This document shows positions 1 through 64,000 of a stretch of 64,000 bases of DNA, piece after piece. A model generated the notes under the pieces. The model worked only from the letters and a program-made list of their open reading frames with translations. It was not told where the DNA came from and made no database searches. The position numbers and the translations under genes were made by a program. This DNA comes from Alphaproteobacteria bacterium (GTDB lineage Bacteria; Pseudomonadota; Alphaproteobacteria; Micavibrionales; Micavibrionaceae): NCBI GenBank assembly GCA_030750865.1, contig JASMHE010000008.1:434001-498000 (forward strand). The letters run 5' to 3'. The stretch's first letter is position 1, and every line of letters begins with the position of its first letter.

Positions 1-351
1 ATATGTTGTAATGCGGCCGTTAAAAGACTGCATAAATTTTTTCATCTTTTTCGGTACACTGAGATCGCCGATGCCCAATTCACGCAGCGCGCGATCCAGA
101 TCCTTGAACACAACATCAAAAATCTTTTGCGGCAATTTCCGAATCCACTTTTCATCACAATCCGTTTTCTCGGACACCGCGACCATAAACAAAGATGTGT
201 GCAGTGCAATCATCTCGAAACGGCCAGTGACATCGTCACTGACGGCATAATCAGTATAAAGCGCTTCGTGCCGTGCCTGATCCAGCAAGGCTTTATATTG
301 CGCGTCCGCCGCTTTGCGAAGTGAGGCTCTGTTCTTGAAAAAACTGAACAT
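1..351 (-). CDS. Ubiquinol-cytochrome c chaperone (CBP3 family), partial
   Basis: The minus strand is open from an ATG at 351 to the window edge, giving 117 residues of a protein whose C-terminus lies outside. The segment around residues 80-110, including ALRELGIGDLSVPKKMK, matches the conserved core of the ubiquinol-cytochrome c chaperone family (CBP3/UQCC1 type), which helps assemble the cytochrome bc1 complex. It is divergently transcribed from bamE 83 bases away, an arrangement common in alphaproteobacteria. Only the N-terminal part is visible, so an intact 3' end cannot be confirmed. The identity is based on recognising the family motif by eye. Confidence 0.85.
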   Translation of the reverse strand, partial: MFSFFKNRASLRKAADAQYKALLDQARHEALYTDYAVSDDVTGRFEMIALHTSLFMVAVSEKTDCDEKWIRKLPQKIFDVVFKDLDRALRELGIGDLSVPKKMKKFMQSFNGRITTY

Positions 352-434
352 GAATTGCTTTCTTTCCTAAAGGATGATTGATTTCTCATTCTACATACAA
401 TAAACATGATTCAAAGTAGAAACGGAATAATTTT

Positions 435-890
435 ATGCTTATGCAACGTAACAAATCACTTCTTCTTTACAGCGCGATGGTCGTGACACTCGGCATGAGT
501 GCCTGCACCCCGACGCATCACGTGCGTGGGAACTTCGTGAAAGAAGAAAAGATCGAGGCCGTTACAGTCGGTCAGGATTCACAATATGATGTTATTCAGA
601 AACTCGGCTCTCCGACAACGAAAGCCACATTCGATCCATTGATCTGGTATTATATTGGCCAAACAACGGAAAAACGCGGCATTCTGGATCACGAGATCAC
701 AGACGAGCAGATTGTGCGCGTTACCTTCGCCGAGAACGGCCTTGTCGAAAATGTCGAGATTGTTGATACAGAACGCCTTGACCTGCCCTATGAACGCGAA
801 AAAACGCACACATCCGGCAATGAAATGACTTTCATGAAGCAGTTCCTCGGCAATCTCGGCCGCTTCAATACAGAAAACATGCAGGAATAG
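435..890 (+). CDS. bamE: Outer membrane assembly lipoprotein BamE (SmpA/OmlA family)
   Basis: A 151-residue protein with a lipoprotein signal peptide ending in the lipobox GMSAC (lipidated Cys about residue 24, or 22 if the second ATG at 441 is used). The region about 40-105 has the SmpA/OmlA pattern: a 'VGQDSQYDVIQKLGSPT' segment followed by a WYYIG strand. BamE is a small accessory lipoprotein of the BAM complex that folds beta-barrels into the outer membrane. It is divergent from the respiratory chaperone gene and converges on hppA across a shared terminator. The C-terminal 40 residues look disordered. Confidence 0.88.
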   Translation: MLMQRNKSLLLYSAMVVTLGMSACTPTHHVRGNFVKEEKIEAVTVGQDSQYDVIQKLGSPTTKATFDPLIWYYIGQTTEKRGILDHEITDEQIVRVTFAENGLVENVEIVDTERLDLPYEREKTHTSGNEMTFMKQFLGNLGRFNTENMQE

Positions 891-1015
891 CGCTCCGCTC
901 CGTATGCACGGGCAGAATATGCGCTAACGGGAAAACGAAGACACGTCCCCGTCCTCCCCCGCTTCCGGCACGCGACGACCATCCTTTCCGACAAACACAA
1001 CACACCAGATACAAA

Positions 1016-1039
1016 AAAGCCCCGCAAATGCGGGGCTTT
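1016..1039. terminator. Bidirectional intrinsic terminator between bamE and hppA
   Basis: A perfect 10-bp stem (AAAGCCCCGC / GCGGGGCTTT) with an AAAT loop sits between the convergent ends of bamE (890) and hppA (1063). An A run precedes it and a T-rich stretch follows, so it can stop transcription from both sides. Confidence 0.9.
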
Positions 1040-1062
1040 CTTATTCTTATCAAGTGACTTGA

Positions 1063-3162
1063 TTAGCCAGCGACAAAGTTTGCCACAACAGCAACCAGCA
1101 AAATGGCCACGATGTTGACAATCTTGATCAGCGGGTTCACCGCAGGACCGGCTGTATCCTTATAGGGGTCGCCGACTGTATCGCCCGTTACGGCTGCTTT
1201 ATGGGATTCAGACCCTTTACCGCCGAAGTTGCCTTCTTCGATATATTTCTTGGCGTTATCCCATGCACCGCCACCGGATGTCATTGAAATCGCAACGAAG
1301 ATACCTGTTACGATTGTGCCCATCAGCATCGCACCAAGCGCTTGGAACGCCGCTACGACAGAGCCTGACACAACGGCAATCACACCAAACAGGATGACCG
1401 GCGCAAAGACAGGCAGAAGTGATGGAACGATCATCTCGCGGATGGCCGATTTCGTCAGCAGGTCAACAGCACGACTATAATCAGGCTTTCCTTTGCCTGT
1501 CATAATGCCCTTGATCTCCTTGAACTGACGACGCACCTCGATCACGACACTACCGGCCGCACGGCCAACAGCAGTCATAGACAGAGCACTGAACAGATAC
1601 GGCAACATACCGCCGATAAACAGGCCAATCACAACATACGGGTCCTGAAGCGGGAATGTAATTCCTTGCAACTCAGGCAGGTAATGCGCGATTTCTTCTG
1701 TGTAGGCCGCAAACAACACAAGTGCTGCAAGACCGGCAGAACCGATTGCATAGCCCTTTGTGACGGCTTTGGTTGTGTTACCAACCGCATCAAGCGCATC
1801 TGTCGTGTCACGTACTGATTTCTTCAGTTTTGCCATCTCAGCAATACCGCCTGCGTTATCTGTCACAGGACCATATGCATCAAGCGCAACCACCATACCT
1901 GCCAGAGACAGCATCGATGTCGCCGCAATCGCGATACCGAACAGGCCGGCTTGCGAGAATGCAATGAAGATACCGATACAGATAACGATCACCGGCAAGG
2001 CTGTCGCTTCCATTGAAATCGCCAGACCTTGAATGACGTTTGTACCGTGGCCTGTCTCGGAGGCTTTCGCAACCGAACGCACCGGACGATATTCCGTGCT
2101 TGTGTAATATTCTGTAATCCAGACGATCAGACCTGTTACACCAAGCCCTGTCAGGATACACCAGAAGATTTTTACACCCGTGATCGCGCCGCCATCAGCC
2201 ATCGGGATTTCTTTATAGAGTCCCATATTAGCAAGAAGAACGGCAATCATCAGTGCAGACAAAATCGCACTCCAGAAAAAGCCTCTGTAAAGCGCAGCCA
2301 TGATATTCTTTGATTCACCGCGCAGGCGAACAAAGAATGTACCGGCAATCGAACCGATAATGCACAATGCGCCAATCATCAGCGGCAACATCATCATGAA
2401 TTCCGCAACATCACCGGCAAAAACCGTATTTGCAATCAACATTGTCGCAACAACAGTCACGGCATATGTTTCGAACAAGTCAGCTGCCATACCGGCACAG
2501 TCACCGACGTTATCACCAACATTGTCGGCAATCACGGCAGGGTTACGCGGATCATCTTCCGGAATACCGGCTTCAACTTTACCAACCAGATCGGCCCCGA
2601 CATCAGCACCTTTTGTAAAGATACCACCGCCAAGACGCGCAAAGATGGAAATCAGTGATGCACCAAAACCAAGACCGACAAGCCCTTCAAGAATTGTTCT
2701 CTTGTCCAGACCGGCATATTCAAGACCGATATAATAAAGCGTCACGCCCAGCAAACCGAGACCGACAACAAGCATCCCTGTAATCGCACCTGATTTGAAC
2801 GAAACGTCCAGTGCTTTATGAATAGATTCTGATGCGGCATGTGCGGTTCTGACATTGGCACGAACAGACACGTTCATACCAATATAACCGGCAACACCGG
2901 ACAAAAACGCACCAATCACGAACCCGCCGGCAACGTGCCATCCGAGAAGCATGAACAGTAAAACTGCAACAACAACACCCACAACGGCAATTGTTGAATA
3001 TTGGCGGTTCAGATAAGCAGATGCACCTTCCTGAATGGCTTGTGCAATCTCTTGCATTTTCTTTGTACCCGTTTCACAGGACAAAACCTGTCTTGCGGCG
3101 TACTGGCCATATATGAGTGCAAGGAATCCTGCACATACGACCATGAAGTATATCTCAATCAT
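1063..3162 (-). CDS. hppA: K+-insensitive proton-pumping membrane pyrophosphatase
   Basis: A 699-residue polytopic membrane protein that couples pyrophosphate hydrolysis to H+ export. The frame is open further upstream, but the ATG at 3162 is preceded by AGGGGA at normal spacing and begins with the first membrane helix, so I use it. Pyrophosphate/Mg2+ motifs are present: [32 protein letters not shown] and [18 protein letters not shown]. In the diagnostic motif GNTTKA the Lys is at residue 465; family knowledge assigns Lys here to the K+-independent class and Ala to the K+-dependent class. It is apparently monocistronic, with terminators on both flanks. Confidence 0.95.
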
Positions 3163-3360
3163 TTTTATATTTCCCCTTTCATTGGTAGGGAGAAGACTCC
3201 CCCTGTTAAGCGTATTTTTTGGAATCGATTTTAATATTTTTAGATGATTGAAAATGCAGAATAATTCTCTGCAAGGCAAGAGTAGGTTTGATTTTTCCAC
3301 GGATTTTACCGTTTTAAGTGTGCTTTTTACGCAACGAAAAACACATCCATATGAAACAAA

Positions 3361-3384
3361 AATGACCCGTCATGACGGGCCATT
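3361..3384 (-). terminator. Intrinsic terminator of the FliL-like gene
   Basis: An inverted repeat with core CCCGTC-AT-GACGGG, extended by four outer pairs across one mismatch. On the minus strand it is followed by a T-rich tract, 26 bases past the stop of the 3410-3910 gene. Confidence 0.75.
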
Positions 3385-3409
3385 TATACATAATTTGCAT
3401 CGACTTAAT

Positions 3410-3910
3410 TTATAAAGGACGTTGTTCTATGACTTGAATAAGAATGTCTAAGTATTTGTCTTCGCCGAGAATTTTATCCGTCACATTGCGTAGTCTCTTT
3501 TTCAAGAAACTGACATGAATGACCCCGCCGTTAAGTGCCGCATGCTTATTCAAAATACCGTACATATCCTGAATATATGCATCCGTCAGACGCGGTGCAT
3601 TACTTTTCACAACTTCACGACTACGTTCGCTATCAACTTCAACCATCACGACCATACTGACCGTTTGCGAAACACCACGCCGGTTTACGACAGGCAAGAT
3701 TAACGGATCAAGTTTGTAATATACATTCTTTGCCGTCGCGCCATGCCCGTCACCATGTGCATCTTCCTTCGCCTTCTTTTCCTCGTGCACAGCGTCTTTC
3801 GCCGTATCGCCTGTTGATGCAACCGCCGATTTTTCAAAATAGAAATACGCACCGGCACCGCCCGCACAGAACGATAGCAGTACGACAATGATCACGATTG
3901 GAAATTTCAT
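3410..3910 (-). CDS. FliL-like single-span membrane protein
   Basis: A 166-residue protein with one N-terminal membrane helix (about residues 5-24, rich in V, I and L), a charged low-complexity linker (about 35-58) and a periplasmic domain beginning YYKLDPLILPVV. The domain layout, the 'VSMVVMVEVDS' strand and the C-terminal 'YLDILIQVIEQ' strand resemble FliL, which sits around the flagellar stator and modulates motor torque. No fli or flg genes are adjacent; motAB lies 10 kb away. The gene has its own terminator and looks monocistronic. Assignment to FliL is moderate; another SPFH-like stator-associated protein is possible. Confidence 0.6.
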   Translation of the reverse strand: MKFPIVIIVVLLSFCAGGAGAYFYFEKSAVASTGDTAKDAVHEEKKAKEDAHGDGHGATAKNVYYKLDPLILPVVNRRGVSQTVSMVVMVEVDSERSREVVKSNAPRLTDAYIQDMYGILNKHAALNGGVIHVSFLKKRLRNVTDKILGEDKYLDILIQVIEQRPL

Positions 3911-4013
3911 GAACTTAAAGAATCCTCACTACACTACGCTTTTGTAAACCTCACCCATGTATTTTAATGCGGCAAACCTTAATATTTCGTTATTTCAGAA
4001 AATCATAATATAC

Positions 4014-4034
4014 GCTATCGAGAAAATCGATAGC
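4014..4034. repeat. Perfect 8-bp stem-loop downstream of panB
   Basis: GCTATCGA-GAAAA-TCGATAGC lies 63 bases past the panB stop, between panB and the FliL-like gene. No T tract follows on either strand, so it is not a classical intrinsic terminator. It could be an mRNA 3'-end stabiliser or a protein site. Confidence 0.5.
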
Positions 4035-4096
4035 TCACAAAATAAGATATTCTTGTTTACTTTCAAATCATTAGAAGCAATCCGCTAGAAAGTACG

Positions 4097-4870
4097 CTAT
4101 TTTTGTGGAAAATCGCCTTGTTTCACATCCTGCGCATACGCACCGACAGAATTGCGGACCGTTTCTGCCAGATCGGCATATTGCTTTACAAACGACGGCA
4201 CATACCCGCCCGTAATCCCCAGCAAATCTTCTGTCACCAAGACCTGCCCATCACAATGCTGTGATGCGCCAATCCCGATCGTAGGGCATTGAACAGATTC
4301 TGTGACAACGCGCGCCGTGTCTGCCGTAACACATTCCAGCACAAGTGAAAACGCGCCAGCTTCATCAATGGCCGCAGCATCTGCAATGATACGGGCCTTT
4401 TCAGCATCATCCTTGCCGATTGTACGATATCCGCCATGCGCATGCACTGATTGCGGCTTCAAACCGACATGCCCCATAACGGGGATACCGCGCTCTGTTA
4501 AAAACGCCACCGTTTCCGCCATTTCAGTGCCACCTTCCATTTTCACGCCGCTCGCACCCGTTTCCGCCATAATGCGTGCCGCGTTCCGGAACGCAAGCTC
4601 CGGCCTTTCCTGATAAGACCCGAAAGGCATATCGACAATCACAAGCGCGTCTTTTGACACCGCACCGGCGACTGCTTTGCCGTGCCATATCATCATATCC
4701 AGCGGTACAGACAATGTCGAAGACATGCCATACTGCACCATACCAAGACTATCCCCGACCAGAATCAAATCAACATGCGGCTCAATAAGGGCTGCCATAT
4801 AACCGCTATAGGCTGTCAGGCAAACAAGTGGCGTGCGCCCTTTTTGCTTCTGAAATGACCGGATATTCAT
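4097..4870 (-). CDS. panB: 3-methyl-2-oxobutanoate hydroxymethyltransferase
   Basis: A 257-residue TIM-barrel enzyme (E. coli PanB is 264) that transfers a hydroxymethyl group from methylenetetrahydrofolate to 2-oxoisovalerate, the first committed step to pantothenate and CoA. Recognisable motifs are LTAYSGYMAAL, the metal-binding LVGDSLGMVQYG, DMPFGSYQ and PVMGHVGLKPQS. Its ATG overlaps the nusB stop in an ATGA arrangement, so the two genes are translationally coupled. PanC, the usual partner, is not in the window. Confidence 0.95.
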   Translation of the reverse strand: MNIRSFQKQKGRTPLVCLTAYSGYMAALIEPHVDLILVGDSLGMVQYGMSSTLSVPLDMMIWHGKAVAGAVSKDALVIVDMPFGSYQERPELAFRNAARIMAETGASGVKMEGGTEMAETVAFLTERGIPVMGHVGLKPQSVHAHGGYRTIGKDDAEKARIIADAAAIDEAGAFSLVLECVTADTARVVTESVQCPTIGIGASQHCDGQVLVTEDLLGITGGYVPSFVKQYADLAETVRNSVGAYAQDVKQGDFPQK

Positions 4871-5349
4871 TCCGCCCTCTCATCCTTCACAGACTTGTAA
4901 ACCTTGTCCAGAACGCCATTAACAAGTTTCGCTTCACCTGCGTCATAAAACGCATGCGTAACATTCAAATAATCTGAAATAATAATAGGCGCATCAACAT
5001 CCGTATTATAAAGAATCTCATAGACGCCACACATCAAGATGGCCTTGAGCAACTTTTCTTTCGCGAGTTTGTCTGATGAAAACACGTTGCCGATCACTGT
5101 ATTGATGTGTGTCCGGTGCGTTTCAACACCCCGCGCAATTTTCGAAACGCTTTCCTGATCCGGCGTCACCAAGTCTTCACCATCCACAGACTGCACAATA
5201 TCGCTCGCCAGATGATCGCGAATAATGTCGGTCAAATCGCGCCCGTCCATATCCAGCATCGCCTGATAGATAACCTGCACCGCAGAAAGGCGCGCAGACG
5301 ACAAGCGGGCTTTACGGGACCCTTTTTTTGATGATGATGAAACAGTCAT
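4867..5349 (-). CDS. nusB: Transcription antitermination factor NusB
   Basis: A 160-residue all-helical protein. The N-terminus is basic and Ser/Lys-rich, followed by SSARLSAVQVIYQAMLD and, near the end, the NusB signature 'IISDYLNVTHAFYDAGEAKLVNGVLDKV'-like segment. NusB with NusE (S10) binds boxA RNA in rRNA antitermination. The start ATG follows GAGGG by about 9 bases. It is the first gene of a two-gene unit with panB. In many alphaproteobacteria nusB closes a riboflavin operon after nrdR; here no rib genes are present. Confidence 0.92.
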   Translation of the reverse strand: MTVSSSSKKGSRKARLSSARLSAVQVIYQAMLDMDGRDLTDIIRDHLASDIVQSVDGEDLVTPDQESVSKIARGVETHRTHINTVIGNVFSSDKLAKEKLLKAILMCGVYEILYNTDVDAPIIISDYLNVTHAFYDAGEAKLVNGVLDKVYKSVKDERAE

Positions 5350-6210
5350 AACAATAATGCCCTCATTCCTTGCTAAACTTGGCGTAATCCGTTCGAGCTT
5401 TGTTTACATCATTTGCAGACACTTGTCACAGAATAATTTTAAAGACGCAGAAGGCTGTCATAATAAGCACAAAGACATCCGGTAAAAGGTCAAAAAGTGC
5501 ATTATCATTTCATCATTTTCAGGTTTGCGTCCCTCTGCGGACGTCCCACCATCTCACAAACACATCACAAAGCTGTGCCCTCTCAGGAAGAAATGAGACA
5601 GAAATATTGAACAAAGATATCCACAGACGGGTCACAGCACCGTGACGGAACATGACATGCTGAAATCAGCAAAAAAGCAGCGATATCACGGCAAAAGACA
5701 CGTAAACCGATAGCAAAAAGATCCACGACACGCATTCTGTAGCCATGACCGCAAAAAAGCACCCTATTCAAAACAATAGGTTATGACATTTACCCACAAG
5801 TGGCGCACCTGCCCCAGACAGATTCATAGCATTTCACCGCAAGAACCGTTATTCAGCCACGTCACAGAAACAACCATCTAAAAACAACGACCCCTATAAG
5901 ATAACGCCTATGAAGCCCATATAATAAGGTTTTGACTGAATAATGAACCAATTTAATACATCAATAAAACACCACAAAAACGCAAGACACGACACCTAAA
6001 TGGACACGTCATTTCGTCGCAAGGAACGACAGCAAAATCCTACTGAACGCTTCATGCAACAGAGAAGACACACAAAATTATTTTATGTATTTACTTTCAA
6101 TAAGTTAGGGAATATCACCGCGACGAGTCTTCGATTGAACAACACGGTATTTATGGTGAAAAAAGCGGTAAAACGAGACCGTTTACAGCAACGGAAACGG
6201 CCCTCAAATA
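5350..6210. other. Gene-free interval between nusB and nrdR
   Basis: About 860 bases without a convincing gene. Several short frames exist (for example 5400-5645 and 6000-6263 on plus, 5583-5771 on minus), but none has a ribosome binding site, family resemblance or the codon use of the neighbours. The plus strand is rich in A and C: in 5761-5880 I count A 41, C 37, G 17, T 25. Two near-matches to a DnaA box occur (ATATCCACA near 5614, TTACCCACA near 5790). A TTGACT hexamer lies at 5933 without a good -10. The upstream signals of nusB must lie at its left end. Confidence 0.6.
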
Positions 6211-6235
6211 AAAAAGGAAGACCTCAGTCTTCCTT
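6211..6235 (-). terminator. Intrinsic terminator overlapping the nrdR stop codon
   Basis: A 9-bp perfect stem (AAGGAAGAC / GTCTTCCTT) whose 4-base loop contains most of the nrdR TGA stop. Read on the minus strand it runs into TTTTTATTT. The hairpin therefore includes the last codons of nrdR, leaving essentially no 3' untranslated region. Confidence 0.88.
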
Positions 6236-6712
6236 CTCTTTTTTGTCTTTTTGCGCGAGATGAATATCCTGTAATTCTTCTAGGAAGAAATTGAAATCCT
6301 CGGGCTTTCTGAAGTCCTTATACACCGATGCGTATCGGATATACCCTATCGCATCAAGACGGGCCAACGCCTTCATAACGAGTGACCCAATCAAATCGGT
6401 ATTAATCTCTGCATCGCCCGCTGACTCTAGCTGACGCACGATTGAGTTTGCGACTTTCTCGATCTCTTCGAGTTCCACAGGACGTTTCCTGAGTGCAATT
6501 TGCATCGACTTAATCAGCTTATCCCGATCAAATGGTTGGCGACGATTGCCCGCTTTGAATACGGTCATTTCACGCAGCTGGATACGTTCGAATGTGGTGA
6601 ATCTTCCACCACATTCCGGACAAATCCGACGCCGTCTGATCGCCGAATTATCTTCAGCGGGACGCGAGTCTTTGACCTGAGTTTCCTGACTATCGCAAAA
6701 CGGGCAACGCAT
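6224..6712 (-). CDS. nrdR: Transcriptional repressor NrdR
   Basis: A 162-residue protein with the N-terminal zinc ribbon (MRCPFC at Cys3/Cys6 and CPECGG at Cys31/Cys34) and a C-terminal ATP-cone domain (about residues 48-140). NrdR senses ATP/dATP and represses ribonucleotide reductase genes. It is encoded 3 bases downstream of glyA on the same strand, so it shares that transcript. The C-terminus ends in a charged KKEKED tail over a terminator. Confidence 0.96.
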
Positions 6713-6715
6713 AAA

Positions 6716-8032
6716 TTAGTACTTCGCCTCTCTGAATGCAGGGAAACGCTTACAAAGGTCTTTGACCTCTTGCAGAACCTCTTGCTCCACATCTGCGTTT
6801 CCATCCGGTCCATTGGCCTTCAGGCCGTCAAGAACCTTCACAATAAGCTGCCCGACCAGACGGAACTCGTCTTCGCCGAAACCGCGCGTTGTGCCGACCG
6901 GTGACCCGACACGCACCCCACTGGTAACCATCGGTTTTTCCGGATCATATGGCACGGCATTCTTGTTGCAGGTCAGCCCGGCATTTTCCATTGCGACTTC
7001 AGCAATATTGCCTGTCAGCCCCTTCGGACGCAGGTCAATCAGAACGATATGACTGTCTGTGCCACCGGAGACGATATCAAGACCGCCTTTTTTGACTTCC
7101 TCAGCCAGAACCCTCGCATTATCGATGATCTTCTGCGCATAATCCTTGAATTCAGGCTTCAATGCCTGCCCAAAGGCCACAGCCTTTGCCGCAACAGCAT
7201 GAGACAACGGCTTACCCTGAAAACCAGGGAAGACGGCACTGTTGATCTTTTTACCGATTGCAGGGTCATTTGACATGATCATACCGCCACTTGGACCGCG
7301 AAGCGTCTTGTGCGTTGTGGTTGTCACAACATGAGCATGCGGCAATGGTGACGGATAAGCACCACCGGCAACCAAACCGGCATAGTGCGCAATATCTGTC
7401 ATCAAATAGGCGCCGACCTCATCCGCGATCTTGCGGAAACGGGCCCAATCGATCACACGCGGATAAGCAGACGCACCGGCAATAATCATTTTCGGCTTGT
7501 GTTCACGTGCAAGTGCTTCTACTTCTTCGTAGTCAATCAGGGCATCATCTTCACGCACACCATACTGGATCGCGTTAAACCACTTCCCTGACATGCTTGG
7601 CGCAGCGCCATGTGTCAAATGTCCGCCACAGGCCAGCGACATACCCAGAATTGTATCGCCCGGCTGTAAAAGCGCCAGAAACACAGATTCGTTAGCCGAT
7701 GCACCGGAATGCGGCTGCACGTTTACGAATTCACAATCAAATAGTTCTTTCGCACGGTCAATCGCAAGCTGTTCGGACTGGTCCGCATTCACGCAACCAC
7801 CGTAATAACGGCGGCCGGGATAGCCTTCTGCGTACTTATCTGTGAAAACAGAGCCCAATGCATCAAGTACAGCTTGAGAAGTCATGTTTTCAGAAGCGAT
7901 TAACTCAATATGTTCATCCTGTCTTTTAGCTTCATTCACGATGGTTTCAAAAACCTCGGGATCAACTTTATCGATCCGTTCATTATAAAAACGGTACGTA
8001 TCGATGTTATCTATTTTCTTTGCATTATCCAT
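6716..8032 (-). CDS. glyA: Serine hydroxymethyltransferase
   Basis: A 438-residue PLP enzyme interconverting serine and glycine while charging tetrahydrofolate with a one-carbon unit. The pyridoxal-lysine motif [16 protein letters not shown] is intact, as are the N-terminal LIASENM and [13 protein letters not shown] segments. The start is well defined: AAGGAG lies 7 bases before the ATG at 8032. It is followed by nrdR at 3 bases and preceded by rpiA at 24 bases, so 8983 to 6224 probably forms one operon for one-carbon, pentose and nucleotide supply. Confidence 0.97.
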
Positions 8033-8056
8033 GACTTAGCGCTCCTTTTTCATTTT

Positions 8057-8755
8057 TTAGTCCGCAATAATTTCTGGTTTAAAGCCCCAGAAAAGGCCTG
8101 TTTCAATCACACCCGTAATCGCCTTCAAATCACGCTCTGTCGTGTCTGTAATGGCGTTAAAATTCACATCTAGAATAAGATGGCCGGACTCTGTAATAAC
8201 CGGGCCGTCTTTTCCACCGGCCGGACGCAATGCACTGCCGGATATATCCATTTTTTCGATTTGTGTCTGCACATAGTGAAGCGCACGCTGGTCAACTTCG
8301 ACCGGCACAGCGAACTTAGCCCCCAGTTTTTCAACAAATTTCGATGAATCGACCAGAATATAGGCTTTATCGCTGCTGGCCATCACAAGCTTCTCGCGGT
8401 ACATCGCACCGCCACGGCCCTTGATAAGGTTGCCCTGCCCGTCCACTTCATCGGCACCATCATAGCACCAGTCCGGCTTGTCTTCCATGAGGGTTGTCGC
8501 TTCGACCCCCAGCACGGCGGCTGTCATTTCCATTTCACGCGATGTCGGTATGACCTTACATTGCAACCCGTCTTCTTTGACGCGGCGGCCGAGTTCCTGC
8601 AGCGTTAAAAAAGATGTAGAGCCGGAACCGGCACCGATCACATCCCCATCCTGAGCAAATGATGCGACCTTACGGGCGACAACCATCTTTTCCTCGAGAT
8701 TGGATATCTCGGAACTCCAGTTCAGTCCACTTGATAAATCATTCTTCCACTTCAT
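8057..8755 (-). CDS. rpiA: Ribose-5-phosphate isomerase A
   Basis: A 232-residue sugar isomerase interconverting ribose-5-P and ribulose-5-P. The phosphate loop VIGAGSGST, the catalytic region WCYDGADEVD and KGRGGAMYREKL match RpiA. An upstream in-frame TTG (8773) is possible, but the ATG at 8755 gives an N-terminus that aligns with E. coli RpiA; an ATG at 8686 with a better ribosome site would trim the first helix. It lies between a small conserved gene and glyA, an unusual insertion in the glyA-nrdR neighbourhood. Confidence 0.92.
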   Translation of the reverse strand: MKWKNDLSSGLNWSSEISNLEEKMVVARKVASFAQDGDVIGAGSGSTSFLTLQELGRRVKEDGLQCKVIPTSREMEMTAAVLGVEATTLMEDKPDWCYDGADEVDGQGNLIKGRGGAMYREKLVMASSDKAYILVDSSKFVEKLGAKFAVPVEVDQRALHYVQTQIEKMDISGSALRPAGGKDGPVITESGHLILDVNFNAITDTTERDLKAITGVIETGLFWGFKPEIIAD

Positions 8756-8782
8756 GGGAATGGTTTTTACCAAATTACAGGA

Positions 8783-8983
8783 CTAAATCAATCCTTTCTT
8801 TTTAAGAACATATTCCAGACGCCGTATTGCGTTGCGCCGCAGAGTTGTTTCGGGGGTCGATCTCGGACCTTGCGTTGTGACCTCCGTAAGCGTTTTCGCG
8901 TCCATCGCTTTAACCTGCACATAATTCCCGATCGGAATCATCTCGATAATAACTTCTCTGCCTGATAAATAATTTTGTGACAT
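8783..8983 (-). CDS. Small conserved alphaproteobacterial protein (DUF6898-like)
   Basis: A 66-residue protein: a [21 protein letters not shown] strand region, then a helix ending [13 protein letters not shown]. This pattern, a short beta segment with 'IGN.VKV.A.D' followed by a terminal RLEYVL helix, recalls the DUF6898 family found next to metabolic genes in alphaproteobacteria; its function is unknown. It heads the minus-strand unit with rpiA and glyA and is divergent from gcdH. Family assignment is from memory and should be checked against a profile. Confidence 0.65.
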
Positions 8984-9051
8984 TGTCTGCGCCCTTTAAT
9001 CAGCTTATATTATATAGAGAACTCGTAACAAAAGTGAAACAGGAAAAATTG

Positions 9052-10242
9052 ATGGCCCTTGATAATCTGACACCGCCTTTCAACTGGGAAGACCCGCTTT
9101 ATCTGGATGACTTGCTAAGCGAAGAAGAACGCATGGTCCGCGACACGGTGCGTGATTATGCCCGCAACAAACTACTGCCACGTATCACCAAAGGCAACCG
9201 TGAGGAATATTTCGACCCCGCTATTATCACCGAAATGGGCGAACTGGGTATTCTCGGCCCTGTATTGGAAGGATATGGCTGTGCCGGTGCATCTTATGTG
9301 ACATATGGCTTGATCGCACGTGAACTCGAATATGTTGATTCTGCCTACCGCTCTGTGTTCTCAGTACAATCCTCATTGGTTATGTACCCGATTTACCTGT
9401 TCGGCTCAGATGAACAAAAGGAAAAATATCTGCCGAAACTGGCTTCAGGCGCTTTTGTCGGATGTTTCGGACTGACAGAACCTGACGGCGGATCAGACCC
9501 TTCCGCAATGCGCACGCGCCTTAGAAAAACCGACAATGGCTATACATTGTCCGGTGAAAAGCAGTGGATCACAAATTCCCCTATCGCAGATATATTTGTT
9601 GTCTGGGCAAAAGATGATGACGGCAAAATTCGCGGCATCCTTCTCGAAAAAGGTATGAAAGGATTAACCGCACCGAAAATCGAAGGCAAACTCTCGCTCC
9701 GCGCCTCTGTCACAGGCGGCATTGCCATGGACGATGTGGCGGTCACCGATGATATGATCCTGCCGCACGCAAACAGCCTGAAAGGCCCGTTTAGTTGCCT
9801 GAACAGCGCCCGATACGGCATTAGCTGGGGCGCAATGGGCGCCGCAGAAGCATGCTGGCATCAGGCCCGCAGCTATACAATGGAACGGAAAATTTTCGGC
9901 AAACCCCTTGCCGCACAACAATTGATCCAGAAAAAACTGGCCGACATGCAGACAGAGATCACACTCGGCTTGCAATCAGCTTTCCGCCTCGGACAACTCT
10001 GGGATCAGGGCAAAGCCCCTGCCGAAGCCATATCCCTGATGAAACGCAATAATTGTGGCAAAGCACTGGACATCGCACGCGAAGCACGCGATATGCTGGG
10101 CGGAAATGGTATTGTCGATGAATATCACGTCATGCGCCACGCCATGAACCTGGAAGCTGTTAACACCTATGAAGGCACACACGACATCCACGCCCTGATC
10201 CTCGGGCGCGCGCAAACAGACCTACAGGCCTTCAGTAGCTAA
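9052..10242 (+). CDS. gcdH: Glutaryl-CoA dehydrogenase
   Basis: A 396-residue acyl-CoA dehydrogenase that oxidises and decarboxylates glutaryl-CoA to crotonyl-CoA in lysine/tryptophan breakdown, using FAD. The frame is open back to 8977, but the ATG at 9052 follows AGGAAA and fits the family N-terminus. The substrate-site motif [12 protein letters not shown] and the catalytic base in [17 protein letters not shown] (Glu374) are specific to GcdH rather than fatty acyl-CoA dehydrogenases. It is transcribed alone, divergent from the rpiA-glyA unit. Confidence 0.93.
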
Positions 10243-10280
10243 TCGTAGATAAAAACGGGATCAAACAACGGCCCGAATGA

Positions 10281-10742
10281 TTAAAAGCCGGTATAATTTG
10301 TCTGAGATGTCCAGAAGCGTTCAATCAAACGCAGCGCTTCGTTCAATTCCTTGAGCTGTTCGTTATCAAGGTCCGCACCATCCAGCAATGTCTCATGACG
10401 CTGAAACATTTCTGTGATTGAATCGCGCAGCTCACGCCCTTTTTCAGACAGGCGCACACGGATCGAACGTTTATCATGCACGGAACGTTCCTGCACAAGA
10501 TAGTCGTTTTCGACCATTTTCTTAACATTATAAGACACGTTAGAGCCCAGATAATATCCACGGATCGTTAATTCCCCTACCGTCAGGTCATCATCACCAA
10601 TATTATACAAAATCATACTTTGGATGTTGTTGATGTCTTTGATGTTCTTGCGGTCGAGTTCAACTTTCAGCACATCAAGGAAATAACGGTGCAGACGCTC
10701 AATCAACTGGATCGTTTCGTAATAAGGTGTATTTCCAATCAC
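10281..10742 (-). CDS. ldtR: MarR-type winged-helix regulator, LdtR-like
   Basis: A 153-residue winged-helix protein. The segments NIQSMILYNIGDDDLTVGEL, RGYYLGSNVSYNVKKMVEN and DKRSIRVRLSEKGRELRD match the LdtR subgroup of MarR proteins seen in Rhizobiales and Liberibacter, reported to control L,D-transpeptidase genes and stress tolerance. The helix-turn-helix is about residues 55-85 and the wing about 90-105. It is divergent from hemB across 228 bases that hold a candidate operator. No L,D-transpeptidase gene is visible here, so targets are elsewhere or differ. Confidence 0.75.
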   Translation of the reverse strand: MIGNTPYYETIQLIERLHRYFLDVLKVELDRKNIKDINNIQSMILYNIGDDDLTVGELTIRGYYLGSNVSYNVKKMVENDYLVQERSVHDKRSIRVRLSEKGRELRDSITEMFQRHETLLDGADLDNEQLKELNEALRLIERFWTSQTNYTGF

Positions 10743-10796
10743 TCTAGGCTCCTGTGAGTCTTAATTCATCTCTTGGTTCATCTATTATTCGTTTTG

Positions 10797-10811
10797 TCTG
10801 TATATGACAGA
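10797..10811. promoter_or_regulatory. Candidate operator dyad between ldtR and hemB
   Basis: TCTGT-ATATG-ACAGA, a 5-bp perfect dyad with a 5-base spacer, sits 55 bases upstream of the LdtR-like start in the divergent interval. Winged-helix dimers commonly bind such sites and autoregulate. The role is inferred from position only. Confidence 0.35.
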
Positions 10812-10970
10812 ATCAAATCCAATCAAAACCATAACGGGTTATTGCTATAGAATCCAGAGTATAACGCAAAGCCCCTCTGTATTTTTTGCAAATAAATGGT
10901 TTGAAATCACTTGGTAATTCTCTATGTTGAAGCCATCGCTTAAGTTTATATGCAAGTCAGGTAGGCAAAG

Positions 10971-12038
10971 ATGGCACAAGAAAAACCCGTTTCCCAATTC
11001 AAGCAGTCCCCAAACAACAGCCACAGCAGCAGCAAGCTCAACAGTCCGGCCTCGCCGTCATTCCCGACAACGCGCATGCGCCGCAACCGCACAGACGGAT
11101 GGGTTCGTGATATGGTTGCCGAAAACCACCTTTCCACCAGTGATTTGATCTGGCCTGTTTTTGTAATCGAAGGCACAAACAAAACCGAGCAAATCAAAAC
11201 AATGCCCGGCGTAGAGCGCGTCACAATAGACATTCTGGTCAAGCGCGCCGCCGAGGCCCGCGATATGGGCATTCCGGCCATTGCAATCTTCCCTGCACTG
11301 GACGGATCATGCAAAACCGAATATGGCGAAGAATCCTATAACCCTGATAATCTTGTAAACCGTGCAATCCGCGCCATTAAACAAGACGTCCCCGATATTG
11401 GCGTGGTCGCCGATGTCGCACTGGACCCATACACATCACACGGTCATGACGGCCTGATCAAAGATGATAAAATTCTGAACGACGAAAGCATCGAAGTCCT
11501 GTGTAAACAGGCACTGATGCAGGCCCGCGCGGGGGTCGACGTTATTGCACCATCCGACATGATGGACGGACGCATCCTGCATATACGCAATATTCTCGAT
11601 CAGGAAGGCCATGAAGACGTCAAGATCATGTCCTATGCGGCAAAATACGCTTCTTCTTTTTACGGACCGTTCCGTGATGCCGTGAATTCAGGCAATTTTC
11701 TGAAGGGCGATAAAAAGACATACCAAATGAACCCCGCCAACACAGATGAAGCCTTGCGCGAAGTAAAGCTCGACATCAATGAAGGCGCCGATATGGTTAT
11801 GATCAAACCGGGCCTGCCGTATCTGGATGTTATTTACCGCGTCAAACAGGAATTCCGCATGCCGACTTTTGCATATAATGTCAGCGGCGAATATGCTATG
11901 ATACGCCAAGCTGCTGACGCAGGGTGTCTGGATTATAATAAAGCCATTATTGAAATGCTGACATCGTTCAAACGCGCCGGTGCAGACGGCATTCTAACCT
12001 ATACCAGCCTGGACGCCGCCAAAATAATTCTGGATTAA
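10971..12038 (+). CDS. hemB: Delta-aminolevulinic acid dehydratase (porphobilinogen synthase)
   Basis: A 355-residue enzyme condensing two 5-aminolevulinate molecules to porphobilinogen in haem synthesis. Both Schiff-base lysine regions are present (MSYAAKYASSFYGPFRDA and MVMIKPGLPYLD). The metal segment reads VALDPYTSHGHDG, with Asp where zinc enzymes have Cys, indicating the Mg2+-type, zinc-independent subgroup typical of alphaproteobacteria and Pseudomonas. The first about 35 residues are Ser/Gln/Pro-rich and not conserved. An AGGTAGG site precedes the ATG. It is divergent from ldtR. Confidence 0.95.
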   Translation: MAQEKPVSQFKQSPNNSHSSSKLNSPASPSFPTTRMRRNRTDGWVRDMVAENHLSTSDLIWPVFVIEGTNKTEQIKTMPGVERVTIDILVKRAAEARDMGIPAIAIFPALDGSCKTEYGEESYNPDNLVNRAIRAIKQDVPDIGVVADVALDPYTSHGHDGLIKDDKILNDESIEVLCKQALMQARAGVDVIAPSDMMDGRILHIRNILDQEGHEDVKIMSYAAKYASSFYGPFRDAVNSGNFLKGDKKTYQMNPANTDEALREVKLDINEGADMVMIKPGLPYLDVIYRVKQEFRMPTFAYNVSGEYAMIRQAADAGCLDYNKAIIEMLTSFKRAGADGILTYTSLDAAKIILD

Positions 12039-12124
12039 CTTTTTTTAGTAACGATTCGTAAACGCTTATTAACTAAGTTTATGTTATAGCTTAATATATA
12101 CCGTGAGCGTTCTGATCGTGGTGT

Positions 12125-13801
12125 GTGGGCAAAATAACAAATACGGACATCTTATTTATGTCGAATGACACAAATAATATACGGGAGCAAAGAGACCGCT
12201 TTCTTGCATTTTCCTTTGCGGCATCCGACCTCTTGCTAGAGGTGGACACCGATGGCTATATCGTCTTTGCGATCGGCGCAAGTAAAGCCCTTTCCGGCAT
12301 AGACAGCGAAACACTGATCGGCTCCCCGTGGCTTGATATCTTCAGCAAAAAAAGACGTATCAAACTGATTGCTATGAAAAAGCGCGCCCGCGACGGCAAG
12401 CGCTCTAACCCGCTGCACGTTCAGATGCACGAAGACATCGCAACAGAACAAGACGCTATCGTCAGTGCGATCAAAATGCCTGACAATGATCATTTCTACG
12501 TCACTGTATCTTTTGTCAGCGATGTCATGCAACGCCTTGCTGAAGCCAGTGAACAGATTGAAGAAGAAAAACTCAACAAAGATAACTTCGTCAAACACGC
12601 GAACGCCGCGATCGAAAAGGCCAAAGAGCAAGGCAAAGACCTTGACCTCACCCTCTTTGATCTCGGAGAACAAACAGAAAGCATCAAAGAGAAGCTCGGC
12701 GTCGAACAATGGGGACAATTTTCCGAGTCGATCACGGATATTCTGGAATCGTTCTCTGTTGACGGTAAAACAGCCTCACAAATTTCTGAAGGCCGGTACA
12801 GCTTGCTGCATGACGAATCCGTTACATCAGAATCCATTCAGGAACAAATCGCCGAATTATCCCGCGAAACAGAGCTTGGCGAAGAAGAACTCAATCTGAC
12901 AACCAAGACCGTTGATACGGACGCGGGCGCACTGAACGAAAAAGAAGCCTCCCGCGCGCTGTTCTACACACTGAATGAATTCGAGAAAAAGGGCGCGGAT
13001 TTAAGTGTCCAAACCCTACAATCCGGTTTCAAATCATTCCTGGCTGATAACGCACAAAAGATTCAGGAATTCAAATCCATCATCCAGAATTTGAATTTTA
13101 TGATGCATTTCCAGCCTATTGTGGACCTGCAAACCTATAACCTGAAACATTTTGAAATGCTGGCCCGTTTTGCCAATGGCGGCAATACGCAGGAATGGAT
13201 CTTGTTCGGCGAAGACATTGGTATGGCAGCCGAATTCGACTTTGCCGTCTGCGAAGTCGCTATCAACTATATACGCTATAACGCGTCCAATAATAACATG
13301 AGCTTTGCCATGAATATTTCCGGCCAGTCGATCCAGAACGAAGAATTCTTCAATAAGTTACTGGGCAAGCTCGAAGACAAAGACAATCTGCATAAACGTC
13401 TTATTTTTGAAATCACGGAATCCAACGCCATCAAGGAATTGGAGCAGGTGAATGAATATGTGACGGAACTGCAAAAACGCGGCTTTAAAGTGTGTCTGGA
13501 CGATTTCGGCGCAGGATCAGCCTCGTTCCAGTATTTGCACCAGCTGCACGTTGACTATCTGAAAATTGACGGACTTTACACACAGCGCATCCTCGAAAGC
13601 AAGCGTGACTATGTCATGATCAAGAACCTTGTACAAATGTGTAAAGATCTGGATGTCGGCATCGTTGCCGAACGCGTCGAAAACGAAGAAGAAGCCGCCG
13701 CCCTGCGTGAACTGGGTATTGATTACGGACAAGGTTATTTCTTCTCGAAACCGACGAAAAAACCGGAATATATTCCACCGAAAATCCCTGAAAAAGTTTA
13801 A
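12125..13801 (+). CDS. PAS / degenerate GGDEF / EAL-domain protein (c-di-GMP phosphodiesterase-like)
   Basis: A 558-residue cytoplasmic protein with no membrane helix. Residues about 22-135 look like a PAS domain. Residues about 165-315 have the spacing of a GGDEF domain (TLFDL; RYSLLHD) but lack the GGDEF signature, so cyclase activity is unlikely. Residues about 320-550 form an EAL domain with catalytic positions kept: FEMLAR (Glu344 in an EML variant), NISGQS, FEITES, CLDDFGAG, DYLKIDG and AERVE. It probably hydrolyses cyclic-di-GMP. The GTG at 12125 is used; the ATG at 12158 is equally plausible. It directly precedes motAB, suggesting motility control. Confidence 0.85.
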   Translation: MGKITNTDILFMSNDTNNIREQRDRFLAFSFAASDLLLEVDTDGYIVFAIGASKALSGIDSETLIGSPWLDIFSKKRRIKLIAMKKRARDGKRSNPLHVQMHEDIATEQDAIVSAIKMPDNDHFYVTVSFVSDVMQRLAEASEQIEEEKLNKDNFVKHANAAIEKAKEQGKDLDLTLFDLGEQTESIKEKLGVEQWGQFSESITDILESFSVDGKTASQISEGRYSLLHDESVTSESIQEQIAELSRETELGEEELNLTTKTVDTDAGALNEKEASRALFYTLNEFEKKGADLSVQTLQSGFKSFLADNAQKIQEFKSIIQNLNFMMHFQPIVDLQTYNLKHFEMLARFANGGNTQEWILFGEDIGMAAEFDFAVCEVAINYIRYNASNNNMSFAMNISGQSIQNEEFFNKLLGKLEDKDNLHKRLIFEITESNAIKELEQVNEYVTELQKRGFKVCLDDFGAGSASFQYLHQLHVDYLKIDGLYTQRILESKRDYVMIKNLVQMCKDLDVGIVAERVENEEEAAALRELGIDYGQGYFFSKPTKKPEYIPPKIPEKV

Positions 13802-13809
13802 CAGAACCA

Positions 13810-13854
13810 CTCTTTTTTCCCGGCACGGCCTTGCTTAATAGGGTGAAAAAAGAG
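13810..13854. repeat. Long inverted repeat between the EAL gene and motA
   Basis: CTCTTTTTTC (13810-13819) pairs with GAAAAAAGAG (13845-13854), extended inward by CC/GG across a one-base bulge, with a loop near 20 bases. It begins 9 bases after the EAL gene stop and lies about 70 bases before motA. It may be a weak terminator or processing site that separates the two units. Confidence 0.55.
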
Positions 13855-13925
13855 ATAATCGACAAATGGTTCATAAATAAGAATTTTTTATGGATTAGGT
13901 TTTTCTTATAAAGGATGAATTCAGG

Positions 13926-14792
13926 ATGAAGTTTATCGGATTTGCGGTCGTTTTGGTTTGTGTGTTTGGCGGTTACGTGCTCGCCGGCGGCAAAATGTCT
14001 ATTATTCTCAAAGCCGCCCCTCTGGAAATCATGATCATTATGGGCGCGGCTGTCGGCGCTTTTATCATTGCCAACACAGGCCATGTCATCAAAGACACGT
14101 TAAAAAACCTGAATTGCCTGATCAAACCCGAAGCGCATGATAAGAATTCCTATCAGGAATTGCTGTCCGTTCTGTTCCAGGTCTTTAAACTCGCAAGAAC
14201 AAAGGGCTGGCTTGCACTTGAGGCGCATATCGAAAACCCCGAAGATAGTTCCCTCTTCGGCGAATTTCCGAAATTTCAGGAAAACCACCGCGCCATCACG
14301 TTTCTGTGCGATTATTTACGGATCATCTCGCTCGGCAATGAAAACCCGCACGAGCTTGAAGCTTTGATGGACGAAGAAATCGACACAATCGAACAAGAAA
14401 AAATGCACCCGAACCACGCGGTACAGACAATGGCCGATGGTATTCCGGCACTTGGTATCGTGGCGGCTGTCCTCGGTGTGATCAAAACAATGGCTGCCAT
14501 CACAGAGCCACCGGAAGTCTTGGGTAAAATGATCGGCAGTGCGCTCGTCGGGACATTCCTCGGTGTGTTCCTGTCTTATGGCTTTGTCGGCCCGATTGCA
14601 GGTGCACTCGGCACAAAAGGCGAATCCGAGGTCATGTATTTCCGTGCCATTAAAATTGCACTCGTCGCTTTTCTGAACGGCGCAGCGCCGCAAGTGGCTG
14701 TCGATTTTGCCCGCAAATTCCTGCCGCATCACTTGCAGCCATCATTTATCGAACTTGAAGAAATCCTGAACGAGCTTCCTAGCCCAAGCTAA
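13926..14792 (+). CDS. motA: Flagellar motor stator protein MotA
   Basis: A 288-residue inner membrane protein, the proton-channel subunit of the flagellar stator. Four hydrophobic segments are visible (about 3-22, 33-52, 168-190, 203-225). The motif MADGIPALGIVAAVLGV, with the conserved channel-face prolines of MotA, lies near residue 175, and the cytoplasmic loop between helices 2 and 3 is long and charged as expected. GGATG-type ribosome site just upstream. MotB follows after 37 bases, forming a two-gene unit. Confidence 0.95.
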   Translation: MKFIGFAVVLVCVFGGYVLAGGKMSIILKAAPLEIMIIMGAAVGAFIIANTGHVIKDTLKNLNCLIKPEAHDKNSYQELLSVLFQVFKLARTKGWLALEAHIENPEDSSLFGEFPKFQENHRAITFLCDYLRIISLGNENPHELEALMDEEIDTIEQEKMHPNHAVQTMADGIPALGIVAAVLGVIKTMAAITEPPEVLGKMIGSALVGTFLGVFLSYGFVGPIAGALGTKGESEVMYFRAIKIALVAFLNGAAPQVAVDFARKFLPHHLQPSFIELEEILNELPSPS

Positions 14793-14829
14793 CCTGCACA
14801 CAATCAGGATCACAGGATAGAAAAAGAAT

Positions 14830-15990
14830 ATGAGCGAAGAAGACCGGCCCATTATCATCAAAAAAGTCATCAAGAAAGGTGGCGGCCACCACGGCGGCGC
14901 GTGGAAAGTGGCCTATGCCGATTTTGTGACGGCAATGATGGCCTTCTTTCTTCTGTTATGGCTTTTGAATGTTGTAACAAGTGAAGCAAAAGACTTGATC
15001 TCGAGTTATTTTGACCCCTCTCACCCGATGGTGTCCCGTCGTGAAAGTGGTTCCGGCGGCGTTCTGGGTGGACTGACCGTTAACTCCGAAGGTTCGATGA
15101 CCGATGATATGCAGCCCATGAATTCCCAAATCAAAACAGGTTTAAAAGGCAAAGGCGAAACAGAGCAGCCAAAAGTGAACCAGCAATTCACCTATGACAA
15201 AGACGCCCAGCAACAGAAGAAACTGGAAGACACACTACGCCAACGCGAAGATGCGCGCTTTGAAAAGGCGAAAGAAGAGCTTGAAAAAGCAATTAGAGAA
15301 AATGAAGGTCTTCAGGATTTGGCAGAAAACCTGCAAATCGACATCACGCCAGAAGGACTGCGCATCCAGATTATCGATCAGGATGGCGATCCGATGTTCC
15401 CGACCGGCAGCGCGGAAATGTATCCAAAGACCCGCGAACTCACAGTAAAAGTCGCCGAAGTCATTGCAGATATGCCCAATGATATCTCTATCCGTGGTCA
15501 TACGGATGCCGTTCCCTATGGCGCTGATGCGACCTATACAAACTGGGAGCTATCCTCTGACCGTGCGAACACAAGCCGTAAGGTTCTGGCCGGTACGGAA
15601 CAAATCGAACCTGATCGCTTCGTCGAAGTCATCGGCAAAGAAGATAACGAACCGTTTATCGAAGAAGACCCGTATGACGCACGAAACAGACGGATTAGCA
15701 TCATTCTACAGCGTGAGGCACTGGAAGATGCCATTGCGCGCGGCGCCTTCGAAGATGCAGAGCTTGTTGAACCTGAAGACCCTGAAAATGCGGTCGAGGC
15801 ACAAGACGATGCAACACCTCAAGATGTCAGCACGGAAAATAATGCAGACCTGCAAATGCTTGATTTGAACGGCTCTGCCTCAGATGAGCAAACAACAGAG
15901 CCCGTGCACCCTGATGAAGTCCCGCGCTATATCAGACGCAAACGTGACAAAGGCTTTGAAAAGAGCGACGGCGAATTCTTCTTCCCTTAA
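14830..15990 (+). CDS. motB: Flagellar motor stator protein MotB
   Basis: A 386-residue partner of MotA. A basic N-terminus with GGGHHGGAWKVAYADF leads into one membrane helix (about 30-50) carrying the proton-binding Asp31. A coiled-coil linker (about 120-165) is followed by an OmpA-type peptidoglycan-binding domain (about 170-300; ISIRGHTDAVP and NRRISIILQRE). The last about 85 residues form an acidic, probably disordered tail that is longer than usual. It ends just before a terminator shared with parC. Confidence 0.95.
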   Translation: MSEEDRPIIIKKVIKKGGGHHGGAWKVAYADFVTAMMAFFLLLWLLNVVTSEAKDLISSYFDPSHPMVSRRESGSGGVLGGLTVNSEGSMTDDMQPMNSQIKTGLKGKGETEQPKVNQQFTYDKDAQQQKKLEDTLRQREDARFEKAKEELEKAIRENEGLQDLAENLQIDITPEGLRIQIIDQDGDPMFPTGSAEMYPKTRELTVKVAEVIADMPNDISIRGHTDAVPYGADATYTNWELSSDRANTSRKVLAGTEQIEPDRFVEVIGKEDNEPFIEEDPYDARNRRISIILQREALEDAIARGAFEDAELVEPEDPENAVEAQDDATPQDVSTENNADLQMLDLNGSASDEQTTEPVHPDEVPRYIRRKRDKGFEKSDGEFFFP

Positions 15991-16125
15991 AATCATGCTA
16001 GGGACCACGCCCTGAAACCACGTCCTCCTCGCAGGAAAAAACGTGAGCATCCGCAATGCCACACGCCCGCATCATAAATGCAGTAGCTGGATTTTCCTTG
16101 CCACGTCAACGCGAAATCCACACGT

Positions 16126-16152
16126 AAAAAAGGCCGCTCATCGCGGCCCTTT
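16126..16152. terminator. Bidirectional intrinsic terminator between motB and parC
   Basis: A 6-bp GC stem (GGCCGC / GCGGCC) with a 5-base loop, extended by A/T pairs on both sides, lies directly at the parC stop. A runs on the left and T residues on the right let it serve both convergent genes. Confidence 0.85.
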
Positions 16153-16154
16153 CG

Positions 16155-18392
16155 TTAATCAAATTTGTTATTTTTCGGGAAGCCGTTTGGCGGCATACGC
16201 CCCGCTTGGGCCCGTTTACCCAGCCACGGCATAATATCGTCAACCGTTGTTGCTCCGGCGCCATATTTGAAGGACAGCCCCTCTTCCAGATTAAACAGCT
16301 TCACATCAGAGACGCCGCCATCTTTGTAACGCTGCAAGATCACGCCTTTCCCTTTGCCCATCACAGGCATTTCATCCATCGGGAAGATCAATAACTTACG
16401 GTTTTGACCAATAACGGCAACATGGTCTGCGTCGTCCGGTACCTCGGTACAAATTTTGGCCTCTACATCACCACTGACGTTCAGAACCTGTTTCCCGTTC
16501 CGGGTTTGTGCCTGCACGTCTTTTTGTTCAACAATAAAGCCGCGCCCATCATCGGAGGCAAGCAAGAGCTTCTTCTCCGGCTCATAAAGGAACATTTGCG
16601 TAATATCCGCATCATTGGGCAAATCCATAATCAAACGGATCGGTTCACCAAATCCGCGACCGGACGGCAATTTATCACAGCCCAGCGTATAAAAACGTCC
16701 GTTCGTGCCGAACACCAATATCTTGTCTGTTGTTTGCACCTCAACCATGAAGCGGCCACGGTCGCCGTCTTTGTATTTCACATCTTTCGGATCATGGCCG
16801 TGCCCTTTAAAGGCCCGTATCCAGCCTTTGGCCGAACAAATCACCGTAATTGGTTCTTTTTCGATCATCGCTTCTTCCAGATCATCAAGATCCACCACAG
16901 CAGGCGCTTCCTTAATCATCGTGCGGCGCGCACCAAGCGGCGTATCAGGGGCAAAGATTTTCTTGATCTCGCCAATCTGTTTGCGGATTGCCTTCCACTG
17001 CTTGGATTCTGATTTAATCAATGCCTCAAGCTGATCGCGTTCTTTGCACAGATCATCATGTTCTGTCTTGATTTCCATTTCCTCAAGCTTGCGCAAGTTC
17101 CGTAAGCGCATGTTCAACACGGCATCTGCTTGCACTTCGGTCAATTTGAAGCTTTGCATCAGGGACTCTTTAGGCTCGTCTTCTTCACGGATAATCCGGA
17201 TGACTTCATCAATATTCAGATAAACAATCAGATAACCGGCCAGAATCTCGATACGGTGCTTCACCTTCTCCAAGCGATGCGAGGAACGGCGAACCAAGAC
17301 ATCCTGACGGTGCTCCAGCCACGCTTGCAGGACTTCTTTCAGGTTCATCACCTTCGGCACGACGCCCTTATCAAGGACGTTCATATTCATGTTGAACCGC
17401 ACCTCCAGATCAGTCTGGCGGTATAACGCTTCCATCAACAGCTCCGGTTCGACATTCCGGCTTTTCGGTACAATCACAAGACGAATGTCATCCGTACTTT
17501 CATCCCGAACATCATCGAGCATCGGCAGCTTCTTGTTATAAATCAGATCTGCGATCTTCTCGATCAAGCGCGATTTCTGCACCTGATACGGCATTTCCGT
17601 GACCACGATCTGATATTGCCCTTGCTTTAACTCTTCTTTTTCCCAGCGGGCCCGGTTGCGGAAAGCACCGCGTCCTGTCTTATAGGCCTCGATCATGCTT
17701 TCCTTGCCTTCGACAAGAATACCGCCCGTCGGGAAGTCAGGGCCGCTAATGACCTCCATCATATCTTCGATGGACGGATCGCCTTCCAGCATCATTTCCA
17801 TCGCCAGACACAGTTCATGCACGTTATGCGGCGGAATATTTGTCGCCATACCGACCGCAATCCCCGACGCACCATTGGCCAGCAAATTCGGGAAATTCGC
17901 AGGCATGACAACAGGCTCACTGCCTTCGCCGTCATATGTTTTGCGGAAATCGACTGCGTCTTCTTCCAGCCCTTCCATCAATAATTCGGCGACAACAGTC
18001 AGACGCGATTCCGTATAACGCATCGCGGCGGCATTATCGCCATCAATATTACCAAAGTTCCCTTGCCCATCGACAAGCGGGTAACGCACGGCAAAGTCCT
18101 GTGCCAGACGAACCATTGCATCATAAACGGATTGGTCACCATGCGGGTGAAACTTACCAATCACATCACCGACAACACGCGCCGATTTTTTCGGCCCTGT
18201 CGTCGGACGCAGGCGCAACTGCTGCATGGCATACATAATGCGGCGGTGAACGGGCTTCAGACCGTCCCGCACATCGGGCAACGAGCGCGACATGATCGTC
18301 GATAGCGCGTATGATAAATAGCGCTCCGACAAAATCTGCCCCATCGGCTGTTCGATAATATTCTGTTCCTGTTCTGCGTTTGACTCTGACAT
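16155..18392 (-). CDS. parC: DNA topoisomerase IV subunit A
   Basis: A 745-residue breakage-reunion subunit that decatenates daughter chromosomes with ParE. The N-terminus has [20 protein letters not shown] and [14 protein letters not shown]; the active-site tyrosine is Tyr126 in [11 protein letters not shown]. The C-terminal domain has ParC-like beta-pinwheel repeats and no clear GyrA box, and the length fits ParC (about 750) rather than GyrA (about 900). The start ATG follows AAGAGAAA. It lies 57 bases downstream of recO on the same strand, the usual alphaproteobacterial recO-parC order. Confidence 0.93.
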
Positions 18393-18449
18393 ATATTTCT
18401 CTTCTTATGCTGATATCCTCTGCCCTGCATTCTCTTCCGAGATCATGCG

Positions 18450-19205
18450 TCACGAAGCAACAGCGTGTTTTGAATCCTCTACTGTTTTGGCAAATCGCTC
18501 TTGAAAACGCAAGCGATCTTCGGGAATCCCGCGAGTATGATGTGCAAAAACCCAATGTTCGAAAAAATAGCCCGTTAATTTCAATCCTTTTAAAATGTCG
18601 GCTGCATCACCGCCGCCATCCTTATGCGTGTTCAGAAAATCCGGCAAGGGCAATAATCTGTCTTTATACGGCTCCCCTTCTGCGGCACTGACAGCCTTAC
18701 CTGTTTTCGGGCTGACATAGGCAAGATCGGTATCATCACCGCCACCGGCACAGCGCGACAAATCCAGACTGAAACCAAGCTCACGTAGCAGGGCCACCTC
18801 CCACATCACATAGACAATGGCCCATCCTTCGCTCTCTAACGCTTCAAGCATCGCGAGCATACCGTGAAACAAGCCTGCGTGCCCTTCACGCTCCGGCAAG
18901 GCTTCATCACAAATACGGCACGCCGCAACAAGCGCAGACAGACGCAACGGATCATCCAATACATTGGCCGCCAGATTAGATATGGGCTCGACATTATAAG
19001 AGCCGAGATTGTCCGACACACGGGCATTCCAATCAACGCTCAGCAAATTGCCCCGCTCCAAAATACCGCGCATCTTCGATGATCGCGCGCCCCTGACATA
19101 TCCGGCGTGCCGTCCGTTATGTTCTGTCAACACACTCAACACAGCGCCATTTTCGCCATGTGAACGCGCACCTAAAACGATAGCTTGATCTCTCCAATGT
19201 TCCAT
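18450..19205 (-). CDS. recO: DNA repair protein RecO
   Basis: A 251-residue protein with an N-terminal OB fold (EHWRDQAIVLGARSHGENGAV, then GYVRGARSSKMRG) and a helical C-terminal domain. RecO loads RecA onto SSB-coated DNA in the RecFOR pathway. Upstream in-frame TTG at 19223 exists, but the ATG at 19205 begins the OB fold as in relatives. The zinc-finger cysteines of some RecO proteins are not obvious; one Cys lies in LSRCAGGGDD. It is divergent from the histidine phosphatase gene and upstream of parC. Confidence 0.9.
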   Translation of the reverse strand: MEHWRDQAIVLGARSHGENGAVLSVLTEHNGRHAGYVRGARSSKMRGILERGNLLSVDWNARVSDNLGSYNVEPISNLAANVLDDPLRLSALVAACRICDEALPEREGHAGLFHGMLAMLEALESEGWAIVYVMWEVALLRELGFSLDLSRCAGGGDDTDLAYVSPKTGKAVSAAEGEPYKDRLLPLPDFLNTHKDGGGDAADILKGLKLTGYFFEHWVFAHHTRGIPEDRLRFQERFAKTVEDSKHAVAS

Positions 19206-19252
19206 GCCATCTATTATGGGCAAGCTGACCCCGAATTCAAAGAGGCAATATT

Positions 19253-19903
19253 ATGTTACCCGCAAAAGCTTTTTATCTGATACGACACGGCGAAAGTGAA
19301 GCCAACAAAGCCCAGATCGCGGCTGGTGGCGGCATTGATTCCCCTCTGACTGAAAAAGGGCAACAGCAGGCCAAAGATCTGGCACCACTCATAGCCTCTC
19401 TTGAGGTGCAACCCACGGTCATTCACCATAGCGCCATGCAACGCGCCGCTGACACAGCGCGCTATATCAACGACGGTCTTGGCCTTGATATGACCGGCAC
19501 ATGGGATTTACGCGAACATGATATCGGCGACTGGGAAGGACAGCCCTGGGCCCCTGTTATGCAGGACATCAACGAAAAAGTCGAACCCCCAAACGGCGAG
19601 ACATACTGGCGATTTGCACAGCGTATCCAGTCTGCCTTCACCGACGTTCTGGAAAGCGAAGACACAGAAGCCCCTGATTTTGTGCCGATGATTGTTTGTC
19701 ACGGCGGCGTCTTCCACGCGATGGGTTTATTATATGAATACGGCATTTCAGAAATTCAGAATTGTCACCTGCATTATTATGAACCGCACCCCGAATACGG
19801 CGAATTTCCGTGGAAGGTCAGTGTGTTTGATATCGAAGATGGCAAGCTGGTGAAAAAACCGGCAAATTTCTGCCTGTCTCAGGCACTGGAAGATATCATC
19901 TGA
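19253..19903 (+). CDS. Histidine phosphatase family protein (phosphoglycerate mutase-like)
   Basis: A 216-residue member of the branch-1 histidine phosphatase superfamily. The catalytic motif YLIRHGESEAN gives the phosphorylated His, SAMQRAADTAR provides the second Arg, and VCHGGVFHAMG the second His. Substrate cannot be told; cobalamin phosphatase, phosphoglycerate mutase and signalling phosphatases share these motifs. Its 3' end overlaps the convergent folP end by 25 bases. It is divergent from recO. Confidence 0.85.
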   Translation: MLPAKAFYLIRHGESEANKAQIAAGGGIDSPLTEKGQQQAKDLAPLIASLEVQPTVIHHSAMQRAADTARYINDGLGLDMTGTWDLREHDIGDWEGQPWAPVMQDINEKVEPPNGETYWRFAQRIQSAFTDVLESEDTEAPDFVPMIVCHGGVFHAMGLLYEYGISEIQNCHLHYYEPHPEYGEFPWKVSVFDIEDGKLVKKPANFCLSQALEDII

Positions 19904-20718
19904 TAGGTTTTAAACGCCTGACAGGTCTGTGCCACATCGTGCACGCGAAAGAGTTGCACCCCTTTTTGCAAGCCATATAAAACAGATGCAAGCGAACCGC
20001 CGATCCGTTGATTGGCCGGCATGTCTTTATCCATGATTTTCGGAATAAAACTCTTGCGGGATGTGCCTAGCAGCAGCGGACAGTTCAAATCATGAAAACG
20101 GTCAATCTTCGCCATTAAATCAAGATTGTGCTGTAACCCTTTGCCGAAGCCAATGCCGGGGTCGAGAATAAGCTTATTCTTTTCGATACCATGCGTTTCA
20201 CAGAAGGCAATACGCTCTTCAAAGAACTGAAACACATCCTCTATCACATTGTTATAAATAGGATTTTTTTGCATTGTCTGCGGCTGCCCCTGCATATGCA
20301 TTAAACAGACCCAATCCGCATCCCTTGCCGCATTGACACTCTCATCATCGCCGGAAAGGGCTGTTACATCATTCACAATACGCGCACCGGCCTTTAGCGC
20401 TTCACGCATCGTTTCTGCATTGCGTGTATCAATCGAAATCGGTGCATCGCTATTTTGAGACAAACGTTCAATCAGTGGTGCGACACGATCAATTTCCATT
20501 TGTGGTTCAACGGGTGATGCACCGGGACGCGTTGACTCGCCGCCAATATCCAGAATATCAGCTCCCTCATCCAGCAAGGTCATGGCATGGTCATATGCAG
20601 CATCTGTCGTATTGTATTGCCCGCCATCTGAAAAACTGTCGGGGGTCACATTCACAATCCCCATAATCAGTGGTCCGTTATGCATATCAAGCTTTAAGGG
20701 CATGCGCATCCGTTTCAT
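19879..20718 (-). CDS. folP: Dihydropteroate synthase
   Basis: Up to 279 residues; a TIM barrel joining p-aminobenzoate to dihydropterin pyrophosphate in folate synthesis. Signatures: MGIVNVTPDSFSDGG, DIGGESTRPGA, ISIDTRNAETM, DPGIGFGKG and LLGTSRKSFI. The start is uncertain: the farthest ATG (20718) overlaps folK by 32 bases; ATGs at 20703 and 20685 are alternatives, the last only one base after the folK stop, which fits translational coupling. The end overlaps a convergent gene. It forms a pair with folK. Confidence 0.95.
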   Translation of the reverse strand: MKRMRMPLKLDMHNGPLIMGIVNVTPDSFSDGGQYNTTDAAYDHAMTLLDEGADILDIGGESTRPGASPVEPQMEIDRVAPLIERLSQNSDAPISIDTRNAETMREALKAGARIVNDVTALSGDDESVNAARDADWVCLMHMQGQPQTMQKNPIYNNVIEDVFQFFEERIAFCETHGIEKNKLILDPGIGFGKGLQHNLDLMAKIDRFHDLNCPLLLGTSRKSFIPKIMDKDMPANQRIGGSLASVLYGLQKGVQLFRVHDVAQTCQAFKTYQMISSSA

Positions 20719-21223
20719 ACAGGTCAGCGATCTTTATATCGAGCTTCTTTGCTTTTTGGTCTTCGGGAATGGTCGGCATCAAATCATCAATATGCTGCCC
20801 CAGAACAGGATGCTGCCAATGCGGCACCATCTCGCGCAGTGGCTCCAGCACAAACGCCCGCTCATGCATGCGCGGATGCGGCACAATCAAATCATCCTCT
20901 TCGATATGTTCGTCATGATAGGTCAGGATATCAAGGTCCAGCACGCGCGATGCATTGCGGAACGCGCTTTCCCTGCCGGTTTGTTTTTCAATGTCTTTCA
21001 GCACATCCAGCAAGTCCCGCGCAGGCAAATCCGTATGCACCTCCATGACACCGTTATGATACCACGGCTGATCCGGATACGGCACAGGTGATGTCAGCCA
21101 CAAACTGGAGCCGCGCACAAAATATATGTCACGGGCCTCAAGTGCTTTTAAAACATGTTTGAAAGTTTCCGGCGGTTCACCATAGCGACTGGGAAGGTTC
21201 GCACTCAGCGCAATTAAGATCAT
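20687..21223 (-). CDS. folK: 2-amino-4-hydroxy-6-hydroxymethyldihydropteridine diphosphokinase
   Basis: A 178-residue kinase that pyrophosphorylates hydroxymethyl-dihydropterin, the step before FolP. The family signature RVLDLDIL followed by PHPRMHERAFVLEPL is intact. A TTG at 21235 opens the frame, but the ATG at 21223 with GGAG 8 bases upstream and the conserved LIALSANLP N-terminus (normally ALGSNLG) is better. The change of the usual G-S-N to S-A-N at the start is a small oddity. It sits 23 bases after the DUF882 gene and overlaps or abuts folP. Confidence 0.93.
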   Translation of the reverse strand: MILIALSANLPSRYGEPPETFKHVLKALEARDIYFVRGSSLWLTSPVPYPDQPWYHNGVMEVHTDLPARDLLDVLKDIEKQTGRESAFRNASRVLDLDILTYHDEHIEEDDLIVPHPRMHERAFVLEPLREMVPHWQHPVLGQHIDDLMPTIPEDQKAKKLDIKIADLYETDAHALKA

Positions 21224-21246
21224 CGCCTGCTCCAATCCTGCCGATT

Positions 21247-21822
21247 TTACCAGTTACGCGGACGTCCTGTATCGACATGCACAAAGTTACTCTTCGGATA
21301 ATACCCGACACCACCGGCTTTCAGGCTAATCGCCGCACGGCGAACCGCGCTTGTTTTATAGCCCGGCAAACGAATATCAATGGCCTGCCCCGTCATGTGC
21401 AGTGAATTCGTCGCAACGCCCGTACTGATGCGGCTTAACATCGCGTTTGTTTTCGGTGATCTGTATCCTGACAGGATTTCATACGGATAATCATTCTGGT
21501 TCAGCTTGTGACGGATCATAAACAGAATATCAATCGTGCGCGGGTCAATCGGGAACACATCGCCCGTGCGAAAATCACGCAGGATATAATTGATTTTCTC
21601 GAACGCATCCGGCAAATAGCGGCCGTTTGTCCGGTACACACCGGAAAAGCTCTCACCCGTATGCTGGTTGCGGAAGGAAATATTATATGTCGACATATCC
21701 GGCATATCCATCACACGCGCTTCGGCCAATGACGGGATAACAGACGCACCGATGCCGGCACCGACACCAGCAAGCGTATTCCGAATAAAGTTACGACGAG
21801 AAAGTTCTTTTTGTTTTATCAT
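21247..21822 (-). CDS. Tat-exported DUF882 / YcbK-type peptidase-like protein
   Basis: A 191-residue protein with a twin-arginine signal (LSRRNFIRN followed by a Gly/Ala-rich hydrophobic stretch, cleaved near SLAEA). The mature domain is DUF882 (M15-like): GYRSPKTN, SLHMTGQAIDIR (His and Asp zinc ligands) and FVHVDTG (last His). Relatives such as E. coli MepK cut peptidoglycan cross-links. The ATG at 21822 follows AGGTG by 8 bases; the upstream GTG is part of that site. It lies between ilvD and folK on the same strand. Confidence 0.88.
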   Translation of the reverse strand: MIKQKELSRRNFIRNTLAGVGAGIGASVIPSLAEARVMDMPDMSTYNISFRNQHTGESFSGVYRTNGRYLPDAFEKINYILRDFRTGDVFPIDPRTIDILFMIRHKLNQNDYPYEILSGYRSPKTNAMLSRISTGVATNSLHMTGQAIDIRLPGYKTSAVRRAAISLKAGGVGYYPKSNFVHVDTGRPRNW

Positions 21823-21930
21823 GACGAGCACCTAAAATCTTTCTACGCACTATGCATATATTTGCACAAAATGCAAACAATCATAAAGAGCCCTTCTATT
21901 TTAACCTTTTAGGTCACAAATAACAAATAT

Positions 21931-23667
21931 TTATAGGTCGTTATAGGTATGCGTCTCGGCTTTACCGCCAGGATGCGTCACCGCGCCCTTAACCGCCGGC
22001 CCGACATTTTGTGCATATTTCCAGATCGCGCCCGCCTGATAATTATGCTCACGCGGGGTCCAGTTTTTACGGCGCGATGCCAGTTCTTCGTCAGAAAGCT
22101 TCACATCAAGCGTCCCGGATTCCGCGTCAATACGGATAATATCACCATCCTGCAACAGGCCAATCGGCCCGCCGACAGCGGCTTCCGGCCCGACATGACC
22201 GATACAGAAACCGCGCGTACCGCCGGAAAAACGTCCATCAGTGATCAAGGCAACCTTGCTGCCCATTCCTTGCCCGTACAGCGCCGCTGTCGTCGAAAGC
22301 ATTTCACGCATACCCGGACCGCCCTTTGGCCCTTCGTAACGGATGACCAAGACATCGCCTTCTTCATACTCACGGTTCTGGACCGCTTTGAAACAGTCAT
22401 CCTCACTATCGAAGCAGCGCGCCGCCCCTTCAAATACAAGATTATCCATCCCTGCGACCTTCACAATCGCGCCATCAGAGGCAAGATTGCCTTTCAAACC
22501 GACAACGCCGCCTGTCTTACTGATTGGATTTGTGATCGGCATCACAACGTCCTGCCCTTCGGGATACTCAACATCGGCAAGGTTTTCGGCAAGCGTCTTA
22601 CCTGTCACTGTAATACAGTCACCATGCAGATATCCGCCTTTCAACAATTCTTTCAACACCACAGAAACGCCGCCAACACGGAACAAGTCCGTTGCAACAT
22701 ATTTACCGCCCGGCTTCAGGCTGGCGATATACGGCACGCGACGGAAAACCTCGGCCACATCATGCAGGTCAAAATCAATACCTGCTTCATGCGCGATCGC
22801 AGGCAAGTGCAATGCCGCATTGGTTGACCCGCCCGTGGCAGACACGACAGCTGCCGCATTTTCAAGCGATTTCCGCGTCACGATCTCACGCGGGAGCGGC
22901 CCGCCATTCTTCAGCAACTCGACAACAGCCTTACCTGATTTGACCGCATAATGGTCGCGCTCTTCATCAGGCGCAGGCGCACCGGCAGAGTTTGGCAAGG
23001 CAAGCCCGATGGCCTCGGATACACACGCCATTGTGTTGGCTGTGAACTGACCGCCACACGCACCGGCAGACGGGCATGCGTTGCATTCCATTTCCTTCAA
23101 ATCCGCATCGGAGAAATCACCCGTTGCATGCTTCCCGATCCCTTCGAACACGTCAATCACGGTCACATCATCGCCGCGAAACTTACCGGGATGGATCGAT
23201 CCGCCATACATAAAGACACTGGGCACATTCAAGCGCACCATTGCCATCATCATACCGGGCAGTGATTTATCGCATCCCGCCAGACCGACAAGCGCATCAT
23301 AACAATGACCGCGCATCGTCAATTCAACCGTATCGGCAATGGCTTCGCGGGACGGCAACGAAGAGCGCATGCCTTCATGCCCCATCGCAATACCGTCTGT
23401 CACTGTAATGGTTGTGAATTCACGGGGGGAGCCCTCATTGCCGGACACGCCTTTTTTCACGGCCTGTGCCTGACGCGATAATGCAATATTACACGGCGCA
23501 GCTTCGTTCCAGCATGTTGCAACGCCGACAAGCGGCTGATGGATTTCTTCTTCGGTCATGCCCATTGCATAATAATATGAACGCGCGGCGGCCTTACTCG
23601 GCCCTTCCGTGACATGACGGCTGACAAGCTTTGTCTTGTCCCACTTTTTTGTTGAAGGATCATACAT
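21931..23667 (-). CDS. ilvD: Dihydroxy-acid dehydratase
   Basis: A 578-residue iron-sulfur dehydratase in valine, leucine and isoleucine synthesis (the 2-oxoisovalerate it makes is also PanB substrate). Cluster ligands and active-site motifs are visible: [46 protein letters not shown] and [19 protein letters not shown]. An AGGAG site precedes a GTG at 23670 and this ATG at 23667; either could be used. It is 55 bases after the second PH-domain gene. IlvE is encoded separately at 55.4 kb. Confidence 0.96.
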
Positions 23668-23725
23668 CACAAACTCCTCTATATCTTCTTGTATTTCTTT
23701 TGCTCAGCACATGAGCGCTTGCGTT

Positions 23726-24238
23726 TTATTTGCTGTTTTCGCCCATTGTATATTCTTCGACGGCCCGTACAAAACCGGAACCGTTACTGATGAACGGCAC
23801 AGGAATAGAGCCTGTCCCGACACCGCGAATAACAACCGTTGAATACCCCAAAAACTGGCCAAGAAACGGACGTTCCAGATGGGCGCTTTCGACCTTGTCA
23901 TGACGAATTTGAATCACATCACGGTTAAAGAATCCGAACTTGGTAAAAACACGTTTATTGGTCAGAACAAGGCGTGTTGTCGTGTAAAGGATAATTGCGT
24001 TAATCAGCGGCACCGATGTCATCAACAAGACAAGCACGCCGACAGGAATATTCCAGACAATCATCAATAGCACACCAATAAAAGCGTACAGTGCAGATGA
24101 AACGAAGATGCCCCAGTGAATAAACCCTTCATGAATGATCTCTTCACCGGAAACCAGAAGGTTTTCAATGCTCTCGTCCCGTGTCACAACATCCAGATCT
24201 TTGTCTCGGTTCTTCGGCTTTTTAAATTCATCCGACAT
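23726..24238 (-). CDS. Bacterial PH-domain (YdbS/YdbT-like) membrane protein, second of pair
   Basis: A 170-residue protein: charged N-terminus (1-40), two close membrane helices (about 43-63 and 66-84), and a bacterial PH (bPH2) domain beginning TTTRLVLTNKRVFTKFGFFNRD and continuing QIRHDKVESAHLERPFLGQFLGYSTVVIRG. These domains are found on the inner membrane; function in proteobacteria is not settled. It follows a related gene by 40 bases in the pfkA to ilvD series. Confidence 0.82.
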   Translation of the reverse strand: MSDEFKKPKNRDKDLDVVTRDESIENLLVSGEEIIHEGFIHWGIFVSSALYAFIGVLLMIVWNIPVGVLVLLMTSVPLINAIILYTTTRLVLTNKRVFTKFGFFNRDVIQIRHDKVESAHLERPFLGQFLGYSTVVIRGVGTGSIPVPFISNGSGFVRAVEEYTMGENSK

Positions 24239-24278
24239 GATATCTCCTTTTTTCCGTCTGTCTCACCACGCAGACCGC

Positions 24279-24830
24279 TTACAGATCACGCGATTTTCCA
24301 CTCATTTTTCTGGCTTTGTCGATGGCCTTACGGAACAGGATCGGATGCTCCACCGGTGGCAAGACCACCTCGCCGACACCCATACCGCGCACAGCAAGAC
24401 GGCCATAATCGAACATACGCCCCCATATCGTCTGCAACACGTTCACGCCTTCAATACGGTCGATCGAAATTTCACCGACATGACGCGCAACCAGACCGCG
24501 CTTGTAAATCAAGCGATGTGTCGTCACGACAATTTCCGTTGTCGCCTTGATGATCATCATCTGACAGAATTTCAGAATCCCCATCACGATCACAAAAAAG
24601 ACACCCAGACGCACGCCCGGATGAAATTCCTGCATCATGCCCAGCAAATTCACCGAATAGAAGCCATAGGCATATTGGTTTTGGTAATAAATCGCCGCAT
24701 AGACAATCACAGCAGCAATCAAGACCGCCCAGAACATGCTCATCACCGCCTGCACAGTGTACATCCAGTGGAAACTTCCAACATGGATCAATTCTTCGTC
24801 ACGGCCGAGGGACTGCTGGACATAAAGCAT
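24279..24830 (-). CDS. Bacterial PH-domain membrane protein, first of pair
   Basis: A 183-residue relative of the next gene. It has two membrane helices (about 28-50 and 72-90) and a bPH2 domain with ATTEIVVTTHRLIYKRGLVAR, ISIDRIEGVNVLQTIWGR and GRLAVRGMGVGE. The two proteins share the same order of helices and domain but only modest identity, suggesting an old duplication and perhaps a heteromer. It lies 12 bases after pfkA, so it is probably co-transcribed with it. Confidence 0.82.
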   Translation of the reverse strand: MLYVQQSLGRDEELIHVGSFHWMYTVQAVMSMFWAVLIAAVIVYAAIYYQNQYAYGFYSVNLLGMMQEFHPGVRLGVFFVIVMGILKFCQMMIIKATTEIVVTTHRLIYKRGLVARHVGEISIDRIEGVNVLQTIWGRMFDYGRLAVRGMGVGEVVLPPVEHPILFRKAIDKARKMSGKSRDL

Positions 24831-24842
24831 CGTAAAAACTCC

Positions 24843-25922
24843 TTAATCACCCAATGAAATACCGAGTGAACGCGCCGTTTTCACCATGACGCCGTCAATA
24901 TCGACCTGCTGATACGCTCTGATCGCATCTTCGATAGACACGTCGATCACTTCACGGTTTGACCAGGCAACCATACGGCCGAATTTTCCATCACGCACCA
25001 GATCAACGGCTTTCACGCCGAATGCGGATGCCAGCAAGCGGTCATTATATGTCGGTGCACCGCCGCGCTGCACGTGTCCGAGAATAGTCACGCGTGTTTC
25101 GAACCCTGTGGCTTCTGCAATTTTCTGCCCCAGATATTGGCCAATACCGCCATAGCGTGTTTCACCGCCATGATAGGTCACTTCGAATTTCTCGCCATCA
25201 ATGGTTTTGACCGCTTCGGACACAACCACAAGCGCGAAGTTACGGCCGGACCGTTTCACAGCCTTGATTTTCTCTGCAATCTTATCAACGGAATAATCTA
25301 CTTCGGGGATCAGGATCACGTCCGCACCGCCGGCAATACCCGCAGACATAGCAATATGCCCCGCATCGCGCCCCATCACTTCCAGGATCATGACACGGTC
25401 ATGACTTGCTGCTGTTGGCTGCAAACGGTCAAGCGCTTCTGTCGCGACAGACACGGCCGTATCAAACCCGACCGCTGTTTCTGTCATACCGATATCGTTA
25501 TCAATGGTCTTTGGAATACCAACCATGTTAATGTTGCCTTGATCTGCAAGACGTTTCAAAATCGCGAAACTCCCGTCACCGCCAATACCGATCACAGCCT
25601 CAAGACCGATTTTATGGAAGCCGTCAACAATCTCGCCGGACCGGTCTTTTACCGTGCCATCAGGCATTGGGAAGGCAAACGGGTTCCCTTTATTTGTTGT
25701 CCCGAGAATTGTACCGCCCTCACGCATGATCTGGCCGCTAAAATCATTCGGCTTCAGAACACGGTATTCAGGATCTTCTTCCATCAGGCTTGCCGTACCG
25801 TTCAGCAAACCGATCACTTCCCAACCAAGCAGGTCCGCACGGTGTACAACCGCACGAATAACCGCATTCAAACCCGCACAATCACCACCACTCGTTAAAA
25901 TACCGATACGTTTTTTAGACAT
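24843..25922 (-). CDS. pfkA: 6-phosphofructokinase (group III, probably ATP-dependent)
   Basis: A 359-residue phosphofructokinase. LTSGGDCAGLNA at the N-terminus, GIGGDGS (114-118), PKTIDNDI (137-144) and EVMGRDAGH are intact. At the two positions that separate phosphoryl donors, Gly117 is the ATP-type residue while Lys138 is the residue of PPi-type and group III enzymes; Gly/Lys combinations are usually ATP-dependent, so ATP is the better guess. It heads a minus-strand series and is divergent from the YdcH-like gene. Pyrophosphate use would connect with HppA but is not supported by Gly117. Confidence 0.9.
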   Translation of the reverse strand: MSKKRIGILTSGGDCAGLNAVIRAVVHRADLLGWEVIGLLNGTASLMEEDPEYRVLKPNDFSGQIMREGGTILGTTNKGNPFAFPMPDGTVKDRSGEIVDGFHKIGLEAVIGIGGDGSFAILKRLADQGNINMVGIPKTIDNDIGMTETAVGFDTAVSVATEALDRLQPTAASHDRVMILEVMGRDAGHIAMSAGIAGGADVILIPEVDYSVDKIAEKIKAVKRSGRNFALVVVSEAVKTIDGEKFEVTYHGGETRYGGIGQYLGQKIAEATGFETRVTILGHVQRGGAPTYNDRLLASAFGVKAVDLVRDGKFGRMVAWSNREVIDVSIEDAIRAYQQVDIDGVMVKTARSLGISLGD

Positions 25923-26055
25923 CTTGTCGCTTACCTTCTCTATTATTTCTTTTTGGTTCGGTTAAAATTCACGCGAACACAATACAGCAGCCAGAGAAAA
26001 AACCAATAGAATTTTTTGAAATCCTGCTATATATCCATCCCTTGATAAAACTTAC

Positions 26056-26084
26056 TTATCAAAACGCTATTTATTTGTTATCAT
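26056..26084 (+). promoter_or_regulatory. Candidate promoter of the ydcH-like/purEK unit, with an overlapping dyad
   Basis: TTATCA (26056) and an extended -10 TGT-TATCAT (TATCAT 26079-26084) are separated by 17 bases, 43 bases before the ATG at 26127. The -35 forms the right arm of a 7-bp dyad (TTGATAA ... TTATCAA, 26042-26062), a possible operator. Confidence 0.45.
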
Positions 26085-26126
26085 AGTAGTTCAAAGTGTT
26101 TCAATTTACAGGAACTGTTTTCACTG

Positions 26127-26324
26127 ATGGAAGAAGAAGATCTTCGCGAAAAACTTATAGAGCTTAAGCGCGAGCACAAAGATATGGACGATGTAATTGA
26201 CCGGCTGGCACAGACACAGCCCGTTGATTTTGTGCAGCTGCAACGTTTGAAAAAGCGCAAATTAATGCTGAAAGACATGATATCCAAGATCGAAAGCGAT
26301 CTGTTACCGGATATCATTGCATAA
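26127..26324 (+). CDS. YdcH-family (DUF465) small helical protein
   Basis: A 65-residue protein that is almost wholly alpha-helical and highly charged (EEDLREKLIELKREHKDMDD ... LKKRKLMLKDMI). The pattern, two antiparallel helices with 'LKKRKLMLKD', fits the YdcH/DUF465 family, whose role is unknown. AGGAA lies about 10 bases before the ATG. It precedes purE by 30 bases on the same strand and is divergent from pfkA. Confidence 0.82.
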   Translation: MEEEDLREKLIELKREHKDMDDVIDRLAQTQPVDFVQLQRLKKRKLMLKDMISKIESDLLPDIIA

Positions 26325-26354
26325 TCCCCGACAATAACGCATTCACATACATTT

Positions 26355-26858
26355 ATGGTACACACTATGACACACGGGCAATCACCACAGGTCGGCATCA
26401 TTATGGGGTCCCAGAGTGACTGGGACACGATGAAAAACGGGGCAGAAATCCTCGAAACACTCGGCATCGCGCATGAAGTCAAAATTGTGTCTGCGCACCG
26501 CACACCGGACCGCATGGTCGAATATGCGAAGACCGCACGCGACCGTGGCCTGAAAGTGATTATCGCAGGCGCAGGCGGCGCAGCCCATCTGCCCGGCATG
26601 GTTGCCAGCATGACAACATTGCCCGTACTTGGCGTGCCCGTTGAAAGCAAAGCGTTAAAAGGCATGGATAGCCTGTTATCTATCGTACAAATGCCCGGCG
26701 GCATTCCCGTCGGCACACTGGCCATCGGCACAGCCGGCGCCAAAAACGCGGCCCTTCTCGCCGCCTCTATCCTGAGCACATCAGATGACGGCATCAGCGA
26801 AAAAATTTCCGATTTCAGACAAACACAGACTAGCCAAGTTGCAGATGAACCTGTATAA
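26355..26858 (+). CDS. purE: N5-carboxyaminoimidazole ribonucleotide mutase
   Basis: A 167-residue class I PurE that converts N5-CAIR to CAIR in purine synthesis. [13 protein letters not shown] holds the mutase active-site Ser/Asp, and [10 protein letters not shown] and [14 protein letters not shown] complete the site; the His45-equivalent AHRTP is intact. The ATG at 26367 is an alternative start. The C-terminus extends about 10 residues beyond typical relatives. PurK, which makes its substrate, follows after 40 bases. Confidence 0.96.
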
Positions 26859-26898
26859 GCGTGTCAGTATTAACTGATGACGCAACATAGTATGCAAC

Positions 26899-27996
26899 AT
26901 GATTTATCCGCCTAAAAAACTCGGCATCCTCGGTGGTGGTCAACTTGGCCGCATGAGTGCAATTGCCGCCGCAAGACTTGGGATTGAAACCCATATTTTC
27001 ACACCTGAAGAAAACGCACCGGCTTCCCACGTTGCGACACGCACATGGGTTGCATCATATGATGATAAAAAGACACTAAAAGCGTTTTGTGAACAGGTTG
27101 ATGTTGTTTCATACGAGTTCGAGAACATCCCCGTTGACACCATCCGCGAAATTCAGAAAACGACACCGGTTTATCCTGATGACCGTCTGCTTGAAGTGAC
27201 GCAACACCGTATCACAGAGAAAAAATTCCTGAATGACATCGGCCTGCCGACAGCAAAATGGGCCTTAGCGACCAGTGCAAAAGAGCTTCAGGAAAAAACT
27301 AACGAGATGGGGTGTAGCGAATATATCATCAAAACGACCCGTTTCGGTTATGACGGAAAAGGCCAAATGTCATTTTCGACTGGCGATGACTCAAAGGCTT
27401 GCTGGAAACAGTTAAACTCTAAAGAGCTTATTATTGAAGAAAAGATTGATTTTGCTTGTGAAATTTCAGTTATTGTTGCTAGAGACAAGCTTGGCCAAAT
27501 GGCTGTTTACGGTCCGTCCCTGAATGAACATAAAGGCGGCATTCTGCATAAAAGCACCGTACCAGCGGCTATCCCGCACGAAACAGCCATCGCCGCCCGT
27601 CAGAAAGTCGAAACATTGGCCGAAGCAGTCGATCTGGTCGGCGTACTCGCGTTAGAACTGTTTGTCGGCAAAGGCGGAGAAATCTTTGCCAATGAAATTG
27701 CCCCGCGCACCCATAATTCCGGGCACTGGACGATTGATGCCTGCACCGCATGCCAATTCCAGCAACATGTGCGCACGGTTTGCGGCTTGCCTGTTGCGAT
27801 TCCGAACAGACATTCCGATGCCATGATGGTCAATCTGCTGGGCAGCGATGTCCGCAAGGTCGATCCCTGGCTGGAGATGCGCGGCGCCAACATCCATTTT
27901 TACGGCAAAACCGACATCAAAGACGGTCGTAAAATGGGACATGTCACAGTCATTACACCGAAAGACCAGCAAAAAGTCAGTTACGAAGACCTGTAA
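26899..27996 (+). CDS. purK: N5-carboxyaminoimidazole ribonucleotide synthase
   Basis: A 365-residue ATP-grasp enzyme that carboxylates AIR with bicarbonate. The N-terminus KLGILGGGQLGRM, the ATP-grasp core (IIKTTRFGYDGKGQ; EEKIDFACEISVIVAR) and the metal site NEIAPRTHNSGHWTIDAC are all present. It is paired with purE. No clear Shine-Dalgarno precedes the ATG, which may reflect coupling to purE translation. The stretch 27390-27500 uses more AT-rich codons than the rest of the gene, but the reading frame is intact. Confidence 0.96.
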   Translation: MIYPPKKLGILGGGQLGRMSAIAAARLGIETHIFTPEENAPASHVATRTWVASYDDKKTLKAFCEQVDVVSYEFENIPVDTIREIQKTTPVYPDDRLLEVTQHRITEKKFLNDIGLPTAKWALATSAKELQEKTNEMGCSEYIIKTTRFGYDGKGQMSFSTGDDSKACWKQLNSKELIIEEKIDFACEISVIVARDKLGQMAVYGPSLNEHKGGILHKSTVPAAIPHETAIAARQKVETLAEAVDLVGVLALELFVGKGGEIFANEIAPRTHNSGHWTIDACTACQFQQHVRTVCGLPVAIPNRHSDAMMVNLLGSDVRKVDPWLEMRGANIHFYGKTDIKDGRKMGHVTVITPKDQQKVSYEDL

Positions 27997-28041
27997 TGAC
28001 GATGATTATCACCTACTCTCCAAGCGCACGATAAAAAAACA

Positions 28042-28050
28042 TGCTATAAT
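28042..28050 (+). promoter_or_regulatory. Extended -10 promoter element of the nucleotidyltransferase-like gene
   Basis: TGC-TATAAT, a perfect -10 with a TGn extension, lies 28 bases before the ATG at 28079. No good -35 is visible, which extended -10 promoters tolerate. Confidence 0.55.
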
Positions 28051-28078
28051 CAGGGCAATTATAAGAAAGAGAGCCCCA

Positions 28079-28651
28079 ATGACACTGATCCGCAATGAAG
28101 ATGATATTGCGCACGCTCTGGCAGGGTCAGCTTACCACAACCGTGCGATGGAGGCCGCTTCACGCATTTATACGGAAACGCTCTGGCTGTCTGCCGGTTT
28201 TGTACGCAATCATATTTGGGATATCCTGTTTAAAGATGGCAAGACAACACCGCTTAACGATATCGATGTCATCTTTTTCAATCCTGAACAAACAGACCCT
28301 GCACACGAAATGAACATCAAGCGGCAACTCGAAGATATCGCGCCCGCTTATCCCTGGTCGGTCAAAAATCAGGCCCGCATGCACGTAAAAAACGGTGATC
28401 CGGCATATCACTCGGTTGATAATGCCATGTGCTATTGGCTGGAAACCGTGACCCCTATTGCAATACGCCAAGACCGCCGCAACAGGCACTATCTCCTTGC
28501 TCCGCTGGGGATTGATGATTTACTGCGCGGCGCGTGTAATCCGACACCACATGCAAAATCCCGCGAAGAACGGCTACAGGCCTACCGCGCACGGATGAAA
28601 CAAAAACAATGGTGGACAGTATGGAACGGCGTCACCGTCAACGGCCTGTAA
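28079..28651 (+). CDS. Nucleotidyltransferase family protein (COG3575/DUF925-like)
   Basis: A 190-residue protein. The segment WLSAGFVRNHIWDILF followed by PLNDIDVIFFNP contains the [D]-I-D-V-I-F acidic pair expected of a nucleotidyltransferase-fold protein in this family; substrate is unknown. The C-terminus RLQAYRARMKQKQWWTVW is typical. The frame runs open far upstream into purK (from 27848), but ATG 28079 with an AGAAAGAG site and a -10 element 28 bases earlier is the credible start. It appears separate from purEK. Confidence 0.82.
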   Translation: MTLIRNEDDIAHALAGSAYHNRAMEAASRIYTETLWLSAGFVRNHIWDILFKDGKTTPLNDIDVIFFNPEQTDPAHEMNIKRQLEDIAPAYPWSVKNQARMHVKNGDPAYHSVDNAMCYWLETVTPIAIRQDRRNRHYLLAPLGIDDLLRGACNPTPHAKSREERLQAYRARMKQKQWWTVWNGVTVNGL

Positions 28652-28735
28652 GCTCCTACCCCACGCCCTCAGGAAAACAGTCAAAAAACAATGTTGGATA
28701 TCCTCTGACAAGCCATTGCCTTTATTATGGACATG

Positions 28736-28762
28736 TTGGTATAACAACAACTTGCATATAAT
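28736..28762 (+). promoter_or_regulatory. Candidate fumC promoter
   Basis: A perfect TATAAT (28757-28762) lies 23 bases before the fumC ATG. The nearest -35-like hexamer, TTGGTA at 28736, is only 15 bases upstream, so the -35 is doubtful. Confidence 0.4.
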
Positions 28763-28785
28763 GACACCAGCAAGAGGCAGACATC

Positions 28786-30180
28786 ATGGCAAAAACCAGA
28801 ACAGAAACAGATTCAATCGGCTCTATTGAAGTGCCATTTGACCGCTATTGGGGGGCACAAACACAGCGCAGCCTGCAAAACTTCCCGATCGGTGATGAAA
28901 AAATGCCACCGGCTCTGGTCAAGGCACTCGGCATTCAAAAGAAAGCCGCAGCCATCACCAATATGGATATGGGCGTTTTGGAGCCTGAATTGGCAAATGC
29001 CATCATTTCCGCCGCTGACGAGGTCATTGACGGCACATTGGCCGATGAATTCCCGCTATCTGTCTGGCAAACGGGATCAGGCACGCAAAGCAATATGAAC
29101 GCAAACGAGGTCATTTCCAACCGCGCTATCGAGATTCTGGACGGTAAACGCGGCAGCAAAGACCCCGTACACCCGAACGATCACGTCAATATGGGGCAAT
29201 CCTCAAACGATACGTTCCCGACGGTCATGCATATTTCCGCCGCACAAACGATCGATAGCGACCTGTTGCCTTCACTGGAAAAACTGTACGGCGCACTGAC
29301 ACGCAAAGCACGGTCGTTTGATAAGATCGTCAAGATCGGCCGCACACATTTACAAGACGCGACACCGCTGACATTAGGCCAAGAGTTTTCCGGTTACGCG
29401 AAGCAGGTTGAATACGGCATCGCCCGCGTCAAAGACACACTTCCACGCCTTTACCAACTGGCACAAGGCGGTACTGCCGTCGGCACGGGCATCAACAGCA
29501 AAAAAGGCTTTGCCGAAAAATTTGCCGAAAATGTCGCCGACATCACAAAACTTCCGTTTGTCACAGCCGAAAATAAATTCGAAGCACTCGCCGCGCATGA
29601 TGCCATCATCGAAACATCCGGCGCGCTGAATGTCATTGCGGCCAGCTTGCTGAAAATTGCCAATGATATTCGCTTGCTTGGTTCAGGTCCGCGTTCCGGC
29701 ATTGGTGAAATTATTCTGCCTGCGAATGAGCCCGGCTCATCCATCATGCCCGGCAAGGTGAACCCCACACAATGTGAGGCCCTGACAATGGTCTGCACGC
29801 AAATCATGGGGAACCACTCCACCATTACAATCGCTGGCAGTCAGGGACATTTCGAATTGAATGTCTATAAACCTGTGATGATTTTCAACCTGTTGCAATC
29901 GATCCAGCTGATTGCCGATGCCGCTGATAGCTTCACAGACCGCTGCGTGATCGGAATCGAAGCCAACACAGACCGTATCAGCGCCTTGATGCAAGAAAGT
30001 CTGATGCTGGTCACGGCATTGAACCCGCATATTGGCTATGACAACGCCGCAAAAATTGCGAAGAAAGCCTATAAGGATAACAGCACACTGAAAGAAGCAG
30101 GCGTTGAACTTGGTTTACTGACCGAAGATGAATTTGATCAGTGGATCGACCCTGTCTCTATGACGAAGCCCTCAGAATAG
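28786..30180 (+). CDS. fumC: Class II fumarate hydratase
   Basis: A 464-residue tetrameric, iron-independent fumarase of the citric acid cycle. Motifs: [19 protein letters not shown], the active-site loop [16 protein letters not shown] and the B-site [14 protein letters not shown]. Length equals E. coli FumC. A GAGGCAG ribosome site precedes the ATG. A ribbon-helix-helix gene starts 12 bases after the stop, an arrangement I recall from other alphaproteobacteria. Confidence 0.97.
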
Positions 30181-30191
30181 GCAGAACACCC

Positions 30192-30404
30192 ATGAAAAAA
30201 CATTCCGTTAAGATTGCCGGTCACCCTACAAGTATCAGTCTGGAAGACGAATTCTGGGCTGTTATTAAGCGCATCGCCAAAGAACAAGGGCTATCGATTA
30301 ACGCCTATATCACCGAAAAGGAAAAAGAACATCCGGAAAATCTGTCCGGCATGCTCCGCCTTGAAGTGTTGCGGTATTATCAGAAAAAACTTGGCGAAAT
30401 TTAA
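30192..30404 (+). CDS. Ribbon-helix-helix domain protein
   Basis: A 70-residue basic protein: KKHSVKIAGHPTSISLEDEFW forms the ribbon and first helix, and EQGLSINAYITEK the second helix, matching the RHH_4 family. These small proteins bind DNA as dimers; the target is unknown. The frame is open from 30141, inside fumC, but the ATG at 30192 begins the domain. It is probably co-transcribed with fumC. Confidence 0.82.
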   Translation: MKKHSVKIAGHPTSISLEDEFWAVIKRIAKEQGLSINAYITEKEKEHPENLSGMLRLEVLRYYQKKLGEI

Positions 30405-30433
30405 GTCGGAGAGATTTAAAGCCGGGTCAGGTT

Positions 30434-30454
30434 TATAGCCGGTTTACGGCTATA
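30434..30454. repeat. 8-bp stem-loop after the fumC unit
   Basis: TATAGCCG-GTTTA-CGGCTATA lies 30 bases past the ribbon-helix-helix gene stop. No T run follows, so termination is uncertain. A second, imperfect hairpin (CAGGC-TGC-GCCTG, 30494-30506) lies closer to the convergent AsmA-like gene. Confidence 0.5.
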
Positions 30455-30565
30455 TCTATCCGAAGCGAAAATTCCAAAATGGGCAAAGCAAAGCAGGCTG
30501 CGCCTGTTTCTCGCCCTCGCTTGTTCTCGTATGAGAGACAACGCCCCTGCCTCTGATCGCTGCCC

Positions 30566-33500
30566 CTAAAATAGCCCTTCAATCACACCAAAGATCGCTT
30601 CTTCTGTTGTCGGCTGGCGCTGCTGACGGGATGCGCCGTCATTGGTTGTTGTCCCGCCTGTGGATGACGACGTTCCGGTCGCGCCGCGCGGCGCTTTCTT
30701 TTCAATCAATTTATCAAGCAGCGGGTTTATCAAATCTTCGCCAATCCGTTCGGCAATCAATTTGGAAATCACATTACGCGGCACATCAGCGGCCGGATTG
30801 CTTAACGATCCCTGTACCGGAATGGTAAATGTAACCGGATCACTGCCCTCTTCGGCCAGAACGACATTGCTTTCGGCGTTTACTTTCCATTGCGGCAGAT
30901 CGACGAGCCCATTAAAATTCAAGCCGACAGAGGGGTTCAGGAAGTTCATTTTCTCGATATCAACGACACCTTCTTTGATCGTGAAGTTGCCCTCAACGGT
31001 ATCAAACGCCGTTGAACCGCCGGATAGCGTCGCATCAAGCAAGCCCGATATATTGCTGGACCAACTGCTGCTGAACGATGTCAGGGCTTTTGCCAGCTTT
31101 GTCAAATCCATGCCTTCGATTGTCACCTGCTTACCATTAACACCGCCCTTACCGGATAAATCAAAAATCATTGCGGCAACGCTCAGCCCTGTTGTGCTCA
31201 GCGATGCATTCCCCGAAACCGTGCCGTTGGCCCGCACGATCGGGCGCCCTGCAAATGCGGCAACAAAGCGCTCCAGATTAATGTCAGACACTGCAATATC
31301 GCCGTTAATGGCCAGCGGGCTTCGTTCTTTTTGCGATGCGACAACCTTACCGTTCAACTGAAATGCGCCGTCATACAGATTGCCACGTGCCTTTTGCACG
31401 GTCAGCGTTCCGTTATTCAGGTTAACAGCCACATCGAGATTTTCGGCTTTTATCGTACCATTTGAAAATTGTCCAACCTTCGCCTTGATATCGGCATCAA
31501 CAGCAAATAACGATTCTGTGTGGATGGCATTGCGCGACCATTTAAAATCTCCTGTCGCCGCACCGGATCGTCCGGCTGAGGCCGTTGTCGCAGATTTCGT
31601 ACCGGTTGCCTTTACTGGCTGCGCCAAAAGATGCTCGAGAATAATTTGCTCAGAGAGCAGATCGGCCGTAACGTCAGGACGAGACTTACTCAAATCAACC
31701 GAGACCGTTCCGGTAATATCACTGCGTCCGACTTTTGCCTCCAGTGAAGACAGGGTAATAACATCCCCCGCTTTTTCAGCTTGCGCACCGATAAAAACAG
31801 CGCGTTTTTCCGTGGTACTGCCATTAAATTCAGGAGCAAAGATTTGTACAAACTTCGTATAATCCGGATGCGACACAGCAAAACGCAGATTTTGCATTTC
31901 CAGAGCCGACAGCGGATTTAAAAGGTCACCGCTGACAGAAAAATCGAGATTACGGGCCGTCAAATTTGCGCGCAACGCCGCTTGATCCACACTGCCGCTA
32001 ACATCAACGGTCGCATTTGTGCGCCCCAGCTTAAACGGCATCGTCTCGGCCATATCCGGCGAGATATAACGCTCTATCATCACATCGGCGTCTGCGGTCG
32101 ATAAAGCCGTATTTAATTCCATGCCAGAGAGGTTGAACACATCATCAACACGCCCTGAGACCGCAACACGGTTTTGCGCTTCATCTTCAACAACCAATTT
32201 CGCAATAGATAATTGTGATTGGGCCATCCCGCCGTCAAATTGCAGGGTCTTGATTTTGTTTCCTTTATAACGCAGCGCGCTCACATTCGCTTTCGCAGAC
32301 CAATCAAACGGCAGACGCAACGGGGACAGAGCCTTTGTAATATCTTTTTTCACATCTGTTTTTGCCGCAGATGGAACGGCCTGTGGTTCAGCCGCCGGTG
32401 CAGGCGCATCTTTAATCACACGGCTTAGGTCAACATTCACGCCGTTCAGGCTGAGATTTAAAATCGGACGTTCTGTGTTCCGCAAGACGAAAGAGCCGCC
32501 CAGATCATAATCTGCACCGAGGAACGTCATTGCCGCGCGGCCAAGATCAATCTGCTTTGGTTTGATTTTCAAATTACGTACCGTCAGATCAAACGGATCA
32601 ATGAATAAATGCTCCATATCCTTTGCTTTGTCAGCCATCACCGCCTGCACGAAACGTGAAGGATCATCGGCGCTGATGTCCACATCAACAGCAAAAGACG
32701 GATCGGAATATGTGACTTCCCCCGACTGCGGGGATACGGTTCTGGCGCCGAACGCAAGTTCGCTGTTCAGCACAATTTTGCTTTGCCCTGATGACGCGGC
32801 AGACATATCAACCTGCATATCCCCTGCTTTTTTATACACCTCGACAGCAACATCAGACAAAACAACATCACCGTGCTTCACGGCAGATAAGTTCACAACA
32901 CCCTGCACATCAATATCCTGCGGCAAGGTAATAACGGATGGCATAAAGGCCGATGGGAATGCTGAGGCATTCTCGCCTGCCTGTCCATTTTTTCCTTTTG
33001 CCGATCCGGCTGACGCGGCCGTATTCGTCGCAATATAGGCTGCGCTACCGAACGGTGTATCAGCCACATAGGTGAATGCCACAGCCGACGGCTTATTATC
33101 ATCTGTCAAGTCAACCTGCATATCGCCTTTTAAATTCAATCCACCAAAGCCCAGTGCGCTGTCTTTATAGGCGAGCGCCTGATCTTTCAGTGTGACAAGA
33201 CCTTTGGTCTGCAGCGGTTTCTGCAAAGCCGGGTTTTGTTGATCCGCTTTCGAGATGAACGCCAGTAACGCCGCAAGATTATCCGCATCGAACGAAAACG
33301 CACCTTGTAACTCCGGCGTATCCGCAAGCGCCAACAACCCTTTGTAAGTGGCCTCTGTCTTCAACGCGGGCACAGAGGCATTCACCTGTAATGCAAACGC
33401 CTCGCCATCGGTTTTCACCGCGCCAGATTCCAGATCAAACTTGATATACTGGTCATCATACAAAACAGACCCTTCGGCGAAATACGGTCCCATTAAGGAC

Positions 33501-34081
33501 ACGGCATTCAAAGACACATTAATGTCATCGACAATATAGGTTTTATCACTGCCTTTATCGTCGAATGCAAAGCGCCCCTTTTTGATAACAATCTGGTCAA
33601 GGGAGATCGCAGGCAAGGATGTCTTATCCTGCGCACCTTCGGACGACGGCGCACTGTCCGTCTGTGACGTTTTTTCATCTGCCTTGTTTATTGTTTCATT
33701 CATCCAGTTCATCGTGCCGTCTTTGGCTCTGACGATCGAAAAACGCGGCGCAACAAGATCGACACGCTCGACTTTGATGTCTTTTTGCAATAACGGCAAC
33801 AAAGCAACATGCACGGAAGCATGTTCCATCGACAGAATTTGCGGCATTTCGGCTGTCTGCGGATTGGACAGAATGAAATCTTCGATTTTCAGATGCGGAA
33901 ACGGCAGAACGGCCAGATCCAGATCACCTTTAATTTCAAGGTCGTACCCTGTGGCTTTTGTGATTTGCTCTTTAATCGCGGGCTTATAACTATTCCAGTC
34001 AATAAAGCTCGGCGCAATTAACGCCGCGCCAACCAGCAACAGAACCAAAACAACAAAGAAAATTGCAAACCGCTTCAACAA
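30566..34081 (-). CDS. AsmA-family envelope protein, very large
   Basis: A 1171-residue protein. One N-terminal membrane helix (about 5-24: FFVVLVLLLVGAALIAPSFI) is followed by the AsmA N-terminal domain (DWNSYKPAIKEQITKATGYDLEIKGDL), long stretches of beta-rich periplasmic repeats, and a C-terminal AsmA_2/DUF3971-like part near 930-1110 (SLSTTGLSVAAMIFDLSGKGG; FDTVEGNFTIKEGVVD). The tail is Ser/Thr/Gly-rich. Family knowledge places such proteins as inner-to-outer membrane bridges for phospholipid transport and outer membrane assembly. E. coli AsmA has 617 residues, so this is a TamB/YhdP-sized version. It is monocistronic. Confidence 0.88.
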   Translation of the reverse strand: MLKRFAIFFVVLVLLLVGAALIAPSFIDWNSYKPAIKEQITKATGYDLEIKGDLDLAVLPFPHLKIEDFILSNPQTAEMPQILSMEHASVHVALLPLLQKDIKVERVDLVAPRFSIVRAKDGTMNWMNETINKADEKTSQTDSAPSSEGAQDKTSLPAISLDQIVIKKGRFAFDDKGSDKTYIVDDINVSLNAVSLMGPYFAEGSVLYDDQYIKFDLESGAVKTDGEAFALQVNASVPALKTEATYKGLLALADTPELQGAFSFDADNLAALLAFISKADQQNPALQKPLQTKGLVTLKDQALAYKDSALGFGGLNLKGDMQVDLTDDNKPSAVAFTYVADTPFGSAAYIATNTAASAGSAKGKNGQAGENASAFPSAFMPSVITLPQDIDVQGVVNLSAVKHGDVVLSDVAVEVYKKAGDMQVDMSAASSGQSKIVLNSELAFGARTVSPQSGEVTYSDPSFAVDVDISADDPSRFVQAVMADKAKDMEHLFIDPFDLTVRNLKIKPKQIDLGRAAMTFLGADYDLGGSFVLRNTERPILNLSLNGVNVDLSRVIKDAPAPAAEPQAVPSAAKTDVKKDITKALSPLRLPFDWSAKANVSALRYKGNKIKTLQFDGGMAQSQLSIAKLVVEDEAQNRVAVSGRVDDVFNLSGMELNTALSTADADVMIERYISPDMAETMPFKLGRTNATVDVSGSVDQAALRANLTARNLDFSVSGDLLNPLSALEMQNLRFAVSHPDYTKFVQIFAPEFNGSTTEKRAVFIGAQAEKAGDVITLSSLEAKVGRSDITGTVSVDLSKSRPDVTADLLSEQIILEHLLAQPVKATGTKSATTASAGRSGAATGDFKWSRNAIHTESLFAVDADIKAKVGQFSNGTIKAENLDVAVNLNNGTLTVQKARGNLYDGAFQLNGKVVASQKERSPLAINGDIAVSDINLERFVAAFAGRPIVRANGTVSGNASLSTTGLSVAAMIFDLSGKGGVNGKQVTIEGMDLTKLAKALTSFSSSWSSNISGLLDATLSGGSTAFDTVEGNFTIKEGVVDIEKMNFLNPSVGLNFNGLVDLPQWKVNAESNVVLAEEGSDPVTFTIPVQGSLSNPAADVPRNVISKLIAERIGEDLINPLLDKLIEKKAPRGATGTSSSTGGTTTNDGASRQQRQPTTEEAIFGVIEGLF

Positions 34082-34229
34082 AAGAGTACTCCATTTTTTA
34101 CTTTATTTGTACACGCCAATGAATGTCATTCATGTAGCGTGCTATCATCTTAATTCAACCGGACAACCGGCTGAGAACGGGATCGGTTCACATCTTTTTT
34201 GTCACGCGACTTTTTGTCGCATAACAAGA

Positions 34230-34970
34230 TCACACCATATATTGTCCGCCATTGGCCGAAATCGTTGCGCCGTTGATAAAGGCCGCCTTTTCTGACGCCA
34301 GAAATGACACGATACCGGCGATTTCCTGTGGCTGCCCCAGACGACCGGCCGGAATTTGCCGCAGGATCAAGCCCAGAACATCCTGGTTCATCTGACCCGT
34401 CATATCCGTTTCAATGTAACCGGGACAAATCGCGTTCACGGTAATATTCTTAATTGCACTTTCAAGCGCCAGCGATTTTGTAAAGCCGATCATGCCTGCC
34501 TTTGCGGCTGCATAATTCGTTTGCCCGAATTGACCTTTTTGTCCGTTGATTGAGCTGATATTGATCACGCGGCCATCTTGACGGTCACGCATATAGCTCA
34601 TCACGGCACGGCATAAATTGAAACAAGATGTAAGGTTCGTTTCGATCACCTGATGCCAGTTTTCTTCCGCCATTTTATGTAGCGCGCCATCGCGTGTAAT
34701 ACCGGCATTATTGACCAGCACATAGATCGGTCCGACCTTCTCTTCGATTGTGGCCACAACCTTTTGACATGCATCGAAATCGGAAACATCCACCTGATAT
34801 GTTTTCGCATCGAGTTCTTCTTCGCAGGCCTTTGCCGCCTTTTTATTGCCGTGATAAAGCGCAACAACTTTATAACCGTCAGCCGCCAAACTGCGGGAAA
34901 TCTCCAAACCGATCCCGCGCGTACCACCCGTAACCAATGCAACTTTTTCTGTACTCTTTTCTGTCATCAC
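34230..34970 (-). CDS. phaB: Acetoacetyl-CoA reductase
   Basis: A 246-residue short-chain dehydrogenase that reduces acetoacetyl-CoA to (R)-3-hydroxybutyryl-CoA with NADPH. The nucleotide motif TGGTRGIG, NNAGITRD, the catalytic Ser/Tyr/Lys (NISSINGQ; NYAAAKAG) and the PhaB-specific INGQKGQFGQTNY distinguish it from FabG. It ends the phaC-phaA-phaB operon, 42 bases after phaA. Confidence 0.94.
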   Translation of the reverse strand: MMTEKSTEKVALVTGGTRGIGLEISRSLAADGYKVVALYHGNKKAAKACEEELDAKTYQVDVSDFDACQKVVATIEEKVGPIYVLVNNAGITRDGALHKMAEENWHQVIETNLTSCFNLCRAVMSYMRDRQDGRVINISSINGQKGQFGQTNYAAAKAGMIGFTKSLALESAIKNITVNAICPGYIETDMTGQMNQDVLGLILRQIPAGRLGQPQEIAGIVSFLASEKAAFINGATISANGGQYMV

Positions 34971-35012
34971 ACACCTCTCTTTCTCATGACATTAAATGCT
35001 GTAAGTCTTACG

Positions 35013-36218
35013 CTATAATTGCTTCAATTCAAGATCATCCGATCTTTCAACACACATAGCGATGCCCATACCCCCGCCAATACATAATGTGGCAAGCCCC
35101 TTCTTCGCATCACGGCGCGCCATTTCATGTAAAAGCGTAACCAGAATACGCGTACCGGACGCACCAATCGGATGACCAAGCGAGATCGCACCGCCATTCA
35201 CATTGGTTTTCTCTTCCGGCAAACCGAGTTCTTTCACGACGGCGCAAGCCTGTGCGGCAAACGCTTCGTTCGACTCGATCAGATCAAGGTCTTGTACAGA
35301 CCATCCCGCTTTCTCAAGCGCCTTTTTCGAGGCCGGAATCGGCCCTGTTCCCATAACCGATGGATCAACACCGGCATTCGCCCATGACGTAATCTTGGCT
35401 AGCACAGGCACACCGCGCTTTTTCGCTTCACTATTGCGCATCAGCAACACCACAGCCGCTCCGTCATTAATGCCGGACGCATTCCCTGCTGTAACCGTGC
35501 CGTCTTTTTTGAATGCCGAACGCAACGCTGAAAGGCTTTCAGCCGTGACACCGGCGCGCGGAAACTCATCCTTATCCACCACGATATCACCCTTACGGCT
35601 TTTGATCGTAACGGGTACAATCTCGGCATCGAACTTGCCGTCTGCCATCGCTTTTTCGGTTTTTTGCTGTGACGATGCCGCAAAAGCGTCTTGATCCTCG
35701 CGGGACACGTCAAATTTTTCTGCGATATTTTCGGCTGTAATGCCCATGTGATAATCATTAAAGACATCCCAAAGACCGTCTTTGATCATTGTATCTGTCA
35801 AGCTCATATCACCGAACTTTACACCGTTGCGCAAATGTTGCGCGTGGGGCGCAAGACTCATATTTTCCTGCCCGCCCGCAACAATAATATCCGCATCGCC
35901 GTTTTCGATCGTCATCATGCCGTTGACAACACTGCGCAGTCCTGACCCGCAAACCTGATTAAGCGTATAAGCTGCCTTTTCAAACGGAATACCGGATTCC
36001 ATAGACGCCTGACGCGCAGGGTTTTGTCCTGTTGCCGTTGTCAGAACCTGCCCCAAAATCACTTCATCAACGGTACCCGCTTCTATATTTGTTTCATCCA
36101 GCACAGCCTTGATCACGGTCGCGCCCAGTGATGATGCAGGAACAGAAGATAACCCGCCAAGAAACGCGCCGATCGCTGTTCTTTTGGCTGCGGCGATAAC
36201 GATTGGATCAGAAGACAT
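35013..36218 (-). CDS. phaA: Acetyl-CoA acetyltransferase (beta-ketothiolase)
   Basis: A 401-residue thiolase condensing two acetyl-CoA to acetoacetyl-CoA. Active-site residues are present: Cys90 in [12 protein letters not shown], the His in [12 protein letters not shown] and the second Cys in [12 protein letters not shown]. It lies between the PHA synthase-like gene and phaB, so its role is polyhydroxybutyrate precursor supply, although the same activity could serve ketone use. Confidence 0.95.
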
Positions 36219-36317
36219 ATGACACCTCTTTGTCTAACAATGTATGTAAGAAAATAATGCCTTCTATTATTGTACAGAATTCACAGAATGCAAGGGGTAA
36301 TGCGGCCTACCTCGGAA

Positions 36318-37433
36318 TTATTTTTGACAAATCCAGTCGAAAATCGGTTGCCAGACCCGTGACACGCTTTTGCGTCCCGCCATCATGCCCACATGCCCCG
36401 TCGCCGTATCAATGATTTCGCTATCGGCAATTTGCACATGAAGCCCTTGCGCAGCATGGAACGGCACAAGTCTGTCCACCGATGATGCCACCACAAAACT
36501 CGGCACGGTAATATTTTCAGCACGAACAGGCGTATCATTGACAACCCACTGCCCCTGAAACGGTTCATTTCGGCCGTACCAATCATCAATACACATGCGT
36601 GCAATCGGCTCCGGCAAATCAAGCCCGTCATTCAGCCAATCTTCAACAGCCACAAAGCGGCGCGCCTCGTCGCTGTCCGGATCCATATCAGCGAAGGCGA
36701 TAAACTTCTCTACGGCTTTATCCTGACTTACGGCAAAAAAGCAATTCTGTATCCAGTCGGCGGACAGCATCTTTCGTTCCGACATCAACTGATATGCCGC
36801 CGCCTTGCCGCGCGTAATCTCTGTGCTGAGTGCATGATTTTCCGGTGCAAAATCCCACGGCGCGGCCAGAAAAACCGCGTTATCACACAGCGCGCCACCC
36901 TGCGCCCCCGCCAAAATTCCGGCCAAAAGCGTGCCGCCCATACAATACCCCAAACAGGTAAATGACGCATCAGAGCAGGATGCGGCATGCTGTTTTGCGG
37001 CGTGTATCGCGGCATGTAAATGCGCCGCAATCTGATCAACTGTCTGTAAATCTGTCTGCGCTGTGATCCTTCCCCAATCAAGCAGATAGGCATCAACACC
37101 CTGCGCAGCCAGCCATGCAAAGAAACTTTGCTCCGGCATTAAATCCAGAATATCGGATTTATTGATTAACGACGGGATCAACAAGACCGATGCCCGCGCC
37201 TGTTCATCACCCGTTTGCTTTGCCGGCAGATGGAAAATACGGCTACCGTTTTCGCGCCAGATCACATTATTTCGTTCAATATTCCGTTTATAGGGATGCG
37301 CCTGATATTTCTTCACACCTGCGATAAAACGTTCAGACTTCATCTTACCGCCTTGATCTGCATGCATAAAATCGTCACCCATCGCTTTAGCCATGTGCAT
37401 CGTCAAGGGATATGGGCCTTTTCTGTCTGTCAT
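36318..37433 (-). CDS. phaC: Short class III-like polyhydroxyalkanoate synthase
   Basis: A 371-residue alpha/beta hydrolase-fold protein. The lipase-like box is LGYCMGGTL with Cys164 as nucleophile; the triad is completed by Asp320 (SSVDRLVPF) and His347 (TGHVGMMAG), the arrangement of PHA synthases, not esterases. Length matches class III PhaC (about 360) rather than class I (about 590). Class III enzymes normally need a PhaE partner, which is not visible here. The TTG at 37469 opens the frame; the ATG at 37433 with AGAGG is preferred. First gene of the phaCAB operon, divergent from phaR. Confidence 0.82.
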   Translation of the reverse strand: MTDRKGPYPLTMHMAKAMGDDFMHADQGGKMKSERFIAGVKKYQAHPYKRNIERNNVIWRENGSRIFHLPAKQTGDEQARASVLLIPSLINKSDILDLMPEQSFFAWLAAQGVDAYLLDWGRITAQTDLQTVDQIAAHLHAAIHAAKQHAASCSDASFTCLGYCMGGTLLAGILAGAQGGALCDNAVFLAAPWDFAPENHALSTEITRGKAAAYQLMSERKMLSADWIQNCFFAVSQDKAVEKFIAFADMDPDSDEARRFVAVEDWLNDGLDLPEPIARMCIDDWYGRNEPFQGQWVVNDTPVRAENITVPSFVVASSVDRLVPFHAAQGLHVQIADSEIIDTATGHVGMMAGRKSVSRVWQPIFDWICQK

Positions 37434-37473
37434 AGCCTCTATATTTATGCATTCCCTCTTCACGTTCAATAAA

Positions 37474-37485
37474 AATTGTGCAATT
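37474..37485. promoter_or_regulatory. Candidate operator dyad in the phaC/phaR divergent interval
   Basis: AATTG-TG-CAATT lies 40 bases upstream of phaC and 49 upstream of phaR. PhaR repressors bind short dyads containing TGC elements in such intervals; this one contains TGC at its centre. The assignment is positional only. Confidence 0.3.
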
Positions 37486-37533
37486 ATGACGACGAATTAA
37501 TCACAGTTGATGTTATTGGTAAGGAGCTTTCCG

Positions 37534-38088
37534 ATGGGTAGAACGCGTAAAAAAGAAGGCGAGCCAACGGTCGTAAAGAAATATGCGAACCGTCGACTCT
37601 ATGACACAGGCCGCAGCAGCTACGTCACGCTGGATGATCTGTGCGAAATGGTCAAAGAAAACCATGATTTCGTTGTGCAGGACGCGAAAACAGGTGAAGA
37701 CCTGACCCGATCCGTTTTAACACAAATCATTGTCGAGCAAGAGTCAAAGGGCGAAAACAACCTTCTCCCTGTTGCGTTCCTGCGGCAATTAATCGCCTAT
37801 TACGGTGACAATCTGCAAACAGTTGTGCCTGATTATCTGGAACAAACATTGGAAACATTCACAAAAAATCAGGAACAGTTCCGCGACCAGATGAATAAAT
37901 CACTTGAGGGTATGATCGCCAATCCGGTCAGCACACTCGAAGAAATCAACCGCCAGAACATGGCGATGTTTGAAAAAGCAATGTCCGCATGGTCTCCGTT
38001 CAGCGGCACACAAAGCAATTCAAACGAAGACGCGCTGAAACAGAAAATATCAGAGCTGGAAGCCGAAATCGAAAAGCTTTCACGCTAA
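37534..38088 (+). CDS. phaR: Polyhydroxyalkanoate synthesis repressor PhaR
   Basis: A 184-residue protein. The N-terminal DNA-binding domain has the signature VVKKYANRRLYDTGRSSYVT (about 12-31), followed by DFVVQDAKTGEDLTRSVLTQII and the PHB-accumulation regulatory domain (LLPVAFLRQLIAYYG). The C-terminus is a coiled coil. PhaR senses polymer granules and represses phasin and PHA genes. AAGGAG sits 7 bases before the ATG at 37534; an in-frame ATG at 37507 is less likely. Divergent from phaCAB. Confidence 0.96.
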   Translation: MGRTRKKEGEPTVVKKYANRRLYDTGRSSYVTLDDLCEMVKENHDFVVQDAKTGEDLTRSVLTQIIVEQESKGENNLLPVAFLRQLIAYYGDNLQTVVPDYLEQTLETFTKNQEQFRDQMNKSLEGMIANPVSTLEEINRQNMAMFEKAMSAWSPFSGTQSNSNEDALKQKISELEAEIEKLSR

Positions 38089-38118
38089 CCTGCGCAACAC
38101 AACAACAACACATCATAC

Positions 38119-38155
38119 AAAAACGCCGCTGACATATTGATCAAGCGGCGTTTTT
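38119..38155. terminator. Bidirectional intrinsic terminator after phaR
   Basis: A 12-bp stem AAAAACGCCGCT / AGCGGCGTTTTT with a 13-base loop lies between the convergent ends of phaR (38088) and the coiled-coil gene (38181), with A and T tracts suited to both directions. Confidence 0.9.
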
Positions 38156-38180
38156 ATTTGTTTTATGTGCCGTACAAAAA

Positions 38181-40997
38181 TCAGTTCGACAATTGACGGA
38201 TAATCTTGTCGCGGAATTCCATTGCAATATCCATGTGATCCACGCTCGCCTCATGCGCGATAGAGGTGAAGCGGTCCATCTCACCGTGGAAAATGACCGT
38301 TACTGTCACACCGGCTTCGGGCGTGACACACGCAATATCATAAGACGAAATATTCATGCCGCCCGCGTGTGTTGTAACGACAGGCACCGAAGCGAAATCA
38401 CCGTTACAGCGTTTGCGCAATTTACCGATGTAATTATCAACATACTGGTCATAGTAAGCCTGATTTTGCATTGGGCGCACTTCTGCGCTGCCAAATAATG
38501 TGCCTGTATCCCAGCGGTAGGTTACTCGATTTTCAGTATCAGAACTATCTTCCTGCAACCCGCCTTGGACGCGGACACCTGCTTCACTCAACAATGCGGC
38601 AATATCATTAGCCGCCCCTTGAATGGCGCGATTTGAATCAAAACCGCTTGGCGCGATTCGTGCCACATCGACAGGTTCCGTCTGCACACGCCCTGTTCCG
38701 CCGGAGAACAGCGCACGGTTGTTTTGGGACACGCCATCGTTGCGGTCAATCGCTGCGACTTGCGCACTACACTGCTGTTGTGCTTCGGAAAGCTTTGTTT
38801 CCATTTCCATCAGTTTTTCCGCTTGTGCGCGTCCGGCAAATTTCGGATCGAACAGCTTATATTCAAGTGCTTTTTTCTCAAGCTTACATTGACGTTCTGC
38901 CGTTGCCAGCTTACGCCCAAGACGTTCCAGTTGACGCTCTGCTTCGTTAAAGCGGCGCGTGGCTTGTTCCAGATCCCAGTCATCACCGGAAATATTCACC
39001 AGTGTCATATCTTTTTCATTTTGAAGCGCGACAATTTGCTCCCGCAGCTCACGCTTTTCTTGCTTCACAAGATCAAGCTCTGTTTGAACACGCCGCAATT
39101 TAGAGGCCAGATCATAATTCTCTTCTACAACAGCGTTACCCTGCCCGCTTTCCGCGAGAGCCAGATTCAAACGGTTATTCTCATTTTTCAACTGTTTGAT
39201 CTCGCGTTCAAGGTCAAGAATCGTTTCCGCTGTTTTCCCGGCAACCGCATCGTTTGCATCAGCCGAGGCCATCTGTTGTTCAGCCAATGATTGACGCAAT
39301 TCAGCCAATTCGGCTTCTTTTGTTTCGATCACCTGCTCCATCACATGAATCTGATTTGTATAAGACTGCTTTTGCCCCGTCAGCGCCTCTTTCAACTGTG
39401 CGATATCTTCGTTCAGCTTGTCGATATTCTCGGTTGATTTACCACTTTGCTTGGCTTGGCTCTGCGCTTCGGAAAGCTGTGTCTCCAGCTTGGTAATCAC
39501 CGTATCTTTTTCACCCAGAATGCGTTCAAGATCGGCAATTTGGTTTTCATACTCATCTTTGGCGCCTGACGTACTTCCGGCTTGTTCCTGCAATGTGGCA
39601 AGGCGTGCTTCTGTCTGGTCCTGCGCCTGACGCAATGAGGCAATCGTTTGCTCATACCCTTGACGTTCCTTGCGGAACGCTTCTTTGACAGAGGCAAGTT
39701 CTGTAGCCAGTTGATCATAGGCCTGCAATTTGGCTTTTTGATCTCCCGTCAGGCGACCGGATGCGGACGCAAGCTGCTGCTCCAGAGATTGGATTTTCTG
39801 TGCGCTTTGCGCTTTGTCCTGTTTCAGATCGTTGATTTTCTGCATGAAAATCTGTTCCAGTTCACCGACTGCATTTTCATTCTGCGCCATAACCTGTTCG
39901 AATGCAGAAATCTGTGCTTCATACTGGCCTTGCTGTTCTGTCAGCGCTGATTTGGCCTGCATCAATTCTGTTTTTAACGCGCGCACATCATTCGGCAATC
40001 CGGCAACGGCATTTTCCATGCCTTGCTGCAGAGTTGATATTGCGCTGCTCTTACTATCCAGATTACGCTGCGCACTGTTCAAAGCGCTTTCCAATTCAGC
40101 AATACGTTCTTTGTGCGCTCTGTTTGTTTTCTCAACCAGTTGTAAACGGGATTGCGCAGAAGCCAGCTTTTCCTGATACTCGGCAGCCACCGCTGTATCC
40201 GTCATTGATGACGAGATATTCTGCGGCGAGTCCCCCAGACTGCGCAAACGCTTGTTTAATGCCAGATTTTGACGCTCCAGAAGTTTGACTTTTTCCTCAA
40301 GGCTCAAATCAGCGACTGTTTTCGCGACAGGTTTTGCCCGTTCTTTGGCTGTAATCCGGATCGGCTCCCCGGCCATATTGCTTGCGCGATTCACGTTTTT
40401 CACAGACGCAGACGCCGCAGCAGAAGAAATATCGGTCACAGTACTACCAGCTTCGTTATCAGCCTCAACCTCAGGTTCAGGCATCGACATCGAAAACTCT
40501 GTCCCAACAGGCATACCAAGACATTCATCAAGCTTCATTGAAACCAGCTTATAATCTTCGATCTGGTAACGCACCTGCAATCCGTCAACGTCAACTTCCA
40601 GCTCTTTGGAAGCAGAAATAGCATTTTGGAAAACATCATCCTGACCGATACGCACCACGAAAGCACTTGGCGACACAGGACTGACGGCATAGTCACGGCT
40701 TTTGAAATCATCCGGTTTCAACGTCACGTCATAACGCTGGTTATTCATGAAACGGTCTTTTTCAAGATCAATCGCCAAAGAGCTTTTATGCTCCTTGTTC
40801 CGGGCGAATGTCAAAACGCCTTTGCCATCGAACCGTTTGGCCGCAGCACAGTAGAAATTCTCCCCATCGGCAGAATCGACACGCGAAACCTGCCAGACAT
40901 TGTCTTGCGCCATTGCGGGGGATGCAAACATCACCATCGCGGCGCCCAGTAGAATTTTGTTGAAATGTTTTTTTGTTTTGCTCTGAATAATCGGCAT
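38181..40997 (-). CDS. Exported 938-residue coiled-coil protein of unknown function
   Basis: I do not recognise this protein. A Sec signal peptide (about 1-30) ends ASPAMA-QD. Residues about 31-160 form a small globular domain with two Cys (FYCAAAKRF; DECLGMP). Residues about 215-720 are a long, nearly continuous coiled coil rich in Glu, Gln, Lys and Leu with heptads such as ELEQIFMQKINDLKQD. A Ser/Gly linker leads to a C-terminal globular domain (about 780-938) with two Cys (RKRCNGDF; YDIACVTP). It is therefore a periplasmic rod with a domain at each end. It is monocistronic, converging on phaR. Confidence 0.85.
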   Translation of the reverse strand: MPIIQSKTKKHFNKILLGAAMVMFASPAMAQDNVWQVSRVDSADGENFYCAAAKRFDGKGVLTFARNKEHKSSLAIDLEKDRFMNNQRYDVTLKPDDFKSRDYAVSPVSPSAFVVRIGQDDVFQNAISASKELEVDVDGLQVRYQIEDYKLVSMKLDECLGMPVGTEFSMSMPEPEVEADNEAGSTVTDISSAAASASVKNVNRASNMAGEPIRITAKERAKPVAKTVADLSLEEKVKLLERQNLALNKRLRSLGDSPQNISSSMTDTAVAAEYQEKLASAQSRLQLVEKTNRAHKERIAELESALNSAQRNLDSKSSAISTLQQGMENAVAGLPNDVRALKTELMQAKSALTEQQGQYEAQISAFEQVMAQNENAVGELEQIFMQKINDLKQDKAQSAQKIQSLEQQLASASGRLTGDQKAKLQAYDQLATELASVKEAFRKERQGYEQTIASLRQAQDQTEARLATLQEQAGSTSGAKDEYENQIADLERILGEKDTVITKLETQLSEAQSQAKQSGKSTENIDKLNEDIAQLKEALTGQKQSYTNQIHVMEQVIETKEAELAELRQSLAEQQMASADANDAVAGKTAETILDLEREIKQLKNENNRLNLALAESGQGNAVVEENYDLASKLRRVQTELDLVKQEKRELREQIVALQNEKDMTLVNISGDDWDLEQATRRFNEAERQLERLGRKLATAERQCKLEKKALEYKLFDPKFAGRAQAEKLMEMETKLSEAQQQCSAQVAAIDRNDGVSQNNRALFSGGTGRVQTEPVDVARIAPSGFDSNRAIQGAANDIAALLSEAGVRVQGGLQEDSSDTENRVTYRWDTGTLFGSAEVRPMQNQAYYDQYVDNYIGKLRKRCNGDFASVPVVTTHAGGMNISSYDIACVTPEAGVTVTVIFHGEMDRFTSIAHEASVDHMDIAMEFRDKIIRQLSN

Positions 40998-41198
40998 TGG
41001 TGTACCCCAAAGATATTAAAGAATCGATTCAATCTATTCCACGGTAAGGTTACACGTTTGAAACCGTTTTAAAAAGCGGTTTTTACGATTTTATGTCCCA
41101 AAAAACACGGGTAGAAGCGCGCTCACGGGCTTTTGGCGCGGCGACATAAAAAGGATACAGAATGCATCGATATTCTATAACACAAACAAATCAGTGCG

Positions 41199-42309
41199 TT
41201 ACGCAACTTTCTTGTCCTGTTTATGCGACAAGGAGGCTTCCAGGAACTGGTCGATATCGCCATCCAGTACAGCTTGTGAATTTGTCGTTTCATGCGCTGT
41301 TCTCAGGTCTTTGATCATTTGGTACGGATGTAAAACATAAGACCGGATCTGATGCCCCCAGCCGATATCGCTTTTCTCGGCATAGTCTTCTGCCTGCTCG
41401 GCTTCGCGGCGCTGTAATTCCAGTTCATACAACTTGGCTTTCAACATCGCCATCGCATGCGCGCGGTTCTGGTGTTGGGAACGCTCACTCTGACACGCAA
41501 CCACCACCCCTGTCGGTTCATGCGTAATACGCACGGCACTATCCGTCGTATTGACGTGCTGGCCGCCCGCACCGCTGGAACGGTATGTATCAATCCGCAA
41601 GTCTTTTTCTTCGACATCAATATCAAAATCCTCATCCACGACCGGAGACACCGTCACAGATGCAAAACTGGTGTGCCGCCGCGCATTCGAGTCAAACGGT
41701 GAAATCCGCACAAGACGATGCACGCCATTTTCCGTTTTCAGCCATCCATAAGCATTTTCGCCAGTGACCTGAATCGTGGTCGATTTGATACCGGCTTCAT
41801 CGCCGTCACTTTGTTCAAGAATTGTTGTTTTGAAACCGCGCCGGTCGGCCCAGCGAAGATACATCCGCAATAACATAGAGGCCCAATCCTGCGCCTCAGT
41901 GCCGCCTGATCCGGCATGCACCTCGAGGAAAGCATCGTTCTGGTCCGCTTCACCCGACAACAGACTTTCAAGCTGTAATTTATCAATACGTTTTTTGATC
42001 TCAGCCAGCTGCTTCTCAGACTCGAGAACGATATCTTCATCGCCCTCTTCTTCGGCCATCACAATCATTTCGGCATGATCGTCCGTTTCACTCTCGATTC
42101 CATTAATCATGTCGATCTTGGTTTCGAGACGGTTTTTCTCTTTCATCAAGTCTTGCGCTTTATCGGGATCGGACCACAAATCAGGGTCGGCGCTCAGGGC
42201 TTCTAGCTCGCGCAGGCGTTCACAGGCATTATCCCAGTCAAAGATGCCTCCGTAGAATGAGAAGCGCGTCCTGAATATCATTAATGATTGCGGTTGTTTC
42301 AGCTTTCAT
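41199..42309 (-). CDS. prfB: Peptide chain release factor 2, with programmed +1 frameshift
   Basis: The gene starts at ATG 42309 and reads 23 codons (MKAETTAIINDIQDALLILR...) to an in-frame TGA at 42240-42238. After the CTT at 42243-42241 the ribosome must skip one base and continue in the frame GAC TGG GAT, giving a protein of about 369 residues. RF2 features follow: AGSGGTEAQDWASM contains the GGQ-region neighbour and SSGAGGQHVNTTDSAV is the catalytic GGQ loop. The recognition region contains the RF2-type Ser-Pro-Phe (RISPFDSNA). The shift site is the E. coli-type autoregulatory element. An uninterrupted 360-codon frame from 42281 is not the real start. Confidence 0.97.
42237..42252 (-). 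promoter_or_regulatory. prfB +1 frameshift site
   Basis: On the minus strand this reads CGGAGG-CAT-CTT-TGA-C. The GGAGG pairs with 16S rRNA three bases before the slippery CTT, and the following TGA-C is a weak stop read only by RF2, so scarcity of RF2 promotes the shift. Spacing equals the E. coli prfB element. Confidence 0.95.
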
Positions 42310-42344
42310 GGCGTGTCCTTACGTATGCTGGCTTATAACCTATG

Positions 42345-42358
42345 CCGGCATGTGCCGG
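42345..42358. repeat. Dyad upstream of prfB
   Basis: CCGGCA-TG-TGCCGG, a perfect 6-bp GC-rich dyad, lies 36 bases upstream of the prfB start, between it and the DJ-1-like gene. There is no T tract. It may be a protein site or the remnant of a terminator. Confidence 0.45.
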
Positions 42359-42411
42359 TCCGCTACCGTACTGTTCCACCGTCAATATAGCGGCGCAACA
42401 CCACGAGACCG

Positions 42412-42993
42412 TTATGCGGCGTTTTTGTCTTCCTGACAAACAGTAGCACATTCGGTCAAAAATGCCATCGCAGACTTCACAACATCATCTGTCTGATCTG
42501 TCATAGCTGTGTTCGCGCTAAAGATATTACGATCCATCATCACGTACTCTGCACTGTATGTTCCGCCGGCTGTCTCGATCATATCCTGAACGTCTGCCGC
42601 GCCAGCCATCGTAAAGCCAGCCGCATTTTCCGTCATTGCCATGATTTTTGCCGCATCGCCCATCAGGACAACAGGCTTGGCAATCGCCATGAACCCTGAA
42701 ACAAAACGTTTCGTATGTGCCGTCAGGTTCAGCTTATTCAGACTTCTTTCGCCACCTGGCACAACCAGACAATCAAAATCCGCAGCGAGCGCACGGTTAA
42801 TCTGTGTATCAACAGCAAAATTATGCCCCCAGTTATCGCCATCCCAACCGTTTACAAGTCCTTGCTCGACACTGACAATACGGACATTCGCACCGGCAGC
42901 CAGCATAGCGCGCTGCATTGCGATCATGTCATTTTGTTCAAAGCCATTTGCAACCAAGATTGCGATTTTCATTTCAGCAAGCGGTTTCATCAT
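42412..42993 (-). CDS. DJ-1/PfpI-superfamily protein lacking the nucleophilic cysteine
   Basis: A 193-residue flavodoxin-like domain protein. The conserved Glu is in VANGFEQNDM and the sheet pattern (CLVVPGGERSLNKL) is that of DJ-1/PfpI. At the nucleophile elbow, where active members have A-x-C-H/x, the sequence is VVLMGDAAKIM, with Gly in place of Cys. The classical glyoxalase, protease or amidotransferase chemistry is therefore unlikely. Two Cys lie in the C-terminal tail (ECATVCQ). It lies upstream of prfB on the same strand by 102 bases. Confidence 0.78.
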   Translation of the reverse strand: MMKPLAEMKIAILVANGFEQNDMIAMQRAMLAAGANVRIVSVEQGLVNGWDGDNWGHNFAVDTQINRALAADFDCLVVPGGERSLNKLNLTAHTKRFVSGFMAIAKPVVLMGDAAKIMAMTENAAGFTMAGAADVQDMIETAGGTYSAEYVMMDRNIFSANTAMTDQTDDVVKSAMAFLTECATVCQEDKNAA

Positions 42994-43249
42994 AAGTTAT
43001 TACTCCTAATTTATTTATTTTTATTGTTGTGTTTGTTTCGCCATCGCGAAACCCCGTGGAGCTTAATGCCGCCGCACAAATTCACAGGCAAAAATCGCTG
43101 GGACTGTACGGTTTCCGGCAAGATCAGACCCCGATGCGGACAGATTATGTCACAGGAAGCTCTGCACGGTTTTGAATATCGTGTGGCTGTGTGGATACGC
43201 GATTTTGATCGTTGCTGTCAAGAATAATATGGTAATGAACGGGAAATAT

Positions 43250-43885
43250 TCATTTTTTCTTATGTAGCCGCTTTTTCAACGACACAATATCAGCCATCAG
43301 ACGCTCGATCTCTTCGCCCAGCGGATCAAGTTTTTGATCCGACGGCAAGCCATAGGCCTGCACCGTTGTCTCATCACACTTGCATGATACCAGGCGCGCC
43401 GGATTCCCGACGGCAGTACATCCTGCGGGCACATCCGTCGTCACCACCGCATTTGCGCCAACCTTTGCGCCCTCACCAATGGTGATATCGCCCAATATCT
43501 GCGCGCCTGCACCAACCATGACATTGTTTTTCAGGGTCGGGTGACGTTTGCCTTTTTGCTGCGCGCCGATTCCGCCGAGGGTCACACCGTGATACAACGT
43601 CACATCATCTTCGACAACCGCCGTTTCCCCGATCACGACCCCCATACCGTGATCGACAAAAAACCGCTTTCCGATTTTCGCCGCCGGATGAATTTCAATC
43701 CCCGTCAGAAACCGTCCGATATGCGAAACAACCCGCGCCGGTGTGCGCCATCCGAAGCCCCAAAGAACACGGGCAATTTTGTAGAATAAAAGAACATGCA
43801 CCCCCGGATACGCCAAAAGCACTTCCAGAAAAGATGGTTGTACCGGATCACGTTTTTGTATGGATTTTATCAGGCCGAATATCAT
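43250..43885 (-). CDS. cysE: Serine O-acetyltransferase
   Basis: A 211-residue short-form serine acetyltransferase, the first step of cysteine synthesis. The left-handed beta-helix is visible as hexapeptide repeats from about 65 to 165, with the active-site segment HGMGVVIGE and DVTLYHGVTLGGIG. The N-terminal helical domain is reduced compared with the 273-residue E. coli enzyme. The C-terminus is a charged helix ending KKK. Its start overlaps the cysK stop by 4 bases, so the cysK-cysE pair is co-translated and probably forms the cysteine synthase complex. Confidence 0.92.
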   Translation of the reverse strand: MIFGLIKSIQKRDPVQPSFLEVLLAYPGVHVLLFYKIARVLWGFGWRTPARVVSHIGRFLTGIEIHPAAKIGKRFFVDHGMGVVIGETAVVEDDVTLYHGVTLGGIGAQQKGKRHPTLKNNVMVGAGAQILGDITIGEGAKVGANAVVTTDVPAGCTAVGNPARLVSCKCDETTVQAYGLPSDQKLDPLGEEIERLMADIVSLKKRLHKKK

Positions 43886-44862
43886 TCATCTTGCTCCAGC
43901 CCATCAAACAGCGCTGTCGAGAGATAGCGCTCTGCCCCGGACGGTAACAACACAACAATTTGCTTGCCTTTATTTTCGGGTTTTTCTGCCATACGCACCG
44001 CTGCTTTAAGTGCCGCGCCAGACGAAATCCCCGCCGGAATGCCTTCGACCTTTGCCAGCAAGCGGCTCATCTCAAAAGACTCTTCGCCTGTGACGGTCAT
44101 CACATCATCATAAATATCCGTATTCAGGTTATCCGGAACAAAACCAGCGCCGATCCCTTGTATCGGATGCGGCCCGGCATCACCGCGTGACAATACCGGA
44201 CTTTCTTCGGGTTCGACCGCAACAATCCTGACATCGGGGTTATGCGTTTTCAAAACTTCTCCGACCCCTGTAATAGTGCCGCCTGTTCCGACACCACCAA
44301 CGAAAATATCGACTTGTCCGTCTGTATCCATCCAGATTTCCTCTGCCGTCGTCCGGCGGTGTATGTCCGGATTGGCCGGATTTTCAAACTGCCCCAGCTG
44401 ATAGCCGCCATCGACAGACCGGCCCAGCTCCTCAGCTTTGTTAATTGCCCCTTTCATCCCCTCTTCTTTCGGGGTAAGAACCAGTTCCGCGCCCAAATAG
44501 CTCAGCATCTTCCGGCGCTCCAACGACATGCTTTCCGGCATCGTTAGAATCAAACGGTATCCTTTGGCCGTAGCAATAAAAGCCAAACCGATGCCGGTAT
44601 TGCCCGATGTCGGCTCGATCAACACGGTTTTACCGGGCGTGATCTTGCCGTCCTTTTCCGCCGTTTCAATCATCGACAGTGCGATACGGTCCTTTACAGA
44701 AGATAACGGATTGAAAAATTCCAGTTTGGCCAACAAGTCCACAGACAATCCAAGATGCTCTGTCAGCTTTGATAGTCTGACAACAGGTGTCCCGCCGACA
44801 ATATCCGTGATTGAATTATATATACGCCCTCTTGGTGCACAAACCATATCTTCCTCCGTCAT
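43882..44862 (-). CDS. cysK: Cysteine synthase A (O-acetylserine sulfhydrylase)
   Basis: A 326-residue PLP enzyme making cysteine from O-acetylserine and sulfide. The PLP lysine is Lys57 in NPLSSVKDRIA; TSGNTGIGLAF binds the substrate carboxylate and VGTGGTITGVGE the phosphate. A strong CGGAGGAAG site lies just before the ATG. It is first in the pair with cysE. Upstream (44863-45085) is an AT-rich divergent interval with a TTTACA hexamer but no clearly spaced -10. Confidence 0.94.
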   Translation of the reverse strand: MTEEDMVCAPRGRIYNSITDIVGGTPVVRLSKLTEHLGLSVDLLAKLEFFNPLSSVKDRIALSMIETAEKDGKITPGKTVLIEPTSGNTGIGLAFIATAKGYRLILTMPESMSLERRKMLSYLGAELVLTPKEEGMKGAINKAEELGRSVDGGYQLGQFENPANPDIHRRTTAEEIWMDTDGQVDIFVGGVGTGGTITGVGEVLKTHNPDVRIVAVEPEESPVLSRGDAGPHPIQGIGAGFVPDNLNTDIYDDVMTVTGEESFEMSRLLAKVEGIPAGISSGAALKAAVRMAEKPENKGKQIVVLLPSGAERYLSTALFDGLEQDE

Positions 44863-45085
44863 TTATTTTCATTGTGATCTTCTAACATACCGCTTTACTT
44901 ATATTTTATATGATGGGACAAATGTAAAGTGTTTCTTTTAAACTCTTGCCAGATGGTCTAGACTTTACCGTAATATAACGACTCATGCTTTCGGGCTGTC
45001 TGTTATGCCAGTTTAAATTAAGATAGAAACCATATAGGATCTCCGGATCGGAAAAGAAAGTAACGTAATAAAAGGTATTAGGAAT

Positions 45086-46003
45086 ATGAGACTATTATAT
45101 AGCGGGCTGATTCTTTCCTGTTTTTTGAGCTTCAGTGCATGTTCTGCACAGCAAGAGTTCGCAGAAGTTGAAACACTGAACGAAGTGCAGGCTGTCGGAA
45201 GCCCCTTCACACGCGAACTGGCTGACGGATACCGCGCCTATGCGAATTATGAAATGGAAAAAATGCACGATCACCCTGACGGGCTACACTTTGCACGCAA
45301 AGGGATCGCCGCTGCACGTGGTGAAAACGTTGTGCCGGAACCTGTTTCAGACTGGAACCTGCTGCCGTCTCATATCGAAGAGCTGACAACAGCGCGCGGA
45401 CGCCTGATTACAACACTGAATTTCGGCGCACGTGAAATCGCGCCATCAACGGCCGCCGCCGCACAAGTAAACTATGACTGCTGGATTGAACAGCAGGAAG
45501 AAAACTGGCAGGCCAATGAAATCCTGAATTGTAAAGCACAATTCCTGTCAAACATTGCCGAACTGGAACGTATGGTTACACCACCGGAGCCCGTTGATGT
45601 ACCGCTGCCGAAAGCAGAGCCGAACATTCTGGAACCGATTGGTGAAGAAATTTCACAGGAAATGGCACCACAACATGCCATGTATCTGGTCTTCTTCGAC
45701 TATGATTCAGCCGCTGTCAGTGATGACGGTATGGGTGTTCTGGATGCTGTCGAACAGGAACTGCAAACACGCAGTGTTGAACGCATCACAATCACAGGGC
45801 ACACAGACCGCGCAGGTCCGGAGTCATATAATGACAAACTGGCCGTAAAACGTGCAAATGCCGTGCGTGACATGCTGGCTGCCAATGGTATCGACCGCAG
45901 TATCATCCAAACGCAAGGCGCCGGTGAAAAAGATCTGCTGGTACAGACGGAAGACGGCATCAGAGAGCCGGCAAACCGTCGCGTGCAGATTACATTCCAC
46001 TAA
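45086..46003 (+). CDS. OmpA-family outer membrane lipoprotein
   Basis: A 305-residue protein with a lipoprotein signal (lipobox SFSAC, Cys about 19). The middle (about 30-165) is helical and lacks a known domain. The C-terminal OmpA domain (about 195-305) has FFDYDSAAVSDDG, ITITGHTDRAGPESYN and NRRVQITF and should bind peptidoglycan. It differs from Pal by the long N-terminal helical region. It is divergent from cysK and 56 bases before apaG. Confidence 0.88.
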   Translation: MRLLYSGLILSCFLSFSACSAQQEFAEVETLNEVQAVGSPFTRELADGYRAYANYEMEKMHDHPDGLHFARKGIAAARGENVVPEPVSDWNLLPSHIEELTTARGRLITTLNFGAREIAPSTAAAAQVNYDCWIEQQEENWQANEILNCKAQFLSNIAELERMVTPPEPVDVPLPKAEPNILEPIGEEISQEMAPQHAMYLVFFDYDSAAVSDDGMGVLDAVEQELQTRSVERITITGHTDRAGPESYNDKLAVKRANAVRDMLAANGIDRSIIQTQGAGEKDLLVQTEDGIREPANRRVQITFH

Positions 46004-46059
46004 GCGGTTTGCCGAACGGAAAACGCATCGGAACGAACCAAACACGGGATACGATAAAT

Positions 46060-46494
46060 ATGCTTGAGACAAGTGCCGAGAATCATACGATCAGAGAAAT
46101 GATCTATACGAAAACGACACATGATATCGAGATATCAGTCAAACCGGTTTTTCTCGAGGATCAATCCATGCCGGAGAAAAATTATTATGTGTGGTCGTAT
46201 CATGTCAAAATCCTGAACAACCGCAAAGACCCGATCCGGTTGCAAACACGATACTGGCAAATCACCGATGCAACAGGCGTTGTTCAGGAAATCGAAGGAG
46301 AAGGCGTTGTCGGCGAACAGCCCGTCATTCACGGCGGCTGCATGTATGAATATACAAGCGGCGCCCCGCTGAATACACCAAGCGGCATCATGGTCGGTAC
46401 ATATGAAATGCTGAACGATGATGACAGTGCGTTTAATGTCGAAATCCCTGCCTTCTCACTCGACAGCCCCCACCAATCTCACGTTTTGCACTGA
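46060..46494 (+). CDS. apaG: ApaG-family protein
   Basis: A 144-residue beta-sandwich protein. Typical ApaG segments are YYVWSYHVKILNN, LQTRYWQITDA, GEGVVGEQPVI and the end GIMVGTYEM. ApaG is annotated as affecting Co2+/Mg2+ efflux, but its biochemical role is unclear. The frame opens with a TTG at 46009; the first ATG is at 46060 and another at 46099. The stop codon is the first base of a hairpin before trkH. Confidence 0.92.
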   Translation: MLETSAENHTIREMIYTKTTHDIEISVKPVFLEDQSMPEKNYYVWSYHVKILNNRKDPIRLQTRYWQITDATGVVQEIEGEGVVGEQPVIHGGCMYEYTSGAPLNTPSGIMVGTYEMLNDDDSAFNVEIPAFSLDSPHQSHVLH

Positions 46495-46522
46495 AAGACG
46501 AAAAAAAACGCTTCACGTCTTT
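46494..46522 (+). terminator. Hairpin between apaG and trkH
   Basis: AAAGACG (46494-46500) pairs with CGTCTTT (46516-46522) around a 15-base A-rich loop. It starts at the apaG stop and ends one base before the GAGGGAG ribosome site of trkH. It could attenuate transcription or mask translation. The T tract is short. Confidence 0.5.
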
Positions 46523-46538
46523 TGAGGGAGTATAAGCC

Positions 46539-47984
46539 ATTCTAGACTTCAGGCCCATTATCCATGTTGTTGGTTTTCTTCTATGCGCCCTTGCGCTCAG
46601 CATGGCTGTACCGATGCTGGTCGACTTGTATTATGTGAACGCTGACTGGAAAGTATTTTTCTTCTGCGCTTTTGTCACCGCTTATTTTGGCGGCACAATG
46701 ATTTTTACGACATCCACCAAATCGATGGACCTGACACCCAAAAGCGGGTTCTTAATGATTTTCTGCTGCTGGATATTTCTCAGCATTTTCTCTGCGCTGC
46801 CCTTCTGGCTCTCTGAACTGGACATCTCCTTTTGCGATGCCTTTTTCGAATCTGTTTCCGGCCTGACGACCACCGGATCAACAGTTCTGGTCGGCTTGGA
46901 CACAATGCCCAAAGGCTTGCTGATATGGCGGGCGATCCTGCAATGGCTCGGCGGTATCGGGATCATCATCATGGCCTTTTCCGTTCTGCCGTTCCTGAAG
47001 GTTGGTGGTATGCAACTGTTCAAAACAGAGTTATCGGAAAGCGAAAAAGTCATTCCGCGCTCTGCTGATTTTGCAAAATCAATCGGCGGCATTTATTTCT
47101 TCCTGACTGTCACATGCGCGTTTTTCTATCATCAGACAGGTATCAACAGCTTTGATTCCATCGCCCTTGCCATGACAACTTTATCAACTGGTGGCTTTGC
47201 GAACACGGACGCATCATTTTCCAATTACACATCATACGGTCCGCTCATCGTCGCCAGCGTTTTTATGACATGTTCTGCGATCCCTTACATTTTGTATCTG
47301 AAGGTTCTTCACGGAAATACAACGGCTATATTTAAAGACCCGCAAGCCCGTCTTTTGCTGAAGATTTTAGCCGTGGCGATCACGCTGATTGCGCTCTTTC
47401 TGGTGTACGACAAAGGGTATGATCCTGACTGGTCTTTCGTGCACAGTATGTTTAACACCATATCGCTGATGACAGGCACAGGCTACTCCAGTACGAATTA
47501 CGGTATATGGGGGACATTCCCGATTATCATTCTGTTCTTCCTGATGGCAATGGGCGCAAGTGCGGGGTCAACCAGTTGCGGTATAAAGCTGTTCCGCTTT
47601 CAGGTTCTGGCCGCGATGGTTTTCTCACAAATCAAAAAGCTTTTATATCCAAACGGTGTTTTCATTCCCTATTACGCAGGCAAACCCATTTCAGATGAAA
47701 CATCCGCATCCGTGATGAGCTTCGTATCGCTGTATATTTTATGTTTTGTTCTGCTTGCGATTGCGCTCGCTTTTACCGGACTCGATTTTATAACGGCACT
47801 GTCCGGCGCCATGACAGCCATTTCAAACGTTGGTCCCGGCTTCGGTGACATTATCGGCCCTAGCGGCAACTTTAAACCGCTCTCAGATGCATCTAAATGG
47901 ATATTGGCCACAGGCATGCTCTTGGGCCGTTTGGAGCTTTTTGCGATCCTTGTGCTGGTCTCACCACATTTCTGGCGACGTTAA
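46539..47984 (+). CDS. trkH: TrkH-type potassium uptake channel, apparent ATT start
   Basis: A polytopic K+ transporter. The four pore loops are intact: SGLTTTGSTVL, TLSTGGFANTD, SLMTGTGYSST and ISNVGPGFGD. The first ATG (46602) would cut off the N-terminus: the 21 codons upstream encode ILDFRPIIHVVGFLLCALALS, which matches the start of TrkH proteins (FRP then the first helix). A TAA at 46533 closes the frame, and no ATG, GTG, TTG or CTG occurs before 46602. An ATT at 46539 lies 8 bases after GAGGGAG, so ATT initiation gives 481 residues, the usual length. A sequencing error (ATG read as ATT) is the alternative. Confidence 0.9.
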   Translation: MLDFRPIIHVVGFLLCALALSMAVPMLVDLYYVNADWKVFFFCAFVTAYFGGTMIFTTSTKSMDLTPKSGFLMIFCCWIFLSIFSALPFWLSELDISFCDAFFESVSGLTTTGSTVLVGLDTMPKGLLIWRAILQWLGGIGIIIMAFSVLPFLKVGGMQLFKTELSESEKVIPRSADFAKSIGGIYFFLTVTCAFFYHQTGINSFDSIALAMTTLSTGGFANTDASFSNYTSYGPLIVASVFMTCSAIPYILYLKVLHGNTTAIFKDPQARLLLKILAVAITLIALFLVYDKGYDPDWSFVHSMFNTISLMTGTGYSSTNYGIWGTFPIIILFFLMAMGASAGSTSCGIKLFRFQVLAAMVFSQIKKLLYPNGVFIPYYAGKPISDETSASVMSFVSLYILCFVLLAIALAFTGLDFITALSGAMTAISNVGPGFGDIIGPSGNFKPLSDASKWILATGMLLGRLELFAILVLVSPHFWRR

Positions 47985-48752
47985 CAGATCGACTGGCTCA
48001 GTCGCGGCATTATTCTCCGCATTTGATTCCGCAGCATCTGCATCTTGATCCCCTGCGACATCATCATTCAAATCATCATTGCCTTCGTATGACATGTGGC
48101 TTTGCATCTTTGCTGGCTGTATAGATGCCTTCGTGTTCGGCATCAGGATTTCAGGGTATTTCATCTTGATCGTATCTGTGATAGCCAGATCAACATCCTG
48201 TACAAGCAATTCCACAAACTTGAACTGCTCCAGATCCTTTTGCGCCAGCGTATATTCATATGGAATCTTGATTGAACGCTTGAATGTCATGAGACTGTGC
48301 GGTGATTCATTCTTCAAACCATCGACGTAATAAAAACGGATGGATAGCGCAACATCGTAATGTTCGCTACGGCCAACACCAAGCCAGCGTTTAAATGTGC
48401 CTTCGGGTTCTGTCATACGATATTCGGCTTTCGCGTCTTCCAGCGTGAACACAAACTTGCCGCGTGTCCCCATTGGTTCGAAACGGTTTTCGGCATAGCG
48501 GCGCACAGCCATATCCGGACTAACAGGAAAATCAATTGAAACATCGCGGTCGTGACGGTCGGGATCATAATTGTTATTGATCTCTATTTCAGCGACATTC
48601 AGCGCAAGTTTTTCGATATGCTCGAATGTCATATCCGGCAGAGGCTTTCCGTCAGGACCGCCTGTTGTCGAGGAACAGGCCGCCAGCCCCATCATAATCA
48701 AAAGGAACAGACACACATTCAAGATATTATTTTGTTTCAAAAATAGAGCCAC
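47961..48752 (-). CDS. Lipoprotein of unknown function
   Basis: A 263-residue protein that I cannot assign. The lipoprotein signal ends GLAAC-SST (Cys about 26). The mature part has mixed alpha/beta character, with a run of Tyr/Arg (FYYVDGL; RSIKIPYEYTL) and no known motif; the last about 45 residues are Asp/Asn/Ala-rich and probably disordered. GTG is the start, with GGGGAG 7 bases upstream. The 3' end overlaps the convergent trkH end by 24 bases. It is 74 bases downstream of hslO on the same strand. Confidence 0.8.
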   Translation of the reverse strand: MALFLKQNNILNVCLFLLIMMGLAACSSTTGGPDGKPLPDMTFEHIEKLALNVAEIEINNNYDPDRHDRDVSIDFPVSPDMAVRRYAENRFEPMGTRGKFVFTLEDAKAEYRMTEPEGTFKRWLGVGRSEHYDVALSIRFYYVDGLKNESPHSLMTFKRSIKIPYEYTLAQKDLEQFKFVELLVQDVDLAITDTIKMKYPEILMPNTKASIQPAKMQSHMSYEGNDDLNDDVAGDQDADAAESNAENNAATEPVDLLTSPEMW

Positions 48753-48826
48753 AGCTCACTCCCCTGCTTTCAAGTTTGGTTAACACATACCCCGTAAAGA
48801 TTAGGAGTATAAAAAGAACACGTCAA

Positions 48827-49720
48827 TCAGCCGTTTATATCTTCGGCTGAAAATTTATATTTTTCCGCGCAATATTCGCACTGGACCTCGATCTCTGGCT
48901 CTTTTGTAATATCCGCCTTTTCCGCCGGGTCCATAGAGCGCAGGACACCGAGCAGTTTATCCCGTGAACAGCGGCATTTTTTCACCAGCGGGATCGGGTC
49001 AAAGACGCGCGGCCCTTCCGCGTGGAACAAGCGCAAAAGTACATCATGCAACGACAAATCACGATCGCATATTTCTTCGTCGGTCAAACTGCTGAGCAAA
49101 ACCATCGCATGTTGCCATTGATCACGTGCGTCTGTTTTATCCGTCTTCTCAACTTTACCACCTTGATCGGGCAATCGTTGCAGCAAAACGCCGCCTGCCG
49201 TCCAGCGTCCGTCCGCATCCTGATTGCAAGCCGCCTTAATGCCCGTCGGGATTTGCTCTGACTGGTTAAAATAATGCTGTACGGACTCAACCAGATCACC
49301 ATTATGAATCTGGACAATCCCCTGATAGCGGTCTTTTTCGCTTTCCTGATCAATCGTGAAGACAACATAACCTTCCCCGAGTTCGAAATCATCTTCGTCT
49401 GCGTGATCTTCATCAAAAGACGCGCACGCCCGCACTTCTCCTTTGCTGGTTACATCACAGGCCAGCATCTTTAGCGCGCTGCTTGATTGCACCTGCAAAG
49501 AGAAAATACCATCGAACTTGAACAGCGACGAAAACAAACAAGACAATGAAATCAACTGCGCCACATACGCAGAAACAGATTGCGGGTAATCATGCGCGCT
49601 GATAATCTCATCGACGATATGATCCAGTCGCACCGCACGGCCACGTATATCCAGTGCGTCTAGTGAGAATAAAACAACTTCGTTATTATGTGTTTGGTTT
49701 GCATCTTGTGTGTCAGACAC
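48827..49720 (-). CDS. hslO: Redox-regulated chaperone Hsp33
   Basis: A 297-residue holdase chaperone activated by oxidation. The C-terminal zinc switch is intact: Cys249-x-Cys251 (KKCRCS) and Cys281-x-x-Cys284 (QCEYCAEKY). The N-terminal domain has the usual HDYPQSVSAYVAQLISL segment. On oxidation the four Cys form disulfides and the linker unfolds to bind clients. It is divergent from recX with 45 bases between the two starts, so their promoters overlap or recX is nearly leaderless. Confidence 0.95.
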   Translation of the reverse strand: MSDTQDANQTHNNEVVLFSLDALDIRGRAVRLDHIVDEIISAHDYPQSVSAYVAQLISLSCLFSSLFKFDGIFSLQVQSSSALKMLACDVTSKGEVRACASFDEDHADEDDFELGEGYVVFTIDQESEKDRYQGIVQIHNGDLVESVQHYFNQSEQIPTGIKAACNQDADGRWTAGGVLLQRLPDQGGKVEKTDKTDARDQWQHAMVLLSSLTDEEICDRDLSLHDVLLRLFHAEGPRVFDPIPLVKKCRCSRDKLLGVLRSMDPAEKADITKEPEIEVQCEYCAEKYKFSAEDING

Positions 49721-49765
49721 GAAATTTACCCTCTTGTGAATTCAGAAATATGTTACACTACGCCC

Positions 49766-50380
49766 ATGACCGATACAGCCACTGCCCCCTCTTATAAGAA
49801 AAATAAAAAGAAGCGTAAACCGAAAAAGATTACGCAGAGTTACTTATATAATGCGGGCCTGTTCTATTTACAAAACTACACGGCCGGCACGGAACATTTC
49901 CGTCGCGTCATGAAACGCAAAATCGACCGTTCTCTTTTCATCCACAAAGAACCGCCCGAAGCGGATTGCATGAAAATGCTGGACCATGTCATCGCCGAAT
50001 TCCAGCAACTCGGCTATCTGGATGATCGCGCCTATACACGCGGCATGGTGCAATCATTCCGTAACCGCGGATTGCCTGCACGCACGATCCGCATGAAATT
50101 AAAGCAAAAAGGAATCTCCGCCGAATTGATTGAAAAAGCGCTTTCGGAATATGACGAACATCTTGAAACCGATGTCAGTACCGATCTGATTGCCGCCGCA
50201 AAATTCGCCCGCAAGAAAAAACTGGGCGGCTTCGATCAGACAGTCAAGGAGGATGCACACGACCATTACGGTAAATCACTGGCTAAATTCGCGCGCGCGG
50301 GCTTCAGCTACGATCAGGCATCGCACATTATGCGGCTGTCACTGGAAGAACTGGAAGAATTACTTGATCTTGCGCGATAA
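49766..50380 (+). CDS. recX: RecX-family regulatory protein
   Basis: A 204-residue protein with a basic Lys/Arg-rich N-terminus and three-helix RecX repeats: YLYNAGLFYLQ, LGYLDDRAYTRGMVQSFRNRGLPARTIRMKL and FARAGFSYDQASHIM. RecX inhibits RecA filament growth. The frame opens at 49688 but the ATG at 49766 is the first plausible one. It is not next to recA as in many bacteria. It is longer than E. coli RecX (166), mainly from the N-terminal tail. Confidence 0.8.
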   Translation: MTDTATAPSYKKNKKKRKPKKITQSYLYNAGLFYLQNYTAGTEHFRRVMKRKIDRSLFIHKEPPEADCMKMLDHVIAEFQQLGYLDDRAYTRGMVQSFRNRGLPARTIRMKLKQKGISAELIEKALSEYDEHLETDVSTDLIAAAKFARKKKLGGFDQTVKEDAHDHYGKSLAKFARAGFSYDQASHIMRLSLEELEELLDLAR

Positions 50381-50384
50381 CCAC

Positions 50385-50417
50385 CAGAGGTGTGTCACGG
50401 TCACGCGCACTCCTCTG
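50385..50417. repeat. Stem-loop between recX and the histidine kinase gene
   Basis: CAGAGG (50385) pairs with CCTCTG (50412-50417), then across a T/T mismatch GTG with CAC, around a 13-base loop. It lies between convergent stops, so a terminator role fits, but there is no T tract. Confidence 0.45.
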
Positions 50418-50445
50418 CACCGCACGTGCTGTCTCTCGACCTTCA

Positions 50446-53112
50446 TTAATGAATAATATCACCGTCATCTGTGATGGGTGGCTGCTCGGCTTTGTCTGAT
50501 GATGACTTGCTTGCGAACATCGCATCATAATCAATCTGTGATTTTGGCGCTTGTTCCCCTGCGGCATCCTGATTGCCGTCCAGAACACGCTTGGATGGGA
50601 AAATAACTGTAGCCGTGGTACCGATACCTTTTTCGGAAAACAGCTCGAACTTACCGCCATGTAACGTCATCATGGCATCAACCAGATTCAGACCAAGCCC
50701 CGCGCCCGATCCGGAACGGCTGAGCGCCGTATCAACTTGGCCGAACGGTGACAGCGCTTTTGCAATTTCGTCTTCGTTCAGCCCGACACCCGTATCCGTG
50801 ATAGAGATACGAAGCGCATGGTTTGCGTCAATCTCGTACGATATGGTGACACGTCCGCCTGACGGCGTGAATTTCATCGCATTGGATAACAGATTCAGCA
50901 AGACCTGCTTAATACCGCGTTCTTCACCAAGCACATTCGGCACTTTGTTTTCACAGGCATTTACAACCGTGACGTCATTGCTTTCAGAACGCATGGACAC
51001 AAATTCAATACATGACGTGATCAACCCGCCCATCTGGATACTTGTTTCATTCAACTGACGTTCACCGGATTCAATACGCGACACATCCAGAATTTCGTTA
51101 ATGATCATCAACAAGCGTTTACCGCTTTCATAAATATCGCGGCTATATTCCCAATATTGCTTGTTTTCCATCTTGCCGAGCACTTCGTTTTTCATGATTT
51201 CAGCAAAACCGATGATCGAGTTCAGCGGCGTTCTCAGTTCATGACTCATATTGGCAAGGAATTCGGACTTCGAACGATTGGCCAAGTCCGATGTGATCTT
51301 GGCTTCCTTCAAATCCATTTCCACCATCTTACGCTGCGTAATATTTTCCAGACTGCCCTCAATATACTGGATATTGCCGTGATCATCCTTCACGGCACGT
51401 GCATTCTGATTTACCCAGATTTCATGCCCGCGCCGCGTATAGATTTTCGCTTCGAAATTTTTGACATGCTCTGTCTCTTCCAATTCACGCATAAAGCGGT
51501 TCTTATCTTTCAGCGTCCCGAACAAATAATTCTGCGGGTCATCTTTGTGCTTCATCAAATGATCCGGGCTTTCAAAACCTAGAATATGCGCCATAGATGG
51601 GTTTACACTCAGGAACTTGCCTTCCAGCGTCACCTGATAAAAACCGCCGGCCGCATTCGTGATAATATCCTGTGCCTTTTGTTCCGCAAGGGTCAGCGCT
51701 TCCTTCGCGCGGCGGGCTTCTTCCGCATCAGCGATAGACCCTACGATGACCGCATCACTGCCTTCTTCTTCTTTTTTCAGCGTGGACATCCATATCTCTG
51801 TTGCACGATACGCGCCGTCATTCATACGCAGTTTAACGCTCGCATTATACGATTTTTCTTTCCCCTTCAAAACCGCATCAAACCCGTTACTGAACGCCTC
51901 ACGATTATATTCATGCAGACAGTCAAGCATACGCTGGCCTTTGATTTCATCGGGACTGTGCCCCATAAGACGTTCCCACGCACGGTTTACAAAAACAATC
52001 TCACCCTGCTCGTTCATCTCGAAGATAATGTCGCTGGCGATATTAATCAGTCTCTTATATTCATTCTCACTCGTCTTAAATGTTTTGAGCATATGCGCTT
52101 TTTCCGCCATACGCTTTTTGATTTCACGCTTATGGCGCATCAATTCATGCCCCATATGCTTGCGTTGCCACGAGGTGCGTCTGTAATGCCGGAAATATAA
52201 CAACAGCAAGATCGTAATCGCCTCCCCCACGAAGAAGACGACGAACGATAACTTGGTCATATATTTGGCTTTCTGCGACAGCCCCTGCACAATTTCAATC
52301 CGCCAGTCATTGGCACCGGCCTGAAACATGAAGCTCAAGCTCGCATCAAACGGCAGAGGCTTACTGTCAAAACGCTCGGCCGTATAAAGAATCTTTTTGG
52401 TGTTCAAATCATTGATCGAAATGCGGTGAATATCACTTCTGTTCTCGAGCCAGTCCTTATCAATCATCCACATCATATCCATATGCGCAATCAAGATGCC
52501 GTTCGAAAATTTGTCGGAATCAATCCGCATCGCCGCCCAGAACGGATAAGACGATGACGCAAACTCCGTTTCACTTTTTTGCAAACGCTGCCCCGGATAA
52601 TCTGTAACGATACTCATACCACCTTTGATCTTCGGTGCTGTTTTAATAAAATGGCCGAGAATGACCTGATCGGCTTCTTTGTCTGTGACCTGCGATTTCA
52701 CCTGTCGCGCTTCGTACACCGGCTGCACCTTCCATTTGTCACCCTCGCTCTGGTACACGACGAATAGCCGCGAAATCCCAGCATAGTTCGGTACGACCTG
52801 CGGCAAAATACGTGGCAAATCCTGAAAGCTTTTTCCATCCCAATGTGACAGGAAAGCAGTGGTCGCATACAGAGCATTTTGCAGTCCTTCAATGTCCTGT
52901 CGTACCGTTTTCTGAATATCGAGCAAATTCTTGGCCGCATTTTTACTAATGGCATCTTTCACAGATGAATCGACGACCATCGCCAGAATGCCCGAGAAAA
53001 TGACCCCCAGAATCAGAAAAAGGAACTGCAATTTATAATAGACAGACTTGTTCTGCGGCTCTTTGCCGGATTCTGCCGTTGCGCTTCCTTTCTTTTTGTT
53101 CGCTGGGAACAT
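50446..53112 (-). CDS. Membrane sensor histidine kinase with two PAS domains
   Basis: An 888-residue sensor kinase. Membrane helices lie at about 27-47 and 287-307 and enclose a periplasmic CHASE/dCache-like sensor of about 240 residues. A short coiled coil follows, then two PAS domains (about 350-465 and 480-592), a HisKA domain with the phospho-acceptor His624 (NMSHELRTPLNSIIGF) and an HATPase domain (LLNLLSNAMKFTPSG; DTGVGL; GSGAGLGL). A tail of about 40 residues has no receiver domain. No response regulator is adjacent, so it is an orphan. The ligand is unknown. Confidence 0.92.
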   Translation of the reverse strand: MFPANKKKGSATAESGKEPQNKSVYYKLQFLFLILGVIFSGILAMVVDSSVKDAISKNAAKNLLDIQKTVRQDIEGLQNALYATTAFLSHWDGKSFQDLPRILPQVVPNYAGISRLFVVYQSEGDKWKVQPVYEARQVKSQVTDKEADQVILGHFIKTAPKIKGGMSIVTDYPGQRLQKSETEFASSSYPFWAAMRIDSDKFSNGILIAHMDMMWMIDKDWLENRSDIHRISINDLNTKKILYTAERFDSKPLPFDASLSFMFQAGANDWRIEIVQGLSQKAKYMTKLSFVVFFVGEAITILLLLYFRHYRRTSWQRKHMGHELMRHKREIKKRMAEKAHMLKTFKTSENEYKRLINIASDIIFEMNEQGEIVFVNRAWERLMGHSPDEIKGQRMLDCLHEYNREAFSNGFDAVLKGKEKSYNASVKLRMNDGAYRATEIWMSTLKKEEEGSDAVIVGSIADAEEARRAKEALTLAEQKAQDIITNAAGGFYQVTLEGKFLSVNPSMAHILGFESPDHLMKHKDDPQNYLFGTLKDKNRFMRELEETEHVKNFEAKIYTRRGHEIWVNQNARAVKDDHGNIQYIEGSLENITQRKMVEMDLKEAKITSDLANRSKSEFLANMSHELRTPLNSIIGFAEIMKNEVLGKMENKQYWEYSRDIYESGKRLLMIINEILDVSRIESGERQLNETSIQMGGLITSCIEFVSMRSESNDVTVVNACENKVPNVLGEERGIKQVLLNLLSNAMKFTPSGGRVTISYEIDANHALRISITDTGVGLNEDEIAKALSPFGQVDTALSRSGSGAGLGLNLVDAMMTLHGGKFELFSEKGIGTTATVIFPSKRVLDGNQDAAGEQAPKSQIDYDAMFASKSSSDKAEQPPITDDGDIIH

Positions 53113-53263
53113 CGTTTTTCCTTTGTATTACAAGGAACGAAGAAGAAATACCCGTTCCTGAAGATGATCATGTCCGAAACGAACATGCATTGCCCTATTA
53201 CCACTTTGCGATACTATGGTTAAACAATTACTAATTTTTCCGAGAAAACGGCGGGTTTCCACA

Positions 53264-54583
53264 CTATTTTGCCATAATAATTGTTGCACGTAATCCACCC
53301 AGCGGACTGCGCCCTAATTCGATGTGTCCGCCATGTGATAAAATGATGTCTTGTGCAATCGGCAAACCGAGGCCGATCCCGCCTGTTTCAAGATTACGGG
53401 ACTCGTCCACACGGAAAAACGGACGAAAGACATCACCCAACGCCTCTTCGGGAATGCCCGGCCCGTCATCATCAATATGTAACAAGAGTTCATTTTCTGT
53501 ATTTTCGACAGATATTTCAATATGATGTGCGTATTTTGTGGCATTATTAATGATATTCATCAAACAGCGCTCAAACGCCACCGGTCGCACAGTCAGCATT
53601 ATTTCAGGGAGATCTTTCTCGCTTATATCAATACCGATACGGCGCGTATTTATTATTATGCGACTAATCAGGTCGTTCAACGAGATTGCTTCTGTCTTCT
53701 CATCCCCTTCACCACGGACAAAATCAAGATAGGCATTTACCATCTTCTCCATCTCGGCAATGTCGGACTTCAACTCTGCGGCATCAGGAGTATCGCCCAG
53801 CATCTCTGTCTGCAATTTCATGCGTGTCAGCGGGGTACGCAGATCATGTGAAATGCCCGCCAGCATCGCCGTGCGCTGCTGAATTTGCCGCCGGATACGG
53901 TCGCGCATATCCAGAAATGACCGTGCCGCTTGTCTGATTTCGCGCGCACCTTCGGGTTTAAAGCTAGCTGGTGCGTCTTGTCCACGTCCGAACCGCTCGG
54001 CAACAATCGCCAGCCGCCGAATGGGTCTGATCTGGTTACGCATGAACAAAATTGCAATCGCCAGCAATGTGATCGAAATGGCAATCATCCAGAGCAAGAA
54101 GATATAGCCGGACGATGAAAACAGCCGCCGCTGCGGCATCGTGATGCGCAAAACACCGTTCTGAAGCGCGATACTGACCTCAACCCATTTTTCTTCAATA
54201 TCAATCGAGATACGAAATGGCTGCGAAATCTTATAGGACAGACTTTCGCTTAGCGCTTTGCCGACCATTGTATTGCGGTCATCTCTTTTTTTCGACAATG
54301 TGGCCCCATCATCAAAGCTGACAAGAAAATCAAGCGCCTTCACCGCTTTTTGCGAAATCGCCTCAATCTCATCGCCGTCCGATGCATTTTCAACATCCGA
54401 TACAATCATCGCAACCTCGCCTGCCACGGCAAAGGCCAGCCGCCCTGTGACCTTGTCCCAGTGACGGTCAAAGAAAATATATGTCGTAATGACCTGAATC
54501 AGAAAAATCGGCGTCATCAGGATAAGCAAAGAACGCCCGAGCAAACTACGCGGCAGAATTTTTTTGATCGAAAGCTTCATCAT
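53264..54583 (-). CDS. EnvZ-like sensor histidine kinase
   Basis: A 439-residue kinase. Two membrane helices (about 19-38 and 160-180) flank a periplasmic loop of about 115 residues, followed by a HAMP domain (about 181-234), HisKA with His246 (AGISHDLRTPLTRMKLQ) and HATPase (NIINNATKYAHH; DDDGPGIP; GGIGLGLPI). The H-box HDLRTPLTR is that of the EnvZ/OmpR class. The start TTG at 54586 abuts this ATG. It is 26 bases after the OmpR-type regulator and is its likely partner. Osmotic or membrane stress sensing is a guess from family. Confidence 0.9.
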   Translation of the reverse strand: MMKLSIKKILPRSLLGRSLLILMTPIFLIQVITTYIFFDRHWDKVTGRLAFAVAGEVAMIVSDVENASDGDEIEAISQKAVKALDFLVSFDDGATLSKKRDDRNTMVGKALSESLSYKISQPFRISIDIEEKWVEVSIALQNGVLRITMPQRRLFSSSGYIFLLWMIAISITLLAIAILFMRNQIRPIRRLAIVAERFGRGQDAPASFKPEGAREIRQAARSFLDMRDRIRRQIQQRTAMLAGISHDLRTPLTRMKLQTEMLGDTPDAAELKSDIAEMEKMVNAYLDFVRGEGDEKTEAISLNDLISRIIINTRRIGIDISEKDLPEIMLTVRPVAFERCLMNIINNATKYAHHIEISVENTENELLLHIDDDGPGIPEEALGDVFRPFFRVDESRNLETGGIGLGLPIAQDIILSHGGHIELGRSPLGGLRATIIMAK

Positions 54584-54586
54584 CAA

Positions 54587-54618
54587 CCCTATGCTATCCT
54601 TCCCCTATGCTATCCTTC
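54587..54618. repeat. Exact 16-bp tandem duplication at the regulator-kinase junction
   Basis: CCCTATGCTATCCTTC occurs twice head to tail (54587-54602 and 54603-54618). On the minus strand each copy reads GAAGGATAGCATAGGG. The stop codon of the response regulator lies in the copy at 54603-54618; the other copy supplies the whole gap before the kinase start, including its AGGG ribosome site. Confidence 0.9.
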
Positions 54619-55344
54619 TATGTCCTGAACACGCAGGATATACCCTTTACCACGTACTGTCTGTAAATAGAGCGGATTTTTAGTATCTTCTTCTATCTTC
54701 CGGCGCAGGCGTGTGACCTGCACATCAATCGTGCGTTCGCCTGCGTCCACACCGCAACTACCGGCAAGCGCTTCTCTGGAAACGACTTGTCCGCGCTCTT
54801 TGGCCAATGCCATCAGCAGATTTTCTTCCACTGTTGTCAATTTCAGCGGCTCATCTGTGTCTTTATGGCGTAACCCCGACGATTCCGGATGAAAAACCCA
54901 CTGCCCGACACGGAACGGCGCATTGATATCCGTATTCTGCGCCTGACTGCGCTTTAAAAGGGATTTTAACCGCAAAACCAATTCCCGCGGTTCGAACGGT
55001 TTGGCCAGATAATCATCCGCCCCTGTCTCAAGACCGGTGATCCGGTCCTCTACCTCGCCAAGCGCTGTCAGTAACAAAATCGGAATCTGGTTATCCTTGC
55101 GGAGTTTCTCGGTCAGATCCAGACCACTCTCGCCCGGCATCATGACATCCAGCACAATGGCATCAAACTGCATCGCCTCCAGCAAGTGCTGGGCAATTGC
55201 GGCATTTTCGGCCGGACACACAATAAAATCATGCTGCCGCAAATAACGGCATACCAGATCACGGATACGCTTATCATCATCCACCACAAGAATATGGGAA
55301 TGATCCGGTTCTATTTTATTTTGGTCTGCTGCAGTCATATTCAT
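54610..55344 (-). CDS. OmpR/PhoB-type response regulator (PetR-like)
   Basis: A 244-residue regulator. The receiver domain (about 16-130) has the acidic pocket VVDDD, the phospho-acceptor Asp66 (VLDVMMPGESGL), the Thr/Ala switch LLLTALGE and Lys in LAKPFEPRE. A winged-helix DNA-binding domain follows (RTIDVQVTRLRRKIE; LQTVRGKGYIL). It probably pairs with the kinase downstream. Its position divergent from ilvE resembles the petR neighbourhood of Rhodobacter, where PetR controls bc1 genes, but the petP MarR gene is absent here. Confidence 0.92.
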   Translation of the reverse strand: MNMTAADQNKIEPDHSHILVVDDDKRIRDLVCRYLRQHDFIVCPAENAAIAQHLLEAMQFDAIVLDVMMPGESGLDLTEKLRKDNQIPILLLTALGEVEDRITGLETGADDYLAKPFEPRELVLRLKSLLKRSQAQNTDINAPFRVGQWVFHPESSGLRHKDTDEPLKLTTVEENLLMALAKERGQVVSREALAGSCGVDAGERTIDVQVTRLRRKIEEDTKNPLYLQTVRGKGYILRVQDIEG

Positions 55345-55394
55345 AAATTTTTACAGTGCATTGTGATGCTTCTTAATTGATCCGGCCTTCGCTT

Positions 55395-55400
55395 TATAAT
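55395..55400 (+). promoter_or_regulatory. Candidate -10 element of ilvE
   Basis: A perfect TATAAT lies 46 bases before the ilvE ATG in the interval divergent from the response regulator. No convincing -35 is seen at the right distance. Confidence 0.35.
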
Positions 55401-55446
55401 AATGTAATTATCAGCACAATAAACCATAAAAACACGGTAAAAAAAT

Positions 55447-56334
55447 ATGAATGGCTTAATTCCCTTTGATGATCGCGATGGTACAATCTGGTTCAACGGC
55501 AAAATGATGCCCTGGCGCGAAGCAAAAACACATATTTTGTGTCATGGCTTGCACTATGCCAGCTCTGTTTTTGAAGGCGAACGCGTGTATGACGGCCGCG
55601 TTTTCAAATTGCGTGAACATTCCGAGCGCCTGATAAAATCCGCCGAAATTCTTGATATGAAACTCCCATACACCGCCGAAGAACTGGACGAAGTCACAAA
55701 GGACGTCGTCAAGGCAAACGATCTGTCTTACGGCTATGTCCGCCCCGTCGCCTGGCGCGGCAGTGAACAAATGGCCATTTCAGCACAGCACACAACCATT
55801 CATGTAGCCATTGCCTGCTGGGAAGTGCCGAAATATTTCTTCCCCAAAGGCGGCGCTGACAAAGGCATCGCACTACAAACATCCGCATGGCGGCGCCCCG
55901 ATCCGACAACGGTTCCCGTGCAAAGTAAAGCGGCCGGCGTTTATATGATCGGCACAATTGCAAAACACAAAGCAGACCGCGACGGATATGATGACGTGCT
56001 GATGCATGATTACAAAGGCCGCGTTGCAGAATCATCCGGATCAAACATTTTCTTCGTCACAAAAGACGGCAGCCTAAAAACACCTGAACCGGAATGTTTC
56101 CTGAACGGTATCACACGTCAGACAGTCATCCAGATGTGTAAGGAAATGGACATTCCTGTCGAGGTCGGCACGATTATGCCCGAGGACATCAAGGACTTTG
56201 TCGAAGTGTTCGTCACAGGCACAGCCGCAGAAATTACGGCTGTCGGGAAGATTGACGACAAAGAATTTCCGATCGGCCCCGTTACACGGCGCATTCAGGA
56301 TGCTTATCGCGATCTGGTTCACCAGCCATCCTGA
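55447..56334 (+). CDS. ilvE: Branched-chain amino acid aminotransferase
   Basis: A 295-residue class IV aminotransferase. The PLP lysine is in VPVQSKAAGVYMIG (about 163), the dimer segment is HGLHYASSVFEGERVYDG and the substrate loop is VFVTGTAAEITAVGKID. It catalyses the last step of valine, leucine and isoleucine synthesis, with IlvD encoded 32 kb away. It is divergent from a response regulator gene. Although D-amino acid transaminases share the fold, EGERVYDG and GTAAEITAV favour IlvE. Confidence 0.94.
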   Translation: MNGLIPFDDRDGTIWFNGKMMPWREAKTHILCHGLHYASSVFEGERVYDGRVFKLREHSERLIKSAEILDMKLPYTAEELDEVTKDVVKANDLSYGYVRPVAWRGSEQMAISAQHTTIHVAIACWEVPKYFFPKGGADKGIALQTSAWRRPDPTTVPVQSKAAGVYMIGTIAKHKADRDGYDDVLMHDYKGRVAESSGSNIFFVTKDGSLKTPEPECFLNGITRQTVIQMCKEMDIPVEVGTIMPEDIKDFVEVFVTGTAAEITAVGKIDDKEFPIGPVTRRIQDAYRDLVHQPS

Positions 56335-56537
56335 TTTTGCTTAAAAAAACAACGTATTAAGCACACAAAGCGACACAGATAGACATGGTGGCAGGCCAAA
56401 TCGTGCCTACCCATGCATAGACGGTTATATATCCGTCATATGAAGACGACTACCGTGCTGTCTCTTATGCCCGTCCTGTATATCTATCATCGTTTTGCGC
56501 TGCCCCCATTCAACACCATACACTCCCATACCAGAAC

Positions 56538-56566
56538 TTGACATTATGTAAACAAAAGATTATACT
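56538..56566 (+). promoter_or_regulatory. Near-consensus sigma-70 promoter
   Basis: TTGACA (56538-56543, perfect -35), a 17-base spacer and TATACT (56561-56566, 5 of 6). The expected transcript start is about 56573, about 23 bases before the ATG at 56596, leaving room for the GGTGG ribosome site. It is the best promoter match I saw in the window. Confidence 0.85.
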
Positions 56567-56595
56567 GGCCATCATTATTTAAAGGTGGTGTAGAT

Positions 56596-57321
56596 ATGAG
56601 CTTTTTGGGAAAGACATTTAAATGGGTTGTTGCCCCGATGGTTGGCATCGCCGCCGTGACCATGACATATGACCGTTGGGATCAAGCGTTCACGGATGAT
56701 CATGACCGCGACTACACCACAATCACAGCGCCAAACGCAAATTACGGACAGCGTGCCGCGGATGCGCTATTTTACTATCTACACAAAGAGCGCGGCATCA
56801 CCTTCTCCGCAGAACAGCGTAACGAGCTAGACAAATTGCGCGATGCCGTCACTGATTTCGAAAATCTACGCATCAACAAAGCCGATACACTACGCATCAA
56901 CGCCGAATATTTTGCACAAACCACTTATTCTGCCGCAAGACAAGCCGAATATATGCGTTATCTCGACAACCGCATCACCTATCACATGACAACAAACGGC
57001 TATAGCGAACGCAAAGCCTGCCTTGAAGGCATGCATGATCTGGGACAACATATGCCGAACACCGCACCGACTTTTGATTATCTTGCCGACCTATGGCTTC
57101 ATCAGCGTATGTATAATGATGTGTATGGTCATCTGACACACGAAGAAAAAGAATATGCGCGCGAACACAATATCGAGGTAAGCCCCGAACTGACACGGGT
57201 TGATCTTTACAGTTATGCGCTTGATCTGCCTATCTATTCAACGATCCGCGAATTTTCGCTCGGCACAATGGACGAGTTGACACCCGGCACCGGCACAACC
57301 AAATTCCACTTCGAACCTTAA
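56596..57321 (+). CDS. Orphan exported or membrane-anchored protein of unknown function
   Basis: A 241-residue protein that I do not recognise. Residues 8-24 (FKWVVAPMVGIAAVTM) form one hydrophobic segment that could be a signal anchor; no lipobox or clear cleavage site. The rest is predicted mainly helical, with many Tyr, His and Asp (TYSAARQAEYMRYLDNR; DLWLHQRMYNDVYGH). Only one Cys is present (KACLEG). AAAGGTGG precedes the ATG, and a strong promoter lies just upstream. It stands alone, converging on ychF with 16 bases between. Confidence 0.82.
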   Translation: MSFLGKTFKWVVAPMVGIAAVTMTYDRWDQAFTDDHDRDYTTITAPNANYGQRAADALFYYLHKERGITFSAEQRNELDKLRDAVTDFENLRINKADTLRINAEYFAQTTYSAARQAEYMRYLDNRITYHMTTNGYSERKACLEGMHDLGQHMPNTAPTFDYLADLWLHQRMYNDVYGHLTHEEKEYAREHNIEVSPELTRVDLYSYALDLPIYSTIREFSLGTMDELTPGTGTTKFHFEP

Positions 57322-57337
57322 TTGTTATACGACAGCC

Positions 57338-58438
57338 CTAGACGTTGAAACGGAACAAGATAACGTCCCCTTCATGGACGACGTAATCTTTGCCTTCCTG
57401 CCGCATTTTACCGGATTCTTTTGCGCCTTGTTCACCTTTACAGGCAATATAATCGTCAAAGGCAATGACTTCGGCACGGATAAACCCTTTTTCAAAATCG
57501 GTATGGATCGCACCGGCGGCTTCCGGCGCTTTTGCAACACGGCGGATCGTCCAGGCTCGCGCTTCCTTCGGACCGACTGTGAAATATGTGTGCAGACCCA
57601 GCAAATCGAACCCTGCGCGAATAATTTTGTTCAGTCCAGGTTCTTCAAGACCGATTGTATCCAAAAACTCAGCCTTCTCTTCATCGGATTCAAGCTGGGC
57701 AATTTCAGCCTCGATATTCGCAGAAATCACAACGCTTTCCGCGCCCTTTTCTTTGGCCATTTGTGCAACTTTCGTGGTCAGGTCATTGCCCGTGGCTGCC
57801 TCTTCTTCATTCACATTGCAAACATAAAGCACAGGCTTTGCCGTCAGAAGTTGTAACATCTTGAAGTTTTTCTCTTCATCCTCCGCAACATCCACCGTGC
57901 GCGCCGGCAGGCCGTCATCCAATGCGTCTTTGACTTTGCCGAGCAATTCAAACTGCACTTTGGCGTCTTTATCGCCGGATTTTGCTTTCTTCTCGATCGA
58001 TTTTAATTGCCGTTCGACAGATTCCAGATCGGCCAGCATTAATTCTGTCTCAACGGTATCCGCATCCCGCACAGGATCGACTGATCCTTCGACATGGGTG
58101 ATATCGTCATTTTCAAAACAGCGCAGCACATGCACAATTGCGTGCGTTTCACGAATATTGGCCAAGAACTGGTTCCCGAGCCCTTCACCTTGCGATGCGC
58201 CTTTCACAAGCCCGGCAATATCAACAAATTCAAGCTGGGCGGGAATGATCTTTCCTGATCCGGCAACCTCGGCCAACCGGTTCAGGCGCGCATCGGGGAT
58301 CGCCACGCGGCCGACATTCGGTTCAATCGTACAAAAGGGAAAGTTAGCCGCCTGTGCCGCCGCTGTCGCCGTCAACGCGTTAAACAAGGTTGATTTCCCG
58401 ACATTCGGCAACCCGACAATTCCGCAATTAAATCCCAT
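57338..58438 (-). CDS. ychF: Redox-regulated ATPase YchF
   Basis: A 366-residue Obg-family protein that prefers ATP to GTP. The P-loop is GLPNVGKSTLFNALT, switch I NFPFCTIEPNVG and switch II DIAGLVKGASQGEGLGNQF; a TGS domain closes the C-terminus (HTYFTVGPKEARAWT; DYVVHEGDVILFRF). The C-terminal Phe-Asn-Val is the normal end. It is the last gene of the minus-strand series after pth, with 47 bases between them. Confidence 0.97.
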   Translation of the reverse strand: MGFNCGIVGLPNVGKSTLFNALTATAAAQAANFPFCTIEPNVGRVAIPDARLNRLAEVAGSGKIIPAQLEFVDIAGLVKGASQGEGLGNQFLANIRETHAIVHVLRCFENDDITHVEGSVDPVRDADTVETELMLADLESVERQLKSIEKKAKSGDKDAKVQFELLGKVKDALDDGLPARTVDVAEDEEKNFKMLQLLTAKPVLYVCNVNEEEAATGNDLTTKVAQMAKEKGAESVVISANIEAEIAQLESDEEKAEFLDTIGLEEPGLNKIIRAGFDLLGLHTYFTVGPKEARAWTIRRVAKAPEAAGAIHTDFEKGFIRAEVIAFDDYIACKGEQGAKESGKMRQEGKDYVVHEGDVILFRFNV

Positions 58439-58485
58439 TTTTATTTATCCTTTTCTGCTAATAATCGGTCACGGCGCATTACAAT

Positions 58486-59049
58486 CTAGCGCGCAACCTT
58501 CGTCATATAATCCTCATCGCCGCCCTTTGTAAAGAGATCGGCAACATGTTGTGCGCAGGCTTCGATCATCTTGTCAATCTGCGGCTTTTCTGCCTTTGCA
58601 AAATCACTCAGAACATAACCGCTGACACGGTTTTTATCACCCGGATGGCCAATCCCCATGCGCACACGCCAAAAATCCTGCGTGCCCAGATGGGCTTTCA
58701 TCGATTTCAGCCCGTTATGACCGGCAAGCCCGCCACCGAACTTGACCCGCATCTTACCGGGATTTAAATCCAGCTCGTCATGGAACACAATAATCCTGTC
58801 TGCGGGAATTTTGTAAAACTTGGCAAGTGCCCCGACAGACTGCCCCGAATTATTCATATATGTTTGCGGTTTTAACAACAGAACCTTCTCACCGCCAATG
58901 GTGCCTTGACTGTAATCCCCCTGATATTTTGATTTAAACGCCGGAAAATGATAATCATCTGCGATCGCATCGATCACCATAAAACCGATATTATGGCGGT
59001 TTGCATCATATTTATCACCGGGATTTCCCAGACCGACAAGAAGCCACAT
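58486..59049 (-). CDS. pth: Peptidyl-tRNA hydrolase
   Basis: A 187-residue enzyme recycling peptidyl-tRNA. The catalytic His is His19 (NRHNIGFMVID), followed by KPQTYMNNSGQSV and HDELDLNPGKMRVKFGGGLAGHNGLKS. The frame is open to 59181 and the upstream codons would encode a hydrophobic stretch, but they coincide with the rplY terminator hairpin, so ATG 59049 is the start; it gives the family length and the standard WLLVGLGNPG N-terminus. The rplY-pth-ychF order is the common one. Confidence 0.95.
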   Translation of the reverse strand: MWLLVGLGNPGDKYDANRHNIGFMVIDAIADDYHFPAFKSKYQGDYSQGTIGGEKVLLLKPQTYMNNSGQSVGALAKFYKIPADRIIVFHDELDLNPGKMRVKFGGGLAGHNGLKSMKAHLGTQDFWRVRMGIGHPGDKNRVSGYVLSDFAKAEKPQIDKMIEACAQHVADLFTKGGDEDYMTKVAR

Positions 59050-59118
59050 ATTATCCGTTGCCTGCTGTTTTGTTTTTGATGGCCATAAAAAAGAAAAAAT
59101 CATGGCACAGAGTATAAT

Positions 59119-59171
59119 AAAAAAAGCCGCCATAATACAGCCAAATACAGCGCTGCGATATGACGGCTTTT
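59119..59171 (-). terminator. Hairpin terminator between rplY and pth
   Basis: On the minus strand AAAAGCCG-T-CATA pairs with TATG-G-CGGCTTTT around a loop of about 24 bases, followed by TTTTTTATTATA. It lies in the 137-base gap between rplY and pth, so read-through to pth is probably partial. Confidence 0.75.
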
Positions 59172-59186
59172 GATATTTCAATCGTC

Positions 59187-59873
59187 TTATTCTTCAGAAG
59201 CCTCTTCGCCGCCTTCTTCAGATGAAGCTTCTTCGCCTTCTTCACCCTCAGCAACTTCGCCTTCTTCGCCTTCAAGACCTTCTTCATCTTCTTCCTCAAC
59301 AACAGCACGCGGTGCGATGATTGTTGCGATTGTGAAGTCACGGTCTGTAATGTCCGGTGTTGCACCTTCCGGCAGTGTCACATCACTGATTTTCAATGAG
59401 TCACCGATATTCATTTCCGATACGTCCGCATCCAGACTGTCCGGAATGGATGTCGCAGAACAACGCAGATCAACTTCGTAGCGCACAACGTTCAATGAAC
59501 CGCCTTCGTCACGGATACCCGGCGAGACGTCTTCACCGATGAAGTTCACCGGAATGCTGACTGTAATTTTTGTCTTCGGAGTCACGCGCAAGAAATCGAT
59601 GTGCTCGACATAATCTTTGACCGGGTGCAATTGCACGTCACGTGCCAGCACAAGGTGCGTGTCATTTCCGACCTTCAGGTCACACAATGTTGTGAACATG
59701 TGGCCTGCATAATATTCTATATTTGCTTCTTTTGCAGGAAGGGTAATTTTGATTGCGTCCTCTTTGTTACCATAGATAACAGCAGGAACCTTTCCGTCAC
59801 GACGCAAAGCACGGGAAGCCCCCTTACCAGCCTTTTCGCGCATTTCAGCGTCTAATTTATATTTGTTAGCCAT
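59187..59873 (-). CDS. rplY: 50S ribosomal protein L25, long (Ctc/TL5) form
   Basis: A 228-residue 5S rRNA-binding ribosomal protein. The N-terminal domain has GKGASRALRRDGKVPAVIYG and the central loop VQLHPVKDYVEHIDFLRV; the C-terminal beta domain (about 95-185) is that of the Ctc general-stress form. The last about 40 residues are almost entirely Glu, Gly and Ala. It lies between prs and pth; the leader 59874-60043 is 170 bases long and could carry a ribosomal-protein control element that I cannot define. Confidence 0.95.
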   Translation of the reverse strand: MANKYKLDAEMREKAGKGASRALRRDGKVPAVIYGNKEDAIKITLPAKEANIEYYAGHMFTTLCDLKVGNDTHLVLARDVQLHPVKDYVEHIDFLRVTPKTKITVSIPVNFIGEDVSPGIRDEGGSLNVVRYEVDLRCSATSIPDSLDADVSEMNIGDSLKISDVTLPEGATPDITDRDFTIATIIAPRAVVEEEDEEGLEGEEGEVAEGEEGEEASSEEGGEEASEE

Positions 59874-60043
59874 AACAGCTCTCCTTTAAAATTATGGTCA
59901 GCCTCCAGGGGTGCCAACCGTTAAACCAGTCCTCATTCTCAGAAGACATGTGAAAAAACCAGAAATTCGCGGTAAATTCAAGAAATATTTCGCACTTTTG
60001 CGCGTTTTATAGCGATATTTCGCGGTCGCCTGTCTTCCGATCT

Positions 60044-60976
60044 CTATTTGAAGAGTTCGGAAATCGACTTTTCTTCGCTAATACGCTTGATCGCCTCGCC
60101 CAGAAGCGGCGCCAGTGAAATTTGCTCGATACTATCGGAAACGCGCACGGCCTCTGTCGCCGCAATACTGTCCGTAATCACCAGACTTTCAAGCTCGGAT
60201 GAGGACACACGCGCAACAGCGCCGCCGGAAAGTACACCATGCACAGCATAAGCATGCACTTCTTTCGCGCCCTTTCCTTTTAGCGCAATCGCAGCGTTAC
60301 ACAACGTACCGCCGGAATCGACAATATCATCAACGAGGAAACAGATTTTGCCATCCACATTACCAATGACGTTCATGACTTCGGATACGCCTGCTTTTTC
60401 GCGGCGTTTATCAATGATCGCCAATCCGCAACCAAGACGTTTGGCAAGGGCGCGCGCACGCACAACACCACCAACATCAGGCGATACCATCACCATGTCT
60501 TCGGCTTTGCCTTTTTTGTTGATTTCCGGTTCAAAGACAGGCCCCATAATCAGGTTATCGACCGGAATATCGAAGAAGCCCTGAATTTGGCCTGCGTGCA
60601 ATTCCATTGTCAGAACACGATCCGCGCCAGCCGATGTAATCAGGTTTGCAACCAGTTTTGCGGAAATCGGTGTACGGCCGCCTGTCTTACGATCCTGACG
60701 CGCATAACCGAAATACGGGATGACCGCCGTAATACGGCGCGCAGACCCGCGACGGAGCGCATCAATCGTAATCAGCAATTCCATCAAATTATCGTTCGCC
60801 GGATATGACGTTGACTGAAGAACGAAAACATCTTCGCCACGCACATTTTCCAAAATCTCCGCGAAGACTTCCATATCGGAAAAACGTTTGATACTTGCTT
60901 GTGTAAGAGGAACATTAAGATAAGCAGAAACGGCCTCTGCCAAAGGTCGGTTGGAATTACCCGCGATAAGCTGCAT
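60044..60976 (-). CDS. prs: Ribose-phosphate pyrophosphokinase
   Basis: A 310-residue PRPP synthase. The ATP flexible loop [18 protein letters not shown], the metal site [13 protein letters not shown], and the PRPP-binding loop [18 protein letters not shown] are intact. It uses ribose-5-phosphate (made by RpiA) to supply nucleotide, histidine and tryptophan synthesis. The order pgeF-prs-rplY-pth-ychF is normal. The gap to pgeF is 88 bases. Confidence 0.97.
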
Positions 60977-61064
60977 TTTTACGCCCGTGTTTTATGAATA
61001 TTGATGTATGCCTGCACTATAAAAAATCATCTCAATAAATCAACAAGTTTTACAATTTTTTTCG

Positions 61065-61871
61065 TTACTTTGTTGATATCATAATCACCGACAGCTGACG
61101 CCCCGTTATCCCGTCGCCGAAATGCGTGGCATAGCGGTGGCTGAAAAAATCATCGGCAAGCGCATATGTATCTTGTTCCGAACGGTACACATGGCGCACA
61201 CCGGCATCCCTTAACACAGCTTCTACGTAAGCAGGAAGATCAAAATAGAATGCATTTTCCGTGTGTATTGTTTTTTCAAAGAAGCGCTCATTTCCAGCGG
61301 CCTGTGTCATGAATGTCTTTTTGAAGGTCGCATCCACTTCATAGGAACGCTGCTGGATGCATGGCCCGATCGCCGCACAGATCGTATCCGGATCAACGCC
61401 GGCCTGCCGCATCTGCTGTAACGTTGCCCCAAGAACGCCGCCATATGCTCCGCGCCATCCGGCATGTGCCGCCGCAACGACGGCCCTGCCGTCATCACGG
61501 CGCAATCCACACAATAAAACAGGCGCGCAATCCGCCGTCAGAATTCCAAGAACCACGCCTGCATGACGGGTCAACATCGCATCCGCATCGGCGATAATGC
61601 CGTTTGTTGCACCGGCGATATCGGTCGCGTTCACCGCAATGCAATCCGTACCATGCACCTGATTTAACAGCGCCAGATGATTTTCATCACCGCCAACAGC
61701 ATGACAAACGCGCTTCAGGTTTTCGGCCACATGCGCGGCCGTGTCATCTTGACGCGGGTCACAATTCAATGTCGCATATACGCCCTCACTGACACCGCCC
61801 TGCCGCCCGAAAAAGGCAAATGAAATATCTGCACCGCAGACATCGAATGCGTTGAGATCAAAGGATTTCAT
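61065..61871 (-). CDS. pgeF: Multicopper polyphenol oxidase / purine nucleosidase family protein
   Basis: A 268-residue YfiH/PgeF-type protein. Active-site residues are in LLNQVHGTD, LTADCAPVLL, AHAGWRGAYGGVL and AIGPCIQQRSYEV (His, Cys and His zinc ligands). Family members have been shown to act as purine nucleoside phosphorylase/adenosine deaminase or to proofread peptidoglycan precursors. Its start overlaps the end of the upstream methyltransferase-family gene by 14 bases, so the two are coupled. Confidence 0.92.
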   Translation of the reverse strand: MKSFDLNAFDVCGADISFAFFGRQGGVSEGVYATLNCDPRQDDTAAHVAENLKRVCHAVGGDENHLALLNQVHGTDCIAVNATDIAGATNGIIADADAMLTRHAGVVLGILTADCAPVLLCGLRRDDGRAVVAAAHAGWRGAYGGVLGATLQQMRQAGVDPDTICAAIGPCIQQRSYEVDATFKKTFMTQAAGNERFFEKTIHTENAFYFDLPAYVEAVLRDAGVRHVYRSEQDTYALADDFFSHRYATHFGDGITGRQLSVIMISTK

Positions 61872-62955
61872 GGGTCAACCCCGCCAGTGGCAAGAAAGGC
61901 GATGAAAAGCCCATGACCTTAAACAGCGATCCCATCTGATCCGGATCAGTCAAACGGTCATAGCCGCTTTTTATATTTTCCTGCTGCGCCTCTGTTGCAA
62001 TGGTCTGTAACGCCTCTGCACGTTCTTTCAGGCCCAGTCCCAGCAGAAAGTCACGCTGCGTCGCCAGTTTAAAACCGCTCACCACAGGAAATGCGGCCAA
62101 GACACGCCGCAAGGCATCGAAATCAACATGTGATGTAATATCCGCTTCACCCGGCGTTTCAAGTACAGGCACAAACGCATGGTCTTTCACAGCCTGCAAC
62201 GTATCCCCGCACGCAGACGTGCCATGACCATAATCAATAAGAAGCGCGGCCCCTTTTTGCGCCGTCATACGAGCGGCCAGCTTCTCAACAAATCCGGCAC
62301 GCGCAGGTGATATTTCAAACAAACCGCCGTCGCCATCACGAATATGATCCGGTATCGCATCAACAAGCCCTTCAGAGGCAGGCACATGCCCCAATGACAA
62401 TGCCCCGTCTTTCACGCCAACCACTTTTTCGCACCATGTTCCGTCAATTTTCTCGAGCTGATGAATCGGCAACGCATCCAGCAATTCATTGGCCACAAAA
62501 ATGATCGGCGCATCATCGGGCAAATCATCCAGTGTCATGATATGAACCGGATTATGATCCGCCAGCTTCTCGCGCTGCCGTTCAATCAAATACGGGCTGG
62601 TTTCAATCAGATAGAGTGACATATGATCCTGAAAATCAGTCATTTTTCTGGTGGCCCGCAGCGCATCGGCCATCAACGTGCCGCGCCCCGGTCCGCCTTC
62701 AACCAGATAGATATGTTGCGGCGAACCGCATGATTGCGACAACTTCATCCATGTATCAACGATCCACGCCCCCAGCAATTCACCGAACATTTGCGAAATT
62801 TCGGGCGCTGTCGTGAAATCGCCACCCGTCCCGAACGGATCACGGGTCATGTAATATCCGTATTCAGGATGGCCCAGTGCCAGATTCATATAAACGGAGA
62901 GTGATACAGGGCCGGAATGCTCGATCTGTTTTTTCAAAAACGCGTCCAAAGACAT
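61858..62955 (-). CDS. NDUFAF7-family SAM-dependent methyltransferase
   Basis: A 365-residue protein of the NDUFAF7/MidA family. Motifs are GGDFTTAPEISQMFGELLG, the SAM-binding LVEGGPGRGTLMADALR and FVANELLDALPI. In mitochondria NDUFAF7 dimethylates an arginine of complex I subunit NDUFS2; the bacterial role is presumed similar. It lies 2 bases after lgt and overlaps pgeF, a linkage typical of alphaproteobacteria. Confidence 0.92.
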   Translation of the reverse strand: MSLDAFLKKQIEHSGPVSLSVYMNLALGHPEYGYYMTRDPFGTGGDFTTAPEISQMFGELLGAWIVDTWMKLSQSCGSPQHIYLVEGGPGRGTLMADALRATRKMTDFQDHMSLYLIETSPYLIERQREKLADHNPVHIMTLDDLPDDAPIIFVANELLDALPIHQLEKIDGTWCEKVVGVKDGALSLGHVPASEGLVDAIPDHIRDGDGGLFEISPARAGFVEKLAARMTAQKGAALLIDYGHGTSACGDTLQAVKDHAFVPVLETPGEADITSHVDFDALRRVLAAFPVVSGFKLATQRDFLLGLGLKERAEALQTIATEAQQENIKSGYDRLTDPDQMGSLFKVMGFSSPFLPLAGLTHEIL

Positions 62956-62957
62956 GA

Positions 62958-63788
62958 TTATGCCTTTCTGTTGTCTATCGCATATTTAATCATCAAAGCG
63001 CCCAACACCATCATCGGCACGCACAGGAACTGTCCCATTGTGAAATAGCCCCAAATATAACCGATCTGCACGTCAGGCTCGCGGAAAAACTCGATACCGG
63101 CACGGAACAATCCATAGAGCAGCAAGAACATTCCCACCATAAAGCCCGGACAAGATTGCAAAAAGCCTTTGCGCGCGCAGACGAACAGCACAACAAACAA
63201 AACGGCTCCTTCCAGCAATGATTCATAAAGCTGACTTGGATGACGCGGCAAATCACCACCCGCGGGAAAAACCATTCCGATCGGCGATCCCGTCACACGG
63301 CCGTACAACTCGCCATTGATAAAATTCGCCAGCCGCCCGAAAAACAAGCCGATCGGCGCGGCGCACGCCAAAACATCAGCCAGCGGCAACAGCCGGATCA
63401 GCCGCTTGCGCGCAAACAGGACAGTCACAATCCCTGCACCGACCAAACCGCCGTGGAACGACATGCCGCCCTGCCAGATTTTCAAAATCAAAAGCGGATC
63501 ATCCAGATAATAATCCAGTTGGTAAAACAGCACATACCCAAAACGGCCACCAAGAATGACACCGATAATGATCCATGTCAGGAAATCATCAATATCCTGC
63601 TTGAATGGCAATCGACGGGTTTGATCTTTGATTTCCGTTGCGTCAGGCTGAAAAAAGCGCGTGCATAGATACGCTGCATATTTCCAACCGAGGATAAATC
63701 CGGCCAGATAGGCAAGCGCATACCATCTGATATCGAACGGTCCGATGGATAGGGCGATCGGGTCAATATCCGGAAATGTCAGAGCCAT
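62958..63788 (-). CDS. lgt: Phosphatidylglycerol-prolipoprotein diacylglyceryl transferase
   Basis: A 276-residue inner membrane enzyme that attaches diacylglyceryl to the lipobox Cys of prolipoproteins, such as BamE and the other lipoproteins in this window. It has seven hydrophobic segments. The signature is GRLANFINGELYGRVTG, and HPSQLYESLLEG and FHGGLVGAGI are also present. The Arg and His needed for catalysis are in these motifs. First of the lgt / NDUFAF7-family / pgeF unit; hldD lies 53 bases upstream. Confidence 0.96.
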   Translation of the reverse strand: MALTFPDIDPIALSIGPFDIRWYALAYLAGFILGWKYAAYLCTRFFQPDATEIKDQTRRLPFKQDIDDFLTWIIIGVILGGRFGYVLFYQLDYYLDDPLLILKIWQGGMSFHGGLVGAGIVTVLFARKRLIRLLPLADVLACAAPIGLFFGRLANFINGELYGRVTGSPIGMVFPAGGDLPRHPSQLYESLLEGAVLFVVLFVCARKGFLQSCPGFMVGMFLLLYGLFRAGIEFFREPDVQIGYIWGYFTMGQFLCVPMMVLGALMIKYAIDNRKA

Positions 63789-63841
63789 ATTATACGTCGC
63801 TTCCTGTCTATCCGCGTTTAGGCATAAACGCGTCTGGTCTG

Positions 63842-64000
63842 TTAACGGTACGGATCTTCTTGTGACAGATAATTTTGTACATAGTCACGAATACCGTCTT
63901 CCAATGAGGTAAACGGCTTGTCATATCCGGCATCAACCAGCTTTTGCATGTTCGCTTCGGTGAAATATTGATATTTGCCGCGCAATTGCTGGGGCATATC
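63842..64000 (-). CDS. hldD: ADP-glyceromanno-heptose 6-epimerase, C-terminal part
   Basis: The minus strand is open from the window edge to a TAA at 63842, giving the last 52 residues. The sequence GKYQYFTEANMQKLVDAGYD followed by PFTSLEDGIRDYV and ending QEDPYR is the C-terminus of HldD (RfaD), which makes the L-glycero-heptose donor for lipopolysaccharide core. The N-terminal NADP-binding part lies outside. It indicates a heptose-containing LPS. Confidence 0.9.
   Translation of the reverse strand, partial: DMPQQLRGKYQYFTEANMQKLVDAGYDKPFTSLEDGIRDYVQNYLSQEDPYR

Follow-up and report, generated by a model that had tools for sequence, protein, structure and literature searches.

A trkH gene without a canonical start codon and a candidate AUU start in an alphaproteobacterium

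Where does translation begin in a gene whose conserved N-terminus lies upstream of every canonical start codon in its frame? The question is raised by trkH in a 64,000-nt stretch (the window) of an alphaproteobacterial genome (2.19 Mb, 14 contigs). A preliminary description, made from the sequence alone, had placed the start at an ATT codon. We compared the locus with orthologues of the same family, with the other genes of the genome and with known non-canonical starts.

An intact trkH frame without a canonical start codon

The coordinates in the preliminary description for GAGGGAG, the TAA, the ATT and the first ATG were right on a base-by-base check, as were the length of 481 residues and the gap of 8 bases between GAGGGAG and ATT 46539 (Table 1). 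After TAA 46533 the frame reads GCC (46536) ATT CTA GAC TTC AGG CCC, and it holds only GCC-ATT-CTA between this stop codon and the DFRP N-terminus. The same check, run from TAA 46533, bore out the claim that the frame contains no ATG, GTG, TTG or CTG before 46602. From ATT 46539 to the stop codon (TAA 47982-47984) there are 481 codons. The gene is intact and lacks a normal start codon at the place where its relatives carry theirs.

Table 1. Features at the trkH locus, in positions of the window
Feature	Position	Strand	Basis
apaG, gene upstream of trkH, stop TGA 46492-46494	46060-46494	+	Pfam DUF525/ApaG, 107.7 bits
Weak hairpin AAAGACG...CGTCTTT in the apaG-trkH gap, probably incidental	46494-46522	+	-4.7 kcal/mol
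GAGGGAG, Shine-Dalgarno (SD) site	46524-46530	+	GGAG match to the 16S 3' end
TAA closing the trkH frame upstream	46533-46535	+	base-by-base check
ATT, most likely trkH start codon	46539-46541	+	single AUH codon at a distance suited to the SD site
trkH coding sequence, 481 codons plus stop	46539-47984	+	Pfam TrkH, 163.2 bits; alignment with 4j9u and 3pjz
CTA, column of the ATG/TTG/CTG/GTG starts of orthologues	46542-46544	+	orthologue alignment
Conserved TrkH N-terminus (DFRP, first helix), 5' of the first ATG	46545-46601	+	identity to orthologues
First in-frame ATG, internal Met	46602-46604	+	without SD match upstream

The product scored far above the Pfam TrkH cut-off of 27 bits, and its residues 4-481 aligned end to end with the two solved TrkH structures (E about 1e-88). 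The residues encoded before 46602 are therefore part of the conserved first helix, as the preliminary description had proposed. Solved TrkH aligns from its residue 2, which falls on the Asp after the CTA codon, and its Met1 corresponds to the CTA column. The window protein stayed below the NCBIfam curated cut-offs of the equivalog NF008020 (307 versus 866 bits) and the subfamily TIGR00933 (279.6 versus 331 bits); hence, we describe it as a TrkH-family protein that is not classed as an NF008020 equivalog. The genome also encodes a second TrkH paralogue (L002, G000:C8:131780-133204), which is 45% identical, has an ordinary ATG start and, unlike the window TrkH, scores above the cut-off of TIGR00933.

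In the window, trkH is the second gene of an apaG-trkH pair, and apaG is also directly upstream in the sister genome and several relatives. The hairpin said to end just before the ribosome site is indeed present in the gap between the two genes, but 27 of 200 shuffled sequences folded as well, and we rejected it as a regulatory element because it was not significant against shuffled sequence. A search with Rfam identified no RNA element in the 64,000-nt window.

Conservation of the N-terminus bears on whether the codons upstream of the first ATG are still translated. Codons 2-21 have a mean residue identity of 57% to 29 orthologues, compared with 56% for the sister gene, and on average 6.9 of 15.9 differing codons are synonymous (68 rows compared). 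The whole gene is 56.5% identical to that of a relative (G003), where the median gene has 56.6%. Given this conservation and a divergence typical of the genome, any abandonment of the N-terminus would have to be recent. Mild caution is called for, as no other gene in the trkH tree has an end branch as long as that of the window gene. A start at ATG 46602 would leave out the 21 N-terminal codons and shorten the protein to 460 residues. This is the first canonical codon and the choice of an automatic caller, but it has no SD match upstream, most of the first helix would be removed, and in the conserved codons before it many of the changes are synonymous. We give this start hardly any credence.

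To see how unusual the locus is, we compared the 749-kb contig that carries trkH with 761 kb of the relative G003 (384 shared genes), after filtering wrong-frame ORFs that overlap real genes, which made up most of the initial candidates for missing starts, from the lists of missing starts and split genes. Only two of the 384 genes, trkH and phoH, had at least 20 residues of conserved sequence 5' of the first ATG, GTG or TTG, and trkH alone had a conserved N-terminus (20 residues) upstream of every ATG, GTG, TTG and CTG. The first 72 codons of the phoH-like gene (G000:C8:188100-189134, minus strand) include no ATG, GTG or TTG, and its most likely start is a CTG after TAGGAG; with this codon and site present, we rejected it as a second gene with a missing start. 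Two genes of the relative that seemed to lack starts were set aside as well, one of them cut at the edge of the compared stretch and the other encoding release factor 2 (G003:C1:388395-389451, rel_390; own_3793 on G000:C8 in the source genome), whose open frame begins with GGIFD and no start codon. The frame in G003 is as expected for prfB, the gene of this factor, in which a known programmed frameshift conceals the start. There were no convincing split or frameshifted genes among the 384, suggesting that assembly noise is low.

The start column in orthologues

A protein search of 104 genomes of the family gave matches in 75, and we inspected the start regions of 67 trkH orthologues. All 67 have a canonical start codon. 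In 65 of them it aligns with CTA 46542 of the window (MDFRP or LDFRP) and not with ATT 46539; the codons in this column are ATG (40 orthologues), TTG (20), CTG (3) and GTG (2), and the sister genome (G001) has TTG. One orthologue (L086) starts one codon downstream of the column and another (L022) one codon upstream, with an ATG in the column of the ATT, the only relative of the 67 to do so. ATT, ATA or ATC occurs just upstream of the start in 5 of the 67 orthologues, evidently by chance. The comparison of starts in related genomes proposed in the preliminary description thus showed canonical starts throughout, and an ATG at the position of the ATT in a single case. AUU does not occur as a conserved start in relatives, and ATT 46539 was rejected as the conserved start column because the orthologue starts align with CTA 46542. 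The alignment indicates that the conserved start has been lost in the window gene, with CTA now in its place. CTA and TTG both encode Leu and are two synonymous changes apart, as expected if the codon became internal.

Weak start codons are frequent on trkH in this family. TTG, CTG or GTG is used by 25 of the 67 orthologues (among L003, L005-L032 and L064-L102), compared with 12 of 145 genes in the source genome and 16 of 145 in G003 (about 8-11%) when the baseline is taken from genes aligned from their start codon onwards (whole-gene alignments). Fisher p-values against the two baselines were about 1e-6 and 2e-5, for orthologues that are not independent of each other. A baseline that required SD support was dropped, since internal Leu codons inflate it. 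The excess suggests selection for weak initiation. It also suggests that weak start codons frequently hold down the translation of trkH in this family, and an AUU start would be the extreme of this habit.

Candidate start codons and competing explanations

The 3' region of the 16S rRNA of the source genome contains CTGGATCACCTCCTTT. In this genome, 219 genes whose ATG start is conserved show an enrichment of the SD signal at distances of about 4-11 nt. The GGAG core of GAGGGAG is 7 nt from ATT 46539, inside this range, and 10 nt from CTA 46542. The spacing of the ATT equals that of the ATA of infC in the same genome and is close to the 6 nt of the phoH CTG. Against the initiator anticodon AUU is mismatched at the third base only, whereas CUA is mismatched at positions 1 and 3. 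In vitro, the pairs that IF3 accepts in the first two codon positions are reported to be Watson-Crick pairs only, which favours AUU over CUA; AUU with the normal CAU anticodon is listed there among the weak combinations (PMC10158994). Initiation at CTA 46542 itself would make use of the ancestral start column, conserved in 65 of 67 orthologues, with an SD site 10 nt away that is still close enough to serve it; this distance is less usual than that of the ATT, however, and together with the mismatch at position 1 this makes the still weaker CUA a very unlikely start. AUU 46539 is the best start candidate left to trkH and most probably its start. The proposal of the ATT as start codon hence held as regards its spacing from the SD site and gave way as regards the conserved column, which is that of the CTA.

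We favour, with moderate confidence, a model in which the ancestral start was lost and AUU 46539 serves as a weak start, at low yield and limited by IF3. The lost codon would have been the one now replaced by CTA 46542, probably a UUG, and initiation would take place at the AUU just before it, with GAGGGAG as its guide. The predicted product, fMet-Leu-Asp-Phe-Arg-Pro... with 481 residues, would be made at low yield; IF3 would limit initiation as at other AUU starts and might in this way keep a potassium channel subunit scarce. The orthologue L022, which already starts one codon upstream of the conserved column, is consistent with this model. Against it stand the position of the ATT outside the conserved start column, the chance presence of such a codon before the start in 5 of the 67 orthologues, the TTG of the sister gene and the longest end branch. 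IF3-based regulation of trkH is possible. It is doubtful, though conceivable, that the potassium channel gene has shifted to AUU with K+ uptake set by IF3-dependent start discrimination, as the end of a trend of trkH in its family to weak UUG and CUG starts.

The sequence also admits an error in the assembly or consensus, with one wrong base hiding a true ATG at 46539 or CTG at 46542. A single substitution in a 14-contig assembly is enough, since ATT to ATG or CTA to CTG would give an ordinary start and such an error would look identical to a real AUU; drift of the old start to CTA would also be in keeping with a true ATG at 46539 such as that of L022. But without a convincing split or frameshifted gene, or a second gene lacking a start, among the 384, the error rate looks low, and we regard this explanation as unlikely. 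Genuine recent loss of the start would make trkH a pseudogene in the making with hardly any translation, its role being filled by the second TrkH paralogue. The ordinary ATG of that paralogue, which also counts against AUU use as loss of the window gene may be tolerated, agrees with this possibility, as do the long end branch and the TTG kept in the sister genome. Yet the frame is open over all 481 codons, a good SD site remains, divergence is typical of the genome and the N-terminus is as conserved as that of the sister, which leaves recent loss quite improbable.

Use of AUU at trkH would not be foreign to this lineage. The infC gene of the source genome (L063 on G000:C7, minus strand) most likely starts at an ATA, 8 codons after an ATG at L063:2061, with a strong SD site (AGGAGA) 7 nt upstream. 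Across the family, ATT, ATC or ATA stands at the corresponding place in most of the 30 infC loci compared. AUH starts hence appear to be usable in the source genome and its relatives.

Known non-canonical starts

AUH starts of infC are widespread and autoregulate IF3; the codon is AUC in Streptomyces and AUA in S. aureus. The trkH start would resemble them in combining an AUH codon with a good SD site, and the infC of the source genome shares its layout (ATA, 7 nt). In contrast to infC, where AUH starts are widespread and part of IF3 feedback, the AUU of trkH is found in one genome only and implies no such feedback. In E. coli the AUU start of infC is established (PMC9410913). The preliminary description had named infC as the known bacterial case, which is too narrow, as AUU starts are also reported for pcnB, cvfC1 and several genes of Nostoc. 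In S. aureus, cvfC1 starts at AUU and ccpN at AUA; at these two starts SD pairing guides initiation, and the yield is about 10% of that from AUG in poor medium (PMC13009471). In Nostoc, eight genes were revised to ATA or ATT starts (PMC8557916). These genes share with trkH a non-canonical AUH start, but theirs were detected by ribosome profiling or peptides and that of trkH is predicted from sequence; the starts of cvfC1 and ccpN are also conserved, whereas the AUU of trkH is lineage-specific. The sigR gene of Streptomyces has a GTC start that is repressed by IF3 (PMC5472188). It is similar in that a non-canonical start may serve to keep a protein scarce, and it differs in its codon and in having been tested genetically, with a known regulatory role.

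A search of the literature found no report of a non-AUG start of trkH. A comparison of close genomes identified one change from AUG to AUU in 61,358 ancestral AUG starts (PMC5622118), a rare but real event. Few genes are known from experiments to initiate at AUU, and automatic gene callers overlook such starts and truncate the N-termini. With its homology-anchored N-terminus, a clean SD site and no canonical alternative, trkH is a good test of AUU starts outside infC. A close parallel is pcnB of E. coli, for which an AUU start is attributed to Binns and Masters (2002) where PMC9410913 and PMC13009471 cite their work. There, too, AUU is found on a gene other than that of an initiation factor and is reported to limit expression, although it was shown experimentally, according to these citations, and is predicted for trkH. 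If confirmed, the AUU start of trkH would be a further member of the known AUU-initiated genes of the infC and pcnB kind.
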